This document shows, piece by piece, positions 1-64,000 of a stretch of DNA of 64,000 nt. The position numbers and the translations under genes were made by a program. Every line of letters starts with the position of its first letter. Positions within the stretch are counted from its first letter, which is position 1. The stretch spans positions 1,922,001 to 1,986,000 of the forward strand of contig NZ_CP079107.1 in the NCBI RefSeq assembly GCF_019285735.1, in the 5' to 3' direction. The notes below the pieces were generated by a model, which was given only the letters and a program-made list of their open reading frames with translations, was not told the DNA's origin and searched no databases. Source of the stretch: Paeniglutamicibacter sp. Y32M11 (lineage in GTDB: Bacteria > Actinomycetota > Actinomycetes > Actinomycetales > Micrococcaceae).

Positions 1-2461
<2,461 letters not shown>

Positions 2462-2469
<8 letters not shown>

Positions 2470-3325
2470 CTCGGCGGCTCGAGCAGCAGCCGCCGCGGCA
2501 CGCGTGCCCTTCGGGGAGCGCTTGGCCGCGGCCATGAACAAGCACGGCCAGCTGTGTGTGGGCATCGACCCGCACCCCGCGCTGCTGAGCTCCTGGGGCC
2601 TGAGTGATGACGTGACGGGGCTGCGCAGCTTCTCCCTGACCGTGGTTGAGGCACTGGCCGGGCACGTTGCGGCATTGAAGCCTCAGGTGGCGCTCTATGA
2701 GCGGCACGGTTCGCGTGGTCTGGCGGTGCTGGAGGAGACTCTGGCGCTGTGCGCCCAGGGAAATGTGCTCTCGATCGCCGATGCCAAGCGTGGGGACATT
2801 GGCTCCACCATGGCCGCCTACGCCGATGCCTGGTTGGGGGAGGGCAGCCCGTTGGCTGCCGACGCCGTGACGCTCAGCCCGTACCTAGGCTACGAGTCGC
2901 TGCGCCCGGCGTTGGATCTGGCTGCTGCCACCGGCCGTGGTGTGTTTGTCCTGGGGCTGACCTCGAACCCCGAGGGTGCCTCGGTCCAGCACGTGGGCGG
3001 AAGCGCCTCGGTGGCCAAGGGAGTTATTGAGTCCGTGGGTGCCGAGAATGCCGGTGCACTACCGTTCGGTTCCACCGGGCTGGTCATTGGTGCCACGGTG
3101 GGTTCGGCGCTGGAGGAGCTTGGTATCAACCTCGCCGCCTCTCACGCTCCGATCCTGGCTCCGGGACTCGGCGCACAGGGTGCCACGGGTGCGGACATGA
3201 AGGCCTCCTTTGGGGCGTTCTGGCCGCAGGTGCTGGGTACCTCGAGTCGCGACATCCTCAAGGCCGGCCCAACTGCCGCCGCCCTGTGTGATGCAGCGGC
3301 AGCCACGCGGGATTCATTGCTCTAA
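2462..3325 (+). CDS. pyrF: Orotidine 5'-phosphate decarboxylase
   Basis: This cytoplasmic enzyme decarboxylates orotidine monophosphate to UMP, the last step of de novo pyrimidine synthesis. The frame holds the signature [15 protein letters not shown] (DxKxxDI catalytic core) and an early substrate-binding segment CVGIDPHP, and fits the long, type 2 family typical of Actinobacteria (287 residues from the chosen start). The frame is open further upstream, but the GTG at 2462 overlaps the carB stop by 8 bases, which is the usual translationally coupled arrangement. A later GTG at 2504 is an alternative. A strong hairpin follows the stop, so the carB-pyrF transcript probably ends here and is separated from mihF by an inserted 1.8-kb segment. 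Confidence 0.95.
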
Positions 3326-3360
3326 CGAGTACGTCCGGGGCAACCTCCCCGACATTGAGT

Positions 3361-3417
3361 GGTGGCCTCACGGCCCTCTTCCCCCAAAGACTGGGGGATG
3401 GGGGGAGTGGGGCCACC
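3361..3417 (+). terminator. Hairpin terminator after pyrF
   Basis: A long imperfect stem-loop has outer arms GGTGGCC/GGCCACC and an inner CCCCC/GGGGG pair around AAAGACT. It starts 36 bases after the pyrF stop and is followed by ATTTGTTTG. It probably ends the carB-pyrF transcript. The rest of 3326-3644 is AT-rich and has no gene; a 12-bp palindrome AAACCGCGGTTT (3517-3528) running into seven T bases could be a second, short terminator. Confidence 0.7.
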
Positions 3418-3492
3418 ATTTGTTTGTGGAAGGGAACGGGTTTTCTCTCATCGCCTAGATGACCATCAAAGGCGAAGCTACAGGCGTGCATT

Positions 3493-3510
3493 GAAGACCG
3501 TGAATGAGTT
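3493..3510 (+). repeat. Left copy of an 18-bp near-direct repeat flanking the lipoprotein gene
   Basis: GAAGACCGTGAATGAGTT here matches GAAAACCGTGAGTGAGTT at 4710-4727 in 16 of 18 positions, in the same orientation. The two copies bracket the AT-richer lipoprotein segment inserted between pyrF and mihF. They may be remnants of an insertion event or two binding sites; chance is not excluded. Confidence 0.4.
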
Positions 3511-3644
3511 TTGTTGAAACCGCGGTTTTTTTGCCTTTTGTCATGAGTCATTAAAGAGAGGGTTCTGGTTAAGTTCCTCAGTTGACGTTCAGTGTGACAA
3601 TTTTTTGTAACTATTAAAACTCTGACATATGGTGAGTTAGCATC

Positions 3645-4558
3645 ATGAAGATGAATAACTCACATTTTGTTCGTCAAAAAAGTTTCAAAATTCCTCTCTT
3701 TGTTTCTAGTCTTGTATTGTCGATCGGGCTGGCTGGTTGCTCCTCTACCGTTCCCGAAGTAGAAGGTACTCTCGCCCCCTGCCCAGTAGTTCCTCCTCTC
3801 CAACTCCAGGTCCAACTTCTACGCCTGCTGCTACTGCGGCAAGCCTTAAAGATTTTGACCTTGAGAATGCGGATTGGACGTTCTTTAACGGGTACGAAAT
3901 CGATGACATCATCACCGTGTCATTAGCTAATGGTGAGGCAACGCGGAACGGCTCTCAATTCAAGATGGGAGAGGTTGTCTACTCGGACGTTAATGATGAT
4001 GGTGTCCAGGACGCCGTGGCATCGTTGGACAGATACGAAGGAAATGGCCTCGACAGCCAGTGGTACGTGTGGCTTGCTGATGTTGACAAGCCTGAACAGC
4101 TTCAGACGCCGATCGCCCAAAGCCGGAACTGTGGTGATTTTGTTAAGAATGTTCGCGCGGTGAATGGTGGCGTGAAAATTAGCGAAGTTCGCCGATCCGG
4201 CGAGGACTCGGCGCGCTCATGTGCTGAGGGTGGCACGGGAGATGTCACCAGAACCGTCGCTGTTGAAAAAAATGAAGTAAGTCAGGCGTGGGAACCGGTG
4301 CAGACAGCGCCGACCCGCGCCTACGGGGGCGTCTGTCCAGCGATGTATGCGGGAGGGTATGAGCCGGGTGAATTTGAGCTATATGCAATGCCTTCTGAAA
4401 AGTCGAAGATCGCATCGAAATCCGGTGAAATCAGCGGCGCCCAGCTCCCCGGAGAAAACGGCACTGTTCTTGGTGGTGAACCCCGGGGCTGGTCGCTGGT
4501 CAATGTTGTTGAAGCTGACAATTCCATGAAGCGTTGTGCGTGGGTCAGGACCAGCTAA
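3645..4558 (+). pseudogene. Putative secreted lipoprotein, frameshifted near its N-terminus
   Basis: Two overlapping frames together encode one lipoprotein. The first (from ATG 3645) gives a signal peptide with a basic start, a hydrophobic core and the lipobox LAGC followed by SSTVPEVEGT. The second, ending at 4558, continues with a Ser/Pro/Thr-rich linker (SSSSSPTPGPTSTPAATAAS) and a globular domain. The frames switch at a run of five C at 3775-3779. One extra C would join them into a protein of about 304 residues. The mature part contains YSDVNDDGVQDAVASLD, resembling a DxNxDG-type calcium-binding loop, and a Cys-containing C-terminus. Its function is unknown. The upstream region is unusually AT-rich and the gene separates pyrF from mihF, which are neighbours in relatives, so it is probably acquired. 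The shift could be a sequencing error, a true null allele or phase variation. Confidence 0.65.
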
Positions 4559-4709
4559 GGACAACCGCCACTACTGCACGCTTGTCCATTCCGCCCCGGC
4601 GCTGAATCATGCATGGTGAAAAGGCCCGCTCTGATTTTCTGCTGCGGCCAGCGTGCGTGAGTTGCGAGTTGCGAGTTCTGAGGTCCCAAGACCGCGATCG
4701 GGTCTTGAT

Positions 4710-4727
4710 GAAAACCGTGAGTGAGTT
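4710..4727 (+). repeat. Right copy of an 18-bp near-direct repeat
   Basis: GAAAACCGTGAGTGAGTT repeats the motif at 3493-3510 with two mismatches. It overlaps the left arm of the inverted repeat at 4719-4762. Confidence 0.4.
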
Positions 4728-4762
4728 GACCACAAGCACAAAGCCGGATGGCCAATTCACTC
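4719..4762. repeat. Imperfect inverted repeat
   Basis: GAGTGAGTTGACC (4719-4731) pairs with GGCCAATTCACTC (4750-4762) at 11 of 13 positions across an 18-base loop. No T-tract follows. It could be an operator or a recombination end of the inserted segment. Confidence 0.4.
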
Positions 4763-5145
4763 ATGGGGCTTGGCCCTAGTGCTGACGCGCCGCTGTCACC
4801 GATTGCATCAGGGACGAGGGACCGCCGCGTGGCGATGGTGGGCACCTTGGTACTCTTCTCCATTTGTGGGGGACCGTGTCGCCGTCGGGTGGGGATCGCG
4901 GGCAAATTCCATCCATGTCGATCGAATATGGGTTTGCGCAGGTGGGAGCACTTTCGCGTTTCAGGATCCCGGGTTCGGATGATCTTCCTTACACTCTCCG
5001 GCGCACCGGGCAAGACATGAGCGTGTTTTCTGCCTGGATGACACGTTTGTGGTAGCCACAGCACGATTACCCCTTGCATCGGGGGCCGTGAGTGGTTATC
5101 TTCAGTTCAGGGCTTGTTGCCCTGATGCTTGACCCAATAGATGGA

Positions 5146-5496
5146 ATGGCGGCAAAAGGCATGGTACTGCGAGAACTCTCAGACGAGGACCGTATTCGGG
5201 CCCGAGCAAAAGCGCTGGCTGCACGAACACGACGGGCCGAAATCAAGAACGAATTTGGTGCCGGAAAGCTGGGCATTAACCAGTTGTTGGACCTTGTACC
5301 TAACGACGAGGCCATCGGGCGACTGCGCGTTATGGACCTGCTGGAATCGGTTCCCGGTGTCGGCGAGATCCGAGCACACACGCTTATAGATAGACTAGGT
5401 ATCTCACCCAGCCGACGCCTGCGCGGGTTGGGGCGCAAACAGCGCATCGCATTGGTGGATCATTTCCAGCAATCGCCTCCCAAAACGAAAGAGTAA
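5146..5496 (+). CDS. mihF: Integration host factor, actinobacterial type
   Basis: This is a small nucleoid-associated DNA-binding protein of the actinobacterial IHF family, unrelated in fold to the proteobacterial HU-like IHF. Known roles are DNA bending, nucleoid organisation and support of phage integration. The sequence shows the basic N-terminal helix (ARAKALAARTRRAEIKNEF) and the helix-two-turn-helix core with LLESVPGVGEIRA and RRLRGLG, both characteristic of the family. The frame is open from 5092; likely starts are ATG 5146 (MAAKGMVLREL, about 116 residues) or ATG 5161 (MVLREL, about 111 residues), the latter preceded by AAAGG three bases upstream. Location directly before gmk is the canonical actinobacterial order. 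Confidence 0.93.
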   Translation: MAAKGMVLRELSDEDRIRARAKALAARTRRAEIKNEFGAGKLGINQLLDLVPNDEAIGRLRVMDLLESVPGVGEIRAHTLIDRLGISPSRRLRGLGRKQRIALVDHFQQSPPKTKE

Positions 5497-5507
5497 CGAA
5501 GCACACC

Positions 5508-6086
5508 ATGACGGTAAGCCCTCACCCAACGGTCACAGTCCTCGCCGGTCCCACGGCCGTAGGGAAGGGAACGATTTCCACCTTCATCAGGGACAACTAC
5601 CCCGATGTTTGGCTCTCGGTTTCCGCGACGACGCGGGCTCCGCGCCCCGGAGAAATCGACGGTGTGCACTACTTCTTCGTGGGGCCGGAGAAGTTCGGTG
5701 AACTGGTCAACGACGGCCAGATGCTTGAATGGGCGGTGGTGCACGGGCAGAACAGCTACGGCACCATCCGCACCAAGGTCCAGGAGGCCGTCGACGCCGG
5801 CAAGCGTGTGCTGCTGGAGATCGATTTGCAGGGCGCGCGTCAGGTGAAAGAGAATCTTCCCGACGCGAAATTCGTCTTCCTAGCGCCGCCCAGCTGGGAC
5901 GAATTGGTGCGCCGACTTGTGGGTCGCGGCACTGAAACGCCCGAGGAGCAGCAACGTCGGCTGGAAACCGCTAAACTGGAACTTGCCGCTGAATCGGAAT
6001 TTGACGTGACCATCGTTAACGACGAGATTTCGCGAGCGGCCGACGAGCTGGTCACCCTCATGGGATTGACCCCGCACGCACGCTAA
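5508..6086 (+). CDS. gmk: Guanylate kinase
   Basis: The enzyme phosphorylates GMP to GDP with ATP, feeding the GTP and dGTP pools. At 192 residues it is of normal length. The P-loop is GPTAVGKGT (residues about 14-22), followed by the GMP-binding segment SVSATTRAPRPGEIDGVHY and the lid region RRLVGRGTETPEEQQRRL. The ATG at 5508 lies 11 bases after the mihF stop, so the two are probably cotranscribed. Identification is secure. Confidence 0.97.
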   Translation: MTVSPHPTVTVLAGPTAVGKGTISTFIRDNYPDVWLSVSATTRAPRPGEIDGVHYFFVGPEKFGELVNDGQMLEWAVVHGQNSYGTIRTKVQEAVDAGKRVLLEIDLQGARQVKENLPDAKFVFLAPPSWDELVRRLVGRGTETPEEQQRRLETAKLELAAESEFDVTIVNDEISRAADELVTLMGLTPHAR

Positions 6087-6198
6087 AAACTTTTTGTGTA
6101 AGGCCCGCAGTTCCCCCGGCGCCGCTTGGTTTCGGGGAAATACATGTGGGTGCAGTACTTATACGTCTTGATCCACCAACTAGTTATTTGGAGGCTTC

Positions 6199-6462
6199 GT
6201 GAACACGAACCTTGAAGGCATCATCAGCCCGTCCATCGACTCGCTGTTGACCACTACCGATTCGAAGTACGCTCTGGTGATCAACTCCGCCAAGCGCGCA
6301 CGCCAGATCAACGCGTACTACGCACAGCTGCACGAGGGCCTCTTCGAGTATGTTGGCCCGTTGGTTGACACTCGCCTGAACGAGAAGCCGCTGTCGATCG
6401 CCCTGCGCGAAATCAACGAGGGCATGCTCAACGTTTCGAAGATTGAGGAAGTGGCCGAGTAA
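6199..6462 (+). CDS. rpoZ: RNA polymerase omega subunit
   Basis: An 87-residue omega subunit assists folding and assembly of the beta-prime subunit of RNA polymerase. The core sequence [28 protein letters not shown] matches the actinobacterial family, including the helix contacting beta-prime. The GTG start at 6199 is chosen because GGAGG lies 5-10 bases upstream. The position between gmk and coaBC is conserved across Actinobacteria. The 112-base gap after gmk probably carries its own promoter. Confidence 0.96.
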
Positions 6463-6565
6463 TCACTCGGTAACTTTTGATTCCCTGACTCGGTAACGGC
6501 GTTGACACCCCGGCCTCCTTGGAGGGCCCATGGTGTGAACACCAGCACCGGGCATCAACGTATCG

Positions 6566-7828
6566 GTGGTAGCAGTGAAGCGCATTGTCTTAGGTGTATC
6601 CGCAGGGATCGCCGCCTACAAGGCAGCTTTGCTGCTACGGCTGTTTAAAGAGGCGGGGCATCAGGTTGATGTGATCCCCACGGCCGCCTCGCTCGAATTT
6701 GTTGGTCTGGCGACCTGGGAGGCGCTGAGCGGACGTCCGGTTCGCACCTCCGTCTTTGAGGCGGTGGATACCGTGAACCATGTTCGCCTCGGTCAGGAAG
6801 CAGATCTGGTGGTGATTGCCCCGGCCACCGCCGACGTTCTGGCACGGGCCGCCGCCGGAATGGCGAACGACCTGTTGACCGGTACCTTACTGGCGACTCA
6901 CGCTCCGGTGGTGATGGTCCCGGCCATGCACACCGAAATGTGGGAGCACCCCGCGACGCAGGCCAACGTTGCCACGTTGCGTGGCCGCGGCGTGCGCGTG
7001 ATTGACCCTGCCATCGGCCGACTGACGGGTAAGGATTCCGGCGCCGGGCGATTCCCGGAACCCTCGGACATTTATACCGACCTGTTGCCCTACCTTGCTG
7101 CGGATTCCGCGGTGGAGGCCGAGGGGCCATTGGCCGGAAAGGTCATTGCCATTTCCGCCGGTGGAACCCGCGAACCGCTGGATCCTGTGCGTTTCTTGGG
7201 CAATCGATCCTCTGGACGTCAGGGCGTTGCTCTCGCGAATGCCGCGCTGGCCGCCGGTGCTACCGTCAGGTTCATCGCCGCCCACATGGATGTGCCAGCT
7301 CCTGCGGGTGTGGAATTGAGTACCGCCTCCACCGCCCGGCAGCTACAGGGCGCCGTCACCGAGGCGGCCCGTGGCGCCGATGTTTTGATCATGAGCGCCG
7401 CCGTCGCCGACTTCCGTCCCGGTGAATACCAGGACTCAAAGATCAAGAAGAGTGATGATCATGCCGATCCTGTCATCACCCTGATCCGCAACCCAGACAT
7501 CCTCGCCACCTTGGTCAAGCAGCGCGCCAGTGAGGGGGAAGCCGGCACCTTGGCCCCGCTGATCGTTGGATTTGCCGCCGAAACCGGCGATGCCGAGTCC
7601 AGCGTGCTCGAATATGGGGCCAGCAAATTGGCACGTAAGGGCTGCGAAATGCTGGTTGTTAACGAGGTGGGGGAGAACCTCACGTTCGGGACCACGCAGA
7701 ACTCCGTGACGATCCTCTTCGCCGATGGTGCCCGGCCCGTGGTGGCTGCCGGTTCCAAGGACGAGGTTGCCGTGGTGGTTCTCACCGCGGTGGCCCAGGT
7801 TCTGGCCACGGGTACAACCAAGCGCTAA
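6566..7828 (+). CDS. coaBC: Bifunctional phosphopantothenoylcysteine decarboxylase / phosphopantothenate-cysteine ligase
   Basis: This two-domain enzyme couples cysteine to 4'-phosphopantothenate using CTP and then decarboxylates the product to 4'-phosphopantetheine, on the route to coenzyme A. The N-terminal flavin-dependent half (residues about 1-185) shows the flavoprotein opening VLGVSAGIAAYKA and the substrate-binding segment VPAMHTEMW. The C-terminal ligase half begins near residue 190 with KVIAISAGGTREPLDPVRFLGNRSSG and contains the K-rich loop SKIKKS. Length 420 is typical. Starts GTG 6566 and GTG 6575 are both possible. A perfect terminator hairpin follows, ending the mihF-to-coaBC group. 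Confidence 0.96.
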   Translation: MVAVKRIVLGVSAGIAAYKAALLLRLFKEAGHQVDVIPTAASLEFVGLATWEALSGRPVRTSVFEAVDTVNHVRLGQEADLVVIAPATADVLARAAAGMANDLLTGTLLATHAPVVMVPAMHTEMWEHPATQANVATLRGRGVRVIDPAIGRLTGKDSGAGRFPEPSDIYTDLLPYLAADSAVEAEGPLAGKVIAISAGGTREPLDPVRFLGNRSSGRQGVALANAALAAGATVRFIAAHMDVPAPAGVELSTASTARQLQGAVTEAARGADVLIMSAAVADFRPGEYQDSKIKKSDDHADPVITLIRNPDILATLVKQRASEGEAGTLAPLIVGFAAETGDAESSVLEYGASKLARKGCEMLVVNEVGENLTFGTTQNSVTILFADGARPVVAAGSKDEVAVVVLTAVAQVLATGTTKR

Positions 7829-7877
7829 AGACTCGAGCACTATCGACAGCTCCATCGATGGGCGTCGTGGTGAAAAG

Positions 7878-7914
7878 ATCCGGGCAGCGAGGCAAATCGC
7901 TGCCCGGATTTTCG
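7878..7914 (+). terminator. Intrinsic terminator after coaBC
   Basis: A perfect 13-bp stem, ATCCGGGCAGCGA (7878-7890) with TCGCTGCCCGGAT (7897-7909), encloses a 6-base loop and runs into TTTTC. It lies 50 bases after the coaBC stop. Confidence 0.85.
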
Positions 7915-8028
7915 TCATCTGGTCGAATGTTGCGACATCAAACGCCACATTCGGGGCATTGAGGTGACTGTGTTCACTTCCACAGGTCGCACCAATTCCT
8001 GGGATCTGCCTCCCGGCGCACTTACCGG

Positions 8029-8041
8029 TAGAGTGGCACAG
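8029..8041 (+). promoter_or_regulatory. Probable leaderless promoter of metK
   Basis: TAGAGT (8029-8034) is a good actinobacterial -10 hexamer. Six bases separate it from the metK GTG at 8041, so transcription should begin on the start codon itself. No ribosome binding site precedes that GTG, in agreement. No obvious -35 box was found. Confidence 0.5.
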
Positions 8042-9246
8042 TGACTTTAGAATCCCCGCAGCTACGCCTCTTCACCTCCGAATCGGTTACGGAGGGCCAC
8101 CCGGATAAAATCTGTGACCAGATCTCCGACGCCATCCTTGACGCCATGTTGGCGCAGGACCCGAACTCCCGGGTTGCCGTGGAGACTCTCACCACCACTG
8201 GTCTGGTACACGTTGCCGGAGAAGTGACCACCGACGGGTACGTGGAAATTCCGGAGATCGTGCGCCGCACCATCCTGGACATTGGTTATGACTCCTCGGC
8301 CAACGGCTTTGACGGAGCGCGCTGCGGCGTCTCGGTATCCATCGGGCAGCAGTCCCAGGAAATTTCCGATGGCGTCTTCAACTCCCTGGAGGTCCGTGAG
8401 GGCACTGCCGTTGACCCGCGTGACGCGCAGGGTGCCGGCGACCAAGGCCTGATGTTCGGCTACGCCTCGGATGAGACCGCCACGTTGATGCCTACCCCCA
8501 TCCACCTGGCCCACCGCCTCTCCGAGCGGATGACTCAAGTCCGCAAGGACGGCACGCTCTCGCTGCTGCGCCCGGACGGCAAGACCCAGGTGACCGTCGG
8601 CTATGACGGGGATACCCCGGTATCGGTTGAAACCATCGTGGTCTCCTCACAGCACGCCGCCGAGTACTCGCTCGAAGATCTCAAGGCGGGCCTGCTCGAA
8701 GAGGTCGTGAAGCCGGTTCTCGCCGGCACGGAACTTGATACCACCAATACCCGCATCATCCTGAACCCCTCGGGCCCCTTCATCATCGGTGGCCCGGTCG
8801 GCGATGCCGGTCTGACCGGACGCAAGATCATTGTTGATACCTACGGTGGTTTTGCCCGTCACGGTGGTGGAGCGTTCTCCGGTAAGGATCCCTCGAAGGT
8901 TGACCGTTCGGCCGCCTACGCCATGCGCTGGGTCGCCAAGAACGTGGTGGCTGCCGGTTTGGCCCGCCGCGTTGAGGTCCAGATCGCCTACGCCATCGGC
9001 GTGGCACGTCCGGTGGGCCTCTACGTGGAGACCTTTGGCACCGAAACCGTTGATCCGGTGCGGATCACCGCTGCCATCAACGAGGTCTTTGACCTGCGCC
9101 CGCTGGGTATCATCGAAGACCTAGACCTGAAGCGTCCGATCTACCAGAAGACCGCGGCGCACGGCCACTTTGGACGCGAAGATCCCGATTTCACTTGGGA
9201 AAACCTTGACCGTGTTGACGCACTGAAGGCCTTCTTCGGCGCATAG
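8041..9246 (+). CDS. metK: S-adenosylmethionine synthetase
   Basis: The enzyme makes S-adenosylmethionine from methionine and ATP. The 401-residue protein carries the hallmark N-terminal motif [20 protein letters not shown], the hexapeptide-type signature [12 protein letters not shown] and the P-loop-like [19 protein letters not shown], so all catalytic segments are intact. The GTG start at 8041 gives the expected N-terminus ([14 protein letters not shown]) and sits directly on a predicted transcription start. The gene is flanked by terminators on both sides, so it is probably monocistronic. No SAM riboswitch structure was recognised in the 212-base upstream region. Confidence 0.97.
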
Positions 9247-9252
9247 TCACGT

Positions 9253-9330
9253 GGTTTGACCGCCCCACTAGGGTTGGTCAAACCGGGGGATCGGGAGTCG
9301 TGCCGCAAGGGCGTGCGGCGCCCGATTTCT
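9253..9330 (+). terminator. Hairpins after metK
   Basis: Two stem-loops follow the metK stop. The first pairs GGTTTGACC (9253-9261) with GGTCAAACC (9276-9284). The second pairs ATCGGG (9290-9295) with CCCGAT (9321-9326), with a nested GCCGCA/TGCGGC stem, and runs into TTCTTGCTT, as an intrinsic terminator does. They separate metK from priA. Confidence 0.7.
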
Positions 9331-9372
9331 TGCTTAAAAATGGGCACCTCAAACGCATGGGAGCTGATGATC

Positions 9373-11438
9373 ATGTCGGAGTCACTTCAGCCATCGTTGC
9401 TGGCTGGCTTTGACCTGTCCGCGCCGCTGCCCGGGATCCCGCATATGGCCGAGGAGCTGCCCATCGCCCGGGTCATCATCGATTCACCGGTCCCGCATCT
9501 TGACCGCCCGTTTGATTACCTGGTGCCGGTTGAACTTGATGCCACGGCGCAGCCCGGGGTCAGGGTTAAGGTTCGTTTTGGCTCTCAAGAGCTGGCCGGT
9601 TTTATTGCCGAACGTCTGGAACATTCCGAACCCGGAATCAAGCTCCAGCCGTTGCGCGCCGTCATTTCCCCCGAGGTGGTGCTGAGCGGCGAGGTATTGG
9701 CGGTGGCTCGGGGGTGGCAGAACGTTATGCCGGAGGCGTGTGGGACGTATTGCGTGCGGCTGTTCCGGCCCGCATGGCACGGGTAGAAACGCAGAAGAGC
9801 CAGGAATCAAAGCGCACTGAGGTAGCCCCAAAAGCGGAGGCCGACGAAGCTGCCGTTTCGACGTGGTCCACCACTGGCAGCTTGTTGGGTGAATACGACG
9901 GAGGAGCGGATTTTGCCGAAGCCCTCCGTGCCGGAAGCGGACCCCGGGCGGTGGTATCGGCGGTGCCGAACCGCCCGGGGGACTGGCCGGCGCTGCTGCT
10001 CGAGGCGGCCGAGCTCAGCCTCAGTGCCGGTCGCGGCGCACTGATCGTTGTCCCCGACGCTCGGGACCTCAACCGGCTGTGCAGCTACGTGGATGGCGCC
10101 ATCGGGCCTAACTCCTATGCGAGGCTCAGTGCCGAGGATGGGGCGACCCCGCGTTATAAAAACTTCCTACGCATCACTCGTGGTGAGACACAATTGGTGA
10201 TTGGCACCCGCAATGCCGCCTTCGCCCCGGTGCACAATCTGGGCCTGGCCATCATCTGGGACGATGCGGATCATTCGCACGCCGAACCCCGCGCCCCGTA
10301 TCACCATGCCCGTGAGGTGTTATTGCTGCGCTGCGGAATTGAAAACGCCGGATTATTGGTGGCGGCCCCCGGACGTAGTGCCGAGGCCCAACGACTCATC
10401 CGCAGCGGCTGGGCCCAAGAACTTGGGGCCAACCGTTCGCTGCTGCGCGCCAATGCCCCGCGCGTGATTGCCGCATCCGACGAATTTGAATCCGAACGCG
10501 ATCCGGTGCTGCATGCCGCCCGGTTGCCCGCCGCAGCCTGGCGTGAGGCCAAGGCTGCGCTCGAGCACGGGCCGGTGCTGGTGCAGGTGGCGCGCACCGG
10601 ATTTATGCCTGCCCTGCGCTGCGAACGCTGCCGTACCTCCGCCCGCTGCAGCGCGTGTACCGGCCCGCTGGCCCTTGACGACGCCCGCGGTGCACCCTCC
10701 TGCGGTTGGTGCGGGCTGGTGGCAGCCGGCTGGTCATGTGGTGAATGTGGCTTTATGCGACTGCGGGCCGCCTCCATTGGCGCGGATCGCACGGCCGAGG
10801 AATTGGGCAGGGCATTCCCCAACGTCACGGTGCTCTCGGCCACCGGGGCCAAACCGATCTTTACCGTGCCGGCGAAACCAGCGCTGGTGGTCGCTACCCC
10901 CGGCGCCGAGCCGGTGGCCGAGCAGGGCTACGCCGCGGTGCTATTGCTTGATGGCGATCGCATGCTGGCGCGGGAGGGGCTGCGCACCGGTGAGGAAGTG
11001 CTTAACCGGTGGATGGGAGCTGCCGCCCTGGCGCGCGGGCGTGATAAATCAGGCGAGCGTCCGGGCGGCGGCACCGTGGTCGTCGCCGGAGATCCCACCG
11101 AGCCAATGCGAGCCCTGGTTCGCTTTGATGCTGCGGCCTATGCCGATGCCGAGCTGGCGGAACGCCGCGAGGTGGGGTTGCCCCCGGCCGTGCGGACCGC
11201 GTTGATCCAGGGTCCGGCCGCCACCGTGGAAAAATTCATGGCCGCCCTTGAGCTTCCGGACTCGGTACGGCGTAATGGTCCGGTGCTTCGGGGGGAGGGC
11301 GAACATCGCTGGTTGTTGTTCTTCTCCTACGCACAGGGACCAAGCGTCACGGCGCAGTTGCGCGCCATGCGAGCACGTTTTAGTGCCGCAAAGGAGCCGG
11401 TCGTTTCCATCCGCATCGACGCCGACGGAATTCTCTAG
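9373..11438 (+). pseudogene. priA: PriA-like primosomal protein N', interrupted by an apparent single-base frameshift
   Basis: PriA recognises stalled forks and starts replication restart. Two frames make up the gene. The first holds the N-terminal 3' DNA-binding domain (ARVIIDSPVPHLDRPFDYLVP, VRFGSQELAGFI). The second, from about 9714, resumes with AERYAGGVWDVLRAAVPARMA, the expected next segment. The frames meet at a run of five G at 9710-9714; one extra G gives VARGVAERYAG and a protein of about 688 residues. As in other actinobacterial PriA, a Walker A loop is missing, whereas the zinc-binding cysteines remain (CERC, CSAC, CGWC, CGEC). ATG 9373 is chosen because GGGAG lies 9 bases upstream. 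Because priA is important for growth, a sequencing error is the likeliest cause of the shift. The gene overlaps the convergent hydrolase gene by 4 bases. Confidence 0.85.
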
Positions 11439-12448
11439 CCGTTGCTGCCACCAGCTGCTGCCTCGTGCGGGGCGCTGGTGTAGGTGCTGCGCGGCATCCC
11501 GCTTCGGGCCCATGGCATGGGAGCGCGTAAAAAGTCCTGGATCAGCGCAGCGGCCTCCGGTGCCTTCTCATAGTGGATCAGATGTCCCACGTTGTTGATG
11601 ACCCGCAGTCTGGCGCGCGGGAAGCGCCGGGTCAGTGCCCGCTGCGCTTCCACGGAGCCCAATTCATCAAGTTCCCCCACCACCAGCAGGGTCGGTTCAT
11701 TGATGCGCGCAGCAACATCACGCACCGTGGCGGTGATGGAGGCACCATAGGCCTCGCGCAGGGTCGCACGTGAGGTGAACCCGGAGAAATAGCGGCGGTG
11801 TTGGTCAAAAACGTAGGCCCGCATGGCCGGATCCTTGGACTTCAGCATGGCCAGTGAGGTGGCGTCGGTGATCAGCCGCGAACGCAGGAGAGCATCACCC
11901 AGCGGTGCGGGCAGCCAGGAGCCGACCGCGTAGTAGCTGCCGGCGGCCCGGGAGAGCAACGCCGAACTGCCCTCGAGCGCCGGTTCGCAGATCGGGTTCA
12001 GCAGCAGCAGCCGGGCGAAGCTGCCCGGATGCCGAGCCAGATACGTGGCGGCGACGATGGTGCCGAAGGAATGACCCAACAAGATGGTCTCCGGGCCCAA
12101 CTCCAGCTCCTGGCGCAGCGCGGTTATGACCTCGCCGTAACCCGCAACATCGTGTGCTGGAACGCTGGGTGCCGGGTTTGACGTTTGTGATTCCTCGTCC
12201 TTCACGGGGGCGCAGAACGGGGTGGAAACCCCAAAGCCGGGCAGATCCGGAACGATAATCGTGTAATCGCCGAGCTCATTGATGATCCGAGTGAGTCCGT
12301 GGTGATCTCCCCGGAAGCCATGCACGGCCAGGATCACGCCGCGAGCGCTGTCGAGTGCCGGGTAGGTCCAGGTGCACACCCGTGCGCCGTGGATGTGGTG
12401 GGTGCTTTTCAGGGCGCGGCGAGTGCGCGGCTGCGAATGATCGGGCAT
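11435..12448 (-). CDS. Alpha/beta-fold hydrolase
   Basis: A 337-residue alpha/beta hydrolase of unknown substrate. It has the HGF oxyanion segment near residue 43 (AVHGFRGDHHG), a nucleophile elbow GHSFGT, an acid in VVGELDELGS and a catalytic His in NNVGHLIHYEK, so the triad looks complete. There is no signal peptide, so it is probably cytoplasmic. The ATG at 12448 is preceded by TAGGCT 7 bases upstream (12456-12461 on the plus strand), suggesting a leaderless transcript. The gene lies just behind the SorC-type regulator on the same strand (gap 10 bases), but its own promoter sits inside the end of that gene. Family is clear; specific function is not. Confidence 0.88.
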   Translation of the reverse strand: MPDHSQPRTRRALKSTHHIHGARVCTWTYPALDSARGVILAVHGFRGDHHGLTRIINELGDYTIIVPDLPGFGVSTPFCAPVKDEESQTSNPAPSVPAHDVAGYGEVITALRQELELGPETILLGHSFGTIVAATYLARHPGSFARLLLLNPICEPALEGSSALLSRAAGSYYAVGSWLPAPLGDALLRSRLITDATSLAMLKSKDPAMRAYVFDQHRRYFSGFTSRATLREAYGASITATVRDVAARINEPTLLVVGELDELGSVEAQRALTRRFPRARLRVINNVGHLIHYEKAPEAAALIQDFLRAPMPWARSGMPRSTYTSAPHEAAAGGSNG

Positions 12449-12458
12449 GAGATCAAGC

Positions 12459-13535
12459 CTAATGGCTGGAGCTTGGTGGGGCGTTGAGCAGGCGCAGTGC
12501 GGTTCCCTCGTCGAGCACTAGGTCGGTGATCAGCCCCCCGGCCAGCGCACCGTGCAGGGCGCGTAGTTTGCCCGCTCCGGAGAGTACACAGAGTCGCCGG
12601 GGAACCTTGCGTAGGGCGCGGAGGGTGGGACCTGTGGCCCGAGAATTGATTTCGATTCCCTCGTCGCTTCCGCTGCCGTCAAAAAATACGGTGGCCACGT
12701 CGCCCACCACGCCGTGTTCGTGGAGTGCCGCCGATTCCGCGGGGCTGAGATAACCGCCGCGGTAGACCTGGCTGGGCACCGCCGCCTCGGTCGCGCCGAG
12801 TGAGAAGACCGCCAGCCCCATGCCCTGCTGAACACCCAAGACTCGGCGCACCGAGCCCTCCCGCCACATGGCCTCGCGGGTACTAGCCTGATCGAAGAAC
12901 GCCGGGACCGGGAACTGCTCAACCCGGGCGGTGTAGGCGGCACCAAAACGCTGCAGGATTTCCGAGGCGTAGGTCAGCCCGGTGGTCTGCGGGTTGGCCG
13001 CACCATTCAGTTGAACGATCAGCGTGTCGTGAGTTGGCTTGCGCATCAGCGCAAGGGAGAGCGCCTGCATCGTGGAGCCCCATGCCACCCCGACCGTCAT
13101 CCCGGAGGACACCAGGGTATTGAGCACGTGGGCCGCGTGGGTGGCCACGCGTTCGAGGATTTCGGCGTCGGCGAGCGCCCCGTCGGTGGGCACCACGTGG
13201 ACCTTGATGCCGAACTTGTGTTCCAGTTCGCGCACCAACACTGGGCTGCGGTCACCACCTGCGTTGATTTCGATGTTCACCAAGCCGGTGCGCCGGGCCA
13301 TGGAAAGCAGTCTCGAGACGGTGGAACGCGAGACGGCCAGTTCCTTGGCGATCGACTCCATGGTGAGGTCCTGGAGGTAGTACAGCTGGGCGGCGCGCAG
13401 TGCGTCACGCTCCCGGGGCTGGCCATGTCCGGGTGTCCCGCGGGTGCCGCGTGGGGGAGTCGCGGATGTGACGTGTTGAACAAAAGCACCAGTCCCGGGT
13501 GAGGTCGGCGCCGTGTTCAGGGGCATGTTGGGCAT
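12459..13535 (-). CDS. SorC/DeoR-type sugar-binding transcriptional regulator, probable glycerol-cluster regulator
   Basis: A 358-residue regulator with an N-terminal helix-turn-helix (YYLQDLTMESIAKELAVS, then RSTVSRLLSMARRTGLV, residues about 52-85) and a large C-terminal sugar-phosphate-binding domain of the SorC family (GVAWGSTMQALS, QLNGAANPQTTG). The open frame extends to 13625, but ATG 13535 is chosen because AAAGGA precedes it by 8 bases. It is transcribed divergently from glpD-glpF-glpK across about 180 bases, so control of glycerol or glycerol-3-phosphate use is the natural inference. A perfect 14-bp palindrome 17 bases upstream of the start is a candidate operator. Family is secure, ligand is inferred. 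Confidence 0.88.
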   Translation of the reverse strand: MPNMPLNTAPTSPGTGAFVQHVTSATPPRGTRGTPGHGQPRERDALRAAQLYYLQDLTMESIAKELAVSRSTVSRLLSMARRTGLVNIEINAGGDRSPVLVRELEHKFGIKVHVVPTDGALADAEILERVATHAAHVLNTLVSSGMTVGVAWGSTMQALSLALMRKPTHDTLIVQLNGAANPQTTGLTYASEILQRFGAAYTARVEQFPVPAFFDQASTREAMWREGSVRRVLGVQQGMGLAVFSLGATEAAVPSQVYRGGYLSPAESAALHEHGVVGDVATVFFDGSGSDEGIEINSRATGPTLRALRKVPRRLCVLSGAGKLRALHGALAGGLITDLVLDEGTALRLLNAPPSSSH

Positions 13536-13551
13536 CGGTTCGGTCCTTTTG

Positions 13552-13565
13552 TGCACATATGTGCA
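13552..13565. promoter_or_regulatory. 14-bp palindrome, candidate operator between regulator and glpD
   Basis: TGCACATATGTGCA is a perfect palindrome lying immediately upstream of the regulator's ribosome binding site. Its position fits autoregulation by the SorC-type protein. No second copy was noticed before glpD, glpF or glpK. Confidence 0.45.
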
Positions 13566-13697
13566 GATGAATTGACGAGTTTGTTCTCCAGTGACAAGAC
13601 TAGCTACTACATGGTTTTGACTCAAAGCCCCGCAGGGGGTGATGGGAAGTTCTCCAAAGGGTTATCGGAACGCTCCGCATAGGCGGTATTGAGCCGG

Positions 13698-13703
13698 TAA
13701 TCT
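13698..13703 (+). promoter_or_regulatory. Probable -10 element for glpD
   Basis: TAATCT at this position would place the transcription start near 13710, giving a 5-6 base leader before the GTG at 13716. A clear -35 box is not evident. Confidence 0.4.
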
Positions 13704-13715
13704 GGACAGGACCAT

Positions 13716-15470
13716 GTGAAGCACGCTTATTCGCCGCAGCATAGTTCTAAGGATGGCCCCATCGTGGCAGCCGCAGCCTCCCACCGTTCCCATTTAGCCG
13801 CGCTCCGGTCCCGGCCGGGCGCCAAGGTGCTCATCGTCGGTGGTGGAATCAACGGAGTGGCGACCTTCCGGCAACTCGCCCTGCAGGGTGTGGACGTGGC
13901 CTTGATCGAGCGCGGTGACTACTGCCAAGGGGCATCGGGTGCCTCCTCGCACATGATCCACGGTGGTATTCGGTACCTGGAAAACGGCGAATTCCGGCTG
14001 GTCCATGAATCGGTGCAGGAACGCAACTCATTGCTGGAGATTGCTCCGCACTACGTCAAGCCGCTGCGCACCACCATCCCCATCTTCTCCACCTTCTCCG
14101 GCATCCTCTCCGCCCCGGTGCGGTTTCTGACCCACCGTAGCGGCAAGGCCACCGAACGCGGAGCAGTACTGATCAAGGCCGGCCTGGTGATTTACGATCT
14201 CTTCGCCGGTGCCGGTGGACGTAACACGCCATGGCACAAGTTCCGTGGCACCAAGGGCTCGCTGGCCGAGCTTCCGATGCTACGCACCGACGTGAAGTAC
14301 ACCGCCACCTACTTCGACGCCTCCGTCCACAACCCCGAGCGCCTCACCCTGGACGTTTTGCGTGACGGGCTGGAAGCCAACCGTCAGGCGCGAGCGGCCA
14401 ATTACGTTTCGCTCATCGGCCACAACGAGTCCGGTGCCCGCTTGCGAGATGAACTCACGGGCGAAGAATTCGACTTCGACGCCGAGATCATCGTGAACGC
14501 CACCGGTGCCTGGGTGGATCTGACCAACGGATCCATCGGTGCCCCGAGTCAGTTTATGGGCGGGACCAAGGGCAGCCACATCGTGCTGGACCACCCCGCC
14601 CTGCTGGCCGCCTGTGGCGGACGCGAGATCTTCTTTGAGCACTCCGACGGGCGCATCGTGCTGATCTACCCGATGGGTGACCGCGTCCTGGTGGGGACCA
14701 CCGATATTGACGCCGACATGAGCGAGCCAGCGCGCTGCACCGATGCGGAGGTCGAGTACTTCTTTGAACTCATCCGCCACGTCTTCCCCACCATCGAGGT
14801 GGGCCACGAACAGATTGTTTACAAGTTCTCCGGCGTTCGCCCGCTTCCGCGCCACGATGACACGGCCCCGGGCTTCGTCTCCCGCGATTACCGGATCGAG
14901 CGTACCGAGCTGGCCGGGGAATCCATCATGTTCTCGCTGGTCGGTGGCAAGTGGACCACCTTCCGCGCGCTCGGGGAAACCCTGGGTGGCAAGGTGCTTG
15001 ATGAACTTGGGGTAAGTTCCACGGTGAGCACCCGTGGGCTGCCCATCGGTGGTGGCAAGAACTTCCCGGAGTCCTCCGCGGCCCTGCAGTCCTGGTTTGG
15101 TGCGCGTTCACTGCTCGCCTCCCGGGACCGCCTCGAGGTGCTGCTCACGCGTTATGGCACCCGGGCCGATGCGGTGCTTGATGCCATCGGCCCCAACGAT
15201 CCCACCCTGCCCGGCTGTGCCGAGCTGTCGGTGGCCGAGCTGCGTTACCTCGCCGAACACGAGCAGCTGGGCATGCTCAGCGACGTGTTCATCCGGCGGA
15301 CCTCGCTGGCCTTCCGCGGGCTAGTGACCAATGAACTGTTGGTGCAGGTGGCCGACGCCATCGCGCCGGTCCTCGGCTGGGACGCCGCCGAACAAGCACG
15401 CCAGGTGAGCGAATGCGCGCGCGTGCTCACCGAAGACCACGGATCGAACCTGGCCCTGACTAACGCCTGA
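13716..15470 (+). CDS. glpD: Aerobic glycerol-3-phosphate dehydrogenase
   Basis: This FAD enzyme oxidises glycerol-3-phosphate to dihydroxyacetone phosphate and passes electrons to the quinone pool at the membrane. The 584-residue protein has the dinucleotide-binding motif VLIVGGGINGVATFRQLA (residues about 38-55), the family segment GASGASSHMIHGGIRYLENGE and a conserved C-terminal helical domain. GTG 13716 is the first in-frame start after the predicted promoter; GTG 13764 is an alternative that would still keep the FAD fold. It heads the glpD-glpF-glpK cluster and faces the SorC-type regulator. The 234 bases to glpF contain a hairpin (CCTTCGCGCC/GGCGCGAAGG, 15483-15514) but no gene. Confidence 0.95.
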   Translation: MKHAYSPQHSSKDGPIVAAAASHRSHLAALRSRPGAKVLIVGGGINGVATFRQLALQGVDVALIERGDYCQGASGASSHMIHGGIRYLENGEFRLVHESVQERNSLLEIAPHYVKPLRTTIPIFSTFSGILSAPVRFLTHRSGKATERGAVLIKAGLVIYDLFAGAGGRNTPWHKFRGTKGSLAELPMLRTDVKYTATYFDASVHNPERLTLDVLRDGLEANRQARAANYVSLIGHNESGARLRDELTGEEFDFDAEIIVNATGAWVDLTNGSIGAPSQFMGGTKGSHIVLDHPALLAACGGREIFFEHSDGRIVLIYPMGDRVLVGTTDIDADMSEPARCTDAEVEYFFELIRHVFPTIEVGHEQIVYKFSGVRPLPRHDDTAPGFVSRDYRIERTELAGESIMFSLVGGKWTTFRALGETLGGKVLDELGVSSTVSTRGLPIGGGKNFPESSAALQSWFGARSLLASRDRLEVLLTRYGTRADAVLDAIGPNDPTLPGCAELSVAELRYLAEHEQLGMLSDVFIRRTSLAFRGLVTNELLVQVADAIAPVLGWDAAEQARQVSECARVLTEDHGSNLALTNA

Positions 15471-15704
15471 TTCACGTGCTCCCCTTCGCGCCCGCCCACC
15501 GGCCGGCGCGAAGGCGGTAGCCCGGCACTGCCACCCCGTGTTTCACCGTCATCCCCTCGTGCGGGTGATGATCCCCTAAATTTTCCGTCCCACCGCATAG
15601 GTGGGCGCGGTCTTTGTCATGCCGAAAAACGGCCTAGCCGCGTGAAAAATGGCCCACAAAAGCCCGCCGCGCGAATCAACACTATAAACACTGAAGGAAC
15701 AACG

Positions 15705-16433
15705 ATGTCTCTTACGGTCTTTACCGCCGAGTTCTTCGGCACCATGCTGCTAGTGCTCTTAGGTGGTGGTGTGGTGGCCAACGTGCTGCTCAACAAAACC
15801 AACGGGCGCGGCGGGGGCCCGCTGATGATCAACTTCGGTTGGGGTCTGGCAGTGTTTGCCGGAGTCTGGGTCTCCGCGGCCTCCGGAGCGCACCTGAATC
15901 CGTCCGTGACGGTGGGTTTGTGGGTCAACCCCGACGTGAGTGAATTTGCCCCGGGAGTCGCCAAGACCCTCGGATTTGCACTGATCTACTTTGCCGCACA
16001 GCTACTCGGGGCCATGGTGGGTGCGGCCCTGTGCTTCCTGTCCTACAAAAAGCACTTTGATGCCGAAGAGGATCCAGGCACCAAGCTGGCGGTCTTTTCC
16101 ACGGCACCGGCCATTCAAGCCCCGGGCTGGAACCTGCTCACCGAGGCCATCGCCACCTTCGTCTTGGTCTTTGTGATCTCCGGATTCGGCACCACACCGC
16201 ACAGTTTGGGCCCACTGGCCGTGGCACTGTTGGTGGTGGGCATCGGAGCCTCGCTGGGCGGACCCACCGGTTACGCCATTAACCCCGCACGAGACCTTGG
16301 TCCGCGCATCGCCCACGCCCTGCTGCCGATCCGCGGTAAGGGTGGCAGTAATTGGTCCTACGCGTGGATTCCGGTCGTGGGCCCACTCCTCGGCGGTGTC
16401 GCTGGTGGTCTGGGCGCGGGAGCCTTGTTCTAA
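15705..16433 (+). CDS. glpF: Glycerol uptake facilitator (MIP/aquaglyceroporin family)
   Basis: A 242-residue membrane channel for glycerol. It has six predicted membrane segments and the two half-helix loops of the family: AHLNPSVT near residue 65 (NPS instead of the usual NPA) and [13 protein letters not shown] near residue 190. The Asp after NPAR is typical of glycerol-conducting members. ATG 15705 is chosen over the upstream frame start because GAAGGA precedes it by 6 bases and the hydrophobic N-terminus follows at once. It lies between glpD and glpK, consistent with uptake followed by phosphorylation. Confidence 0.94.
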
Positions 16434-16543
16434 TGGGAGAACCGATCCAGAGGCCAGCACGCACTCAGGGCGCCGGCACCACCACCGATAACAGCACCAC
16501 CCAGAGCAGCACAACACCGCACCTCGTTGAAAGGTCAAACACC

Positions 16544-18058
16544 GTGTCCACATACGTCATCGCCATTGATCAGGGAACCACCAGCTCCCGCGCCATCGTT
16601 TTTGACCACGACGGCAAACCCGTCTCCACCGGTCAGATGGAACACCAACAGATCTTCCCGCATGCGGGCTGGGTGGAACACGACGCCGTGGAGATCTGGA
16701 ACAACGTCCGTGAGGTCATCGCCGTCGCGCTGGCCGGCGGCAACCTCACCCGCCACGACATCGCCGCCGTCGGCATCACCAACCAACGCGAAACGGCAGT
16801 CGTTTGGGACAAGCACACCGGCGTGCCCGTCTACAACGCGATTGTCTGGCAGGACACCCGGACCCAGGGCATCGTGGAGGAACTGGCGGCCAATGGCGGA
16901 GTTGACCGCTACAAGGAGCGGGTCGGCCTGCCGCTGGCACCGTACTTCTCCGGTACGAAGATCAAGTGGATCCTTGACAATGTCGATGGCGCCCGCGAGC
17001 GCGCCGAGGCCGGGGACCTGCTCTTTGGCAACACCGACACCTGGGTCACCTGGAACCTCACCGGCGGAACCGATGGCGGAGTGCACATCACCGACGTCAC
17101 CAACGCCTCACGCACCCTTTTTATGGACCTAGAAAAGTTGGAGTGGGATGCACAGATCCTTGCCGACTTCGCGGTGCCCGCGTCCATGATGCCGGCGATC
17201 AAATCCTCCTCCGAGGTCTACGGACACGTGCACTCCTCGCAGCTATTGCGCGAGGTCCCGATCGCGGGGATCCTCGGTGACCAGCAGGCGGCAACCTTCG
17301 GCCAAGCGGCGTTCGATGCCGGTGAAGCGAAAAATACCTACGGCACCGGCTGCTTCTTGATCTTCAACACCGGCAAAGAGATCGTGCGTTCGGGCAACGG
17401 GCTGCTCACCACCCTGGGGTACAAGCTCGGCGATGCGGACCCGGTGTACGCCCTGGAGGGCTCGATCGCCGTGGCCGGCTCGCTGGTGCAGTGGCTGCGC
17501 GATAACATCGGGATGATTTCCACCGCCGCGGAGGTGGAGGTACTGGCCTCTCAGGTGCAGGACAACGGTGGGGTGTACATCGTTCCTGCCTTCTCCGGGC
17601 TTTTTGCCCCGTATTGGCGTGCCGATGCCCGCGGGGCCATCGTGGGGTTGACCCGCTATGCCAACAAGAACCACATCGCGCGTGCCGCCCTGGAATCTAC
17701 CGCCTTCCAGACCCGTGAGGTGCTTGATGCCGTCAACGCCGATTCGGGGGTTCCGCTCACCGAGCTCAAGGTTGATGGTGGGATGGTGGCCAACGATGCG
17801 CTGATGCAGTTCCAGGCCGATCTGCTCGGTGTTCCGGTGATCCGCCCCAAGGTCACCGAGACCACGGCCCTGGGCGCCGCCTATGCCGCGGGCCTGGCCG
17901 TCGGGTTCTGGAAGGATCTGGGGGAACTTCGCTCCAACTGGGCCGAGGACAAGCGCTGGGAACCTGCCATGGAGGATGCCGAGCGCGATCGCCAGATGCG
18001 CCTGTGGAAGAAGGCCGTGACGCGCACCTTCGACTGGGTTGATGAGGACGTGCGCTAG
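16544..18058 (+). CDS. glpK: Glycerol kinase
   Basis: The enzyme phosphorylates incoming glycerol with ATP and so traps it. The 504-residue protein starts [18 protein letters not shown] (phosphate-1 motif), contains [12 protein letters not shown] and [21 protein letters not shown], and has the FGGY signature region [21 protein letters not shown]. Upstream frame is open, but GTG 16544 gives the family N-terminus. GAAAGG lies about 10 bases upstream. It follows glpF by 110 bases, with no terminator between them, so cotranscription is likely. Confidence 0.96.
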
Positions 18059-18078
18059 GGCGCACTAGTGGTGCAGAT

Positions 18079-18109
18079 CCCGCGGGCGCGTCGAAGGCGC
18101 GCCCGCGGG
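18079..18109 (+). terminator. GC-rich hairpin after glpK
   Basis: A perfect 12-bp stem, CCCGCGGGCGCG (18079-18090) with CGCGCCCGCGGG (18098-18109), has a 7-base loop. It has no T-tract, as is common in high-GC Actinobacteria, and closes the glycerol cluster. Confidence 0.65.
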
Positions 18110-18126
18110 GCCCACGCTCGGTAAGG

Positions 18127-18132
18127 TAGAAT
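18127..18132 (+). promoter_or_regulatory. -10 element of the leuS leader transcript
   Basis: TAGAAT is followed after six bases by the ATG of the leader ORF (18139), so the transcript probably begins on that ATG. The -35 region overlaps the GC-rich glpK terminator and is not recognisable. Confidence 0.55.
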
Positions 18133-18138
18133 GTGGGC

Positions 18139-18165
18139 ATGAACGCAGTGCTCTTGCTAACTTAG
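18139..18165 (+). CDS. Leucine-codon leader peptide upstream of leuS
   Basis: An 8-codon ORF encodes MNAVLLLT, with three consecutive leucine codons (CTC TTG CTA, 18151-18159) shortly before the stop. It begins exactly 6 bases after a -10 hexamer and has no ribosome binding site, so it is probably translated from a leaderless end. It is followed at once by two hairpins, the second an intrinsic terminator. The layout is that of a classical attenuator in which ribosome stalling on uncharged leucine tRNA controls read-through into leuS. Seen: ORF, codons and hairpins. Inferred: regulation. Confidence 0.6.
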   Translation: MNAVLLLT

Positions 18166-18216
18166 CCGCATGGAATGAACCCCATGCGGCCGCCCCTTGT
18201 TTGCCAAGGGGCTTTT
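18165..18216 (+). promoter_or_regulatory. Attenuator (pause hairpin plus intrinsic terminator) in the leuS leader
   Basis: Hairpin 1 pairs GCCGCATGG (18165-18173) with CCATGCGGC (18182-18190) and starts on the leader stop codon. The terminator hairpin pairs GCCCCTTG (18192-18199) with CAAGGGGC (18205-18212) around TTTGC and runs into TTTT (18213-18216). CCCCATG (18180-18186), freed if hairpin 1 is melted by a stalled ribosome, could pair with CAAGGGG (18205-18211) at six of seven positions and act as a weak antiterminator. A terminator 107 bases before the leuS start and after a start-proximal promoter has no role except attenuation. Confidence 0.65.
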
Positions 18217-18322
18217 GTGTGTCAGGGGGTCTTTGCCGCCGATGCACTCCATGAACCGCAGTCACGCAGCCACGTTCCACCCCTCCATCAGGCGCAGCAA
18301 CAAAAGAAGGCGAAACACGATA

Positions 18323-20839
18323 GTGAGCACCCAGCCGACCGGCACCGATACCGCTGACAACGAGTCCACAGCAGCGGCCTACGACTTCCACACGATGGAA
18401 GCCAAGTGGGCCCCGGTGTGGGAAAAACTCGGCGTCTTCACGCCCAAGGACGATTCCAGCGCCGAACGCCGCTACGTGCTTGATATGTTCCCCTACCCCT
18501 CCGGCGACCTGCACATGGGTCACGCCGAGGCCTTCGCCATGGGGGATGTGGTAGCGCGCTATTGGCGCCAAAAGGGCTACAACGTGATGCACCCGATTGG
18601 TTGGGACTCCTTCGGTCTGCCGGCCGAGAACGCCGCCATCAAGCGCAATGCCCACCCCGCCGAGTGGACGTACGCGAACATCGACACCCAGGCCGCCAGC
18701 TTTAAGCGCTACGCGATCTCCGCCGACTGGGAACGGCGCATCCACACCTCGGACCCGGAGTACTACCGCTGGACCCAGTGGCTGTTCACCCGCTTCTACG
18801 ACAAGGGCCTGGCCTACCGCAAGAACCACCCGGTGAACTGGTGCCCGACCGACCAGACCGTGTTGGCCAACGAGCAGGTTGTTAACGGTGCCTGCGAACG
18901 CTGCGGCACCATCGTGACCAAGAAGTCGCTGAACCAGTGGTACTTCAAGATCACCGATTACGCGGACCGCCTGCTTGATGACATGGACGAGCTGAAGGGC
19001 CACTGGCCCGAGCGCGTGCTGGCCATGCAGAAGAACTGGATCGGCCGCTCCGAGGGCGCCCACGTTGACTTCGTCATCGAAGCCACCGAGTCCCAGGAAG
19101 CCCACAAGACCACGGTCTTCACCACGCGCCCGGACACGCTGCACGGCGCCACCTTCTTTGTGGTGGCCGCCGACGCCGAGCTGGCCAATCAGCTGGTCAC
19201 GCAGGAACACCGCGAAGCCCTCGAGGCCTACCAGGAGCAGGTCAAGGCGCTTTCCGAGATCGAACGCCAGGCCACCGAACGCGAAAAGACCGGTGTTTTC
19301 ACCGGCCGCTACGCCATCAACCCGCTTAACGGGGAAAAGCTGCCCGTCTGGGCCGCGGACTACGTGCTGGCCGACTACGGCACCGGAGCGATCATGGCCG
19401 TGCCCGCGCACGACCAGCGCGACCTGGACTTCGCCCGCACCTTCGACCTGCCGGTACGCGTGGTCGTTGATACCGGCGCCGAGGACCCGGCCGAAACCGG
19501 CATTGCGACCACCGGTGAAGGTGTTTTGGTGAACTCCGGTGAGCTGAACGGCCTGCCCAAGGCCGACGGCATTTCCCGCGCCATCGACATCGTGACCGAG
19601 GCCGGCACCGGTGAGAAGTTTGTGAACTTCCGCCTGCGTGACTGGCTCCTGAGCCGTCAGCGCTTCTGGGGCACGCCGATCCCGATCATTCACTGCGCCG
19701 ACTGTGGTGAGGTCCCGGTTCCCGATGACCAGCTGCCGGTGCGCCTGCCGGAGAATCTGCGCGGCGAGCAGCTGGCGCCCAAGGGCACCTCCCCGCTGGC
19801 AGCCGTCGAGGAATGGGTCAACGTACCCTGCCCCACCTGTGGTGCCCCCGCCAAGCGCGACACCGACACCATGGACACCTTTGTCGACTCCTCCTGGTAC
19901 TTCCTGCGCTTCGTTTCCCCGAACTACACCGAGGGTCCCTTTGACCCGCAGGCGGTTCGTGACTGGATGCCGGTGGGCCAGTACGTGGGCGGCGTTGAGC
20001 ACGCGATTTTGCACCTGCTCTACTCGCGCTTCTTCACCAAGGTCATCTTCGATCTGGGTCTGATCGATGTGAAGGAACCCTTCAGCGCCCTGTTGAACCA
20101 GGGGCAGGTGCTCAACGGCGGCAAGGCCATGAGCAAGTCGCTGGGCAATGGTGTGGATCTGGGTCAGCAGCTGGATAAGTTCGGTGTTGACGCCGTGCGC
20201 CTGACCATGATCTTCGCCTCCCCGCCGGAGGACGACGTGGACTGGGCAGATGTGTCCCCGGGTGGTTCCTCCAAGTTCTTGGCCCGCGCTTGGCGCCTGG
20301 CCCAGGACGTGGCCAGTGAGGTGGGAGCGGATGTCACCACCGGGGATAAGGCACTGCGCCAGATCACCCACAAGGCCGTCCACGAGGCGACCGGGATGCT
20401 TGACGGTGGCAAGTTCAACGTTGTCATCGCCAAGATGATGGAGCTGGTCAACGCGACCCGCAAGAGCATCGACTCCGGTGCCGGTGCGGCGGATCCCGCG
20501 GTACGCGAGGCCACCGAGGCCGTGGCCATCGTGCTCTCGCTCTTCGCCCCGTACACCGCCGAGGACATGTGGGCGGCACTGGGCCACGAACCGGCCGTCG
20601 CCAACGCCGGCTGGCCGACCGTTGATGAGGCCCTGCTGGTGCAGGACACCGTCACCGCCGTGGTGCAGATCAAGGGCAAGGTCCGGGCACGGCTGGAAGT
20701 TTCGGCCGACATCAGCGCCGAGGACCTGGAGGCCCTGGCACTGAAGGATGAGGCAGTGGTGCGTTACCTTGATGGTGCGGCCATCAACAAGGTGATCGTT
20801 CGTGCACCGAAACTCGTCAACGTGGTGCCGGCTTCCTAA
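18323..20839 (+). CDS. leuS: Leucyl-tRNA synthetase
   Basis: A class I synthetase that charges tRNA-Leu. The 838-residue protein has the HIGH-type motif in [15 protein letters not shown] (residues about 57-71), the KMSKS-type motif [11 protein letters not shown] (near residue 600), the CP1 editing domain ([13 protein letters not shown] and [14 protein letters not shown]) and a C-terminal anticodon-binding domain. GTG 18323 is chosen since AGAAGG lies 12 bases upstream; the frame is open back to 18197, but that part overlaps the attenuator. Expression is probably controlled by the leucine leader upstream. DegV follows after 23 bases but seems to have its own promoter. Confidence 0.97.
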
Positions 20840-20862
20840 CTAAAGGCGGTAATCTACAGGGC

Positions 20863-21990
20863 ATGGACGCATCCGAGTCTCACATCCGACCGCCGCGGGC
20901 CACCGGCCCCGGCGGCTGGATGGAGCGCTTACGCCCGCGGCGCTCACGCGGCACCACCGAGAGCTCTACCGAGCGCAAAACGGTGGTGCCCGTGGGCATC
21001 GTGACGGATTCGGCCGCTGCCCTTCCGGACGCCTGGATGGCCGCGCACCAGCGTTTTGTGCGCATGGTGCCGATGCCGGTGATGGTCAACGACCAGATTT
21101 TCTCCGAAGGTAGCGACGATGTACCCACCGAGCTGGCCCTGGGCCTGGCCATGGGGCAGCCGGTACGCACCTCCCGCCCCGCACCGGGTACGCTGCTGCG
21201 CGCCTACCGGGAACTGGCCGAAGCCGGGGTCAGCGAGATTATTTCCATCCATCTCTCCTCGAAGCTCTCCGGAACGGTGGAGGCAGCGCGCCTAGCAGCT
21301 GCCTCCGCGCCGGTTCCGGTGCGCGTTGTTGATTCACTCACCGTTGCCCTGGCCCAGGGCTTCGCTGTGATGGCCACGGCCGAGCGTGCCGCGACCGGAG
21401 CAAGCGCCGATGAGCTCGAAGCGCTGGCACAATCCGCGGCCGATAATCACGTGTACTTCGCCGTGCCGTCTCTTGAGCAACTTCGTAAGGGCGGGCGGAT
21501 TGGTACCGTTGCCTCAATGCTTGGCACGTTGCTCAACGTTAAGCCGATTTTGTCGATGCGCGATGGACAGATCATCGCGTATGAAAAGGTCAGAACCCAA
21601 TCCCGCACCGTGGCCCGACTGGTGGCCATCGCCCGCGCCGAGGCTCAGGCTCGTGGGCCGGCGGTGCGGATGGCGGTACATTACTTCGGCAATCTTGAGG
21701 CCGCCGAGGAAATTGTCCATGAGCTGGCCGGTGCCTCGCAATTTGAGGTCCTGGCCGTCCCGGTGCCAGCGGTACTCGGTGCGCACACCGGTGTTGGAGT
21801 ATTGGCCGTGGCCATCGCCGGTGGTCAGGCTCCACCGGTCCCCAAGCCCGTGCGGGCGGAACCCAAGCCTCGGGCCGAACCACGGCCCAAAGCCGAACCG
21901 CGACCCAAAAATGGAGCGCGGCAGCGCGCGGAGGCACGCAAAGATTCACGCCACCCTGGGCCAGTGCCGCCGGCGGATCCCACCCCCTAG
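20863..21990 (+). CDS. DegV family fatty-acid-binding protein with Lys/Pro-rich tail
   Basis: DegV proteins bind fatty acids and, as FakB, present them to a fatty acid kinase. Residues about 43-320 form the DegV fold, with VPVGIVTDSAAALP at its start, the conserved SSKLSGTVEAARLAA segment and RKGGRIG. The C-terminal 50 residues are a charged, proline-rich tail with repeats of AEPRPK, unusual for the family and probably disordered. ATG 20863 lies 7 bases after TAATCT (20850-20855), indicating a leaderless transcript. The partner kinase is not in the window. The position between leuS and comEA is common in relatives. Confidence 0.88.
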   Translation: MDASESHIRPPRATGPGGWMERLRPRRSRGTTESSTERKTVVPVGIVTDSAAALPDAWMAAHQRFVRMVPMPVMVNDQIFSEGSDDVPTELALGLAMGQPVRTSRPAPGTLLRAYRELAEAGVSEIISIHLSSKLSGTVEAARLAAASAPVPVRVVDSLTVALAQGFAVMATAERAATGASADELEALAQSAADNHVYFAVPSLEQLRKGGRIGTVASMLGTLLNVKPILSMRDGQIIAYEKVRTQSRTVARLVAIARAEAQARGPAVRMAVHYFGNLEAAEEIVHELAGASQFEVLAVPVPAVLGAHTGVGVLAVAIAGGQAPPVPKPVRAEPKPRAEPRPKAEPRPKNGARQRAEARKDSRHPGPVPPADPTP

Positions 21991-22076
21991 CGGTTGAGGC
22001 GAAAGCGTTCGCCGGTTCTCCACATACGGACGGCGCCTCAGTCTTCGCGGATCTGAACGGGCGTGCACTTGAGAGC

Positions 22077-22796
22077 ATGGGAGCTCACGAGTGGGTGGAA
22101 TATGAGCAGCGAGCCAACCTGGGGCCGGTCCCCGGGCGTTGGCGTGTGCTCGTTGGCCGTTCCGCTGCCATCGTCCTGATCCTCGGCGCACTGTCCTGGA
22201 TCGCTGTCTCCTTGGTCTTTAATCCCCTTCCACGTGCGCCGGATGAGGCGCAGTCGATTCCCATAGCCGCGGCCGGAACTCCGGAACACATAGGCAGTTC
22301 TGCTAGCGAAGCACCGCCGAGCGCGCAGGAATCGGTGCCTCATGCCAGCGGCGGCGCCACGGTCGTCATCCATCTCATCGGTGCCGTGAAGAAGCCGGGA
22401 GTCTATTCCCTCCCCTTGGGATCTCGAGTACTTGATGCCGTGAAGCGCGCCGGTGGGCTAGCTCCCGATGCTGCTCCGGAATCCATCAATCTGGCCGCCG
22501 AGCTCGGAGACGGACAACAAATCCGCATTCCACACACCGGGGACTCCGCAGCAGCGCCGCCAGCAGCCGCTTCGCAATCCGCAGTGGGAAGCGCGCCGGG
22601 CGGAAAACTCAATATCAACATCGCGAATCAAAGTCAGTTGGAAGAGCTTCCGGGCATCGGCCCGGCACTGGCGGTACGCATCCTTGATTTCCGTACCGCC
22701 AACGGACCCTTCAAGAATCTGGCGGAACTTGATGCCGTCAGTGGGATCGGCCCTGCCCTGCTGGGAAATTTGCGTGATGCGGTGGTGTTCGAATGA
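22077..22796 (+). CDS. comEA: ComEA family helix-hairpin-helix DNA-binding protein
   Basis: ComEA is the membrane-anchored receptor that binds double-stranded DNA during natural transformation. The 239-residue protein has one N-terminal membrane helix (SAAIVLILGALSWIAVSLVF, residues about 30-49), a low-complexity spacer, an SLBB-like domain (VVIHLIGAVKKPGVYSLP, near residue 100) and a C-terminal helix-hairpin-helix pair (NIANQSQLEELPGIGPALA). GAGAG lies just upstream of ATG 22077. Its usual partner comEC is downstream, but fic is inserted between them. Confidence 0.93.
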   Translation: MGAHEWVEYEQRANLGPVPGRWRVLVGRSAAIVLILGALSWIAVSLVFNPLPRAPDEAQSIPIAAAGTPEHIGSSASEAPPSAQESVPHASGGATVVIHLIGAVKKPGVYSLPLGSRVLDAVKRAGGLAPDAAPESINLAAELGDGQQIRIPHTGDSAAAPPAAASQSAVGSAPGGKLNINIANQSQLEELPGIGPALAVRILDFRTANGPFKNLAELDAVSGIGPALLGNLRDAVVFE

Positions 22797-22856
22797 ATCG
22801 CGGTCCCTGCTCGGGATTCAAACCGTACGCAGGCAGATACCGTGTGCGGGTTCAGA

Positions 22857-23000
22857 CTATCCAAAACGTTCGTCAGCAAATTCTTCATTGGTACCGTCAT
22901 TGGGAGTACCGGTGCGGACACCGGGATGATTAAATTCTTGGATCTCCCACCAACCATCTGGAGGACTCTCTATAAATTTGGCCAGAATTTTCCATACCAA
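22857..23000 (-). CDS. Possible small divergent ORF or gene remnant next to fic
   Basis: A 47-codon minus-strand frame from TTG 23000 reads as a plausible soluble peptide, with WKILAKFIESPPDGWWEIQE early and EFADERFG at the end. It is AT-richer than neighbouring genes. Its start lies inside the left arm of the inverted repeat at 22992-23027, so it would be transcribed divergently from fic and could share its operator. There is no clear ribosome binding site (AAAGG is about 14 bases away), and the TTG start is unusual. It may be a small gene, the C-terminal scrap of a lost gene, or chance. Confidence 0.3.
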   Translation of the reverse strand: MVWKILAKFIESPPDGWWEIQEFNHPGVRTGTPNDGTNEEFADERFG

Positions 23001-23027
23001 AGCTTAACTGGATAGCCTTTGGTATGG
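22992..23027. promoter_or_regulatory. Inverted repeat overlapping the fic promoter
   Basis: CCATACCAAAG (22992-23002) and CTTTGGTATGG (23017-23027) are perfect 11-bp inverted arms with a 14-base centre. The right arm overlaps the likely -10 element TATGGT (23023-23028), which lies 6 bases before GTG 23035. This is a typical repressor operator position; the regulator is unknown. Confidence 0.55.
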
Positions 23028-23034
23028 TTGGGTG

Positions 23035-24237
23035 GTGAGCATAGATAAGCCGCCCCTCCACGTCTGGCCGGCCACGGCTTACGAAGCACATCCGTGGGTG
23101 CGTCCAGGCAACGAAATAGCCTCCCGTCGAGCCAAGCTCCAAGCCCGCGGTGACTACCAGGCGGCGGTCCCGCCATTCGTCGCCGCAACCCCGGTGATCT
23201 TGCCCGCCGAATTGATCGCCTTGGCCGATGATGCGAGCCATGAACTCGCCCGATTCGACGCTGAGGCCGGAATGATCGCGGCACCCTTCGCGTCGATCCT
23301 GCTACGTAGTGAGTCCGCCTCCAGCTCGGAGGTGGAGAACCTCACCTCTAGTGCCAAACAGGTGGCCCTCGCGGAGATTGGCGAGTCGAAGTCCGGAAAC
23401 GCGCGCTTGGTAATTGCCAACGTACGCGCCATGACGGCGGCGATTGCTCTCTCGGATCAGTTGGACGGGAACTCGATCATCTCCATGCACGATGCACTGC
23501 TACGTGACTCTGCACCCGAGTATGTCGGCTCCTGGCGCGAGGAACAAGTATGGATCGGCGGCGGCAGCATATCGCCGCATGCGGCAGCGTTTGTGCCGCC
23601 TCACCACACGCGAGTGCCCAGCCTGATGGCCGACGTGGTCGAATTTGCCGGGCGTACCGACGTTCCGGTGCTTATCCAAGCGGCGATCACGCACGCGCAG
23701 TTCGAGACCATTCACCCTTTCCCCGATGGTAACGGCAGGACAGGACGGGCCCTCCTGCAAGGTATGCTCCGACACGGAGGGCTGACCCGCAATGTCACAG
23801 TTCCCGTGTCGGCCGGGCTCCTGCATGACACCGAAGCTTATTTTCGCGCGTTAACCGAGTATCGAGCGGGGAATCCAGAGGACATAGTCAGGGCCGTTGC
23901 GGAGGCGTCCTTTGCAGCGATCCGAAATGGCCGTGAGCTCGTGAGTGATATCCAAACCGCAGCTGCGCGCTGGGGCGACGTGGTCGTGGCCCGAAGCGAC
24001 TCATCCGTGCACAGGGCAAAGCGCTACCTGCTCCGCCAACCCGTTGTGAACGCGAAGACGCTGGCCAGTGAGTTGCAGATCAGCGAAGTCGCCGCACAGA
24101 ACGCCATCGACAGGCTGGTCGACGCCGAGGTGCTTACCCAGACCAGCCTCGGCCGCAGGAACCGCATCTGGCAAGCGCCGGAGATCCTCGCCGCACTCGA
24201 TGCATTCGGTGCACGGGCCCGCCGCCGCCGTGGCTGA
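23035..24237 (+). CDS. Fic domain protein (AMPylase-type) with self-inhibitory motif and winged-helix C-terminus
   Basis: Fic proteins usually transfer AMP from ATP to hydroxyl groups of target proteins. The 400-residue protein has the complete active-site motif HPFPDGNGRTGR (His near residue 227). Near residues 97-102 it has SSEVEN, which fits the (S/T)xxxE(G/N) inhibitory helix of class II Fic proteins, so it should be autoinhibited. The C-terminal part (residues about 320-390) looks like a winged helix (AKTLASELQISEVAAQNAIDRLV). GTG 23035 is 6 bases after TATGGT, suggesting a leaderless start; GTG 23032 is equally in frame. It interrupts the normally adjacent comEA and comEC genes, so it is probably acquired. 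Target unknown; a link to competence is not implied. Confidence 0.9.
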   Translation: MSIDKPPLHVWPATAYEAHPWVRPGNEIASRRAKLQARGDYQAAVPPFVAATPVILPAELIALADDASHELARFDAEAGMIAAPFASILLRSESASSSEVENLTSSAKQVALAEIGESKSGNARLVIANVRAMTAAIALSDQLDGNSIISMHDALLRDSAPEYVGSWREEQVWIGGGSISPHAAAFVPPHHTRVPSLMADVVEFAGRTDVPVLIQAAITHAQFETIHPFPDGNGRTGRALLQGMLRHGGLTRNVTVPVSAGLLHDTEAYFRALTEYRAGNPEDIVRAVAEASFAAIRNGRELVSDIQTAAARWGDVVVARSDSSVHRAKRYLLRQPVVNAKTLASELQISEVAAQNAIDRLVDAEVLTQTSLGRRNRIWQAPEILAALDAFGARARRRRG

Positions 24238-24823
24238 GAGCTTCAATCCCAGAGGCTCGACACTCATGGAAAGATCTGGCATGCGCTTTTCCGCCAGTTT
24301 TCGCGGTGAATGCCTTCAGTCTTGGAGCGTAGCCGTCAAAGTGTGAGCCGCGTTTATGCGCATGTTCCACACATCGGCCCCGACCTTGGCATTGGGCTCA
24401 ACAAGTGTCCCTCAAGCGGACGCCCCGTGGGTAGCGCCAAATAGAGACGGGACACCGCCTGCGGACTTTGCTTTAGTGACTCGACCGCTTGGTTCTTTAC
24501 TCCCGTCGAACCTGAATTGATGACCGGTAGGCATTGCGGGTAACGGTGGATGCACACTGGTTATCCTCGGCGTCAGGGGACTACGACCTAATTCTGATAG
24601 TTGGCGCCGATGCCGTCTTCGGCTGGATGGCCGCATCGGCGTCGTTTCCGCACACCCCGTTATGAGCATCAGCATGTCCGAAATCGGCCACGATGTCGGC
24701 GTAACTGAGTGGACCGAGACCACGGTGTGCTTTGGCAACGGTGCCAGTAAATGCTTTAGGCGTTCTCCACATCCCGGCGCCACTGGAACCGCAACATGAA
24801 AGCGATCGTGTGGACTTGAGTAC
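24238..24823. other. Gene-free stretch between fic and comEC
   Basis: No gene could be recognised in these 586 bases. Long minus-strand frames cross it, but their translations do not resemble any family and run antisense into comEC. The stretch may contain decayed remains of whatever arrived with fic, as well as the comEC promoter. Confidence 0.45.
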
Positions 24824-27352
24824 ATGGGTTCTCACCGGTGGGCTGGTTTAGTCGCAAGAGGCAGGCCGAATTCGGTCCCTGGCGTGGGGCGGCTTGCCGA
24901 CTTCCTTCGTGCTCTGCTGGCTCGGCGCCCGAAGGACGAAGCCGAACCGGCTCCCGGACCCATGGATTTGCGGGGCGGCTGGTCTCTGCTCGGAGCGTGG
25001 ATTGGCGCATCCGCAGGGGTTCGGTTGAGCCAGGCCCGATTGATTCCCTGGGCCCTTGGCTTGTGGTTAGCCGCAGGGATCGGGGTGCTGCTGCTCCTAC
25101 GGCGCAGGCATGGGCAAATAGGGGAGTCGGCCACTCCAAGTTTTGCTGGCCTTGCCTTGGGCTGTGGTGCGGCGGCCATCGTCTGTACGCAATTACTTCT
25201 CTCGGGCGCTGGCCTCGTCGATCCAGCACTGGACGCGGCGGCTCACAATGGTTCCACCGTACGCATCCAATTGGAACTCACATCGGCTCCGAGCACCAGC
25301 ACCGTGACTAACAGATTCACCCCGGGCGCGCCCGCACATACGCAATTTACCGCCGATGCCCGCAGCGTGGCCGTGAGCAGCAATGGTCGATGGGTGCGTG
25401 CGGCGGTGCCGGTACGGCTGAGCTTTGCTGAGTCCAAGGCTCCGAACGGTGAGTTGAGTACCGGCAGTACCGTTGAGTTGCTGGCCACGGTGTCATCGAG
25501 TGAACCGGGGGACCGGCAGCAGTATTGGATCAATGCGGCAGCGCCGTTGCAAGTGGTCGGGGTGAATGCTGCGCCGAGCGTGTTTAAGCACATGCGTGAG
25601 CGCTTTACGGATAACAGCGCCGCTCTTCCGCACCCTGCTAGGGCGTTGCTGCCGGGCATGGTGTTTGGGGATCGTAGTCCCATGGATCAGGAGCTATCTA
25701 CGGCGATGAAGGTTGCCGGGCTTTCACACCTCAGCGCCGTCAGCGGCGCTAATTGCGCCCTAGTGCTGGGATTTGTGCTGGCGCTGAGCAGATCTGCGGG
25801 ACTCGGGCGGGCCGCCACGTTACTGCTGGGGCTGGCGGCACTGCTCGGCTTTGTCTTCCTAGTCGGAAACGAACCCAGTGTGTTGCGGGCGGCGGTGATG
25901 GGGAGCATCGCTGCCGTGGGAGTCCACGCCAATCGGGGAAGAAATGCGTTGGCCACACTGGGGTTGGCGGTGCTCGTACTCCTGACCGTTGATCCGTGGC
26001 TGGCCGGGGAACCTGCCTTCCAACTATCGACGATGGCCACGGCCGGGATCGTGTTGATGGGGCGACGGATGGCACAGCGGCTGAACCGCTGGTTACCTGC
26101 CTTCCTCGCCGAGGGCACGGCAGTTTCCGTCGCGGCACAGATCGCTTGCCTGCCGGTGTTGGTGACCCTGAACCCGAGTTTCTCGCTCTATTCGGTGCCG
26201 GCAAACTTGCTGGTGGCACCGTTGATTCCGCTCATCACCGTGGCAGGGACCTTGGGTGTGGTGGTGCTGGTACCGCTGTCGGTGCTCGGTGTGGCGCTGA
26301 TCTGGGTGGCGGGTATGCCGACCATGGTGGTGGGTTTGCTGGGCATCTGGATTGCGGAACTGCCCGGCGCGCTGCGCCCGTGGCCCGTTGGTCTGGCGGG
26401 CATTCTGTTGGCCTGGAGCATTCTCGTGGGGGCGCTGATCGCCCTGGGGTATGTTCCTCCGACAGCCGGACACTGGCGTTCGCGTATTCTGCTCGCTGTC
26501 CAGAGTGTTGTCACCGGTGTGCTGCTCGGGTTGGTATTGCCCCTGACGGCACTGGTCCCGGTGCCGGTGATCACCGATTGGATCATTGCGGCCTGCGATG
26601 TGGGTCAGGGGGATGGCATGGTCCTCAACGCCGGGGCGGCGGGAGCGGTGGTGGTGGACACGGGCAAAGAGCCCGCGGCCATGAATGCTTGCCTCAAACG
26701 CCTGCGGGTCAAGAACGTGGCGGCACTCTTCATCTCCCATCGCCACGCCGACCACGATGGCGGGATCGCCGGAGTCGCGGCAGGACGCACGGTGAGTAGC
26801 TTCTTCTATTCGGTCGCCGACGATCCTGCCGATCCGCCGTACCTAGCCGATGCCTCGGGTCAGCAGAAGACGGCAACCCAGCTAGGTTCCGGGGCTACCG
26901 GTAGTGCTGGAACCGTGTCGTGGAACGTACTGGGACCCATCCCGGGCGGTATTAATACGGGAGAGAACGACGCGTCGCTGGTCATCAGGTTCGAGATTCA
27001 GGTCCCGGGTGCGGATCGCCGGGTGTCACTGCTTGCCACCGGCGACATGCAGGAAGAGGCGATGGACCAGCTCATTGCGCAGGGAACCATCACACACGCC
27101 GACATCTTGAAGGTCTCCCACCATGGAGCCGCTAACGGAGGAGTGCGCACCGCACCCACGGTGCGCCCGGTACTGGCCTTGGTCAGCGTCGGTAAGGACA
27201 ACACCTATGGTCACCCCTCCGATACCGCGCTGCGGGCACTAGAGGAAAACAACGTGAGAGTCATGCGCACGGATCTGAGCGGAACCATCATCGTGGGCTG
27301 GGGTGACCGTGGCTTGAGCGTCTCATCGCTTGGGCCTTCCGCGACCCGGTGA
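24824..27352 (+). CDS. comEC: ComEC/Rec2 DNA-uptake channel protein
   Basis: ComEC forms the inner-membrane channel that imports single-stranded DNA in transformation. The protein (up to 842 residues) has an N-terminal membrane pair with a DUF4131-type extracytoplasmic domain, a central competence domain with many membrane helices (SAVSGANCALVLGFVLALS, near residue 305) and a C-terminal metallo-beta-lactamase-like domain (CDVGQGDGMVLNAG and SHRHADHDGG), the proposed nuclease. The start is uncertain: ATG 24824, GTG 24884 and ATG 24962 are in frame, and none has a strong ribosome binding site. The gene lies 586 bases beyond fic. Whether the organism is naturally competent cannot be told from here. 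Confidence 0.92.
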   Translation: MGSHRWAGLVARGRPNSVPGVGRLADFLRALLARRPKDEAEPAPGPMDLRGGWSLLGAWIGASAGVRLSQARLIPWALGLWLAAGIGVLLLLRRRHGQIGESATPSFAGLALGCGAAAIVCTQLLLSGAGLVDPALDAAAHNGSTVRIQLELTSAPSTSTVTNRFTPGAPAHTQFTADARSVAVSSNGRWVRAAVPVRLSFAESKAPNGELSTGSTVELLATVSSSEPGDRQQYWINAAAPLQVVGVNAAPSVFKHMRERFTDNSAALPHPARALLPGMVFGDRSPMDQELSTAMKVAGLSHLSAVSGANCALVLGFVLALSRSAGLGRAATLLLGLAALLGFVFLVGNEPSVLRAAVMGSIAAVGVHANRGRNALATLGLAVLVLLTVDPWLAGEPAFQLSTMATAGIVLMGRRMAQRLNRWLPAFLAEGTAVSVAAQIACLPVLVTLNPSFSLYSVPANLLVAPLIPLITVAGTLGVVVLVPLSVLGVALIWVAGMPTMVVGLLGIWIAELPGALRPWPVGLAGILLAWSILVGALIALGYVPPTAGHWRSRILLAVQSVVTGVLLGLVLPLTALVPVPVITDWIIAACDVGQGDGMVLNAGAAGAVVVDTGKEPAAMNACLKRLRVKNVAALFISHRHADHDGGIAGVAAGRTVSSFFYSVADDPADPPYLADASGQQKTATQLGSGATGSAGTVSWNVLGPIPGGINTGENDASLVIRFEIQVPGADRRVSLLATGDMQEEAMDQLIAQGTITHADILKVSHHGAANGGVRTAPTVRPVLALVSVGKDNTYGHPSDTALRALEENNVRVMRTDLSGTIIVGWGDRGLSVSSLGPSATR

Positions 27353-27450
27353 TCAACACGGTCCCGTACCTGAGGCATCCGGTGATGCCGCAGATTGTCG
27401 TTGGCGATAGGATCGATAAGGTTTGAAAATCACTATCTAAAGGGTTGGTC

Positions 27451-28449
27451 ATGGCAGCGCCACGAGGCACGTCCAAGAATGCCGGTATTTCCTGGCGGTC
27501 GGTGACTCCGGCACCGCTGATCCTCTTGCAAGGTTCCGAAGAGTTGCTCGCCAGCCGTGCCTTCGAAACCGTGCGTACGGCCCTACGCGGCAGCGCGGAG
27601 ATCGAAATGACCCGCTTTGAAGCCAATAGCTACGAACGCGGCGAACTGCTTCTGGCTTCCAGCCCTTCGCTCTTTAGCGAAACTAAGCTCATCGAGATTC
27701 GTCAGCTGGGCACCATGAACGAGGACTTCCTCAATGATGCGCTGGCCTATGCCAAATCGCCGGCGCCCGACGCCACCCTGGTGATGCATCACAGCGGTGG
27801 AGTACGCGGAAAGAAGCTGCTTGACGCGCTCAAGGCTGCCGGGGCCATCGTGGTGGATTGCCAGCCGCTAAAGAAGGACGCCGAAAAGATCGACTTTGTG
27901 GCCCAGGAGTTTCGTGCTGCAAAACGCAAGCTCACCGCCGAGGGGTCCCGAGCCCTGGTGGCAGCGCTAGGCAGTGATCTCTCCGAGTTGGCTGCCGCTT
28001 GCTCCCAGCTGCTCCAGGACACCACCGGCGCCGTTGACCAGGATGTTGTTGATAAGTATTACGGAGGCCGGGTTGAGGCCACGGGATTCAAGGTAGCCGA
28101 TGCCGCCCTAGCCGGACGCGCAGACGTTGCGTTAAGCACCTTGCGCCATGCACTGGCCACGGGTACCGACCCGGTGCCGATCGTTGCCACGCTCGCCATG
28201 AAGCTCCGTCAGGTCGCGAAGGTCGCAGGTGTTCGTAAGTCCTCCGGACAGCTGGCCAGCGAATTGGGTATGGCGCCATGGCAGGTCCAGCAGGCGCAGG
28301 AACAGGCCAGGAATTGGAAGGCCGAGGACCTTGCCCGCTGTATTCGTCTGGTCGCCGAAGCCGATGCCCAGGTAAAGGGCGCATCTCGCGATCCCGAGTA
28401 CGCGGTGGAGCGCGCAGTGATGCAGATTTCCTTGGCGGCTCGACACTAA
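27451..28449 (+). CDS. holA: DNA polymerase III delta subunit
   Basis: HolA is the wrench of the clamp loader, opening the beta sliding clamp during replication. The 332-residue protein shows the delta N-terminal region (APLILLQGSEELLASRAFE, near residue 20), a central segment DATLVMHHSGGVRGKKLLDALK and a helical C-terminus (GMAPWQVQQAQEQARNW). ATG 27451 is chosen because AAAGG lies 7 bases upstream. The order comEC-holA, convergent with rpsT, is standard in Actinobacteria. Confidence 0.93.
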   Translation: MAAPRGTSKNAGISWRSVTPAPLILLQGSEELLASRAFETVRTALRGSAEIEMTRFEANSYERGELLLASSPSLFSETKLIEIRQLGTMNEDFLNDALAYAKSPAPDATLVMHHSGGVRGKKLLDALKAAGAIVVDCQPLKKDAEKIDFVAQEFRAAKRKLTAEGSRALVAALGSDLSELAAACSQLLQDTTGAVDQDVVDKYYGGRVEATGFKVADAALAGRADVALSTLRHALATGTDPVPIVATLAMKLRQVAKVAGVRKSSGQLASELGMAPWQVQQAQEQARNWKAEDLARCIRLVAEADAQVKGASRDPEYAVERAVMQISLAARH

Positions 28450-28768
28450 AGATTCATCTTCGCGGGCAGAAATATTGCGCCCGAGCTGAAGGTGAGCGTC
28501 GCGGTGCGCTCGTGGGCGGGTTATTCACACCGATAAAGCGAGATGAGGCCCTGCGCGAGCGTAGTCAGGGTGCCGGGCGAGAAAGTACAGCCCGGTGCCG
28601 CGATGATAGCTCGGCCGCGCAGAGTGAAGATCTGCTCGCACGTCGCACAGCATGGCACGCTGAGCACGGATTGAGGTCCAGCTCGTGAGCCGTAGGCACT
28701 GTGGTCGAGGTTTGGCGGCGGATGAAACCCACCAGCAGAACTCGATTTTTGAAATCCTGCGTGAAGTT
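28450..28768. other. Gene-free stretch between holA and rpsT
   Basis: These 319 bases between convergent genes show no recognisable gene on either strand and no tRNA-like fold. Only the rpsT terminator at the right edge is clear. Confidence 0.5.
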
Positions 28769-28820
28769 AAAAAACGGCAGGCTCCCTCTCCCCTAGATAT
28801 GGGGGAGAGGGAGCCTGCCG
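28769..28820 (-). terminator. Strong intrinsic terminator of rpsT
   Basis: A perfect 19-bp stem (CGGCAGGCTCCCTCTCCCC, 28775-28793, with its complement at 28802-28820) has an 8-base loop. On the minus strand it ends in six T (28774-28769). It lies 18 bases past the rpsT stop. Confidence 0.92.
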
Positions 28821-28837
28821 ATGCAGTGAAGCAATCC

Positions 28838-29098
28838 TTAGAGGGCGTTAACCTTCTTGGAGATGGCCGACTTGTGGTTTGCTGCGTTGTTCTTGTGCAG
28901 CACACCCTTCGTTGCGGCCTTATCGATCTTGCGGCCAGCTGCAAGCAGTGCTGCAGTTGCTGCATCCTTGTCTTCGGCTACAACGGCAGTGTTAACTGCG
29001 CGGATTGCAGTGCGAATCTCGGACTTGACGGCAGCGTTACGCTGGCGCGACTTCTCGTTGGTGAGAATGCGCTTCTTCTGGGACTTGATATTTGCCAC
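28838..29098 (-). CDS. rpsT: 30S ribosomal protein S20
   Basis: S20 is a primary 16S rRNA-binding protein of the small subunit. The 86-residue product is short, basic and entirely helical, with the family N-terminus [20 protein letters not shown] and a C-terminal segment [19 protein letters not shown]. The open frame continues upstream, but GTG 29098 gives the exact family N-terminus, and GAGAG lies about 12 bases upstream. It is convergent with holA, and a very strong terminator follows. Confidence 0.96.
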
Positions 29099-29416
29099 TG
29101 TATTTAAACTCTCTTGCTCATCGCTTATATGGTCGGTGAGGGATATCTTCCGGGCCATTGACTGAGCGGCGTGGGGATACCTATGGCGACCCGGGAGAAG
29201 TGCCCGTCGACCTGCGCGGACACACAAGATGTAATACTAGCAGGTTCAGGTGGCCATCTCGACACGTCGGGGACATTCGTGTTGTGACTTACGACCGCTC
29301 TGGAGCCTGCCGATTCATGATTGGGCCCCCGTCCGACCGGGCGCAGACACGCGAAAACCCGCCTCCTTGCCGCAAAGGCGAAGGGGACAGGTTTTTGCGT
29401 CACAGCGGGTGGGACT
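29099..29416. other. Intergenic region upstream of rpsT
   Basis: No gene is seen in these 318 bases. On the minus strand TAGTAT (29237-29242) is a candidate -10 for rpsT, leaving a leader of roughly 130 bases. A weak GC-rich hairpin near 29356-29398 may terminate the hydroxylase transcript. Confidence 0.4.
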
Positions 29417-31261
29417 CTAGTGTGCAGATTCCATCAGTTCATCGACCGACACCTCGACGGTGGAGTCGGTTCTACCCAGGATCGAGGACAATACCGCGGC
29501 AAGAGCGGTGCCCGGATCCTCAACCATACGATCCGAACGCCAGCCGATGTGCTTGTCGGGACGGACAAGAATCACGCCGTCTTCCTCCACCTCGCGCTGG
29601 TGAAGCCAATCGCCGTAGAGGTCCTGAACCTCAAGACCTTCGCCGATGACAACGGCCTGGAGCTTGATGCCCAACTGCGCGCCGACAGCCACGGCAGCAT
29701 CTGCCCACCGCTGTCCGGTGATGCCGGTAAAGAGCGTAAATTGGGTGCCCTTGGCGATGTCGTGAGTGGAGAACTTCCGATCCCTGTCACCGAGCCAGGC
29801 GTGCGGTAGGCGCAGCCCCGGATACGTTGACTTTTGGTGGTGAAGCATCGGGTCTTCCGTCGGTTCGGGACGTGTTCCGCCGTCGGTTACCACGGCAGTC
29901 GATGTGTAGAACTGGCCAATCTCGGTGCCCTGGGCATTAAACTCATAGTCCTTGTTATCCAGGGCCTCCCGCAGCGCTTTGCGGCGCGCGGCGCCTTCGG
30001 GAGAATTCTCCTTACGTAGCTTGAGCTTTTCGACGAACTCCTCATCGGTGGCAGCATCCGTGACACCCAGCGCGTCGAAGATCGGCTTGTATTCACGTCC
30101 GGAGTTATTCGCTCGGGTGACAATCTGCTTGGCCACCGGGGCGCGTTCCACGGAGTAGGTTTCGAGCAATTCCTCGCCGGCTTCCCCCTTGATTACCGCA
30201 GCAAGCTTCCACGCGAGATTGTAGGCATCCTGGATAGAGGTATTGGAGCCCAGCCCGTGGCTTGGCGGATGCTTGTGGATGGCATCTCCCGCACAGAAAA
30301 CACGTCCCTTCTGCAGGTGCGTGGCATATTGCTCATTGTTGCCCCACAGTGAATAGCCCAAGATCTCCACCTCGAGATCGTCGATTCCCACCAGGTTCCG
30401 AATCACACGGATTGCCTCGACGTTATCAAGCACCGGGGGTTCGCCGTTGATGTCAAAGCCCCAGCAGATCAGCCATTCATCCCAGGGGCGGACCATGCGG
30501 ATCAGTCCGGCACCCAAACCGCCAATGTTAGATCCGGGATTGAACACCCAGTAAAGGATTGATGGGCGGTGTGCTGCGAGGTGGGACAGATCGGCCTTGA
30601 AGGTGATGTTCATGGAGCCGCCGATGTCCATGGCGCCTTCCATGGGCAGATCGATGTCAGCAGCGACCTTTGAACGTGCGCCGTCGGCTCCGATGAGGTA
30701 CTTGGCGCGGATCGTGTACTGGTGACCGGTGAGCCGGTTTAGCACCTGTACGCTCACTCCGTCGCGGTCCTGGGTGTGGCTGAGGTATTCGGTCGAGAAC
30801 TGCGTCTGTGTGCCGCGCATCGTGGCGTTCTTGAGCATGATCGGTTCCAGCAGAGTCTGCGGGATGTCGCAGGGCATTGAGGGGGAAGCCAGCTCGTAGT
30901 CTGCTCGTCGGTCCGGACGCAGGCCCCAGGTGGGTCGGCGTCCGATTTCTTCGCCGGCCATCGACTCGCAGTAGACGGTGTCGCCCATGAGCTCGTGCGG
31001 CGTTGCCTCGGCCAAGACCTGGTCTTCGATGCCGGCGTCGCGCAGCACTTCCATGGTGCGCTGGTTGGTGATGTGGGCCCGAGGCGTGTTGGCAGTCCAG
31101 CGGTACTTGGTGATCATGATGTTCTTAATGCCCTGGTTGGACAGGAAGAGTGCCGCCGAGCTGCCTGCCGGGCCGGAGCCGACAATCAGGACATCTGTCT
31201 GGACAATGTTGGCGGTTTCCGGTGATGCGGTTTCGGCAATTCCATCGTTGAAAATTGGCAT
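29417..31261 (-). CDS. FAD-dependent aromatic hydroxylase, TfdB/phenol 2-monooxygenase type
   Basis: A 614-residue flavoprotein monooxygenase of the group that hydroxylates phenols ortho to the OH, using NADPH and oxygen. It shows the ADP-binding motif VLIVGSGPAGSSAALFL (near residue 26), the DG motif YLIGADGARSKVA and the GD motif VFCAGDAIHKHPPSHGLGSN. Segments such as TPRAHITNQRTMEVLRDAG and HRPSILYWVFNPGSNIGGLG strongly resemble 2,4-dichlorophenol 6-monooxygenase (TfdB). A C-terminal thioredoxin-like phenol-hydroxylase domain follows. ATG 31261 is chosen because GGGAG precedes it. No ring-cleavage dioxygenase is nearby, so its product must be handled by genes elsewhere. The divergent AraC-type gene is the likely regulator. 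Substrate is inferred only to the level of phenolic compound. Confidence 0.88.
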   Translation of the reverse strand: MPIFNDGIAETASPETANIVQTDVLIVGSGPAGSSAALFLSNQGIKNIMITKYRWTANTPRAHITNQRTMEVLRDAGIEDQVLAEATPHELMGDTVYCESMAGEEIGRRPTWGLRPDRRADYELASPSMPCDIPQTLLEPIMLKNATMRGTQTQFSTEYLSHTQDRDGVSVQVLNRLTGHQYTIRAKYLIGADGARSKVAADIDLPMEGAMDIGGSMNITFKADLSHLAAHRPSILYWVFNPGSNIGGLGAGLIRMVRPWDEWLICWGFDINGEPPVLDNVEAIRVIRNLVGIDDLEVEILGYSLWGNNEQYATHLQKGRVFCAGDAIHKHPPSHGLGSNTSIQDAYNLAWKLAAVIKGEAGEELLETYSVERAPVAKQIVTRANNSGREYKPIFDALGVTDAATDEEFVEKLKLRKENSPEGAARRKALREALDNKDYEFNAQGTEIGQFYTSTAVVTDGGTRPEPTEDPMLHHQKSTYPGLRLPHAWLGDRDRKFSTHDIAKGTQFTLFTGITGQRWADAAVAVGAQLGIKLQAVVIGEGLEVQDLYGDWLHQREVEEDGVILVRPDKHIGWRSDRMVEDPGTALAAVLSSILGRTDSTVEVSVDELMESAH

Positions 31262-31573
31262 TGGGTGACTCCCGTTCGGTCTAACGCTCTCCGCCCTAGG
31301 GCGGGGGAGCTGGGCTATGCCAAAAGTGTTGCAGCTCACATCGCACCATGGTTGGCAAAATCACATTCACGTCCGCCCCGTGCCAAAATCCGTCCTTCGT
31401 GGTCAAATTCTGCGACTAGCCGGCCGTAGCGGAAGTCGATGTCGCGTGATGTGCCGTTTCGGCGTAAGCGAACCTGTCGCCCGGCCGCCTGGATGGATAA
31501 GTCGTCGCCCGCGATAGGTGCGTCGAGGGGCCATGGAAGACTTTGGCCCGAGTGTGATGAGGGCTACACTTCA
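31262..31573. promoter_or_regulatory. Divergent control region between hydroxylase and AraC regulator
   Basis: This 312-base region has no gene. It contains a perfect palindrome CCGCCCTAGGGCGG (31291-31304) close to the hydroxylase start, and a TGCCAAAA motif at 31319-31326 and again at 31381-31388, with the variant TGGCAAAA at 31353-31360. Repeated half-sites of this kind are what an AraC-family activator would need, but binding is an inference. Confidence 0.4.
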
Positions 31574-32629
31574 ATGTTCATGGGGCAAAACAATGACGAT
31601 GGCGCAGGGTTGCCTGCGGCCGATGAAGGGAAACTCCCACTGCCGAGGATTCTCGCGCCCGGGCCAGCCCGACATCTCTTCAGTACCCAGGGCCTTCCAG
31701 CCACCAGTCGACTGGAGTTGTGGGAGCAGCACAACGCGCAGGCGTTGTTGCCATTGGACATTCGGACCATTGATGAATCGCCGTTGCTTGCCCAAGAAAT
31801 TAACCTGCGGCACGGAGCGCTGAGATTCGCTGGCGTTACCGGCAGCTCGCAGGTAGTTGAACGCAACGAGGCATTCATCAAGAAGAATCCCACCGATGCC
31901 ATCGCCATCTTCTTCACCTTGGAGCAAGAGGCCTTCTTCTTCCACCGGGGCGGTAACGAATTCCTTAAACCCGGGCAGGCCGTCATTCACGACGCGGACA
32001 GTCCCTTTATGCGCGGATTCGGCAAGGGGTTGAAGGAGATGGTCCTGACCATTCCGCGAGAAGAGTATCTGAAGCTTAACGGTGGCAAGCCGTTGCTCGG
32101 GCCGCGCGTGGTGGAATTCGGTGGCTCGTCGGGATCAAACCCTCAACTACGAGCACTGGCCAAGCTGGTCAGCGACACCATCTCGGCCCGGCACCTCGCT
32201 CAAGTCCCCGACGGACCCCTGAATCCAGAGACCGCGGTGATGGAGATGCTCGGGCATTTCCTCATGGGAGAGGAACGCAGCAGCAGTGCCGGTTATCTGC
32301 TGGCCGCCTATAGTTTCATCGACGATCATCTGGGTGAGCCCGACCTGGGGATCGCCGAAATTTCGCTGGCGCTGGGACTCAGCGAACGCCATCTCTCACG
32401 GATCTTCCGTGAAGCGGGGGAACCTCCCGGTGGCTACATCAGGGTGAGGCGCCTAGAGGTGGCCAAGGAGCTGCTGTCTAATCCGGCGCATGGGCGGTTG
32501 CAAGTCGGGCAGGTGGCCATGCGCGTCGGGTTCATCTCGCAAAGTTACTTCACTCGTGCCTTTAAGGCCCACTACGGCACCACGCCGTTGCAGCTACGAA
32601 AAGATGCCCTGCGCCGCGCCGCTGGATGA
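31574..32629 (+). CDS. AraC family transcriptional regulator
   Basis: A 351-residue regulator with an N-terminal AraC-binding-like domain (VIHDADSPFMRGFGKGLKEM) of the type found in regulators of aromatic degradation, and a C-terminal double helix-turn-helix (EISLALGLSERHLSRIFREA and QVAMRVGFISQSYFTRAFK, residues about 260-340). The frame is open from 31439; ATG 31574 or ATG 31580 are the likely starts. It is divergent from the phenol hydroxylase, which it presumably activates in response to an aromatic inducer. Its 3' end overlaps a hairpin shared with the convergent toxin gene. Confidence 0.88.
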   Translation: MFMGQNNDDGAGLPAADEGKLPLPRILAPGPARHLFSTQGLPATSRLELWEQHNAQALLPLDIRTIDESPLLAQEINLRHGALRFAGVTGSSQVVERNEAFIKKNPTDAIAIFFTLEQEAFFFHRGGNEFLKPGQAVIHDADSPFMRGFGKGLKEMVLTIPREEYLKLNGGKPLLGPRVVEFGGSSGSNPQLRALAKLVSDTISARHLAQVPDGPLNPETAVMEMLGHFLMGEERSSSAGYLLAAYSFIDDHLGEPDLGIAEISLALGLSERHLSRIFREAGEPPGGYIRVRRLEVAKELLSNPAHGRLQVGQVAMRVGFISQSYFTRAFKAHYGTTPLQLRKDALRRAAG

Positions 32630-32646
32630 GCGGCGCGACGCAGGGC
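32606..32646. terminator. Hairpin at the convergence of the AraC gene and the MazF-like gene
   Basis: GCCCTGCGCCGCGCCGCT (32606-32623) pairs with AGCGGCGCGACGCAGGGC (32629-32646) with one mismatch. It includes the end of the AraC gene and has no T-tract. It may terminate both transcripts. Confidence 0.5.
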
Positions 32647-32671
32647 TAGATGCCGGGCAGGGAAGCCGGAA

Positions 32672-33247
32672 TCAGGCCGAGGCTAAGCCTGCGGCAACAC
32701 GCGCAAAGTTCTGGCGGTCCAGGATTGCGCCCTCACGGCGGATGCCGCCCTCACTCAGGCGGATGATTCGGTCCAGTTTCACTTCGCTCGGGCGCCCCTG
32801 CTTGTCCCAGGCTCCGGTTCCGACGTCCAGGTAGTCCCTGTCGTTGGTGCGCGTATTGGTGTGGTCCTTGGACGTCAGCATCAGCGCCAGCAAATAGTTG
32901 GCATCACGGCCCACCAACAACACCGGGCGATCCTTACCCTGAGCGTGGTCCTCTTCATAGGGAACCCAGGCCCAAACAACTTCCCCTGGGTCCGGGCGAC
33001 CATCGGCTTGCGGTGCGTACAGCGCGTTAACGGTTCCCCGGAAATCCCCGGGATATCCGCCGAACTCCCAGCTTCCCGTGGCATTGCTGCTCGTTCTGGA
33101 TGCGGTGGGCCGACCCGTCGAGGGTGAAGAACCGCTGCGGTTTGAGCCGCGGTTCGCGTTGGAACCCTGTTGCTTTGCTGCATCCCTCAGTGCGGATCCG
33201 AGTGCGCGGCCGATGAACCTGAGAATGGCTGAGGTATTGAACTTCAT
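32672..33247 (-). CDS. PemK/MazF-like toxin-family protein
   Basis: A 191-residue protein whose C-terminal 110 residues have the MazF/PemK fold: PDPGEVVWAWVPYEED, then the conserved GKDRPVLLVGRD and LDRIIRLSEGGIRREGAIL. Its N-terminal 70 residues are Ser/Asn-rich and poorly structured. MazF proteins cut mRNA, but no antitoxin gene is adjacent and the same solitary gene is often found next to lepA in Arthrobacter-like genomes, so a housekeeping role is possible. ATG 33247 lies 6 bases from TAGTTT (33254-33259, minus strand), suggesting a leaderless transcript. The family is clear; activity as a toxin is unproven. Confidence 0.82.
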   Translation of the reverse strand: MKFNTSAILRFIGRALGSALRDAAKQQGSNANRGSNRSGSSPSTGRPTASRTSSNATGSWEFGGYPGDFRGTVNALYAPQADGRPDPGEVVWAWVPYEEDHAQGKDRPVLLVGRDANYLLALMLTSKDHTNTRTNDRDYLDVGTGAWDKQGRPSEVKLDRIIRLSEGGIRREGAILDRQNFARVAAGLASA

Positions 33248-33382
33248 GTGGTCAAACTACCAGTTTGGACTCGCGTTCGCCTCGTGGTGCGACACCGTGG
33301 CCCTAGTCATGGGACAATGGCCTGTGCGCAGCAAGTTGCGCGCCCCTGAACATTTTCGTCCCCCATTAGCGAGGTCCCTTAC

Positions 33383-35227
33383 GTGTCACCCTTGGCCCGC
33401 ACCGCACCGGTGCCTGCCGCGACAGATCCGGCGATCATCAGAAATTTCTGCATCATCGCCCACATCGACCACGGCAAGTCGACCCTGGCCGACCGGATGT
33501 TGCAGCTCACCGGAGTCGTCTCCTCACGCGATATGAAGGCCCAGTACCTGGACCGAATGGATATCGAGCGAGAACGCGGCATCACCATCAAGTCCCAGGC
33601 TGTTCGCATGCCATGGGAGGTTGACGGTCAGTCCTACGCACTGAACATGATCGACACCCCCGGGCACGTCGACTTCACCTATGAGGTTTCGCGTTCGCTG
33701 GCCGCCTGCGAAGGCGCGATCCTGTTGGTGGACGCCGCCCAGGGTATTGAGGCCCAGACGCTGGCAAACCTCTACCTGGCGATGGAGAATGACATGACGA
33801 TCATTCCCGTGCTGAACAAGATCGACCTTCCCTCCGCACAGCCGGAAAAGTATGCGGCGGAGATCTCCAAACTCATTGGCTGTGAACCGGAGGACATTCT
33901 CCAGGTGTCGGGCAAGACCGGCATGGGCGTTGAAGCCCTGCTGGACAAGGTCGTTCGCGACCTGCCAGCCCCGGTCGGGGATCCGGACGCACCGGCACGC
34001 GCCATGATCTTTGACTCGGTGTACGACACCTACCGCGGCGTCGTGACCTATGTCCGAGTCGTTGACGGTAACATCTCGCCGCGCGAGAAGGTCCAGATGA
34101 TGTCCACGGGTACCGTTTATGATCTGTTGGAAATCGGTGTCTCCTCACCGGAGCCGGTTCCTTCCAAGGGCCTGGGCGTCGGTGAGGTGGGATACCTCAT
34201 CACCGGTGTGAAGGACGTTCGCCAGTCAAAGGTCGGCGATACCGTCACCAACTTTGCCAAGCCGGCGGATAAGTCGTTGGGCGGTTACCAAGACCCGAAG
34301 CCGATGGTCTTCTCCGGTCTGTACCCGATCGACGGTTCTGACTACCCGGCCCTGCGTGACGCGCTGGATAAGCTGCAGCTTAACGATGCGGCGCTGACCT
34401 ACGTCCCGGAGACCTCCGTGGCTCTGGGCTTCGGTTTCCGCGTCGGTTTCCTGGGTCTGTTGCACCTGGAAATTACTCGCGAACGCCTGGAAGCCGAGTT
34501 TAATCTGGACCTGATCTCCACCGCACCCAACGTGGTGTACGAGGTCATGACCGATGACAAAAAGCTGCGCACCGTGACCAACCCGAGTGAGTTCCCCGAC
34601 GGGAAGATTCTCGAGGTACACGAGCCGATGGTTGCCGGCACGATTCTGGCACCGCACGAATTTGTTGGCGCCATCATGGAATTGTGCCAGTCACGCCGTG
34701 GTGTGATGCGCGGCATGGATTACCTCTCCGAGGAACGCGTGGAGATCCGCTACTGGCTTCCGCTGGCAGAAATCGTCTTCGACTTCTTCGACGTGCTCAA
34801 GTCCAAGACCCGCGGGTACGCCTCGCTGGACTGGAAGGCCGACGGCGAACAGATTTCCGACCTGGTAAAGGTCGACATTCTGCTTCAGGGTGAGCAGGTT
34901 GACGCTTTTAGCGCCGTCACTCACCGCGACAAGGCGTACGCCTACGGACTGATGATGACCAAGAAGCTGCGCGAACTCATTCCTCGCCAGCAGTTTGAGG
35001 TGCCGATTCAGGCGGCCATTGGCTCACGCATCATCGCCCGCGAATCCATCCGGGCGATCCGTAAGGACGTTCTGGCCAAGTGCTACGGTGGCGATATTAG
35101 CCGTAAGCGCAAGCTGCTCGAAAAGCAGAAGGCCGGTAAAAAGCGCATGAAGATGGTTGGTCGTGTGGAGGTTCCGCAGGAAGCCTTCATTGTTGCCCTC
35201 TCCTCCGACGAGCCCAAGAAGAAATAG
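33383..35227 (+). CDS. lepA: Elongation factor 4 (back-translocating GTPase)
   Basis: LepA is a ribosome-associated GTPase that helps with stalled or misplaced elongation complexes. All 614 residues are present. The G motifs are [17 protein letters not shown] and NKID, followed by domain II, an EF-G-like domain III and V, and the LepA-specific C-terminal domain with [20 protein letters not shown] 33383 is the first start giving the family N-terminus. hemW follows after 2 bases, so the two are cotranscribed as in most bacteria. Confidence 0.97.
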
Positions 35228-35229
35228 TT

Positions 35230-36459
35230 ATGCCCTCTGCTTTACCACTCGGGGACCCGGCGCCGGCTGACGGCTTGCTTCCGGCAAGTTGTATCACCGG
35301 CGCCGCGGAGCGTACCTTCTCGGTATACGTCCATATTCCCTTCTGCGCCGTGCGCTGCGGCTACTGTGACTTCAACACCTACACGGCCCATGAGCTGGGT
35401 TCCGGATCCAGCCAGGAGACCTATGCCGAGGCGGTTTCCGCGGAAATTGCCTTTGGCGCCACGGTGCTAGAGGCCTCAGGGGTTCCTCGGCGCGAGGTCT
35501 CCACCGTCTTCTTCGGTGGGGGCACTCCGACCCTACTGCCCGCAGCAGATCTGGTCCGGGTGCTGGCCGAAATTCGTACCCAATGGGATCTGGCGCCCGA
35601 CGCCGAAGTCACCACCGAGGCTAACCCCGACTCCGTGACCCGCGAATCCCTGCAGGCTTTGGCCGACGGCGGCTTCACCCGCGTGTCCATTGGCATGCAG
35701 TCAGCGGTTCCGCACGTCTTGGCCACCCTTGACCGGACGCACAATCCCGATCGAGTGGGTCAGGCGGTTGCCTGGGCTAAGGAAGCGGGCCTGGCGGTCA
35801 GCGTTGATCTGATCTACGGAACTCCGGGGGAGTCGATCGAGGACTGGCGCACCAGCGTACAGACGGCGCTCTCCTACGACCCGGACCATATCTCTGCCTA
35901 TGCACTGATCATCGAGGAGGGCACCCGGCTCTTCGGGCAGATCCGCCGCGGTGAGGTGGCAGACATTGACGATGATGATCACGCCGATAAATACCTGATT
36001 GCCGACGAGCTCTTTGCTGCCGCCGGATTCCAATGGTACGAGGTCAGCAACTGGTCCAAGACCGAGGAAAACCGCTGCCTGCATAACCTCGCCTATTGGC
36101 GGGGTGGTGACTGGTGGGGTGCGGGTCCCGGAGCCCACTCCCATGTGGGCGGGCTGCGCTGGTGGAACGTTAAGCACCCGGCGGCCTACCAGCAGCGCAT
36201 CGATGCGGGGACCTCGCCGGCGGCAGGCCGCGAAACCCCGGACGCGGACGCTCGCTATCTGGAGAAGGCCATGCTGCTCACGCGCATTGTTGATGGTATG
36301 AACACCGCCGATCTTCAGCCGGCCGGACGCACGGCCATCGCTGGGCTGATCGCCGACGGTTTGGTGGTGCCGGAGGCCGCCTTCGCTAAGAAGGTTGTGC
36401 TGACGCTGCAGGGACGGCTACTGGCCGATGCGGTATTGCGGCGGTTGCTGGACTTTTAG
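35230..36459 (+). CDS. hemW: Radical SAM heme chaperone HemW (coproporphyrinogen III oxidase-like)
   Basis: HemW is a radical SAM protein that binds heme and delivers it to respiratory enzymes; it was formerly annotated as HemN-like. The 409-residue protein contains the 4Fe-4S motif CAVRCGYCDFN (CxxxCxxC, residues about 38-45), the SAM-binding segment FFGGGTPTLL and the HemN C-terminal domain. It overlaps functionally with the respiratory genes at the right end of the window but lies in the lepA operon. A strong bidirectional terminator follows. Confidence 0.95.
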   Translation: MPSALPLGDPAPADGLLPASCITGAAERTFSVYVHIPFCAVRCGYCDFNTYTAHELGSGSSQETYAEAVSAEIAFGATVLEASGVPRREVSTVFFGGGTPTLLPAADLVRVLAEIRTQWDLAPDAEVTTEANPDSVTRESLQALADGGFTRVSIGMQSAVPHVLATLDRTHNPDRVGQAVAWAKEAGLAVSVDLIYGTPGESIEDWRTSVQTALSYDPDHISAYALIIEEGTRLFGQIRRGEVADIDDDDHADKYLIADELFAAAGFQWYEVSNWSKTEENRCLHNLAYWRGGDWWGAGPGAHSHVGGLRWWNVKHPAAYQQRIDAGTSPAAGRETPDADARYLEKAMLLTRIVDGMNTADLQPAGRTAIAGLIADGLVVPEAAFAKKVVLTLQGRLLADAVLRRLLDF

Positions 36460-36491
36460 CTACCGGATCGGCTAGCCGCAAAACGGCAATA

Positions 36492-36551
36492 AAAAACGGT
36501 GTGGAACTTCCCCATCGCCTCGCGGCGGTGGGGAGCTCCACACCGTTTTTT
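36492..36551. terminator. Bidirectional terminator between hemW and the DUF4870 gene
   Basis: A near-perfect hairpin of about 24 pairs with arms beginning AAAAAACGGTG and ending CACCGTTTTTT encloses CCCCATCGCC/GGCGGTGGGG around TCGC. It has A and T tracts on both sides, so it can stop both convergent transcripts. Confidence 0.9.
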
Positions 36552-36565
36552 GGTGTGTGTTCTTC

Positions 36566-36979
36566 CTAGTGGAAGAGGCGCAGATTCAGTCCGTAGCGGT
36601 ACGGCCGTGACTTGTTCGCGTTGATGCCGGCACGCACTCCACTGACGGTGAGGAAAAGCCAGTCGATAACCACCAGGACCGCGAAGACCCAGCCGATGAC
36701 CGGGATGAGCGAGAGCAACTGAAGCACGATCGCCAGAATGGTCAACGGGAAGGTGAAATTCAACGCTTCCTTGGACTCCTGCGCGGTGAAGGGGCCGCGT
36801 GAGCGGAATACCGAGTAGATGATCAGCGCGGGGATGCATCCGAGAATCGCACCGAAGTGGGCGATCGTGGCCCACTGCCTGTCCTCGGTTGGCGTCAGCG
36901 GCATGGGTGCGGCAGAAGAGCCTTCGAATCGATCCGGCTGACTTTGATCACCGGGTGCTTTTCGTGCCTCGTTTACCAC
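36566..36979 (-). CDS. DUF4870 small membrane protein
   Basis: A 137-residue membrane protein of the DUF4870 (Tic20-like) group, function unknown. After about 35 polar residues it has EDRQWATIAHFGAILGCIPALIIY, the conserved segment FTAQESKEALNFTFPLTI and a hydrophobic stretch to GWVFAVLVVIDWLFLTVSG, giving three or four membrane helices. The GTG at 36979 is preceded by AGAGGA about 8 bases upstream. It is convergent with hemW and shares its terminator. Confidence 0.85.
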   Translation of the reverse strand: MVNEARKAPGDQSQPDRFEGSSAAPMPLTPTEDRQWATIAHFGAILGCIPALIIYSVFRSRGPFTAQESKEALNFTFPLTILAIVLQLLSLIPVIGWVFAVLVVIDWLFLTVSGVRAGINANKSRPYRYGLNLRLFH

Positions 36980-37173
36980 TGCTGCAGTCCTCTTCGTAGG
37001 GATGATTGAATCGAAGGCCAGTTTATCCTCAAAGCAATGCCCCGAAGTAACACGAAATGCCCACGGGATGGCATTTTCGGTGCGGCGGGCGCATTGTGAT
37101 CATTTTGTCACCAACACTGGGCGCGGATCCGCTCCTTCGTCCCCCGGTGGTGATCAAGCTCATGGCTATGCGC

Positions 37174-38028
37174 CTAGTGCCCCTCGGCGGTGAGGAAGTC
37201 GATGACCTCTTCCACCCGGCCCAAGAGTGATGGTTCAAGATCGGCATAGGAGCGCACCTGGCCAAGGATGCGTTCCCAGCCCTGGGCCACGTCAATCTGT
37301 TCGGCGTGCGGCCAGCCCAGACCCTTGAGGATGCCAGTCTTCCAGTCGGTGCCGCGCGGAACTACCGGCCACGCCTGGATTTTCAGTACCGAGGGCCTGA
37401 TGGCTTGCCAGACATCAACATAGGGGTGACCGACGATCAGCACGTTGCCGGCTGCTCCGGGTACCCGCATGGCCTCGGCAGCGATTTTTGCTTCCTTGGT
37501 CCCGGAAACCAGGTGGTCAACGAGAATGCCGAGTTTGCGCCGTGGCGATGGATTGAAGGCGCGGATGGCGGAAGCGAGATCATCAACACCGTGCAACGGT
37601 TCAACGACGATGCCTTCAACACGCAAGTCGTGCCCCCAGACCTTCTCCACCAATTGGGCGTCGTGTTTGCCCTCGACCCAAATGCGGCTGGCCCGAGCGG
37701 TGCGGGCCTTCAGATCCGTGACCATGCGTGAGCCCGACGCGCTGCGCGCGGTGCCCTGAGGTGCCGGGGGAGCCGCGGCGGGCTCGATGATTTCCACCGG
37801 CTCGCCCTCCAGCAGGAAGCCAAATCCGGCGCGGAAGGATCGGGTACGTCCGTGACGATCCTCGAGCACCAGTACGCGCATGCCACCAGATTTTTCGGTG
37901 CGCACCACTTCACCCACCCAGCCACTTTCCACGTCCTCCAGCAGGAGTCCACGGGCCAACGGGACCTGACGCAAAACACGTTTTTTGGGGGCGCTGATGT
38001 CCTGGGCGCCCCACCCTTGATAGTTCAT
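37174..38028 (-). CDS. DUF3097 family protein
   Basis: A 284-residue protein of DUF3097, a conserved actinobacterial family without a defined role. Characteristic segments are RIWVEGKHDAQLVEKVWGHDL, LGILVDHLVSGTKEAKIA and PYVDVWQAI followed by WPVVPRGTDWKTG. The arrangement of EGKHD, VDHLV and a later Asp recalls a toprim-type fold, suggesting nucleic-acid chemistry, but this is inference. The frame is open to 38118; ATG 38028 gives the family N-terminus (MNYQGWGAQDI). It is divergent from hrcA and conserved next to it in relatives. Confidence 0.88.
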   Translation of the reverse strand: MNYQGWGAQDISAPKKRVLRQVPLARGLLLEDVESGWVGEVVRTEKSGGMRVLVLEDRHGRTRSFRAGFGFLLEGEPVEIIEPAAAPPAPQGTARSASGSRMVTDLKARTARASRIWVEGKHDAQLVEKVWGHDLRVEGIVVEPLHGVDDLASAIRAFNPSPRRKLGILVDHLVSGTKEAKIAAEAMRVPGAAGNVLIVGHPYVDVWQAIRPSVLKIQAWPVVPRGTDWKTGILKGLGWPHAEQIDVAQGWERILGQVRSYADLEPSLLGRVEEVIDFLTAEGH

Positions 38029-38197
38029 CGTGTCACTTTCGGCTATCAGCTGATGTTGGGTCTTCGTCCTTGGCGCTTGGTCGCGTACCGCCGGCTTTGG
38101 CCGGGACTCCGCGCCCACGTGGGGCGGCAGTGTGTCGAAGTACGCATCAAGCTACGGGACCAGACCATGCTAACAAGTACGTAAGATCGTATTAGAC

Positions 38198-38224
38198 TTG
38201 GCACTTGAACATGTCGAGTGCTAA
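38198..38224 (+). promoter_or_regulatory. CIRCE heat-shock operator of hrcA-dnaJ
   Basis: TTGGCACTT, nine bases, then GAGTGCTAA matches the CIRCE inverted repeat (TTAGCACTC-N9-GAGTGCTAA). The right half is perfect; the left half has two changes. It lies 66 bases upstream of hrcA, whose product is the CIRCE repressor, so the operon is autoregulated. Confidence 0.9.
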
Positions 38225-38289
38225 CTCCGGTCCCGCGGGCCGTGGCACCGCCCGACCGCTGTGAACCGCTGTGTCAGGAGAAGGTGGGA

Positions 38290-39303
38290 ATGACCGAACC
38301 GCGCCGGCTCGAGGTCCTTCGAGCTATCGTTGAAGACTACGTGCAGTCGCGCGAACCAGTTGGTTCGCGTGCTCTTTTGGAGCGCCACGATCTCGGTGTT
38401 TCGGCCGCCACCATCCGCAACGACATGGCCTCACTCGAGGAAGAGGGGCTCATTGTCGCCCCGCACACCTCCTCGGGCCGCATCCCCACCGAAAAGGGAT
38501 ACCGGCACTTCGTGGACCAGATCGGTGACGTTAAGCCGCTGTCCGGACCCGAACGCCGTGCCATCGCCGCACTCCTCGAGGGCTCCCACGATGTGAACGA
38601 TGTCCTGGAGAACACGGTGCGACTACTGGCCAGCATCACGCGGCAGGTCGCGCTGATCCAGGTTCCGCATTATTCCAACGCCACGGTCCGCCACATCGAA
38701 CTGGTAGGGCTCGGCGCGGGTCAGACGTTGGTGGTCCTGATCGCCTCCAGCGGCAAGGTGGAACAACGTGTGATCCTGCTGCCCCGTACGGTGGGCGAGG
38801 ATGATCTGGCGCGTCTGCGCTCGATACTGCTTACGGTGCTGGCCTCGAAGCCGATCGCCGAGGTGGCCCGACTGGGTCAGGGCGCGATCGACCTCGTGGA
38901 ACCGCGCCTGGTCGTTGCGGTGCGGATCATTACCGAGGTGCTCGGTTCCCTGGCGCGAAATTCCTCGGTAGACCGCATCCTCACCGCCGGGACGGCCAAC
39001 TTGTCCCGGTCCAATATGGATTTCCCCCTGAGTATTACCCCGGTGCTCGAAGCTCTCGAAGAACAGGTGGTGCTACTGCGCCTCTTTTCCGAACTCGAGC
39101 AGGACGCTCACGGTATTGCCGTGGGCATTGGCACCGAGAACCAATACGGTGCACTGACCGAGGCCTCGGTGGTTGCCACCGGCTACGGTCCGGGAGAGCA
39201 AGCCATGATTGGTGTGCTCGGCCCGACCCGCATGAATTACCCCACCTCGATGGCCGCCGTGCGCGCCGTCTCCCGCTATCTCTCAAGAATCTTGGCCGGT
39301 TAA
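38290..39303 (+). CDS. hrcA: Heat-inducible transcription repressor HrcA
   Basis: HrcA binds CIRCE and represses chaperone genes until heat stress; its folding depends on GroEL. The 337-residue protein has an N-terminal winged helix ([29 protein letters not shown], in parts, residues about 25-55) with the typical [18 protein letters not shown], and a C-terminal GAF-like domain. ATG 38290 is chosen because AGGAGAAGG lies 6-14 bases upstream. It is followed by dnaJ after 49 bases; both should be under the CIRCE element. Confidence 0.96.
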
Positions 39304-39352
39304 TGCCTGTCGGGAATCAGTTTTTGACGTACGAAAGGACACAGCGAGCACT

Positions 39353-40495
39353 GTGAGCAGCCATTACGAAGTATTGGGCGTCAGCAAGGACGCTACCAGC
39401 GAAGAAATCAAGAAGGCCTACCGCAAGCTGGCCCGCAAACTCCACCCGGATGTGAACCCGGGAGAGGATGCGTCGGAGAAGTTTAAGCTGGTCACCCGCG
39501 CCTACGAGGTGCTGTCCGATGCCGACAAGCGTGCCAACTACGATTCCACCGGCAACGAAAATGGCACCGGCCAGACCGGCTTCGGCGGCGGTGGCGGATT
39601 CGGCGGTGGCGGCGGTTTCGGCGACATCTTCGAGCAGTTCTTCGGCGGCGGTGGCGGCGGTGCCCAAGGCCCAGCCTCACGCACCCAGCGTGGCCGCGAT
39701 GCCTTGATTACCGCGACCATTGACCTGGCCGATGCCGTTGCCGGCACCGTTTACCCGCTGGACATGGAAACGGCAGTGACCTGCTCCGTCTGTGAAGGCA
39801 GCTGCTGCCGCCCGGGTACCTCCCCGGTCACCTGCGACATTTGCCACGGCGCCGGTCAGATCCAGCGCCCGGTGCGTTCGTTCCTGGGCCAGATGATGAC
39901 GGTGGAGACCTGCGCATCCTGCCGCGGCTTCGGCACCACCATCCCGGATCCCTGCAACGAGTGCAACGGACAGGGACGTGTGCGTGAGCGCATCTCCAAG
40001 CAGCTGAAGGTACCTGCCGGCGTTGCCAGCGGAACCCGGATCCACCTGACCAACCAGGGTGAGGCAGGTCCCGGCGGCGGCCCCAACGGCGATCTGTACG
40101 TGGAGATTGAGGTACGCCGGCACAAGGTCTTCGAACGTGACGGTGTTGACCTGCACGCCCGCATGAACGTTCCGATGACCGCAGCAGCGCTCGGCGCGGA
40201 TCTGGATCTGGAAACCTTTGACGACATCCAGGTCATCGAGGTTGAAGCCGGTGCTCAGTCGGGAGACACGGTCCGGCTTCCGGGTCTCGGTGTCCCGCGC
40301 CTGCGCGGTGGCAAGCGCGGAGATATCATCGTGCACCTGCAGGTTGAGACCCCCACCAAGGTTGATGCCGCACAGCGCGATCTACTGGAGCAGCTGGCCA
40401 AACTCCGCGGCGAAGAATTTGCCGAGGGCCGTTTGGACTCCAACGGTGGAATGTTCTCGCGCCTGCGCGGGAAGCTGGGCAACCTGGGCTCATGA
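39353..40495 (+). CDS. dnaJ: Chaperone protein DnaJ (DnaJ2 type)
   Basis: DnaJ delivers unfolded clients to DnaK and stimulates its ATPase. The 380-residue protein has a J domain with [10 protein letters not shown] (HPD motif near residue 32), a Gly/Phe-rich region (residues about 70-105), a four-repeat zinc domain and two beta-barrel substrate domains. The zinc repeats are [24 protein letters not shown] and CNECNGQG; the first ends in Cys where Gly is usual, as is seen in some actinobacterial DnaJ2. GTG 39353 begins SSHYEVLGV. Lying after hrcA marks it as the second DnaJ, separate from the dnaK operon copy. Confidence 0.96.
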
Positions 40496-41295
40496 GCAAC
40501 CAGTGCTTTTTCCTGCCCGTCGGTGACCTTGCCGATGCGCGCGTGGATACCGAGCTGAGCCTGGATGGTCCCGAGGGCCACCATGCCGTCACGGTCAAGC
40601 GCGTACACGCCGGGGAGCTCATTGATCTGGTCGATGGCACGGGAGTGCGAGCCGTGGTGGAGGTCGTGGCGACCCAAAAATCATCACTCACCGCCGTGGT
40701 TCGCGCCCTGGATGTTGAAGCGGCTCCGGCCGTGGGCATCACGCTGATCCAGGCGCTGGCCAAGGGGGACAGGGATCTGCAGGCCGTGGAGTCGGCCGTG
40801 GAGCTGGGTATTAGTGCAGTTCGCCCCTGGCAATCTGACCGCGCAATTGTGCGCTGGAACGAGGCCAAGGCATCCAAGGCGATCGGCAAATGGGAAAGCA
40901 CCGTGCTCTCGGCCCTTAAACAATCGCGGCGCACCTTCCTGCCCGCGGTATTGCCGATGCTCACCACCGGTGCCCTGGCCAAGGACATCGAGGAACGGAC
41001 CGGTTCGGCCACCCCAACACTGGTGCTCATCCTGCATGAACGCGGCACCGCGCCACTGGCTCAGGTGATCGATCAGTGGTTGGATGCCAATCCGGCACTG
41101 CGTGATGCCGAGGGGACAACCCGAGGTGAAATCCAACTGGTCGTTGGTCCCGAGGGCGGTATCTCGGATGCCGAGTTGGAGAAGTTCATGGCCGCCGGTG
41201 CCCAGGTAGCCCTCCTGGGACAACATGTCTTGCGCGCGTCAACCGCTGGCCCCGCCGCCCTGGTCTTAACCCGGCACCTGCTCGGACAGCTCTAG
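40492..41295 (+). CDS. rsmE: 16S rRNA (uracil-1498-N3)-methyltransferase
   Basis: RsmE methylates U1498 of 16S rRNA. The 267-residue SPOUT enzyme has an N-terminal PUA-like domain and the trefoil-knot SAM site [14 protein letters not shown] followed by [13 protein letters not shown]. The ATG at 40492 overlaps the dnaJ stop (ATGA), so the genes are translationally coupled. The order hrcA-dnaJ-rsmE is typical of Actinobacteria. A bidirectional terminator follows. Confidence 0.94.
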
Positions 41296-41301
41296 ACATA
41301 C

Positions 41302-41358
41302 AAAAAATGATCCCCGCGGCTTCTCACCAATGTGGTGAGTGCCGGCGGGGATCATTTT
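41302..41358. terminator. Bidirectional terminator between rsmE and the GerMN lipoprotein
   Basis: AAAATGATCCCCGC (41304-41317) pairs with GCGGGGATCATTTT (41345-41358), with an inner CTCACCA/TGGTGAG stem. A tracts on the left and T tracts on the right allow termination in both directions. Confidence 0.88.
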
Positions 41359-41367
41359 AGTATCTGG

Positions 41368-42294
41368 CTACTTGGTGACGGTGAAGTCCTTGGTTTCGGT
41401 ACCCACGCGCTTACTTGAGGCCGAATCCATTCCCCAGGCGGTGACGGTGTAGTCGCCGGGGGCCAGAACATAGCTGAAGGAAAATTCGTTGTGTCCAAAA
41501 CCTTTTTTTCCGGTGCTGAGGGTGCCGGTGGCTACCGCCGAGCTCGTTGATGTATCGGTGTCACGACGGGTGATTTCCCAAAACTCACCGCCGGTAAACG
41601 TTGCGCTGACTCCATGGAAGGTGACCTCGCCGCTGGCGAAGCTGCTATTAAATTGCGGATCGATGATCCACAGTGGCGCGGCAAGCTTGGCATCACGGGC
41701 GAAGTTGTGGTCCAGCGGGATCTGGCCGAAGGCGTTGTAATCACTTTGCCCATCAACGAGAATTCTTACGCTCGGTTCCAATCCCTCGGTCAGTACCCCG
41801 GCATTTGACGCAGCAGCGGTAGCCGTGAAGACCAGCTGCGCGATCGAGCGCTCGGCCATGCCGTGATCGAGGGATGCGGCGAAGGCCTTGGCCGCTAGAT
41901 CGATGGTGATGACATTGTTGGAACTAATGGACGCACCGACCGTGGCACTGGGGCGCCAGGCGCTGAAGTATTTAGGATCCGAAGGCTTCTCGGAGAGCAT
42001 GTAGGACACGGCATCGGCCACCGGGTCCGCGGCCACCGGAACCGTAACAAATTCGCGGTAGAGGGAAACCGTGGTGTCCTGCTCGCCGAGCCAGTACACC
42101 GGGATGTGGTCGGTGGTGTTCAGTGATTCCATCTCGACGCCGGAGAGTGGAGTGGAACTCTGAAGGCTGGTGGCCGCCTGCGGCATGGAGAGCTGTTCGT
42201 TCGGAATAGCAATGCCACAGGCCGCGAGTGTGCCAAGCACCACGGTGAGTCCCAAGACCGCATAGCGGGTTGGGGTGCGACGGGAACGGAACAT
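41368..42294 (-). CDS. Lipoprotein with GerMN and Gmad2 domains
   Basis: A 308-residue probable lipoprotein. From ATG 42294 it has a basic start, a hydrophobic core and lipobox LAAC (about residue 26). The middle (residues about 65-200) is a GerMN domain (HIPVYWLGEQDTTVSLYREF, then ITIDLAAKAFAASLDHGMAE), and the end (residues about 210-308) is a Gmad2 immunoglobulin-like domain (GEVTFHGVSATFTGGEFWEI). GerMN is known from sporulation proteins but also occurs in non-sporulating Actinobacteria, where its role is uncertain. An in-frame TTG at 42321 is a less likely start. It is convergent with rsmE. Confidence 0.86.
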   Translation of the reverse strand: MFRSRRTPTRYAVLGLTVVLGTLAACGIAIPNEQLSMPQAATSLQSSTPLSGVEMESLNTTDHIPVYWLGEQDTTVSLYREFVTVPVAADPVADAVSYMLSEKPSDPKYFSAWRPSATVGASISSNNVITIDLAAKAFAASLDHGMAERSIAQLVFTATAAASNAGVLTEGLEPSVRILVDGQSDYNAFGQIPLDHNFARDAKLAAPLWIIDPQFNSSFASGEVTFHGVSATFTGGEFWEITRRDTDTSTSSAVATGTLSTGKKGFGHNEFSFSYVLAPGDYTVTAWGMDSASSKRVGTETKDFTVTK

Positions 42295-42712
42295 CGGTGA
42301 GTAAACACTCTCTTCAGGCAATGGTGGTTAGGTGAGACGGGAATAGTGCGCCGCGCGGTGGGGATCGGCGCGAGCGTGCATTCCAGCTTGGCATAACTTG
42401 ACGGTCGGTAGGGTGCAAAAAGCCCGGAACCGGTAGGACCGTTGTGTGATTGATATGTTGCGGTCGAAGTTGTGGCCAAATTGTTGCCTCACGCTAAAAC
42501 GGTGCCGAAGAATGAGCACTGAACACCCTGCGCTGAACGGTTTTTATGATGCTCAGGTAGCCTTGTCCGCTGCTGGGAGAAAGTAGCGGGGGCCAACGCC
42601 GGATCTGCTGCTGGCATTCGCGATAGGATTGGGCAAGTGCAGGGAACCATGGCCGCGGAGACACCGCTGATGCCATTTGCCCACACGGAATGCGGAGGGC
42701 TGCAACAGTCGT
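42295..42712. other. Divergent intergenic region before phoH
   Basis: These 418 bases separate the lipoprotein from phoH and must hold both promoters. No small gene, repeat or RNA structure could be supported; open frames here are random in appearance. Confidence 0.45.
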
Positions 42713-43828
42713 ATGGACCAACAAGTGAGCCAAGTGGGTCAACCTCGGGAAACCGAGACGCTGATCCAATTCGACAGTTCAGATCAAATGCTCGCCACAC
42801 TCGGCGCCCACGACGAGTTACTGCGTGTGATCTCCGGAGCCTATCCGCAAGTTGGGTTGCACGTTCGTGGCAACGATCTACGGCTTAATGGCGATCCGGA
42901 CCAGGCGCAAAAGGCCCTGCGGGTGATCTCTGAGGCTCGTACGCTGGCAGCCAACGGCACCCGTGTCTCCGCCCAAACCATCGAGCAACTGGTCCGCATG
43001 CTCGAAAGTGCCACAGCGGCCAATCCGCAATCGGTGCTGGGCATGAAGATTCTTTCGGGGCGTGGCAAAGAAATTCGCCCGAAAACCGTGAACCAAAAGA
43101 ACTACGTCGAGGCCATCGACGAGAACACCGTGATCTTCGGCATCGGCCCGGCGGGTACCGGCAAGACCTACCTCGCCATGGCCAAGGCCGTGGCGGCACT
43201 CCAGGCCAAGGAAGTCAGCCGCATCATCCTGACCCGCCCGGCCGTTGAAGCCGGCGAGAAGCTCGGTTTTCTCCCCGGTACCCTCACGGACAAGATTGAT
43301 CCCTACCTGCGCCCGCTCTACGACGCGCTGCATGACATGATCGAACCCGATTCGATGCCCCGGCTCTTGGCGGCCGGAACCATCGAGGTGGCCCCGCTGG
43401 CCTACATGCGTGGACGCACCCTGAATGACGCCTTTATCATCTTGGACGAGGCACAGAACACCACCCCCGAACAAATGAAGATGTTCCTCACGCGCTTGGG
43501 CTTTGGCTCCAAGATCGTGATCACCGGGGACATCACCCAGGTTGACTTGCCCAGCGGTACCAAGTCCGGGCTGCGGGTGGTCACCGAGATCCTCGAGGGT
43601 GTTGATGACATCGCCTTCTGCGAACTTGATGCCACGGACGTGGTGCGCCACCGGCTGGTTGGCGCCATCGTTGGCGCTTATGAGCGCTGGACCGTGCGTC
43701 AGGATCCCAACTTCAATCGTTCCGCCGCCCGCTCGCGGCGTCGGGCAGCAACGTCGAAAAACCCAGAACACCTAACCGACACCAAACGTACGGGCAGCGC
43801 GCCCGCCAACCAGGAGCAGTCCCCATGA
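42713..43828 (+). CDS. phoH: PhoH-like ATPase
   Basis: A 371-residue P-loop ATPase of the PhoH family, linked to RNA metabolism and ribosome biogenesis. An N-terminal KH-like region (residues about 20-100) precedes the ATPase with Walker A GPAGTGKTY and Walker B FIILDEAQNTTPEQMK. ATG 42713 is chosen; GGAGGG lies about 12 bases upstream. The earlier in-frame TTG is unlikely. The stop overlaps the ybeY start (ATGA), and both belong to the phoH-ybeY-corC-era group, a conserved set tied to ribosome maturation. Confidence 0.94.
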   Translation: MDQQVSQVGQPRETETLIQFDSSDQMLATLGAHDELLRVISGAYPQVGLHVRGNDLRLNGDPDQAQKALRVISEARTLAANGTRVSAQTIEQLVRMLESATAANPQSVLGMKILSGRGKEIRPKTVNQKNYVEAIDENTVIFGIGPAGTGKTYLAMAKAVAALQAKEVSRIILTRPAVEAGEKLGFLPGTLTDKIDPYLRPLYDALHDMIEPDSMPRLLAAGTIEVAPLAYMRGRTLNDAFIILDEAQNTTPEQMKMFLTRLGFGSKIVITGDITQVDLPSGTKSGLRVVTEILEGVDDIAFCELDATDVVRHRLVGAIVGAYERWTVRQDPNFNRSAARSRRRAATSKNPEHLTDTKRTGSAPANQEQSP

Positions 43829-44298
43829 GCGTAGAGGTTAACAACGAATCCGCGATCGCGGCGGATCTGGATCGGATCAGCGCGCTGGGTCGTTCGATTC
43901 TCGCCGCCATGTTTGTGCACCCGGAAACCGACGTCTCCATTATCTTGCTGGATGAGGAGCCGATGAGCGCCCTGCACGTGGAGTGGATGGACCTCGAGGG
44001 CCCCACCGATGTGATGAGCTTCCCGATGGACGAGCTGCGTCCGGGCACCTCCGGGGCACCAAGTGCCGCGGGAATGCTCGGGGACATCGTGATTTGCCCG
44101 CAGGTTGCCACCACTCAGGCCGCCGCGGGAGGTCACTCCATGGAGGATGAAATCCTGCTGCTCACCACGCACGGCATGTTGCACCTCTTGGGCTTTGACC
44201 ACGAAGAGCCGGAGGAAAAGGACGTGATGTTCGCCCTGCAGCGTCAGCTGCTCGAAGCGTTCCTTGGCCGCCCCGCACCCCGGGAGACGACAGACTAG
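43825..44298 (+). CDS. ybeY: Endoribonuclease YbeY (rRNA maturation factor)
   Basis: YbeY is a zinc-dependent RNase acting in 16S rRNA 3'-end maturation and ribosome quality control. The 157-residue protein has the metal-binding motif THGMLHLLGFDHEE (HGxLHLxGxDH) and the conserved TDVMSFPMDE. Its ends overlap phoH and the next gene by 4 and 1 bases, indicating tight coupling. Confidence 0.96.
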   Translation: MSVEVNNESAIAADLDRISALGRSILAAMFVHPETDVSIILLDEEPMSALHVEWMDLEGPTDVMSFPMDELRPGTSGAPSAAGMLGDIVICPQVATTQAAAGGHSMEDEILLLTTHGMLHLLGFDHEEPEEKDVMFALQRQLLEAFLGRPAPRETTD

Positions 44299-45608
44299 TG
44301 ACCGCGATCATTCTCGCGCTCTGTGCCTTGGTGTTTATCATCGTGGCAGCACTGCTCACGGCCGCCGAATCGGCCTACCTTTATCTTTCCCGGCAACAAG
44401 CCGAATCACTACGCAACGACTACGGCACCCCGGCTCTGGACAAAATCCTTGCCGACTCGCCAAATCACACCCATGCCGTGCGGTTCTGGCGGATCTGGTT
44501 TGAGACGGCCTCCGCGGTCGCGGTGGCCATCCTCTACCACGATCGACTCGACAACATCTGGTGGGCGGGCCTACTGGCCACCATCACCATGGCGGCCGTC
44601 AGCTTCGTGCTGGTCGGCGTTTCCCCACGCCGCTTCGGGCGCGGACACGCCGATACCGTGGTCCGCTATACCGCGCCACTGGTTCGTTTCCTCCGCGTGG
44701 TCCTGGGTCCGATTCCGAGCTGGCTGGTGAGCATCGGCCAGTCGCTGTCCCCCCGTTCGGTCGCAGAAGACGATGGCTTCCTCTCCAAGGAACGCCTGCG
44801 CGATCTGGTGGATCGAGCCACCGAGGGCGACGAGCTGGAGGACGACGCGGCGGAGATCATTAACTCCGTCTTTGACCTGGAAGACACCTACGTCCGCTCG
44901 GTCATGGTGCCTCGGACCGAGATGAAAACCATCGACAAGGGCCAGGGCCTGCGTACCGCCATGGATTTGTTCCTGGCCTCGGGCTGTTCACGTATTCCGG
45001 TGATCGGGGAGGACGCAGATGATATTTTTGGCATCCTCTACCTCAAGGATGTGGCCTACAAGCTGCATCTGAACCCGCAGTCCACGGATCTGGTTGAAGA
45101 TCTCTCGCGTCCGGCACGCTACGTGCCGGAGTCAAAGTCCGTGGCCGAATTACTCCCGGAGCTGCAGGGTGAATCCACCCATATGGCCATCGTCATCGAC
45201 GAATACGGCGGTACCGCCGGGCTGGTCACCCTTGAGGACCTGATCGAGGAAATCGTGGGTGAAATCGACGACGAATACGACCGCCAGGTCATCGACATCG
45301 AGGAGGTGGGGGACGGCAGTTACGTGGTGCGTGCCCACGCCTCCATCGATGAGGTCGGTGAACTCTTTGACATCGAAATTGATGAAGATGAGGTCGATTC
45401 CCTCGGTGGACTTTTGGGCAAGGCACTGGAATCGGTCCCGGTGCTCGGCTCGCACGCCAGTTATGCAGGATTAGAAATGAAAGTCCTCTCGCTGAGTGGA
45501 CGGCGCAACCGGATCGGCAAGATCCTGGTGCGTAAGTCAGATACGCAACCCCAGACCGGCGAAACTACCGCCGCCAAAGATGCAGGGCATCACAAGGAGT
45601 TATCATGA
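44298..45608 (+). CDS. CNNM/CorC-type membrane protein (hemolysin family)
   Basis: A 436-residue member of the CNNM/CorC family, associated with magnesium or cobalt export and often labelled hemolysin. A DUF21 membrane domain with three or four helices occupies residues about 1-170, two CBS domains follow ([20 protein letters not shown] at the first), and the C-terminal CorC/HlyC domain is near residues 330-410. GTG 44298 shares one base with the ybeY stop. The gene lies between ybeY and era, as in most Actinobacteria. Transport substrate is inferred from the family only. Confidence 0.93.
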
Positions 45609-46576
45609 GCCGGAACATCAAGAAGCCACAGATGCTGCCCACCGGAGGTTGGCCAGATGACTTCCGCGCCGGATTCACCTCCTTCGTGGGCCGCCCGAAC
45701 GCGGGCAAATCAACGCTGACCAACGCACTGGTCGGGCAGAAGGTGGCCATCACCTCCTCCAAGCCGCAGACCACCCGCCACACCATCCGCGGCATCGTGC
45801 ACCGCGCGGATTCCCAGCTGATCCTCGTGGACACCCCGGGTCTGCACCGCCCGCGCACACTGTTGGGTCAGCGTCTCAACGACCTCGTAGCCGACACGCT
45901 GTCCGAGGTTGACGCCATCGGTTTCTGCCTGCCGGCTAACGAGAAGATCGGCCCGGGTGACAGGTTCATTGCCACCCAGCTGGCGCAGCTGCAAAAGAAG
46001 CCCATCGTCGCGATCGTGACCAAGGCCGATACCGTTGATCGCGCCGCCTTGATGGCTCAGCTCATGGCCGTGACCCAGCTGGGCATCGACACCCTGGGCG
46101 AGGATGGTTGGGCAGCGGTGGTGCCGGTTTCGGCCACCGGTGACTACCAGGTATCCGAGGTAGCCGATGTGCTGGTGAAGCAGATGCCGCTGTCCCCGCC
46201 GCTGTACCCCGATGGTGAACTCACCGACGAGCCGGAGGCCAAGATGGTCTCGGAGCTGATTCGTGAGGCAGCACTCGAGGGTGTACGCGATGAACTTCCG
46301 CACTCGCTGGCCGTGGTCGTGGAGGAAATGATTCCCCGTGAGGGACGCCCCGAGGATAGCCCGCTGCTTGATGTACGGGTGAACCTCTACGTGGAGCGCT
46401 CGAGCCAGAAGGCCATTGTTATCGGCAAGGGCGGGGCCCGGCTGCGCGATGTTGGAACGCGTTCACGCAAGGCCATCGAGGCCCTCTTGGGTACCCGTGT
46501 CTATCTTGACCTGCACGTGAAGATCGCCAAGGAATGGCAGCGCGATCCTAAGCAGCTGGGCAAGCTCGGCTTCTAA
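45605..46576 (+). CDS. era: GTPase Era
   Basis: Era is an essential GTPase that binds the 3' end of 16S rRNA in 30S assembly. The 323-residue protein has G1 GRPNAGKST, G3 DTPGLHRPR and G4 TKAD, and a C-terminal KH domain (VIGKGGARLRDVGTRSRKAIE). The ATG at 45605 overlaps the preceding stop. A perfect hairpin follows 21 bases after its stop. Confidence 0.97.
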   Translation: MSRNIKKPQMLPTGGWPDDFRAGFTSFVGRPNAGKSTLTNALVGQKVAITSSKPQTTRHTIRGIVHRADSQLILVDTPGLHRPRTLLGQRLNDLVADTLSEVDAIGFCLPANEKIGPGDRFIATQLAQLQKKPIVAIVTKADTVDRAALMAQLMAVTQLGIDTLGEDGWAAVVPVSATGDYQVSEVADVLVKQMPLSPPLYPDGELTDEPEAKMVSELIREAALEGVRDELPHSLAVVVEEMIPREGRPEDSPLLDVRVNLYVERSSQKAIVIGKGGARLRDVGTRSRKAIEALLGTRVYLDLHVKIAKEWQRDPKQLGKLGF

Positions 46577-46597
46577 GCGTCTCTAGTACTCAGCTCG

Positions 46598-46629
46598 GGC
46601 CGTGGTGGCATGCACGTGCCACCACGGCC
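46598..46629 (+). terminator. Intrinsic terminator after era
   Basis: GGCCGTGGTGGCA (46598-46610) and TGCCACCACGGCC (46617-46629) form a perfect 13-bp stem with a 6-base loop, followed by TTCGAGTTTT. It closes the phoH-to-era operon. Confidence 0.88.
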
Positions 46630-46727
46630 TTCGAGTTTTAAGCTACTTCCCGAACTTTGTGACAGTCCATTGCAACAATCGATGTTCGATGCCCGGTGAG
46701 TCACATATCCGGTGATACGGTGAACAA

Positions 46728-46784
46728 ATGCATTTCGGACTACTTCTACTAAGCCGCCGCGGCGAGACCCACACAGGACTCTAA
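46728..46784 (+). CDS. Leucine-rich leader peptide of leuA
   Basis: An 18-codon ORF encodes MHFGLLLLSRRGETHTGL, with four consecutive leucine codons (CTA CTT CTA CTA, 46740-46751), three of them the rare CTA. A -10-like TACGGT (46716-46721) lies 6 bases upstream of its ATG, so the transcript is probably leaderless. Leucine-codon leader ORFs before leuA are known in Actinobacteria, where they sense leucine through ribosome stalling. No strong T-tailed terminator was found between it and leuA, so control may act on leuA translation instead. Confidence 0.72.
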   Translation: MHFGLLLLSRRGETHTGL

Positions 46785-46852
46785 AGCGTCCTTCGGCCGA
46801 CCCCTCGCTGCGGAGTCAAACATCGTCCCGGCCCACTTTCTCACCACCTTAG

Positions 46853-48607
<1,755 letters not shown>

Positions 48608-48634
48608 ACCAAGACAGCCGCTCACGGCTGAACC

Positions 48635-48685
48635 GCGTGAGCGGGTGCACCTGCCAATCATTGGCGCCGGTGCACCCGCTCACGC
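48635..48685 (+). terminator. Terminator after leuA
   Basis: A perfect 17-bp stem GCGTGAGCGGGTGCACC / GGTGCACCCGCTCACGC has an inner GCCAATCATTGGC fold and is followed by ATTTCTCT. It lies between leuA and recO. Confidence 0.85.
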
Positions 48686-48708
48686 ATTTCTCTGGGATCA
48701 TAGAACAC

Positions 48709-49461
48709 GTGGCACGATCAAGTTTTGCAGCAAAAAGCTACCGCACTCGCGGCATCATTCTGCGCACCCATAAGTTGGGTGAGGCGGATCGAATCATCAC
48801 GCTCTTGAGCCCCGAACTCGGGTTGATTCGTGCCGTGGCCAAGGGTGTGCGACGCACCAGCTCCAAGTTGGGTGCCACTCTTGAACCCTTCATGGAGGTT
48901 GACACCCAGATTGTTGCTGGCCGTTCGCTGCACACCATCCTTCAGGCCCAATTGCGCCATCCCTACGGGCAGGCACTGGTGGCCGACTATGCCGCCTACA
49001 CGGCCGGTGCCGCGATGCTGGAAACCGCCGAACGACTCACCGACGCCGATGCCGAATCGATCGCCCCGCAATACCGCCTGCTGCACGGGGCCCTGGCCAC
49101 GTTGGCGCGCGGCGGTCATGAGCCGGGCACGGTGCTTGATTCCTATCTGCTCCGCGCACTCGCCACGGCCGGCTGGGCACCGAGTTTCAGCCACTGTGTG
49201 CGCTGCGGCGCGGTGGGCCCGCATCAGGCCATCAATATTCCGCTCGGCGGGGTGGTCTGCCATGACTGCCGCCCCGCCGGATCCATCTCCCCGTCCGCCG
49301 CAACCGTCACGCTGCTTGCCGCCCTCTTGGACGGGCAGTGGAGCGTAATTGACGCGGCGGATGCCACCACTCGAGCGCAGAGTGCCACGGTGGTGGGTAA
49401 CTACCTGCAATGGCACCTGGAACGCGCCGTCAAATCCCTTAAACTCGTGGAGCGAAGTTGA
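48709..49461 (+). CDS. recO: DNA repair protein RecO
   Basis: RecO loads RecA on SSB-coated DNA in the RecFOR pathway. The 250-residue protein starts with an OB fold ([20 protein letters not shown]), then a helical domain and the zinc-binding cysteines CVRC...CHDC (residues about 164-187). The open frame extends upstream into the leuA terminator, so GTG 48709, giving [12 protein letters not shown], is preferred. Its stop overlaps the uppS start, so both are cotranscribed. Confidence 0.94.
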
Positions 49462-50285
49462 GTAAAGACAAAAAGATCACCGGAAAACCAGGACCGTTTG
49501 TCCCCGCGCTGCGCGCCGATGATGCAGCGATGCCAAATATCCCACGCGAGTTGCTACCGCAACACGTCGCGATCGTGATGGACGGTAACGGGCGCTGGGC
49601 CAATGCGCGCGGTCTTGCCCGCACCGAGGGTCATCGCGCCGGTGAGGCGGCACTGTTGGACGTGATGGCCGGTGCGGTACAGATGGGCATCAAATATGTC
49701 TCGGTCTACGCGTTCTCCACCGAAAACTGGAAGCGCAGCCCCGAAGAGGTACGTTTCTTGATGGGTTTCTCCCGGGATGTGCTGCGTCGTCAGCGCGACA
49801 CCCTGAATCAATGGGGTGTGCGCATCCGCTGGGCGGGTCGCGAACCACGTCTCTGGCGCACGGTGGTCAATGAGCTCAAGGAAGCCGAGCAGCTCACCGC
49901 CGGTAACCAAACCTGCCAGCTGACCATGTGCGTGAACTACGGCGGGCGTGCCGAAATTGCCGACGCAGTGAAGGCCATCGCCGAACAGGTGGCTGCCGGG
50001 ACGCTGAAGCCCTCACAAATTACCGAAAAGACCGTCGCGAAGCACCTAGATGAACCCGAAATGCCGGACGTTGATCTTTTCCTGCGCACCAGTGGTGAGC
50101 AACGAACCTCGAACTTCCTGCTGTGGCAATCCGCCTACGCGGAAATGGTGTTTATTAACGAACTCTGGCCGGACGTTGACCGCACCACGCTTTGGGAAGC
50201 GGTGCGTGAATATGCCAGCCGCGACCGTCGTTATGGGGGAGCGGTAGACAAGCCCGCGAACGCGGCATCGACGACCGCGCCCTAA
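49458..50285 (+). CDS. uppS: Isoprenyl transferase (undecaprenyl/decaprenyl diphosphate synthase)
   Basis: This cis-prenyltransferase builds the polyprenyl diphosphate carrier for cell-wall synthesis. The 275-residue protein has [18 protein letters not shown] (catalytic Asp near residue 40), [13 protein letters not shown] and the C-terminal [19 protein letters not shown]. The TTG start at 49458 overlaps the recO stop (TTGA), and GGAG lies about 5 bases upstream. Product chain length cannot be told from sequence. The order recO-uppS is conserved in Actinobacteria. Confidence 0.93.
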
Positions 50286-50330
50286 GAAGCACTCGCTGGG
50301 CGTACCGGGTGGCTAGTGACCTGTCGTGGG

Positions 50331-51557
50331 TTAGCGCTGGGCATGTCCTTTGGCCCGGGCGTTGTCCCGGGCCAACAGTCCTCGCACGTATCCCGAACTC
50401 CACCTGTCCATGGCGGCGTAGGCCGCTGCCCGCGGCTGGGGCAGGGAGGAAAACACATCGTGCATGCTGCCATTAATGACGGCGTTGGTGACCTCGCGCC
50501 CCAGCTTCAGTGTTCGCTCACGCACCACATTTACCTCCAAAACACTATCGCTATGCAGCATCGCCTCATCGAAGCTCGTGCCCAGATGTGTCGTTTTGGA
50601 GGTTAACACCAGGATCGGGATGCGAATGTCCAGTCCTCTGGCGACCTCCCGGTGTCCGGCCATCACCGCGGTGATCCAGCCGGCCGTGACCGGGAAGGCG
50701 ATCTGCGGGCGCCAGAGCGGATGAAGATCCCAGTATCCGTGTGCCAGCCTCGAGAGTGAGCGCCAGTAATTATCAAGTTCCGGCAGATGCAGTTTGGCGC
50801 GCGGACGCCGCCGGGCGATCGGTTCCACGACCCCTTGGGCGGCATAGCGGACCAAATAGCTGCCCTGCATCTCCAGCCACGGACTATTGAGGATCAATGC
50901 GTCGAAGGCCTCGGGGTTCCGGTTGACCCACAGGCTTGCTATCAGTCCGCCGGTGGAATGGGCCACGCAGACCCCGGGTGCGTCATTTCCTTCTAGGGAG
51001 CGGATCATCGCCAGTGCGGCGTCCAAGTCAGCGTCATACTCATCCAATGAGGAGGTGAACCCGGGATTCAGATGGTGGGCTCGCAGGCTCCGCCCGTACC
51101 GGCGCAGGTCCAGCGCGTAAAACGAGAACCCCCGGGCCGCCCAGTGAGCGGCCATTTCGGTGTTGTAGAAGTAGTCACTCCACCCATGCACGGCCAGAAC
51201 AAAACCCCGGTGGTCGTCTGCCGTCGGCTGCTGGGAGTTGGATGGGGGAGTGCGGGTGGTGCGTTGTGCGGCGGCCAGCGGCCAGAATCGTTCAACGAGA
51301 CGTGTAAACCGCGAGGTCGTAGCGGGCTGGAAATTCTCCGGTGCCGATTCCGGTGGTAGATAACGCACCAGGGTGGCGCAGAGTTCGCCCTCGTCATCAT
51401 GGCCCATCGGGAGTGTGGTGTAACTGTAACCAACGCCCAGAATGTCTTCTTCCCACCGGCCCTGCGCAGTGGTGCTGGTGTAGTGCGGCCACTTGGCGCT
51501 TGGATCTTCGTCCGGAGCACGGATTGAACCTGTATCTCGGGGCGTTGGTTGCGACAT
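50331..51557 (-). CDS. Alpha/beta hydrolase (serine aminopeptidase S33/lysophospholipase-like)
   Basis: A 408-residue alpha/beta hydrolase. FVLAVHGWSDYFYN carries the oxyanion turn (near residue 122), VCVAHSTGGLIASLW the nucleophile Ser (AHSTGG), and the C-terminal region has the late catalytic residues (ILVLTSKTTHL and NGSMHDVFSS). It lacks a signal peptide. ATG 51557 lies 6 bases from TATGCT (51564-51569, minus strand), so it is probably leaderless. It is divergent from pyrD (gap 60 bases) and convergent with uppS. Substrate unknown. Confidence 0.85.
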   Translation of the reverse strand: MSQPTPRDTGSIRAPDEDPSAKWPHYTSTTAQGRWEEDILGVGYSYTTLPMGHDDEGELCATLVRYLPPESAPENFQPATTSRFTRLVERFWPLAAAQRTTRTPPSNSQQPTADDHRGFVLAVHGWSDYFYNTEMAAHWAARGFSFYALDLRRYGRSLRAHHLNPGFTSSLDEYDADLDAALAMIRSLEGNDAPGVCVAHSTGGLIASLWVNRNPEAFDALILNSPWLEMQGSYLVRYAAQGVVEPIARRRPRAKLHLPELDNYWRSLSRLAHGYWDLHPLWRPQIAFPVTAGWITAVMAGHREVARGLDIRIPILVLTSKTTHLGTSFDEAMLHSDSVLEVNVVRERTLKLGREVTNAVINGSMHDVFSSLPQPRAAAYAAMDRWSSGYVRGLLARDNARAKGHAQR

Positions 51558-51617
51558 GTGTTGAGCATAACGAACTTGAAGTTGTTTGGGGCCGAGGTTG
51601 CGGGAAGACTAGGAGTC

Positions 51618-52709
51618 ATGCGCATATACCCCACGATTTTCCGAGTCGTTTTCCAGGGCATGGACCCGGAGAAAGCCCACCATTTATCCTTTAACGCCTT
51701 GCGGCTGGCCGAAAAGTTTGGGGTTTCGGGTGTCTACCGCAAGTTGTGTGCTCCCAAGCCATCCCTGAGCCGCACCGTGATGGGCATCGATTTTCCCTCG
51801 CCCTTTGGGCTCGCAGCCGGATTCGACAAGGAAGGTGCGGGCATCATGGCCCTAGCCGATCTGGGTTTTGGCCATGTGGAGGTTGGCACCATCACCGGAG
51901 CCGCACAGCCGGGCAACGAGCAGCCGCGGCTCTTCCGGCTGGTTGAGGATAAGGCCGTCATCAATCGCATGGGTTTCAACAATGCCGGTGCCCACGCCGT
52001 GGCCCCGCGCATTCGTGACGCTCGGATGCGTTTGAGAAATCGATTTGGCGCCCACCGTCCGATCATTGGGGTGAATATTGGCAAGACCAAGGTGGTGGAG
52101 TTGGATGACGCGATTGCCGACTACCTGATCTCCACCCGTGAGCTTGCCGCTCACGCTGATTATCTGGTGGTGAACGTGTCATCCCCGAACACACCCGGGC
52201 TTCGCCTGTTGCAGGGTGTTGAGACGTTGCGCCCACTGTTGGGAGCCGTAGGTGTTGAGGCTGACCGGGTGGCCGGACGTCACGTGCCGCTGCTGGTGAA
52301 GATCGCGCCGGATCTGACCGATGCTGACATTGCCGACGTCGCCGCACTGGCCACCGAACTGAAGCTTGATGGCATCATTGCCACCAATACCACCATCGCT
52401 CGCGAACCTCTGGTCACCGATGCGTTCAAGGTGGCCGAAATTGGTGCCGGTGGACTTAGCGGTGCCCCCCTGAAGGCTCGTTCGCTGGAAGTACTGAAGG
52501 TACTGCGTGAAAAGGTGCCGGCGGACATGGCCATCATCTCAGTCGGCGGCATTAGCAGCGGTGCAGACGTCATTGAGCGTCTGGCCGCCGGAGCCGACCT
52601 GGTGCAGGGATACACCGCGTTCCTCTACGAGGGACCGGCCTGGGTGCGCAGCATCAATAAGGAGCTGGCCGAGGCCGTTTCCCGCGGCGAACGATTGAGC
52701 GCTAAGTAA
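51618..52709 (+). CDS. pyrD: Quinone-dependent dihydroorotate dehydrogenase (class 2)
   Basis: The enzyme oxidises dihydroorotate to orotate at the membrane using FMN and quinone. The 363-residue protein has the class 2 N-terminal extension (IYPTIFRVVFQGMDPEKAHH), FPSPFGLAAGFDKEG, the catalytic Ser segment VVNVSSPNTPGLR and the FMN-phosphate site SVGGISSGADVIERLAAGADL. ATG 51618 is chosen because AGGAG lies 4-8 bases upstream; the open frame starts earlier but runs through the divergent hydrolase gene. It is separate from carB-pyrF at the left end. Confidence 0.96.
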   Translation: MRIYPTIFRVVFQGMDPEKAHHLSFNALRLAEKFGVSGVYRKLCAPKPSLSRTVMGIDFPSPFGLAAGFDKEGAGIMALADLGFGHVEVGTITGAAQPGNEQPRLFRLVEDKAVINRMGFNNAGAHAVAPRIRDARMRLRNRFGAHRPIIGVNIGKTKVVELDDAIADYLISTRELAAHADYLVVNVSSPNTPGLRLLQGVETLRPLLGAVGVEADRVAGRHVPLLVKIAPDLTDADIADVAALATELKLDGIIATNTTIAREPLVTDAFKVAEIGAGGLSGAPLKARSLEVLKVLREKVPADMAIISVGGISSGADVIERLAAGADLVQGYTAFLYEGPAWVRSINKELAEAVSRGERLSAK

Positions 52710-52721
52710 GAATTCTGTAGC

Positions 52722-52762
52722 CAGCTGGGCCTCCGACGCTTGTTGCGTCGGAGGCCCAGCTG
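52722..52762 (+). terminator. Intrinsic terminator after pyrD
   Basis: A perfect 18-bp stem CAGCTGGGCCTCCGACGC (52722-52739) with its complement (52745-52762) encloses TTGTT and runs into TTTTCG. Confidence 0.92.
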
Positions 52763-52798
52763 TTTTCGCGGCGAACGGCCGGGGCCGGTAAAGCGAAA

Positions 52799-52846
52799 AG
52801 GCGTGTGGCCCCGCACCGGATTAATCCGGTGCGGGGCCACACGCCT
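52799..52846 (-). terminator. 48-bp perfect palindrome, terminator of the DUF3043 gene
   Basis: The 24 bases 52799-52822 are exactly complementary to 52823-52846, giving a 48-bp uninterrupted palindrome centred on GGATTAATCC. It lies 30 bases past the stop of the minus-strand DUF3043 gene and leads into TTTTCGC on that strand, so it should act as its terminator. Confidence 0.8.
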
Positions 52847-52876
52847 GGTGTGGATTATTGAACGCTAGTGCGTGTT

Positions 52877-53458
52877 TTAGCGGGGATCGTCTCCGCGGCG
52901 GACCTGCGGCTTGGGCAGGCGCAGCTTGCGGAACTGCATGCCGCGCATGACGCCGTACCAAATGACGCCGCGCTCTACGGAGCCAAAGCGGGCGATGAGG
53001 CCCTTCTTCAGGCCGCGGGATGCGATGAAGGCCTCGAGGGCCACCAGGACAACCAAGATCCACAGAGCAAAGGTGATGTACACCGTTACCTGCGGGAATT
53101 TGGAAAGGCTCAGTGAAACGATGAGGAAGGCGAATACGGCGAACATCAGGTATTCACCAACCATGAATCGGCGATCCACGAAATCGCGAGCGAAACGCTT
53201 CTGCGGGCCCCGATCGCGGATGGCCATGAATCGCTCATCGCCAGTTTCATTGGCCAAGCGCATGCGGTTTTGCGCTTCGAGTCGCTGTTCGCGTTCGGCC
53301 GCGCGCGCAAGCTTGCGGTCGGTGGGCACCAGGGGGCGCTGATTTTGCGCCTGCTGCACACTTCGTTTAGGGGTCGGGGCATTCTTGCCGACGGGCTTGA
53401 TGGTCTCTTCTGTGGGCGCTTCTACGGAAGCTGCCTGATCTTTCTTGCGTCCAAACAC
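52877..53458 (-). CDS. DUF3043 membrane protein
   Basis: A 193-residue actinobacterial protein of DUF3043, function unknown. The first 85 residues are charged (FGRKKDQAASVE, then a KRFARDFVDRRFMVGEYL junction typical of the family). Two membrane helices follow (near residues 95-115 and 120-145), and the end is basic (FRKLRLPKPQVRRGDDPR). GTG 53458 lies 6 bases from TAGACT (53465-53470, minus strand), indicating a leaderless transcript. It is divergent from the dipeptidase gene with only 70 bases between. Confidence 0.87.
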   Translation of the reverse strand: MFGRKKDQAASVEAPTEETIKPVGKNAPTPKRSVQQAQNQRPLVPTDRKLARAAEREQRLEAQNRMRLANETGDERFMAIRDRGPQKRFARDFVDRRFMVGEYLMFAVFAFLIVSLSLSKFPQVTVYITFALWILVVLVALEAFIASRGLKKGLIARFGSVERGVIWYGVMRGMQFRKLRLPKPQVRRGDDPR

Positions 53459-53528
53459 CGCACCAGTCTAGCGTGCGGGGGCGGTGGGGCAGGCATTGCC
53501 CCGCCCGTACAGTTGTAGGCTTTTCTCT

Positions 53529-54938
53529 ATGACTACCAAGAACACCGACAACACGGCGAACTTTGGCGTTGACCGCGACGCATTGGCCGCCCACGTTGAT
53601 ACAGCTTTTGACCGTATCGTTTCCGAACTGAGCACACTCGTGGCAATTCCGGGTATCGCGTGGGAATCTTTTGATGCGGCCCAGCTGGACCGGAGTGCCG
53701 AGGCCGTCGCGGCGTTGGTGCGCGAAGCCGGCATGGAAAATGTTGAGATTCTCCGCGTCCCCACGGCGAGCGGCGCCATGGGCGGACCTGCCATCGTGGC
53801 TAATCGTCCGGCCCAAGCGGGCAAGCCCACGATTCTGTTGTACGCGCACCATGATGTTCAGCCTCCGGGCGATGAAGCTCTGTGGAACACGTCCCCCTTT
53901 GTCGCCACCGAAATTGACGGTCGACTCTATGGCCGAGGTGCCGCAGATGATAAGGCCGGAATCATGGTGCACATTGCCGCCCTGCGCGCGGTGCTGGACA
54001 GCGTTGAGAACTTCGGCCTCGGCGTCACTTTCTTCCTTGAGGGGGAGGAAGAGGCTGGCTCGCCGAGTTTCCGCCAATTCCTTGAGACCCACCGCGACCG
54101 ACTGGCCGCCGACGTCATCGTCGTGGCCGACTCCAGCAACTGGAAGGTCGGTGTACCGGCACTGACTACCTCGTTGCGCGGAATGGTTGGGGGAGAGGTT
54201 GAGATTCGCGTGCTGGATCATGCCGTTCACTCCGGCATGTTCGGTGGACCACTACTCGATGCACCAACGGTTGCCGCCCGACTGATTGCCACCTTCCATG
54301 ATGAAGCGGGCAACGTAGCCATCAAGGGATTGGTTTCAAACGAGCTGGCCACCGTCGATTACCCGGAAGCGGAATTTCGCAAGGATTCCTCGGTATTGGA
54401 CTCGGTGACGCTGGCCGGTACCGGAAACCTGGCGGATCGCCTATGGAACAAGCCGGCCCTGTCGATCATCGGCATGGACATCCCCTCGGTGGCGGTGTCC
54501 TCTAATACGTTGATTCCATCAACCCGCTTTAAGCTGAGCCTTCGCATGGCGCCGGGACAGGATCCGCAGGCCGCCACGGAGGCGGTACGCGCGCACATCA
54601 TGTCCCAGAATTTGGGTGGAGCCGAGGTGAGCTTCGTGTCCGATGAGAACGGTCAGTCCTTCTCGACCGATACCAGTGCGCCGGCGGCGCAGGCCAGCCT
54701 GTGGGCCCTGGGCGAGGCCTGGGGAGTCCCGGCCGTGGAAACCGGTATTGGTGGATCGATCCCGTTTATCTCCGATCTGTTAGAGGTTTTCCCGGAGGCA
54801 CAGATTCTGGTCACGGGCGTGGAGGATCCGGACTCTCGAGCACATTCGGCTAATGAGTCGCTGCACCTAGGTGACTTCCGTCATGCCATTTTGGCCGAGT
54901 CCCTGCTGATGGCCCGTTTGAACAATTACGGCCTATAA
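53529..54938 (+). CDS. M20 family dipeptidase/peptidase
   Basis: A 469-residue zinc peptidase of family M20. Metal and catalytic segments are present: LLYAHHDVQPPGDEALW, GRGAADDKAGIMVH and FFLEGEEEAGSPSF, and a dimerisation domain is inserted near residues 205-360. It probably cleaves dipeptides in the cytoplasm. ATG 53529 is preceded by TAGGCT (53516-53521) at 7 bases, indicating leaderless translation; no ribosome binding site is seen. The exact substrate is unknown. Confidence 0.92.
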   Translation: MTTKNTDNTANFGVDRDALAAHVDTAFDRIVSELSTLVAIPGIAWESFDAAQLDRSAEAVAALVREAGMENVEILRVPTASGAMGGPAIVANRPAQAGKPTILLYAHHDVQPPGDEALWNTSPFVATEIDGRLYGRGAADDKAGIMVHIAALRAVLDSVENFGLGVTFFLEGEEEAGSPSFRQFLETHRDRLAADVIVVADSSNWKVGVPALTTSLRGMVGGEVEIRVLDHAVHSGMFGGPLLDAPTVAARLIATFHDEAGNVAIKGLVSNELATVDYPEAEFRKDSSVLDSVTLAGTGNLADRLWNKPALSIIGMDIPSVAVSSNTLIPSTRFKLSLRMAPGQDPQAATEAVRAHIMSQNLGGAEVSFVSDENGQSFSTDTSAPAAQASLWALGEAWGVPAVETGIGGSIPFISDLLEVFPEAQILVTGVEDPDSRAHSANESLHLGDFRHAILAESLLMARLNNYGL

Positions 54939-55046
54939 CGAACACGGGACACAACCGCGACAGCATTTGTTTGCTCGTCGTACCATTGAAGATGAGGGGC
55001 AGCGCTTGAGGCGTCGCCCAAGTGAGCAGTATATGGAGGATTACAC

Positions 55047-55421
55047 ATGACAACTGCAGCAAATGAGACCACCGCAGACCCGACCGAGCTTTCGACCCAC
55101 CAGGTCCAGCTCACGGATGTTGCAGCGGGAAAGGTCCGCTCATTGCTTGAGCAAGAGGGACGCACCGATCTTCGTTTGCGTGTCGCTGTCCAGCCGGGCG
55201 GCTGCTCTGGCCTGATTTACCAGCTTTACTTTGACGAGCGCCTGCTTGAGGGCGACGCCGTTAAGGATTACGACGGTGTTGAGGTCGTAGTCGATAAGAT
55301 GAGCGTTCCTTACCTGGATGGCGCATCAATCGACTTTGAGGACACCATCTCAAAGCAGGGCTTCACCATCGATAACCCTTCCGCCGGTGGGTCTTGCGCC
55401 TGTGGAGATTCCTTCCACTAA
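55047..55421 (+). CDS. erpA: Iron-sulfur cluster insertion protein (IscA/ErpA family)
   Basis: A 124-residue A-type iron-sulfur carrier. It has the three ligand cysteines in the family spacing, PGGCSGLIY near residue 52 and SCACGDSF at the C-terminus (CxC). It hands clusters to respiratory and metabolic enzymes. GGAGG lies upstream of ATG 55047. It is located just before the oxidase genes ctaC-ctaD-ctaF, a common actinobacterial arrangement. The symbol erpA is by family similarity; other A-type names are possible. Confidence 0.92.
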   Translation: MTTAANETTADPTELSTHQVQLTDVAAGKVRSLLEQEGRTDLRLRVAVQPGGCSGLIYQLYFDERLLEGDAVKDYDGVEVVVDKMSVPYLDGASIDFEDTISKQGFTIDNPSAGGSCACGDSFH

Positions 55422-55626
55422 GCCGGAACCAATTGCACCGCCCATACGTTGAGTCATCTTCGTACCTGGGCGGTGTTTTGGTCGGCATTCGAGCACCCGA
55501 GAGGGTAAGCTCTACGGTAAGTAGTAAAACTATGGTTTTCTTCGACCTCATCAGCGTTGATTCACTTGAGTCCGGCCGCTGGGCGTCGAAGACTCATTCA
55601 GCACCAACAAAGAGGAAGGGCCGTCT

Positions 55627-56502
55627 GTGAGTTCGCAAGACCGAACCAGCAGCCGCGGTAAAGGTGTAGCCAAAGTCTTGGCTATCGCCGGCGCTGGCGC
55701 GTTGTTGTTGACGGGATGTTCGGAGCAAGTCCAGCGAGGTTGGCTCCCGAACGTCGAACGTGACACCACCAACCACACCGGTATGATCCAGGATCTCTGG
55801 GTTAACACGTGGATTACCGTACTTCTGATCGGTATCCTGACGTGGGGCCTGATGCTTTGGTGCATCATTGCCTACCGCCGCCGCAAGAATGACACTGGCT
55901 ACCCGCGCCAGCTCAGCTACAACTTGCCGCTTGAAATCTTCTACACGGCCGTGCCTCTGGTACTCGTCCTGACGTTCTTCACGTTTGCAGACGGTGCCGA
56001 GAAGTCGATCAATACCGTCGTGGATTCCGAGCTTGTTGTTGACGTCCGTGCCAAGCAGTGGGCATGGGACTACAACTACAGCTACAAGGGTCAGGAAAAT
56101 TACGAGGCAACGACTCAGGCTCACCTCACCGGCAAGGAAGGCGTTGAGGAAACTCTCCCCGTCCTGTACCTGCCGGTTGGAAAGACTGTGACGCTTGAGC
56201 TGAATAGCCGCGACGTTATTCACTCGTTCTGGGTTCCTGCATTCTTGCAGAAGCTTGACATGATCCCGGGCAAGACCAACTACATTTATCTCACCCCGCA
56301 GGTCGAAGGAACATTCGACGGCAAGTGTGCAGAGCTCTGTGGTGAGTACCACTCCGAGATGCTCTTCAACGTGAAGGTAGTACCGGAAGCCGAATTCGTC
56401 GCTCACATGGCAACCTTGCCTGAGGGTCACATCGGCGCCGAGTACGATCGCCAGCCGGGCACGGTCAACCAGACCAAAGCCGCCCACACGGAAGGAGAGT
56501 AA
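55627..56502 (+). CDS. ctaC: Cytochrome c oxidase subunit II
   Basis: Subunit II of the aa3-type oxidase carries the CuA centre that receives electrons from cytochrome c. The 291-residue protein has a lipoprotein-type signal ending LLLTGC (Cys near residue 31), two membrane helices (residues about 55-80 and 100-120) and an external cupredoxin domain with VIHSFWVPAF and the CuA ligands CAELCGEYHSEM. GTG 55627 is preceded by GAGGAAGGG. ctaD follows after 6 bases. Confidence 0.96.
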   Translation: MSSQDRTSSRGKGVAKVLAIAGAGALLLTGCSEQVQRGWLPNVERDTTNHTGMIQDLWVNTWITVLLIGILTWGLMLWCIIAYRRRKNDTGYPRQLSYNLPLEIFYTAVPLVLVLTFFTFADGAEKSINTVVDSELVVDVRAKQWAWDYNYSYKGQENYEATTQAHLTGKEGVEETLPVLYLPVGKTVTLELNSRDVIHSFWVPAFLQKLDMIPGKTNYIYLTPQVEGTFDGKCAELCGEYHSEMLFNVKVVPEAEFVAHMATLPEGHIGAEYDRQPGTVNQTKAAHTEGE

Positions 56503-56508
56503 TCCGTC

Positions 56509-58227
56509 GTGACTACTTACGAATACGCAACGGACGAGGCCACTAGCCTCGCGCCTCGCGTGGTGCCGGTATCCAAGGGACGGATCTTCGTCAACTGGAT
56601 CACCTCCACCGACCACAAGACCATCGGGTACATGTACCTGATCATGTCGTTCATCTTCTTCTGCATCGGTGGCGTCATGGCACTGGTGATCCGCGCCGAG
56701 CTCTTTGAGCCCGGTATGCAGATCTTGCAGACCAAGGAACAGTACAACCAGCTGTTCACCATGCACGGCACCATCATGTTGTTGATGTTCGCAACCCCGT
56801 TGTTCGCGGGCTTCGCCAACGTCATGATGCCGCTGCAAATCGGTGCACCGGATGTGGCCTTCCCGCGTTTGAACGCACTGGCCTTCTGGTTCTTCGCCTT
56901 CGGCTCGACCATCGCCGTCTCCGGTTACCTCACCCCACAGGGTGCGGCTTCCTTCGGTTGGTTCGCTTACGCGCCGCTGTCGAACACCACCTTTAGCCCC
57001 GGCGTCGGTGGAGACCTCTGGGTCTTCGGTCTGGCTCTCTCGGGCTTCGGTACCATCCTTGGTGCGGTCAACTTCATCACCACGATCATCTGCTTGCGCG
57101 CACCGGGTATGACCATGTGGCGCATGTCGATCTTCACCTGGAACACGTTGATCACCGGCATCCTGATCCTGATGGCCTTCCCGCCATTGGCAGCAGCTCT
57201 GTTCGCACTTGGTGCCGACAGGCGTTTCGGGGCCCACGTCTTTGATCCCGAATCGGGCGGCCCAGTCTTGTGGCAGCACCTGTTCTGGTTCTTCGGCCAC
57301 CCCGAGGTTTACATCATTGCCTTGCCGTTCTTCGGCATCGTCTCTGAGATCTTCCCGGTCTTCTCCCGCAAGCCGATCTTCGGCTACAAGGGTCTGATCT
57401 TCGCCACCATCTCGATCGCGGCACTGTCCGTATCGGTATGGGCCCACCACATGTACGTCACCGGCTCGGTCATGCTTCCGTTCTTCGGCTTCATGACGAT
57501 GTTGATCGCCGTACCCACGGGTGTGAAGTTCTTCAACTGGATCGGCACCATGTGGCGAGGCTCGATCACCTTCGAAACCCCGATGCTCTGGAGCATCGGT
57601 TTCATGGTGACCTTCCTCTTCGGTGGTCTCACCGGTATTATCCTGGCGGCCCCGCCGCTGGACTTCCACGTCTCGGACACCTACTTCGTGGTTGCTCACT
57701 TCCACTACGTGGTCTTCGGTACCGTGGTATTCGCTATGTTCGCCGGATTCTACTTCTGGTGGCCGAAGTGGACCGGCAAGATGCTCAACGAGCGCTTGGG
57801 CAAGATCCACTTCTGGTTGCTGTTCGTCGGCTTCCACGGCACGTTCCTGATCCAGCACTGGTTGGGTGTTCTGGGCATGCCGCGTCGTTACGCCGACTAC
57901 ATGCCGGAAGACGGGTTCACCACCATGAACCAGTTCTCCACCATCTTCGCCTTCATCCTGGGTATGTCAATGATCCCGTTCTTCTGGAACGTTTGGACCA
58001 CACACCGCCACGGTAAGAAGATCCACGTGGATGATCCTTGGGGCTTTGGTGCATCGCTGGAGTGGGCAACTTCTTGCCCGCCGCCGCGCCACAACTTCCA
58101 CTCGATCCCGCGTATTCGTTCCGAGCGTCCGGCTCTTGACCTGCACCACCCGGAACTGAGCGCACGCTCGACTCCGGAAACCGCAGTTGCCAAGATCTTC
58201 GGCCCGGCTGACCAGAAGGATAAGTAG
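56509..58227 (+). CDS. ctaD: Cytochrome c oxidase subunit I
   Basis: The catalytic subunit with low-spin heme a and the heme a3-CuB centre, which pumps protons. The 572-residue protein has twelve membrane helices. Heme and CuB ligands are visible in [24 protein letters not shown] (cross-linked His-Tyr), [10 protein letters not shown] and [13 protein letters not shown] 56509 gives the expected N-terminus, and AAGGAGAG lies upstream. It sits between ctaC and ctaF in one operon. Confidence 0.97.
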
Positions 58228-58229
58228 AG

Positions 58230-58631
58230 ATGAAAGTAGAGTCTTGGCTCTTCCTCGGCGGAATCTTCTTCTTCACGCCGGTCGGAATCGTTTACGGATA
58301 CATGGTTGATTGGAAGGAGCCGGTCGGTTTCCTCGCCCTCTTCCTCCTCTCGGGCATGTGCATCCTCATCGGTTGGTACCTGCTGTTCACCGCGAAGCGC
58401 GTTGGTCCTCGTCCCGAGGACCGTCTTGATGGGGAAATCCACGAGAACGCCGGATCCATCGGAGTCTTCGCTCCGTGGAGCTGGTGGCCGCTGATCCTCG
58501 GTACGGGCGCCGCTATCGGCTTTGCCGGTTTGGCCCTGGGCTTCTGGGTAATGTTCGTCGGAGTCGGCTTCACCATCATTGCGTTGGTCGGCTGGGTCTA
58601 CGAATTTAGTCGCGGTAACCACGCCCACTAG
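58230..58631 (+). CDS. ctaF: Cytochrome c oxidase subunit IV (actinobacterial type)
   Basis: A 133-residue membrane subunit specific to the actinobacterial bc1-aa3 supercomplex. It has four hydrophobic segments and the conserved EDRLDGEIHENAGSIGVFAPWSWWP loop (in two parts: EDRLDGEIHENAGSIG, then FAPWSWWP). ATG 58230 lies 2 bases after the ctaD stop, and AGAG precedes it. A hairpin terminator follows 30 bases after its stop. Confidence 0.94.
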   Translation: MKVESWLFLGGIFFFTPVGIVYGYMVDWKEPVGFLALFLLSGMCILIGWYLLFTAKRVGPRPEDRLDGEIHENAGSIGVFAPWSWWPLILGTGAAIGFAGLALGFWVMFVGVGFTIIALVGWVYEFSRGNHAH

Positions 58632-58661
58632 TACGGGCGTTGTGCTGAAATACTGATCCCA

Positions 58662-58710
58662 TCAAGAGCGGTGCTTCTTCCCCTAAAGGGGAGTGAAGCA
58701 CCGCTCTTGA
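58662..58710 (+). terminator. Terminator after ctaF
   Basis: TCAAGAGCGGTGCTTC (58662-58677) pairs with GAAGCACCGCTCTTGA (58695-58710), with an inner CCCCT/GGGG stem around AAA. It ends the ctaC-ctaD-ctaF transcript. Confidence 0.85.
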
Positions 58711-58793
58711 CGTTTAACGGCCCGGGCCAACAATGCGAGAGAATGGAAACATAAGGGGTGTCGGAAGACGCTCACCCCAACGATGGAGTATCG

Positions 58794-59579
58794 ATGAAAC
58801 CCTACGCGCCACGACCCAAGGTCAACGGGCTGATCGACGAGAATTCGTCGGTGAGCAAATACCGACAGATTCGCGAGATCTTGCGAACCCATGCCAAGAC
58901 GGTGTGCCAACCCGGGTACCGCCTGCCGCCGGAACGCGAACTTGCCGAAGGATTCAACGTTGCCCGCAAGACACTGCGTCAGGCCATCGATTCGTTGGTG
59001 GAGGAAACCGTACTCACACGCGTCGTGGGCGTGGGGACCTTCGTTTCGCACCCCAAAGTTGACCTCCAGATCCGGCTGAACTCCTACAGTGAGGAGATGG
59101 TCAGGCGCGGTATGGTGCCAGATGCGCACGTCTTGCGCTTTGACGAGGTACCGGCCTCCAGTAGCCTCTCGCGGCATATGGAGATCGACGAAGGCACCAT
59201 GGTCATCCGCTTTAGCCGCCTTTTGTTGGCCGATGGCAAACCCATGAGTTTGGATGAGAACTTCCTGCCCAGCGAATTGGTGCCCGGCTTCCTCAACGAC
59301 ACCCCACCCATTTCTCTTTATCAGTCCTTGCATGAACGCTATGGGCTGGTTCTGGAATGGGGAGAGGATCAGATTGAAAGCACCGCGGCCAGTGCCGAAC
59401 ACGCGAGCCTGCTGCAGGTAGACGTCGGCTTCCCGTTGCTGCGGATCACGCGCTACGCGTTTGTTGGGGAGGGACTGGTTGATTATTCGGTCTCGCTTTA
59501 CCGCTCGGATCGATACAAGCTATTTGTTCCGTTGCAGCGTCAGGGCAGCCGCAGCCCGCGATACACCACCATGCGCTAA
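58794..59579 (+). CDS. GntR family regulator with UTRA domain
   Basis: A 261-residue HutC/DasR-type regulator. The GntR winged helix is at residues about 20-90 (YRQIREILRTHAKTV, LPPERELAEGFNVARKTLRQ), followed by a UTRA ligand-binding domain (FLPSELVPGFLNDTPPISLY). Such proteins often sense amino sugars or other small metabolites. ATG 58794 is chosen because GGAG lies 6-9 bases upstream; GTG 58758 is possible. Its targets are not evident: no sugar-use gene is adjacent, and the following 1.1 kb lack a recognisable gene. Confidence 0.88.
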   Translation: MKPYAPRPKVNGLIDENSSVSKYRQIREILRTHAKTVCQPGYRLPPERELAEGFNVARKTLRQAIDSLVEETVLTRVVGVGTFVSHPKVDLQIRLNSYSEEMVRRGMVPDAHVLRFDEVPASSSLSRHMEIDEGTMVIRFSRLLLADGKPMSLDENFLPSELVPGFLNDTPPISLYQSLHERYGLVLEWGEDQIESTAASAEHASLLQVDVGFPLLRITRYAFVGEGLVDYSVSLYRSDRYKLFVPLQRQGSRSPRYTTMR

Positions 59580-60717
59580 CAACCTGCGGCGGGTGCCCGG
59601 CACGTTACTAGTTGCCCGTCTCGAATCTCGTGTGGCACGTTGGATTCCGTCATCATGGTGCCCACGGGCCACACCCCATGCCGGTATGGCTGGCCCATCT
59701 GCCCAGTATGATTCCGAGCTGACATCCCGATTGCTTCCAACGGCCTGGCTGAGGGCAGGATTGGGCCCATCCATGACGCCGCCGGTTATCTGCAGCCCCA
59801 TTCGGGCCAAGAAACCTCTACGTTGTTTGGTAGGTCATCATGGCTGGTTTCGGAGCAGAGGTTCCTCGAGTCTTCGGTTTCACGGCCTAAGCCACGAAGC
59901 CGACGACGTCGTACCGTGGGTGCGGTCTTCAATGGATACGTTGAGCGACACAAAATAGAGCTCCGTCGAATGCTCTCATATACGAGGTCCATCACCAGGA
60001 TGCCTTCGTCCGTCTGCAAGGCGAGCATTTGGAGTCCATGTCCGCTCTGGGGTCTGTAACCTCGTGAACGGCCATCCACGGGCGCTTCGGACCCTTTCGG
60101 AGATCACCACGCGCTACGACGTGGCCGGTCCATGCCATAGAGCGTCGTCCGTGCCATCTCCAGAGCGGAGCCAAGCTTGCCACCGGCGTCGGTCCGCGGG
60201 GCCATCGCTGGGTGGCAACGGCAGTTACCACGCAAGGCCGATGGCTCGACGCCGTGGGTATATCCCATGGGCCCGTCACATCTGCGGGGAGTGAACGGCC
60301 GCGTCGAACATCCTCTGGCGGACGCGCCAGACCGTTGGTTAGGCCTGGTCTACGTCTCTGGAGTGTCTGGACGGTTGCCGTGAACCGGTCATGATCTTTG
60401 TGCGCGGTGGTCCAGCGTCTTCTTGGCCGGTGACCAGTAGGCCATCGGTGGGACATGGTCGCGGCCGCCCAGGGACGCCTTCTATTGACGGTGGCTGCCA
60501 ATGTCCCAGAGGCAAATTGCGCGGTGTCCTCTCCGTGCTCAAATCTAGATCTCAAACCTAGGCACGTGCGTCTTTCAGAGGTTCCCTCGGAGCAGGGGGA
60601 GGAGGTATGCCCAGAAAATCGAATCGATAGGCAAGCTGGGTGTAGCCTGTACCGGTGGAAACGAGACTGTTCCGTCCGCGGCCTCATACCCCACACCCCG
60701 GGAAAGGTACCTTTTAC
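59580..60717. other. 1.1-kb stretch without a recognisable gene
   Basis: Several long frames are open on both strands here, as expected in GC-rich DNA, but none resembles a protein family or has a start signal. On the minus strand two successive frames in the same register (60079-59786 and 59770-59576) are separated by one stop, which could mean a decayed gene. TAGCCT at 60643-60648 is a good -10 for the membrane protein gene at 60718. Confidence 0.5.
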
Positions 60718-61872
60718 ATGCCGCTGTCACGCAGGTACGACCACACGATCGAGGATCCCCGGATTCCCGACGCCAACGAATTCCAGCACATGGCACTCGG
60801 ATTCGTGGAGCGGCGCATCCGCATCTTCCATGCAGTGCTTTATGGCTCGGGGATCTTACTGGCCTCCTCGGCGGCATGGATCGTGCGTTGGCTCAGCCAC
60901 TTCGAACCAGGGGGAGCTGCGGTGATGACCAATGTTGGCATCGTGGTCCTGCTCATTTCCGGGGGAGTTGCCGCAGTGGTGGCACTGCGCCCGACTAAGC
61001 CGTCGGTGGCCTTCACCGTGGCCGACCAATCGATCCGGAGCGACAAGCCTGCCGCCATCGGCATTGTTGTGACCGGTGTGCTTTTCACCGTGGTCGTGGT
61101 GTTCATGGCCGGTGAAGGCGACTTCGCGAGAGTGGCGAGCGTCCTGGTAGGCATGTGGGTGGCCATAACGCTCGTGCTCCATGGCCTGCTCCACGCCCGC
61201 AAGCTGCGCATGGACAGAGACGACGTCTACGCAGCACACCTGGCCCAACGTGCGACCACGCCGCAACCCATTCGGCGGGTGGTGCGTGAGGTCATGCCCG
61301 GTCCACAGATCTTCGACACCGAACCTACAGATTTCGAACTGGAAGCGGCCGCATACGCCGGGACCCGAGGTCGTGCCTGGGCATGGATGCTTTACGGTCC
61401 GCTTTTGGTGTTCTTTTTTGCCCCGCTTCTGGTCATGAGTTGGGCTCTGGGAATTGACCACGTCATGTGGATCATTCCGGTGCTCATCGCATTGGGCCTC
61501 GCGCTGGTGTGCTTTATCCACGGGTTCCTGAAACTGAAGAGGGACCGTTCGGGCACGGTGCGGTTCCCGCAGTGGTATGGGCGCAACATGTCCGGGTCGG
61601 TGGGCATCAATCGTGGAACGGGCATCGCCTACTACTGTCTGGCGGCGCTCATTTTCATCTCCGGGGCCCTACTTGCGGGAGTTGCCTCCAGCCCCGAATT
61701 CGTGCTCTATTCAACGGCAGGCGCCATCCTGCTTGCCGCGATGAGCCCATTCATGTTTATCGCCAGCAGTATCATGCATCGGCGGCGTGAGCTTTACACC
61801 GCGTGGCTGCTGCGCAACGGCCGGCCGGTGGAGAATTCGCCGCGGAGCACAGGCAACCCCGACCGCACCTGA
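60718..61872 (+). CDS. Unrecognised multi-pass membrane protein
   Basis: A 384-residue protein that I do not recognise. It has about eight hydrophobic segments in two groups of four, near residues 38-57, 68-87, 110-130, 138-156 and then 220-240, 245-267, 293-315 and 320-342, separated by a charged loop of about 60 residues (TEPTDFELEAAAYAGTRG). The two-group layout hints at an internal duplication. ATG 60718 is preceded by GGAAAGG at 10 bases; GTG 60655 is in frame and would be leaderless behind TAGCCT (60643-60648). Flanked by gene-poor DNA on both sides. Confidence 0.75.
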   Translation: MPLSRRYDHTIEDPRIPDANEFQHMALGFVERRIRIFHAVLYGSGILLASSAAWIVRWLSHFEPGGAAVMTNVGIVVLLISGGVAAVVALRPTKPSVAFTVADQSIRSDKPAAIGIVVTGVLFTVVVVFMAGEGDFARVASVLVGMWVAITLVLHGLLHARKLRMDRDDVYAAHLAQRATTPQPIRRVVREVMPGPQIFDTEPTDFELEAAAYAGTRGRAWAWMLYGPLLVFFFAPLLVMSWALGIDHVMWIIPVLIALGLALVCFIHGFLKLKRDRSGTVRFPQWYGRNMSGSVGINRGTGIAYYCLAALIFISGALLAGVASSPEFVLYSTAGAILLAAMSPFMFIASSIMHRRRELYTAWLLRNGRPVENSPRSTGNPDRT

Positions 61873-62311
61873 TCCATCCGGATCACGACCTAGCCATCGA
61901 ACCAGCTTGGTGAGTCGTCGGCAAAAGTCCTTCATCACCCATAACCGTGGTGCAGTGCGTGGCCCGAGGCTATCGGAACATGCCGCGCGGAACAACGTAG
62001 GACGCTGCGCGGACCGGAGGCAGATACGAGTACTTCCACTTCTCAGCCGCGCACCAGGACGCCCGGACCATGCAGTGCCCCTCTATCTGGCACGATGACT
62101 GACATTCACCGATCCGGGGGAGTGCGGCCGCCGCGTACCCCATGCCAAACGCCCCACAATGGCCGCTGAGCGCCGGAACGAGTCCGCAGGGGCTCCGCTC
62201 GCTTACTGCCAGACGGCGCCCTCCTGGAGCGAAAAACGCTGAAGCTTTGTGTACCGGCGCCCGCACCATCCAAGAACGGTACGAGCGAAATTTCCCAGTG
62301 GGCCTTAAACG
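61873..62311. other. Gene-free stretch before qcrB
   Basis: No gene, repeat or RNA structure could be supported in these 439 bases between convergent genes. Confidence 0.5.
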
Positions 62312-62345
62312 CCGCTGGGGCCCACCAAATGGTGAGCCCCAGCGG
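62312..62345 (-). terminator. Terminator of qcrB
   Basis: CCGCTGGGGC (62312-62321) pairs with GCCCCAGCGG (62336-62345), with an inner CACCAAATGGTG stem. It lies 23 bases past the qcrB stop and leads into CGTTTAA on the minus strand. Confidence 0.8.
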
Positions 62346-62368
62346 TCAGGAAAAGATCCTGGTAGTTA

Positions 62369-64000
62369 CTACTTCTCGATGGATTCCGTGGAGGAATCTT
62401 CGATTTCTGCCGGGCCGTGTCCGTGTGCTGCATGCTGAGCAGCCAACTCGGAAGGCGTCACCGGAGCAACGCGATCCTCGAAGAAGAACCTGGACAAGGC
62501 ACCGCGGCGCTTTTCATCCGCCGAGATGTGGCCAGCCGCATCGGGCTGTGCCGGGATGTACTGGCGATCCTCGTAGTTGACCAACTGGTGCAACTTGTAC
62601 GCATCCAGCGGTTCGTGGCGTTCGGTGAAGGTGCCCTCGGGGGACATCTGGATCACGCCAGTTTCGCGGCCGTGCAAGACGATCTCGCGGTCCTTGCGCT
62701 GCAGCGAAAGTGCAATGCGGCGTGCCACGATGAATCCAACAATCGGGCCAATGAAGAACAGAGCGCGCAACCAGTACGTGACATCGTTCAGCGACACATG
62801 GAAGTGTGTAGCGATCAAGTCAGAGGAAGCGGCAGCCCACATCACGCAGTACGAGACGACGCCCGCAACACCCATACCCGTACGGAACGGAGCGTTACGC
62901 GGACGATCGAGCAGGTGGTGCTCGCGCTCGTCCTTGGTGACCCAGCGTTCGATCCACGGCCAGGTAAACATGATCGTGAACATGATGCCGGCCGGAACCA
63001 GCGCCGGAAGCAGCACGTTGAGCACCAGGGAGTTATCTCCCCAAGGCAACGGGATGTTCCAGTCGAGGGAGAAGTTGCCCAAAGTACCGGGCATCAAACG
63101 CAGAGCACCATCAACAAAACCGATGTACCAGTCAGGCTGGGTACCGGCGGAAACCGGTGACGGGTCATACGGACCGTAGTTCCAGATCGGGTTGATCGTG
63201 AACAAGCCGGAGATCAAGGCAACGATGCCGAAGACGATGAAGAAGAATCCACCGGCCTTTGCAGCGTAAACCGGACCAACGGGGAAACCAACAACGTTGT
63301 CGTTGGTGCGACCCGGGCCGGGGTACTGGGTGTGCTTGTGCACAACAACCATGAAGAGGTGGACGGCAACCAGAAGGAGGATGACGGCCGGGACGATCAT
63401 GATGTGCAGTGAGTACAAGCGAGCAATAACCACGGTACCGGGGAATTCGCCGCCAAAGAGGAACAGCGAAATGTAGGTGCCAACCAGCGGGATCGACTTG
63501 ATCACGCCGTCAATGATGCGCAGACCGTTGCCGGAGAGCAGATCATCGGGGAGCGAGTAGCCGGTGAAGCCTGCAGCCATTGCCATGATGAGCAAGAGAC
63601 CGCCGACAACCCAGTTCAGTTCGCGCGGCTTGCGGAAGGCGCCGGTGAAGAACACGCGGAGCATGTGCACCGAAACGGAAGCAACAAACAGCAGTGCCGA
63701 CCAGTGGTGTACCTGTCGCATGAACAGACCGCCACGGACATCAAAGGAGATATCCATGGTCGAAGACATTGCGGCGGACATGCCGATGCCCTTAAGCGGG
63801 TTGTATGAACCATCGTAGACAACGTGCGTCATCGATGGGTCGAAGAAGAACGTCAGGAACGTTCCGGAGATCAGCAGCAGTACGAAGGTGTACAGCGCCA
63901 CCTCACCAAACATGAAGGACCAGTGGTCGGGGAAGATCTTGCGACCAAATTCCTTGACCATGGCCGAACCGCCAACGCGTGAGTCAACAAAGTTGGCAAT
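62369..64000 (-). CDS. qcrB: Cytochrome bc1 complex cytochrome b subunit, N-terminus cut by window edge
   Basis: QcrB is the diheme cytochrome b that oxidises menaquinol in the actinobacterial bc1-aa3 supercomplex. The frame stays open to the last base (544 codons seen, beginning IANFVDSRVGGSAMVKEFG), so a short N-terminal piece is missing; the internal ATG at 63961 is not the real start. Heme-binding histidines are in HHWSALLFVASVSVHMLR and LYSLHIMIVPAVILLLVAVH, and the Qo-site motif is QPDWYIGF (PDWY in place of PEWY, usual in Actinobacteria). The C-terminal cytoplasmic extension of about 120 residues is also typical. qcrC and qcrA should lie beyond the right edge. Confidence 0.95.
   Translation of the reverse strand: MANFVDSRVGGSAMVKEFGRKIFPDHWSFMFGEVALYTFVLLLISGTFLTFFFDPSMTHVVYDGSYNPLKGIGMSAAMSSTMDISFDVRGGLFMRQVHHWSALLFVASVSVHMLRVFFTGAFRKPRELNWVVGGLLLIMAMAAGFTGYSLPDDLLSGNGLRIIDGVIKSIPLVGTYISLFLFGGEFPGTVVIARLYSLHIMIVPAVILLLVAVHLFMVVVHKHTQYPGPGRTNDNVVGFPVGPVYAAKAGGFFFIVFGIVALISGLFTINPIWNYGPYDPSPVSAGTQPDWYIGFVDGALRLMPGTLGNFSLDWNIPLPWGDNSLVLNVLLPALVPAGIMFTIMFTWPWIERWVTKDEREHHLLDRPRNAPFRTGMGVAGVVSYCVMWAAASSDLIATHFHVSLNDVTYWLRALFFIGPIVGFIVARRIALSLQRKDREIVLHGRETGVIQMSPEGTFTERHEPLDAYKLHQLVNYEDRQYIPAQPDAAGHISADEKRRGALSRFFFEDRVAPVTPSELAAQHAAHGHGPAEIEDSSTESIEK

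Follow-up and report, generated by a model that had tools for sequence, protein, structure and literature searches.

The leuS gene of Paeniglutamicibacter sp. Y32M11 is probably governed by a ribosome-mediated transcription attenuator that senses leucine through a leaderless leader peptide and is homologous to the attenuator of the same gene in Streptomyces, as judged from its sequence and that of its relatives. In the window (the whole 64,000-nucleotide stretch of DNA that was analyzed) all parts of this element lie on the forward strand. A -10 promoter box, read from sequence as TAGAAT (18127-18132), is followed by six bases and then by the start codon of a putatively leaderless leader ORF, MNAVLLLT (18139-18165; ATG AAC GCA GTG CTC TTG CTA ACT TAG). 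The regulatory leucine codons are CTC TTG CTA (18151-18159), the third of which, CTA, is a rare codon. Beyond them lie an unpaired spacer of 5 nt (18160-18164), hairpin 1 (hp1; 18165-18190, nine pairs, -17.1 kcal/mol), which is the proposed ON-state (antitermination) hairpin and has the G of the leader stop codon TAG as its first base, a gap of 1 nt (one C, 18191) and the stem-loop of an intrinsic terminator (18192-18212, 8 pairs, -13.7 kcal/mol). The U-tract TTTT (18213-18216) and a tail, GTGTGTC, whose conservation is taken from the Micrococcaceae alignment, together occupy 18213-18223. The regulated gene, leuS (18323-20839), begins with GTG at 18323 and encodes the bacterial leucyl-tRNA synthetase (TIGR00396, 978.3 bits vs. 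a cut-off of 548.4).

The initial annotation had described the promoter box, the six bases, the 8-codon ORF with three consecutive leucine codons, a hairpin starting on the leader stop codon and a terminator with an 8-bp stem and TTTT, and each of these was found where it had been placed. The terminator had been put more than 100 bases ahead of leuS, and the measured distance from the end of TTTT to the gene is 106 bases; the end point given for the element, 18322, is one base before the leuS GTG. For the first 87 nt of the leader, none of 200 shuffles folded as well (z -4.35). The fold of the 202 nt up to leuS is unremarkable (z -1.52, with 14 of 200 shuffles equally good). A promoter scan at the leuS leader returned no sigma-70-type promoter, and no fitting -35 box was seen. 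An inverted repeat that is perfect over 12 bp, encloses a loop of 7 nt and lacks a T-tract can be seen by eye between glpK and leuS (18079-18109), with its 3' arm occupying the place expected of a -35 box.

Conservation of the leader among relatives

Upstream regions were gathered by similarity of the LeuS protein, i.e., unbiased by RNA features, which gave 70 loci (59 of 61 Micrococcaceae genomes and 11 from elsewhere in the order). In 39 of the 59 Micrococcaceae loci a -10-like box is followed by a leader with two or more leucine codons, and L018, whose leader has a single leucine codon, brings the total to 40/59. All 15 same-genus loci, the window's own included, carry the leader, as do 8 of the 11 loci of the order outside Micrococcaceae. 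Inspection by eye excluded 22 loci for want of a leader (19 Micrococcaceae, 3 other), and L018, L024, and L027 among those retained were positioned by hand; L035, although excluded, is likely to have a leader, as its genome (G039) matched the covariance model described below. Other Micrococcaceae genera read MRAILLLS, MHAILLLS, MSAVLLLF, or MKTLLL, and leaders outside the family are of an LLLTGPR type. The shortest leaders in the set have six codons (L039, L041, and L043; MPFRLL, MKTLLL). A -10-like box, examined at 4-9 nt from the start codon only, precedes 100 of 114 distinct leaders, and in 99 of those 100 the distance from its end to the start codon is 6 or 7 nt.

An alignment of 21 Micrococcaceae sequences (A2) was used to build the covariance model R1. 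In hp1, 94.6% of the cells of this alignment are paired and both-side changes occur at 6 of 9 pairs, and for the two hairpins together none of 500 shuffles reached any of five covariation measures. The leucine codons are conserved among Micrococcaceae and both hairpins covary, as an upstream alignment for leuS had been proposed to reveal; with the constant distance of the promoter box, these findings support the suggested leucine attenuation by way of a leaderless leader peptide. R1 matches all of a larger group of 88 sequences, comprising the window and 87 of 89 fetched R1 loci (L081-L109 and L139-L198, with L165 and L196 left out). Both-side changes are present there at 8 of 9 hp1 pairs and 7 of 8 terminator pairs, in an alignment that was itself fitted to R1; here too, none of 500 shuffles reached the observed covariation.

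The element is widely distributed. R1 was found in 159 of 295 Micrococcaceae genomes (18 of 32 genera), in 129 of 394 genomes of the class (55 of 138 genera) and in 17 of 198 genomes of the phylum, 5 of the 17 lying outside the class; these searches used strict filters, and a missing match does not amount to proof of absence. The gene behind the best class matches (L081-L109) is leuS in 29 of 29 cases, behind further class matches in 30 of 40, and in genomes chosen for having several matches in 9 of 20. The range of leaderless leucine attenuation of leuS would thereby grow beyond a few Streptomyces and take in many genera of actinobacteria.

Of the 80 named relatives identified through LeuS, 54 have an R1 match at E <= 0.05 and 26 have none (two of these with fewer than 100 upstream bases), including all six Kocuria, both Rothia and the only Micrococcus locus. 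The element appears to be dispensable, since these 26 relatives have no R1 match, and we count this against the attenuator. Its loss in several genera would suit a constitutive promoter-proximal terminator or a processing structure that does not sense leucine, but the leucine codons, the rare last codon, the spacer and the promoter position are all conserved, and we consider this explanation highly improbable. Six Glutamicibacter-like loci are also reduced in their leucine codons: L204, L205, L206, and L208 have one CTA, L212 has CTA CTC and L210 has no leucine codon. The four loci with one CTA (e.g., MHPKRNLV) retain a promoter box, a short hairpin and a terminator, and may represent a decayed or minimal single-codon version of the leader.

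Many synthetase genes are under T-box control. In a search of Rfam 15 with the 1.5 kb around the element (E <= 1), however, the sole match was far below its gathering score and was taken as chance, with no T-box among the results, and in 20 related loci (E <= 0.01) no family fitted, the matches being a tRNA gene next to L097 and two below threshold. We therefore give practically no credence to a T-box or another known riboswitch at this locus.

The tail GTGTGTC is conserved past the expected point of termination, with CATGTCCGG or GTGCCCGG in its place elsewhere. It was considered as a general terminator tail and rejected: GGGCTTTTGYRTGTC occurs once in its own genome, and CTTTTGTGTGTC with at most one mismatch occurs 8 times vs. 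19 for a reversed control. Base pairing between the 5' end of the RNA and the tail after the U-tract was likewise rejected, as an effect of composition. Over all groups 1 of 300 swaps was as good, but within Micrococcaceae 50 of 400 were, and there the reversed tail paired better.

Relation to described attenuators

Attenuators of leuS were predicted in Streptomyces coelicolor and S. avermitilis in 2005 (Seliverstov et al., PMC1262725), and in S. lividans TK24 the LeuL2 peptide was reported in 2021, on the strength of RNA-seq, to be transcribed leaderless, with a hairpin and a U stretch; leaderless leaders ahead of leuS, trpS, and thrS of S. lividans are described in the available text of that study (PMC8079986). 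The view that such a leader is unusual on a synthetase gene, expressed in the initial annotation, is therefore not supported. We place the window's element with the Streptomyces leuS attenuators because R1 finds leuS leaders with the LeuL2 peptide: matches in large-genome members of the class (L097, L162, L164, L195, and L197) read MRAVRLLLSEPR, which is the LeuL2 peptide of S. lividans. The element shares with the Streptomyces type its place directly upstream of leuS, a leader ORF with a leucine run, a start that is predicted to be leaderless in the window, an intervening hairpin with covariation and, after the ORF, an intrinsic terminator with a U-tract, in addition to this homology. It differs in that the window's leader has eight codons with hp1 beginning on the stop, whereas the stop of the MRAVRLLLSEPR leaders lies further on, inside hp1. 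The hairpin called the antiterminator in the 2005 prediction is matched by hp1 of the window, which would likewise act in antitermination (PMC1262725). The window thus appears to hold another leuS attenuator of an already predicted Streptomyces kind. No Micrococcaceae are named in the 2005 genome list as far as the available text goes (PMC1262725), and no report of a leuS attenuator in this family was found in the literature searched, part of which was available as excerpts.

Work on branched-chain amino acid (BCAA) genes bears on such leaders in both directions. The available text of the 2005 paper reports that changing the possible regulatory codons of S. coelicolor ilvB was without effect (PMC1262725), and we count this against the attenuator. 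In Mycobacterium tuberculosis, changing LVVI to AAAA in the ilvB1 leader gave low expression independent of drug dose, and stalling is proposed to be the ON state, with a ribosome at the stop codon leading to termination (PMC13236596, available text). The ilvB1 leader resembles the window's in having BCAA codons in a short uORF, but it precedes another gene and its structures are described in that text as mutually exclusive (PMC13236596). The ilvBNC operon of Corynebacterium glutamicum is, in the available descriptions, the nearest case of adjacent hairpins: its leader begins one nucleotide from the transcript start, and antiterminator and terminator are adjacent. There, however, a third hairpin and a shared GCC are proposed, and the window's hairpins share no base (PMC11857589, available text).

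The trp, leu, thr, and his attenuators of Escherichia coli resemble the proposed one in that the position of a ribosome decides whether the terminator forms, and differ from it in the pairing treated in the next section. Leaderless sORF attenuators with poly-cysteine runs were reportedly described in mycobacteria by Canestrari and colleagues in 2020; they are alike in using a leaderless short ORF as an amino-acid sensor, and different in sensing cysteine. At the cys operons, the 2005 study found no obvious terminators (PMC1262725, available text).

Sense of the switch and position of hairpin 1

Counted from the first base of the P site, the helicase of the ribosome works at about +11. When CTA occupies the A site this point falls on 18164, one base short of hp1; when TAG does, it falls on 18170, where six of the nine hp1 pairs would be open. 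By a footprint of 15-16 nt, a ribosome stalled at the third leucine codon would cover at most 5 hp1 bases and one stalled at the first codon none. Since +11 falls before hp1 in the one case and inside it in the other, a stall should leave hp1 folded and completion of the leader should open it. From the -10 position, transcription would start at or beside the A of the ATG, and a 70S ribosome would load on the leaderless 5' end and translate MNAVLLLT. When charged tRNA-Leu is scarce it would wait at CTC, TTG, or the rare CTA, so that hp1, just ahead, would remain folded, the abutting terminator would fail and leuS would be transcribed. When leucine is plentiful the ribosome would reach the stop codon, open about six of the nine hp1 pairs and let the terminator work. 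Expression of leuS is expected to go up under a shortage of charged tRNA-Leu, which would make hp1 the ON hairpin; we infer this from the sense of regulation and by analogy with the BCAA attenuators of other actinobacteria.

The initial annotation had instead supposed that stalling melts hp1. By the +11 rule the stalled ribosome would end one base before that hairpin, and under the footprint rule it would reach at most five bases into it. The proposal continues that melting frees CCCCATG (18180-18186) to compete with the terminator by pairing with its 3' arm, and as a whole it seems very unlikely to us. The four C of 18180-18183 can indeed pair with the terminator GGGG, but a run of at least four C occurs in 12 of 15 same-genus loci and in 2 of 25 other Micrococcaceae loci with a leader, which largely confines it to the genus, and the duplex is worth -7.7 kcal/mol vs. 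-13.7 kcal/mol for the terminator. The leucine codons themselves were also considered as an antiterminator against the terminator 3' arm and set aside, the pairing, compared by eye only, being weak and of the wrong sense.

In the classical E. coli arrangement the antiterminator pairs with part of the terminator 5' arm. Transcripts were therefore folded in truncated form, from the last leucine codon to the terminator loop, before the 3' arm (for E. coli from 5 nt past the codon). The controls had 5-9 arm bases paired (thr 9/13, leu 6/12, trp 5/8, and his 9/15), whereas in the window (row L001) none of the 8 arm bases is paired. The mean paired fraction of the arm is 0.14 in 65 leuS elements found by the model, 0.19 in 48 found by protein similarity and 0.23 in 18 elements before other genes, part of it due to small local hairpins. 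Upstream RNA pairs with at least half of the arm in 1/65, 5/48, and 0/18 of these, respectively. Over the 113 leuS rows, 63 have no upstream pairing of the arm and 6 have at least half of it paired, one row, L068, having a mis-assigned terminator (its last stem was wrongly taken for it). These counts weigh on a boundary competition like that of C. glutamicum ilvBNC, in which hp1 would grow by 2-3 pairs at the expense of the first bases in the terminator foot. In that operon the antiterminator lies next to the terminator and has a GCC trinucleotide in common with it (PMC11857589, available text), and hp1 of some relatives, e.g., L023, can extend into the terminator, but given the unpaired arms in the window and in most rows we see only a small likelihood of it. 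Base pairing by itself would not turn hp1 into an antiterminator, because hp1 and the terminator can fold together and might stack.

What is constant is the order of the parts and the distances between them: a rare last leucine codon, usually 5 nt, an hp1 of 16-69 nt, 0-2 nt and the terminator. The spacer is 5 nt in 47 and 4 nt in 16 of the 65 model-found leuS elements (63/65 together), and 5 nt in 36 and 4 nt in 6 of the 48 protein-found ones (42/48 together). Every one of the 131 rows measured (128 distinct loci, three being common to the 65 and the 48) has a gap of 0-2 nt between hp1 and the terminator; this gap is favored by R1 in the model-found set, but the protein-found set was not selected on it. 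The 83 model-found rows consist of the 65 leuS elements and 18 others, among them L172, which is too short for its gene to be named; the window and L178 (a cut match) were left out, and L146, L185, and L192 gave no ORF. In two loci of one genus, L029 and L031, a long hairpin is inserted in the terminator loop, and hp1 measures 59 nt with the gap still at 1 nt.

In 87 of 96 distinct leuS leaders the leucine codons end with CTT or CTA. These two codons make up 4.4% of the 5296 leucine codons of 80 named leuS genes and 35 of 176 leucine codons elsewhere in the leader runs, and CTA, the last leucine codon of the window's leader, accounts for 0 of 62 leucine codons in its own leuS gene. The contrast is large, but p-values for it are inflated by common descent. 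The textbook model of competing hairpins does not account for this geometric rule, in which about 5 nt separate the rare codon from the hairpin and 0-2 nt the hairpin from the terminator.

A fixed spacer and gap would fit a ruler. One explanation is that hp1 is a pause or spacing element, and that folding of this hairpin brings the stalled ribosome close to RNA polymerase, so that the ribosome itself hinders the terminator; by arithmetic, the path from P site to U-tract would be about 37-43 nt with hp1 folded. A hairpin-stabilized pause behind hp1 was considered and rejected, however, as pause-like YG steps have no clear peak at any one distance (0.21-0.35 over offsets 8-15 in 107 distinct sequences), and we rate the explanation as a whole as rather unlikely. 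Another is that hp1 blocks the terminator by its adjacent position. With a folded helix fused to its foot, the terminator stem could not close inside the RNA exit channel, and translation past the last rare codon would remove the helix and turn termination on. We tentatively suggest, as a possibility that is still open to considerable doubt, that leuS, citramalate synthase, and ilvB leaders of actinobacteria form a class of attenuator of this kind, with no pairing-based antiterminator. If adjacency alone does stop the terminator, a class has escaped those attenuator searches that require the hairpins to overlap. The rule also offers a simple part for building actinobacterial leucine sensors.

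Similar leaders before other genes

Further R1 matches lie ahead of citramalate synthase, with leaders such as VQRTAIIIP and VQSALIIT, and ahead of the acetolactate synthase gene ilvB, e.g., MRLGILVLH and VHRILVVSEHVV. For three fragments the genes were named by NCBIfam with scores under the cut-offs (L185 and L144 best with TIGR00977, L150 with an acetolactate synthase model), and the other citramalate synthase and ilvB genes were named by eye from the same N-terminus. Isoleucine-rich leader ORFs or isoleucine runs precede citramalate synthase at L142, L144, L151-L153, L158, L177, L181, L185, L186, L188, and L192-L194, with the same geometry of hp1 and terminator. The ilvB leaders at L148, L150, L155, and L182 (ILVL and ILVV types) have similar spacing and abutting hairpins. 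A citramalate synthase leader with attenuation was sought in the literature searched, which yielded no description of one and only work on a methanogen. One further match, L156, has the leader MFALVIIM before a gene to which no name was assigned.

Across the 18 non-leuS rows (L172, counted here, may be leuS) the spacer is 5 nt in 10 and 0, 3, 4, or 6 nt in 8, and the gap between hp1 and the terminator is 0 or 1 nt. In 12 of the 18 the regulatory codons end with ATT, a minority isoleucine codon (183 of the 1981 isoleucine codons of the named leuS genes).
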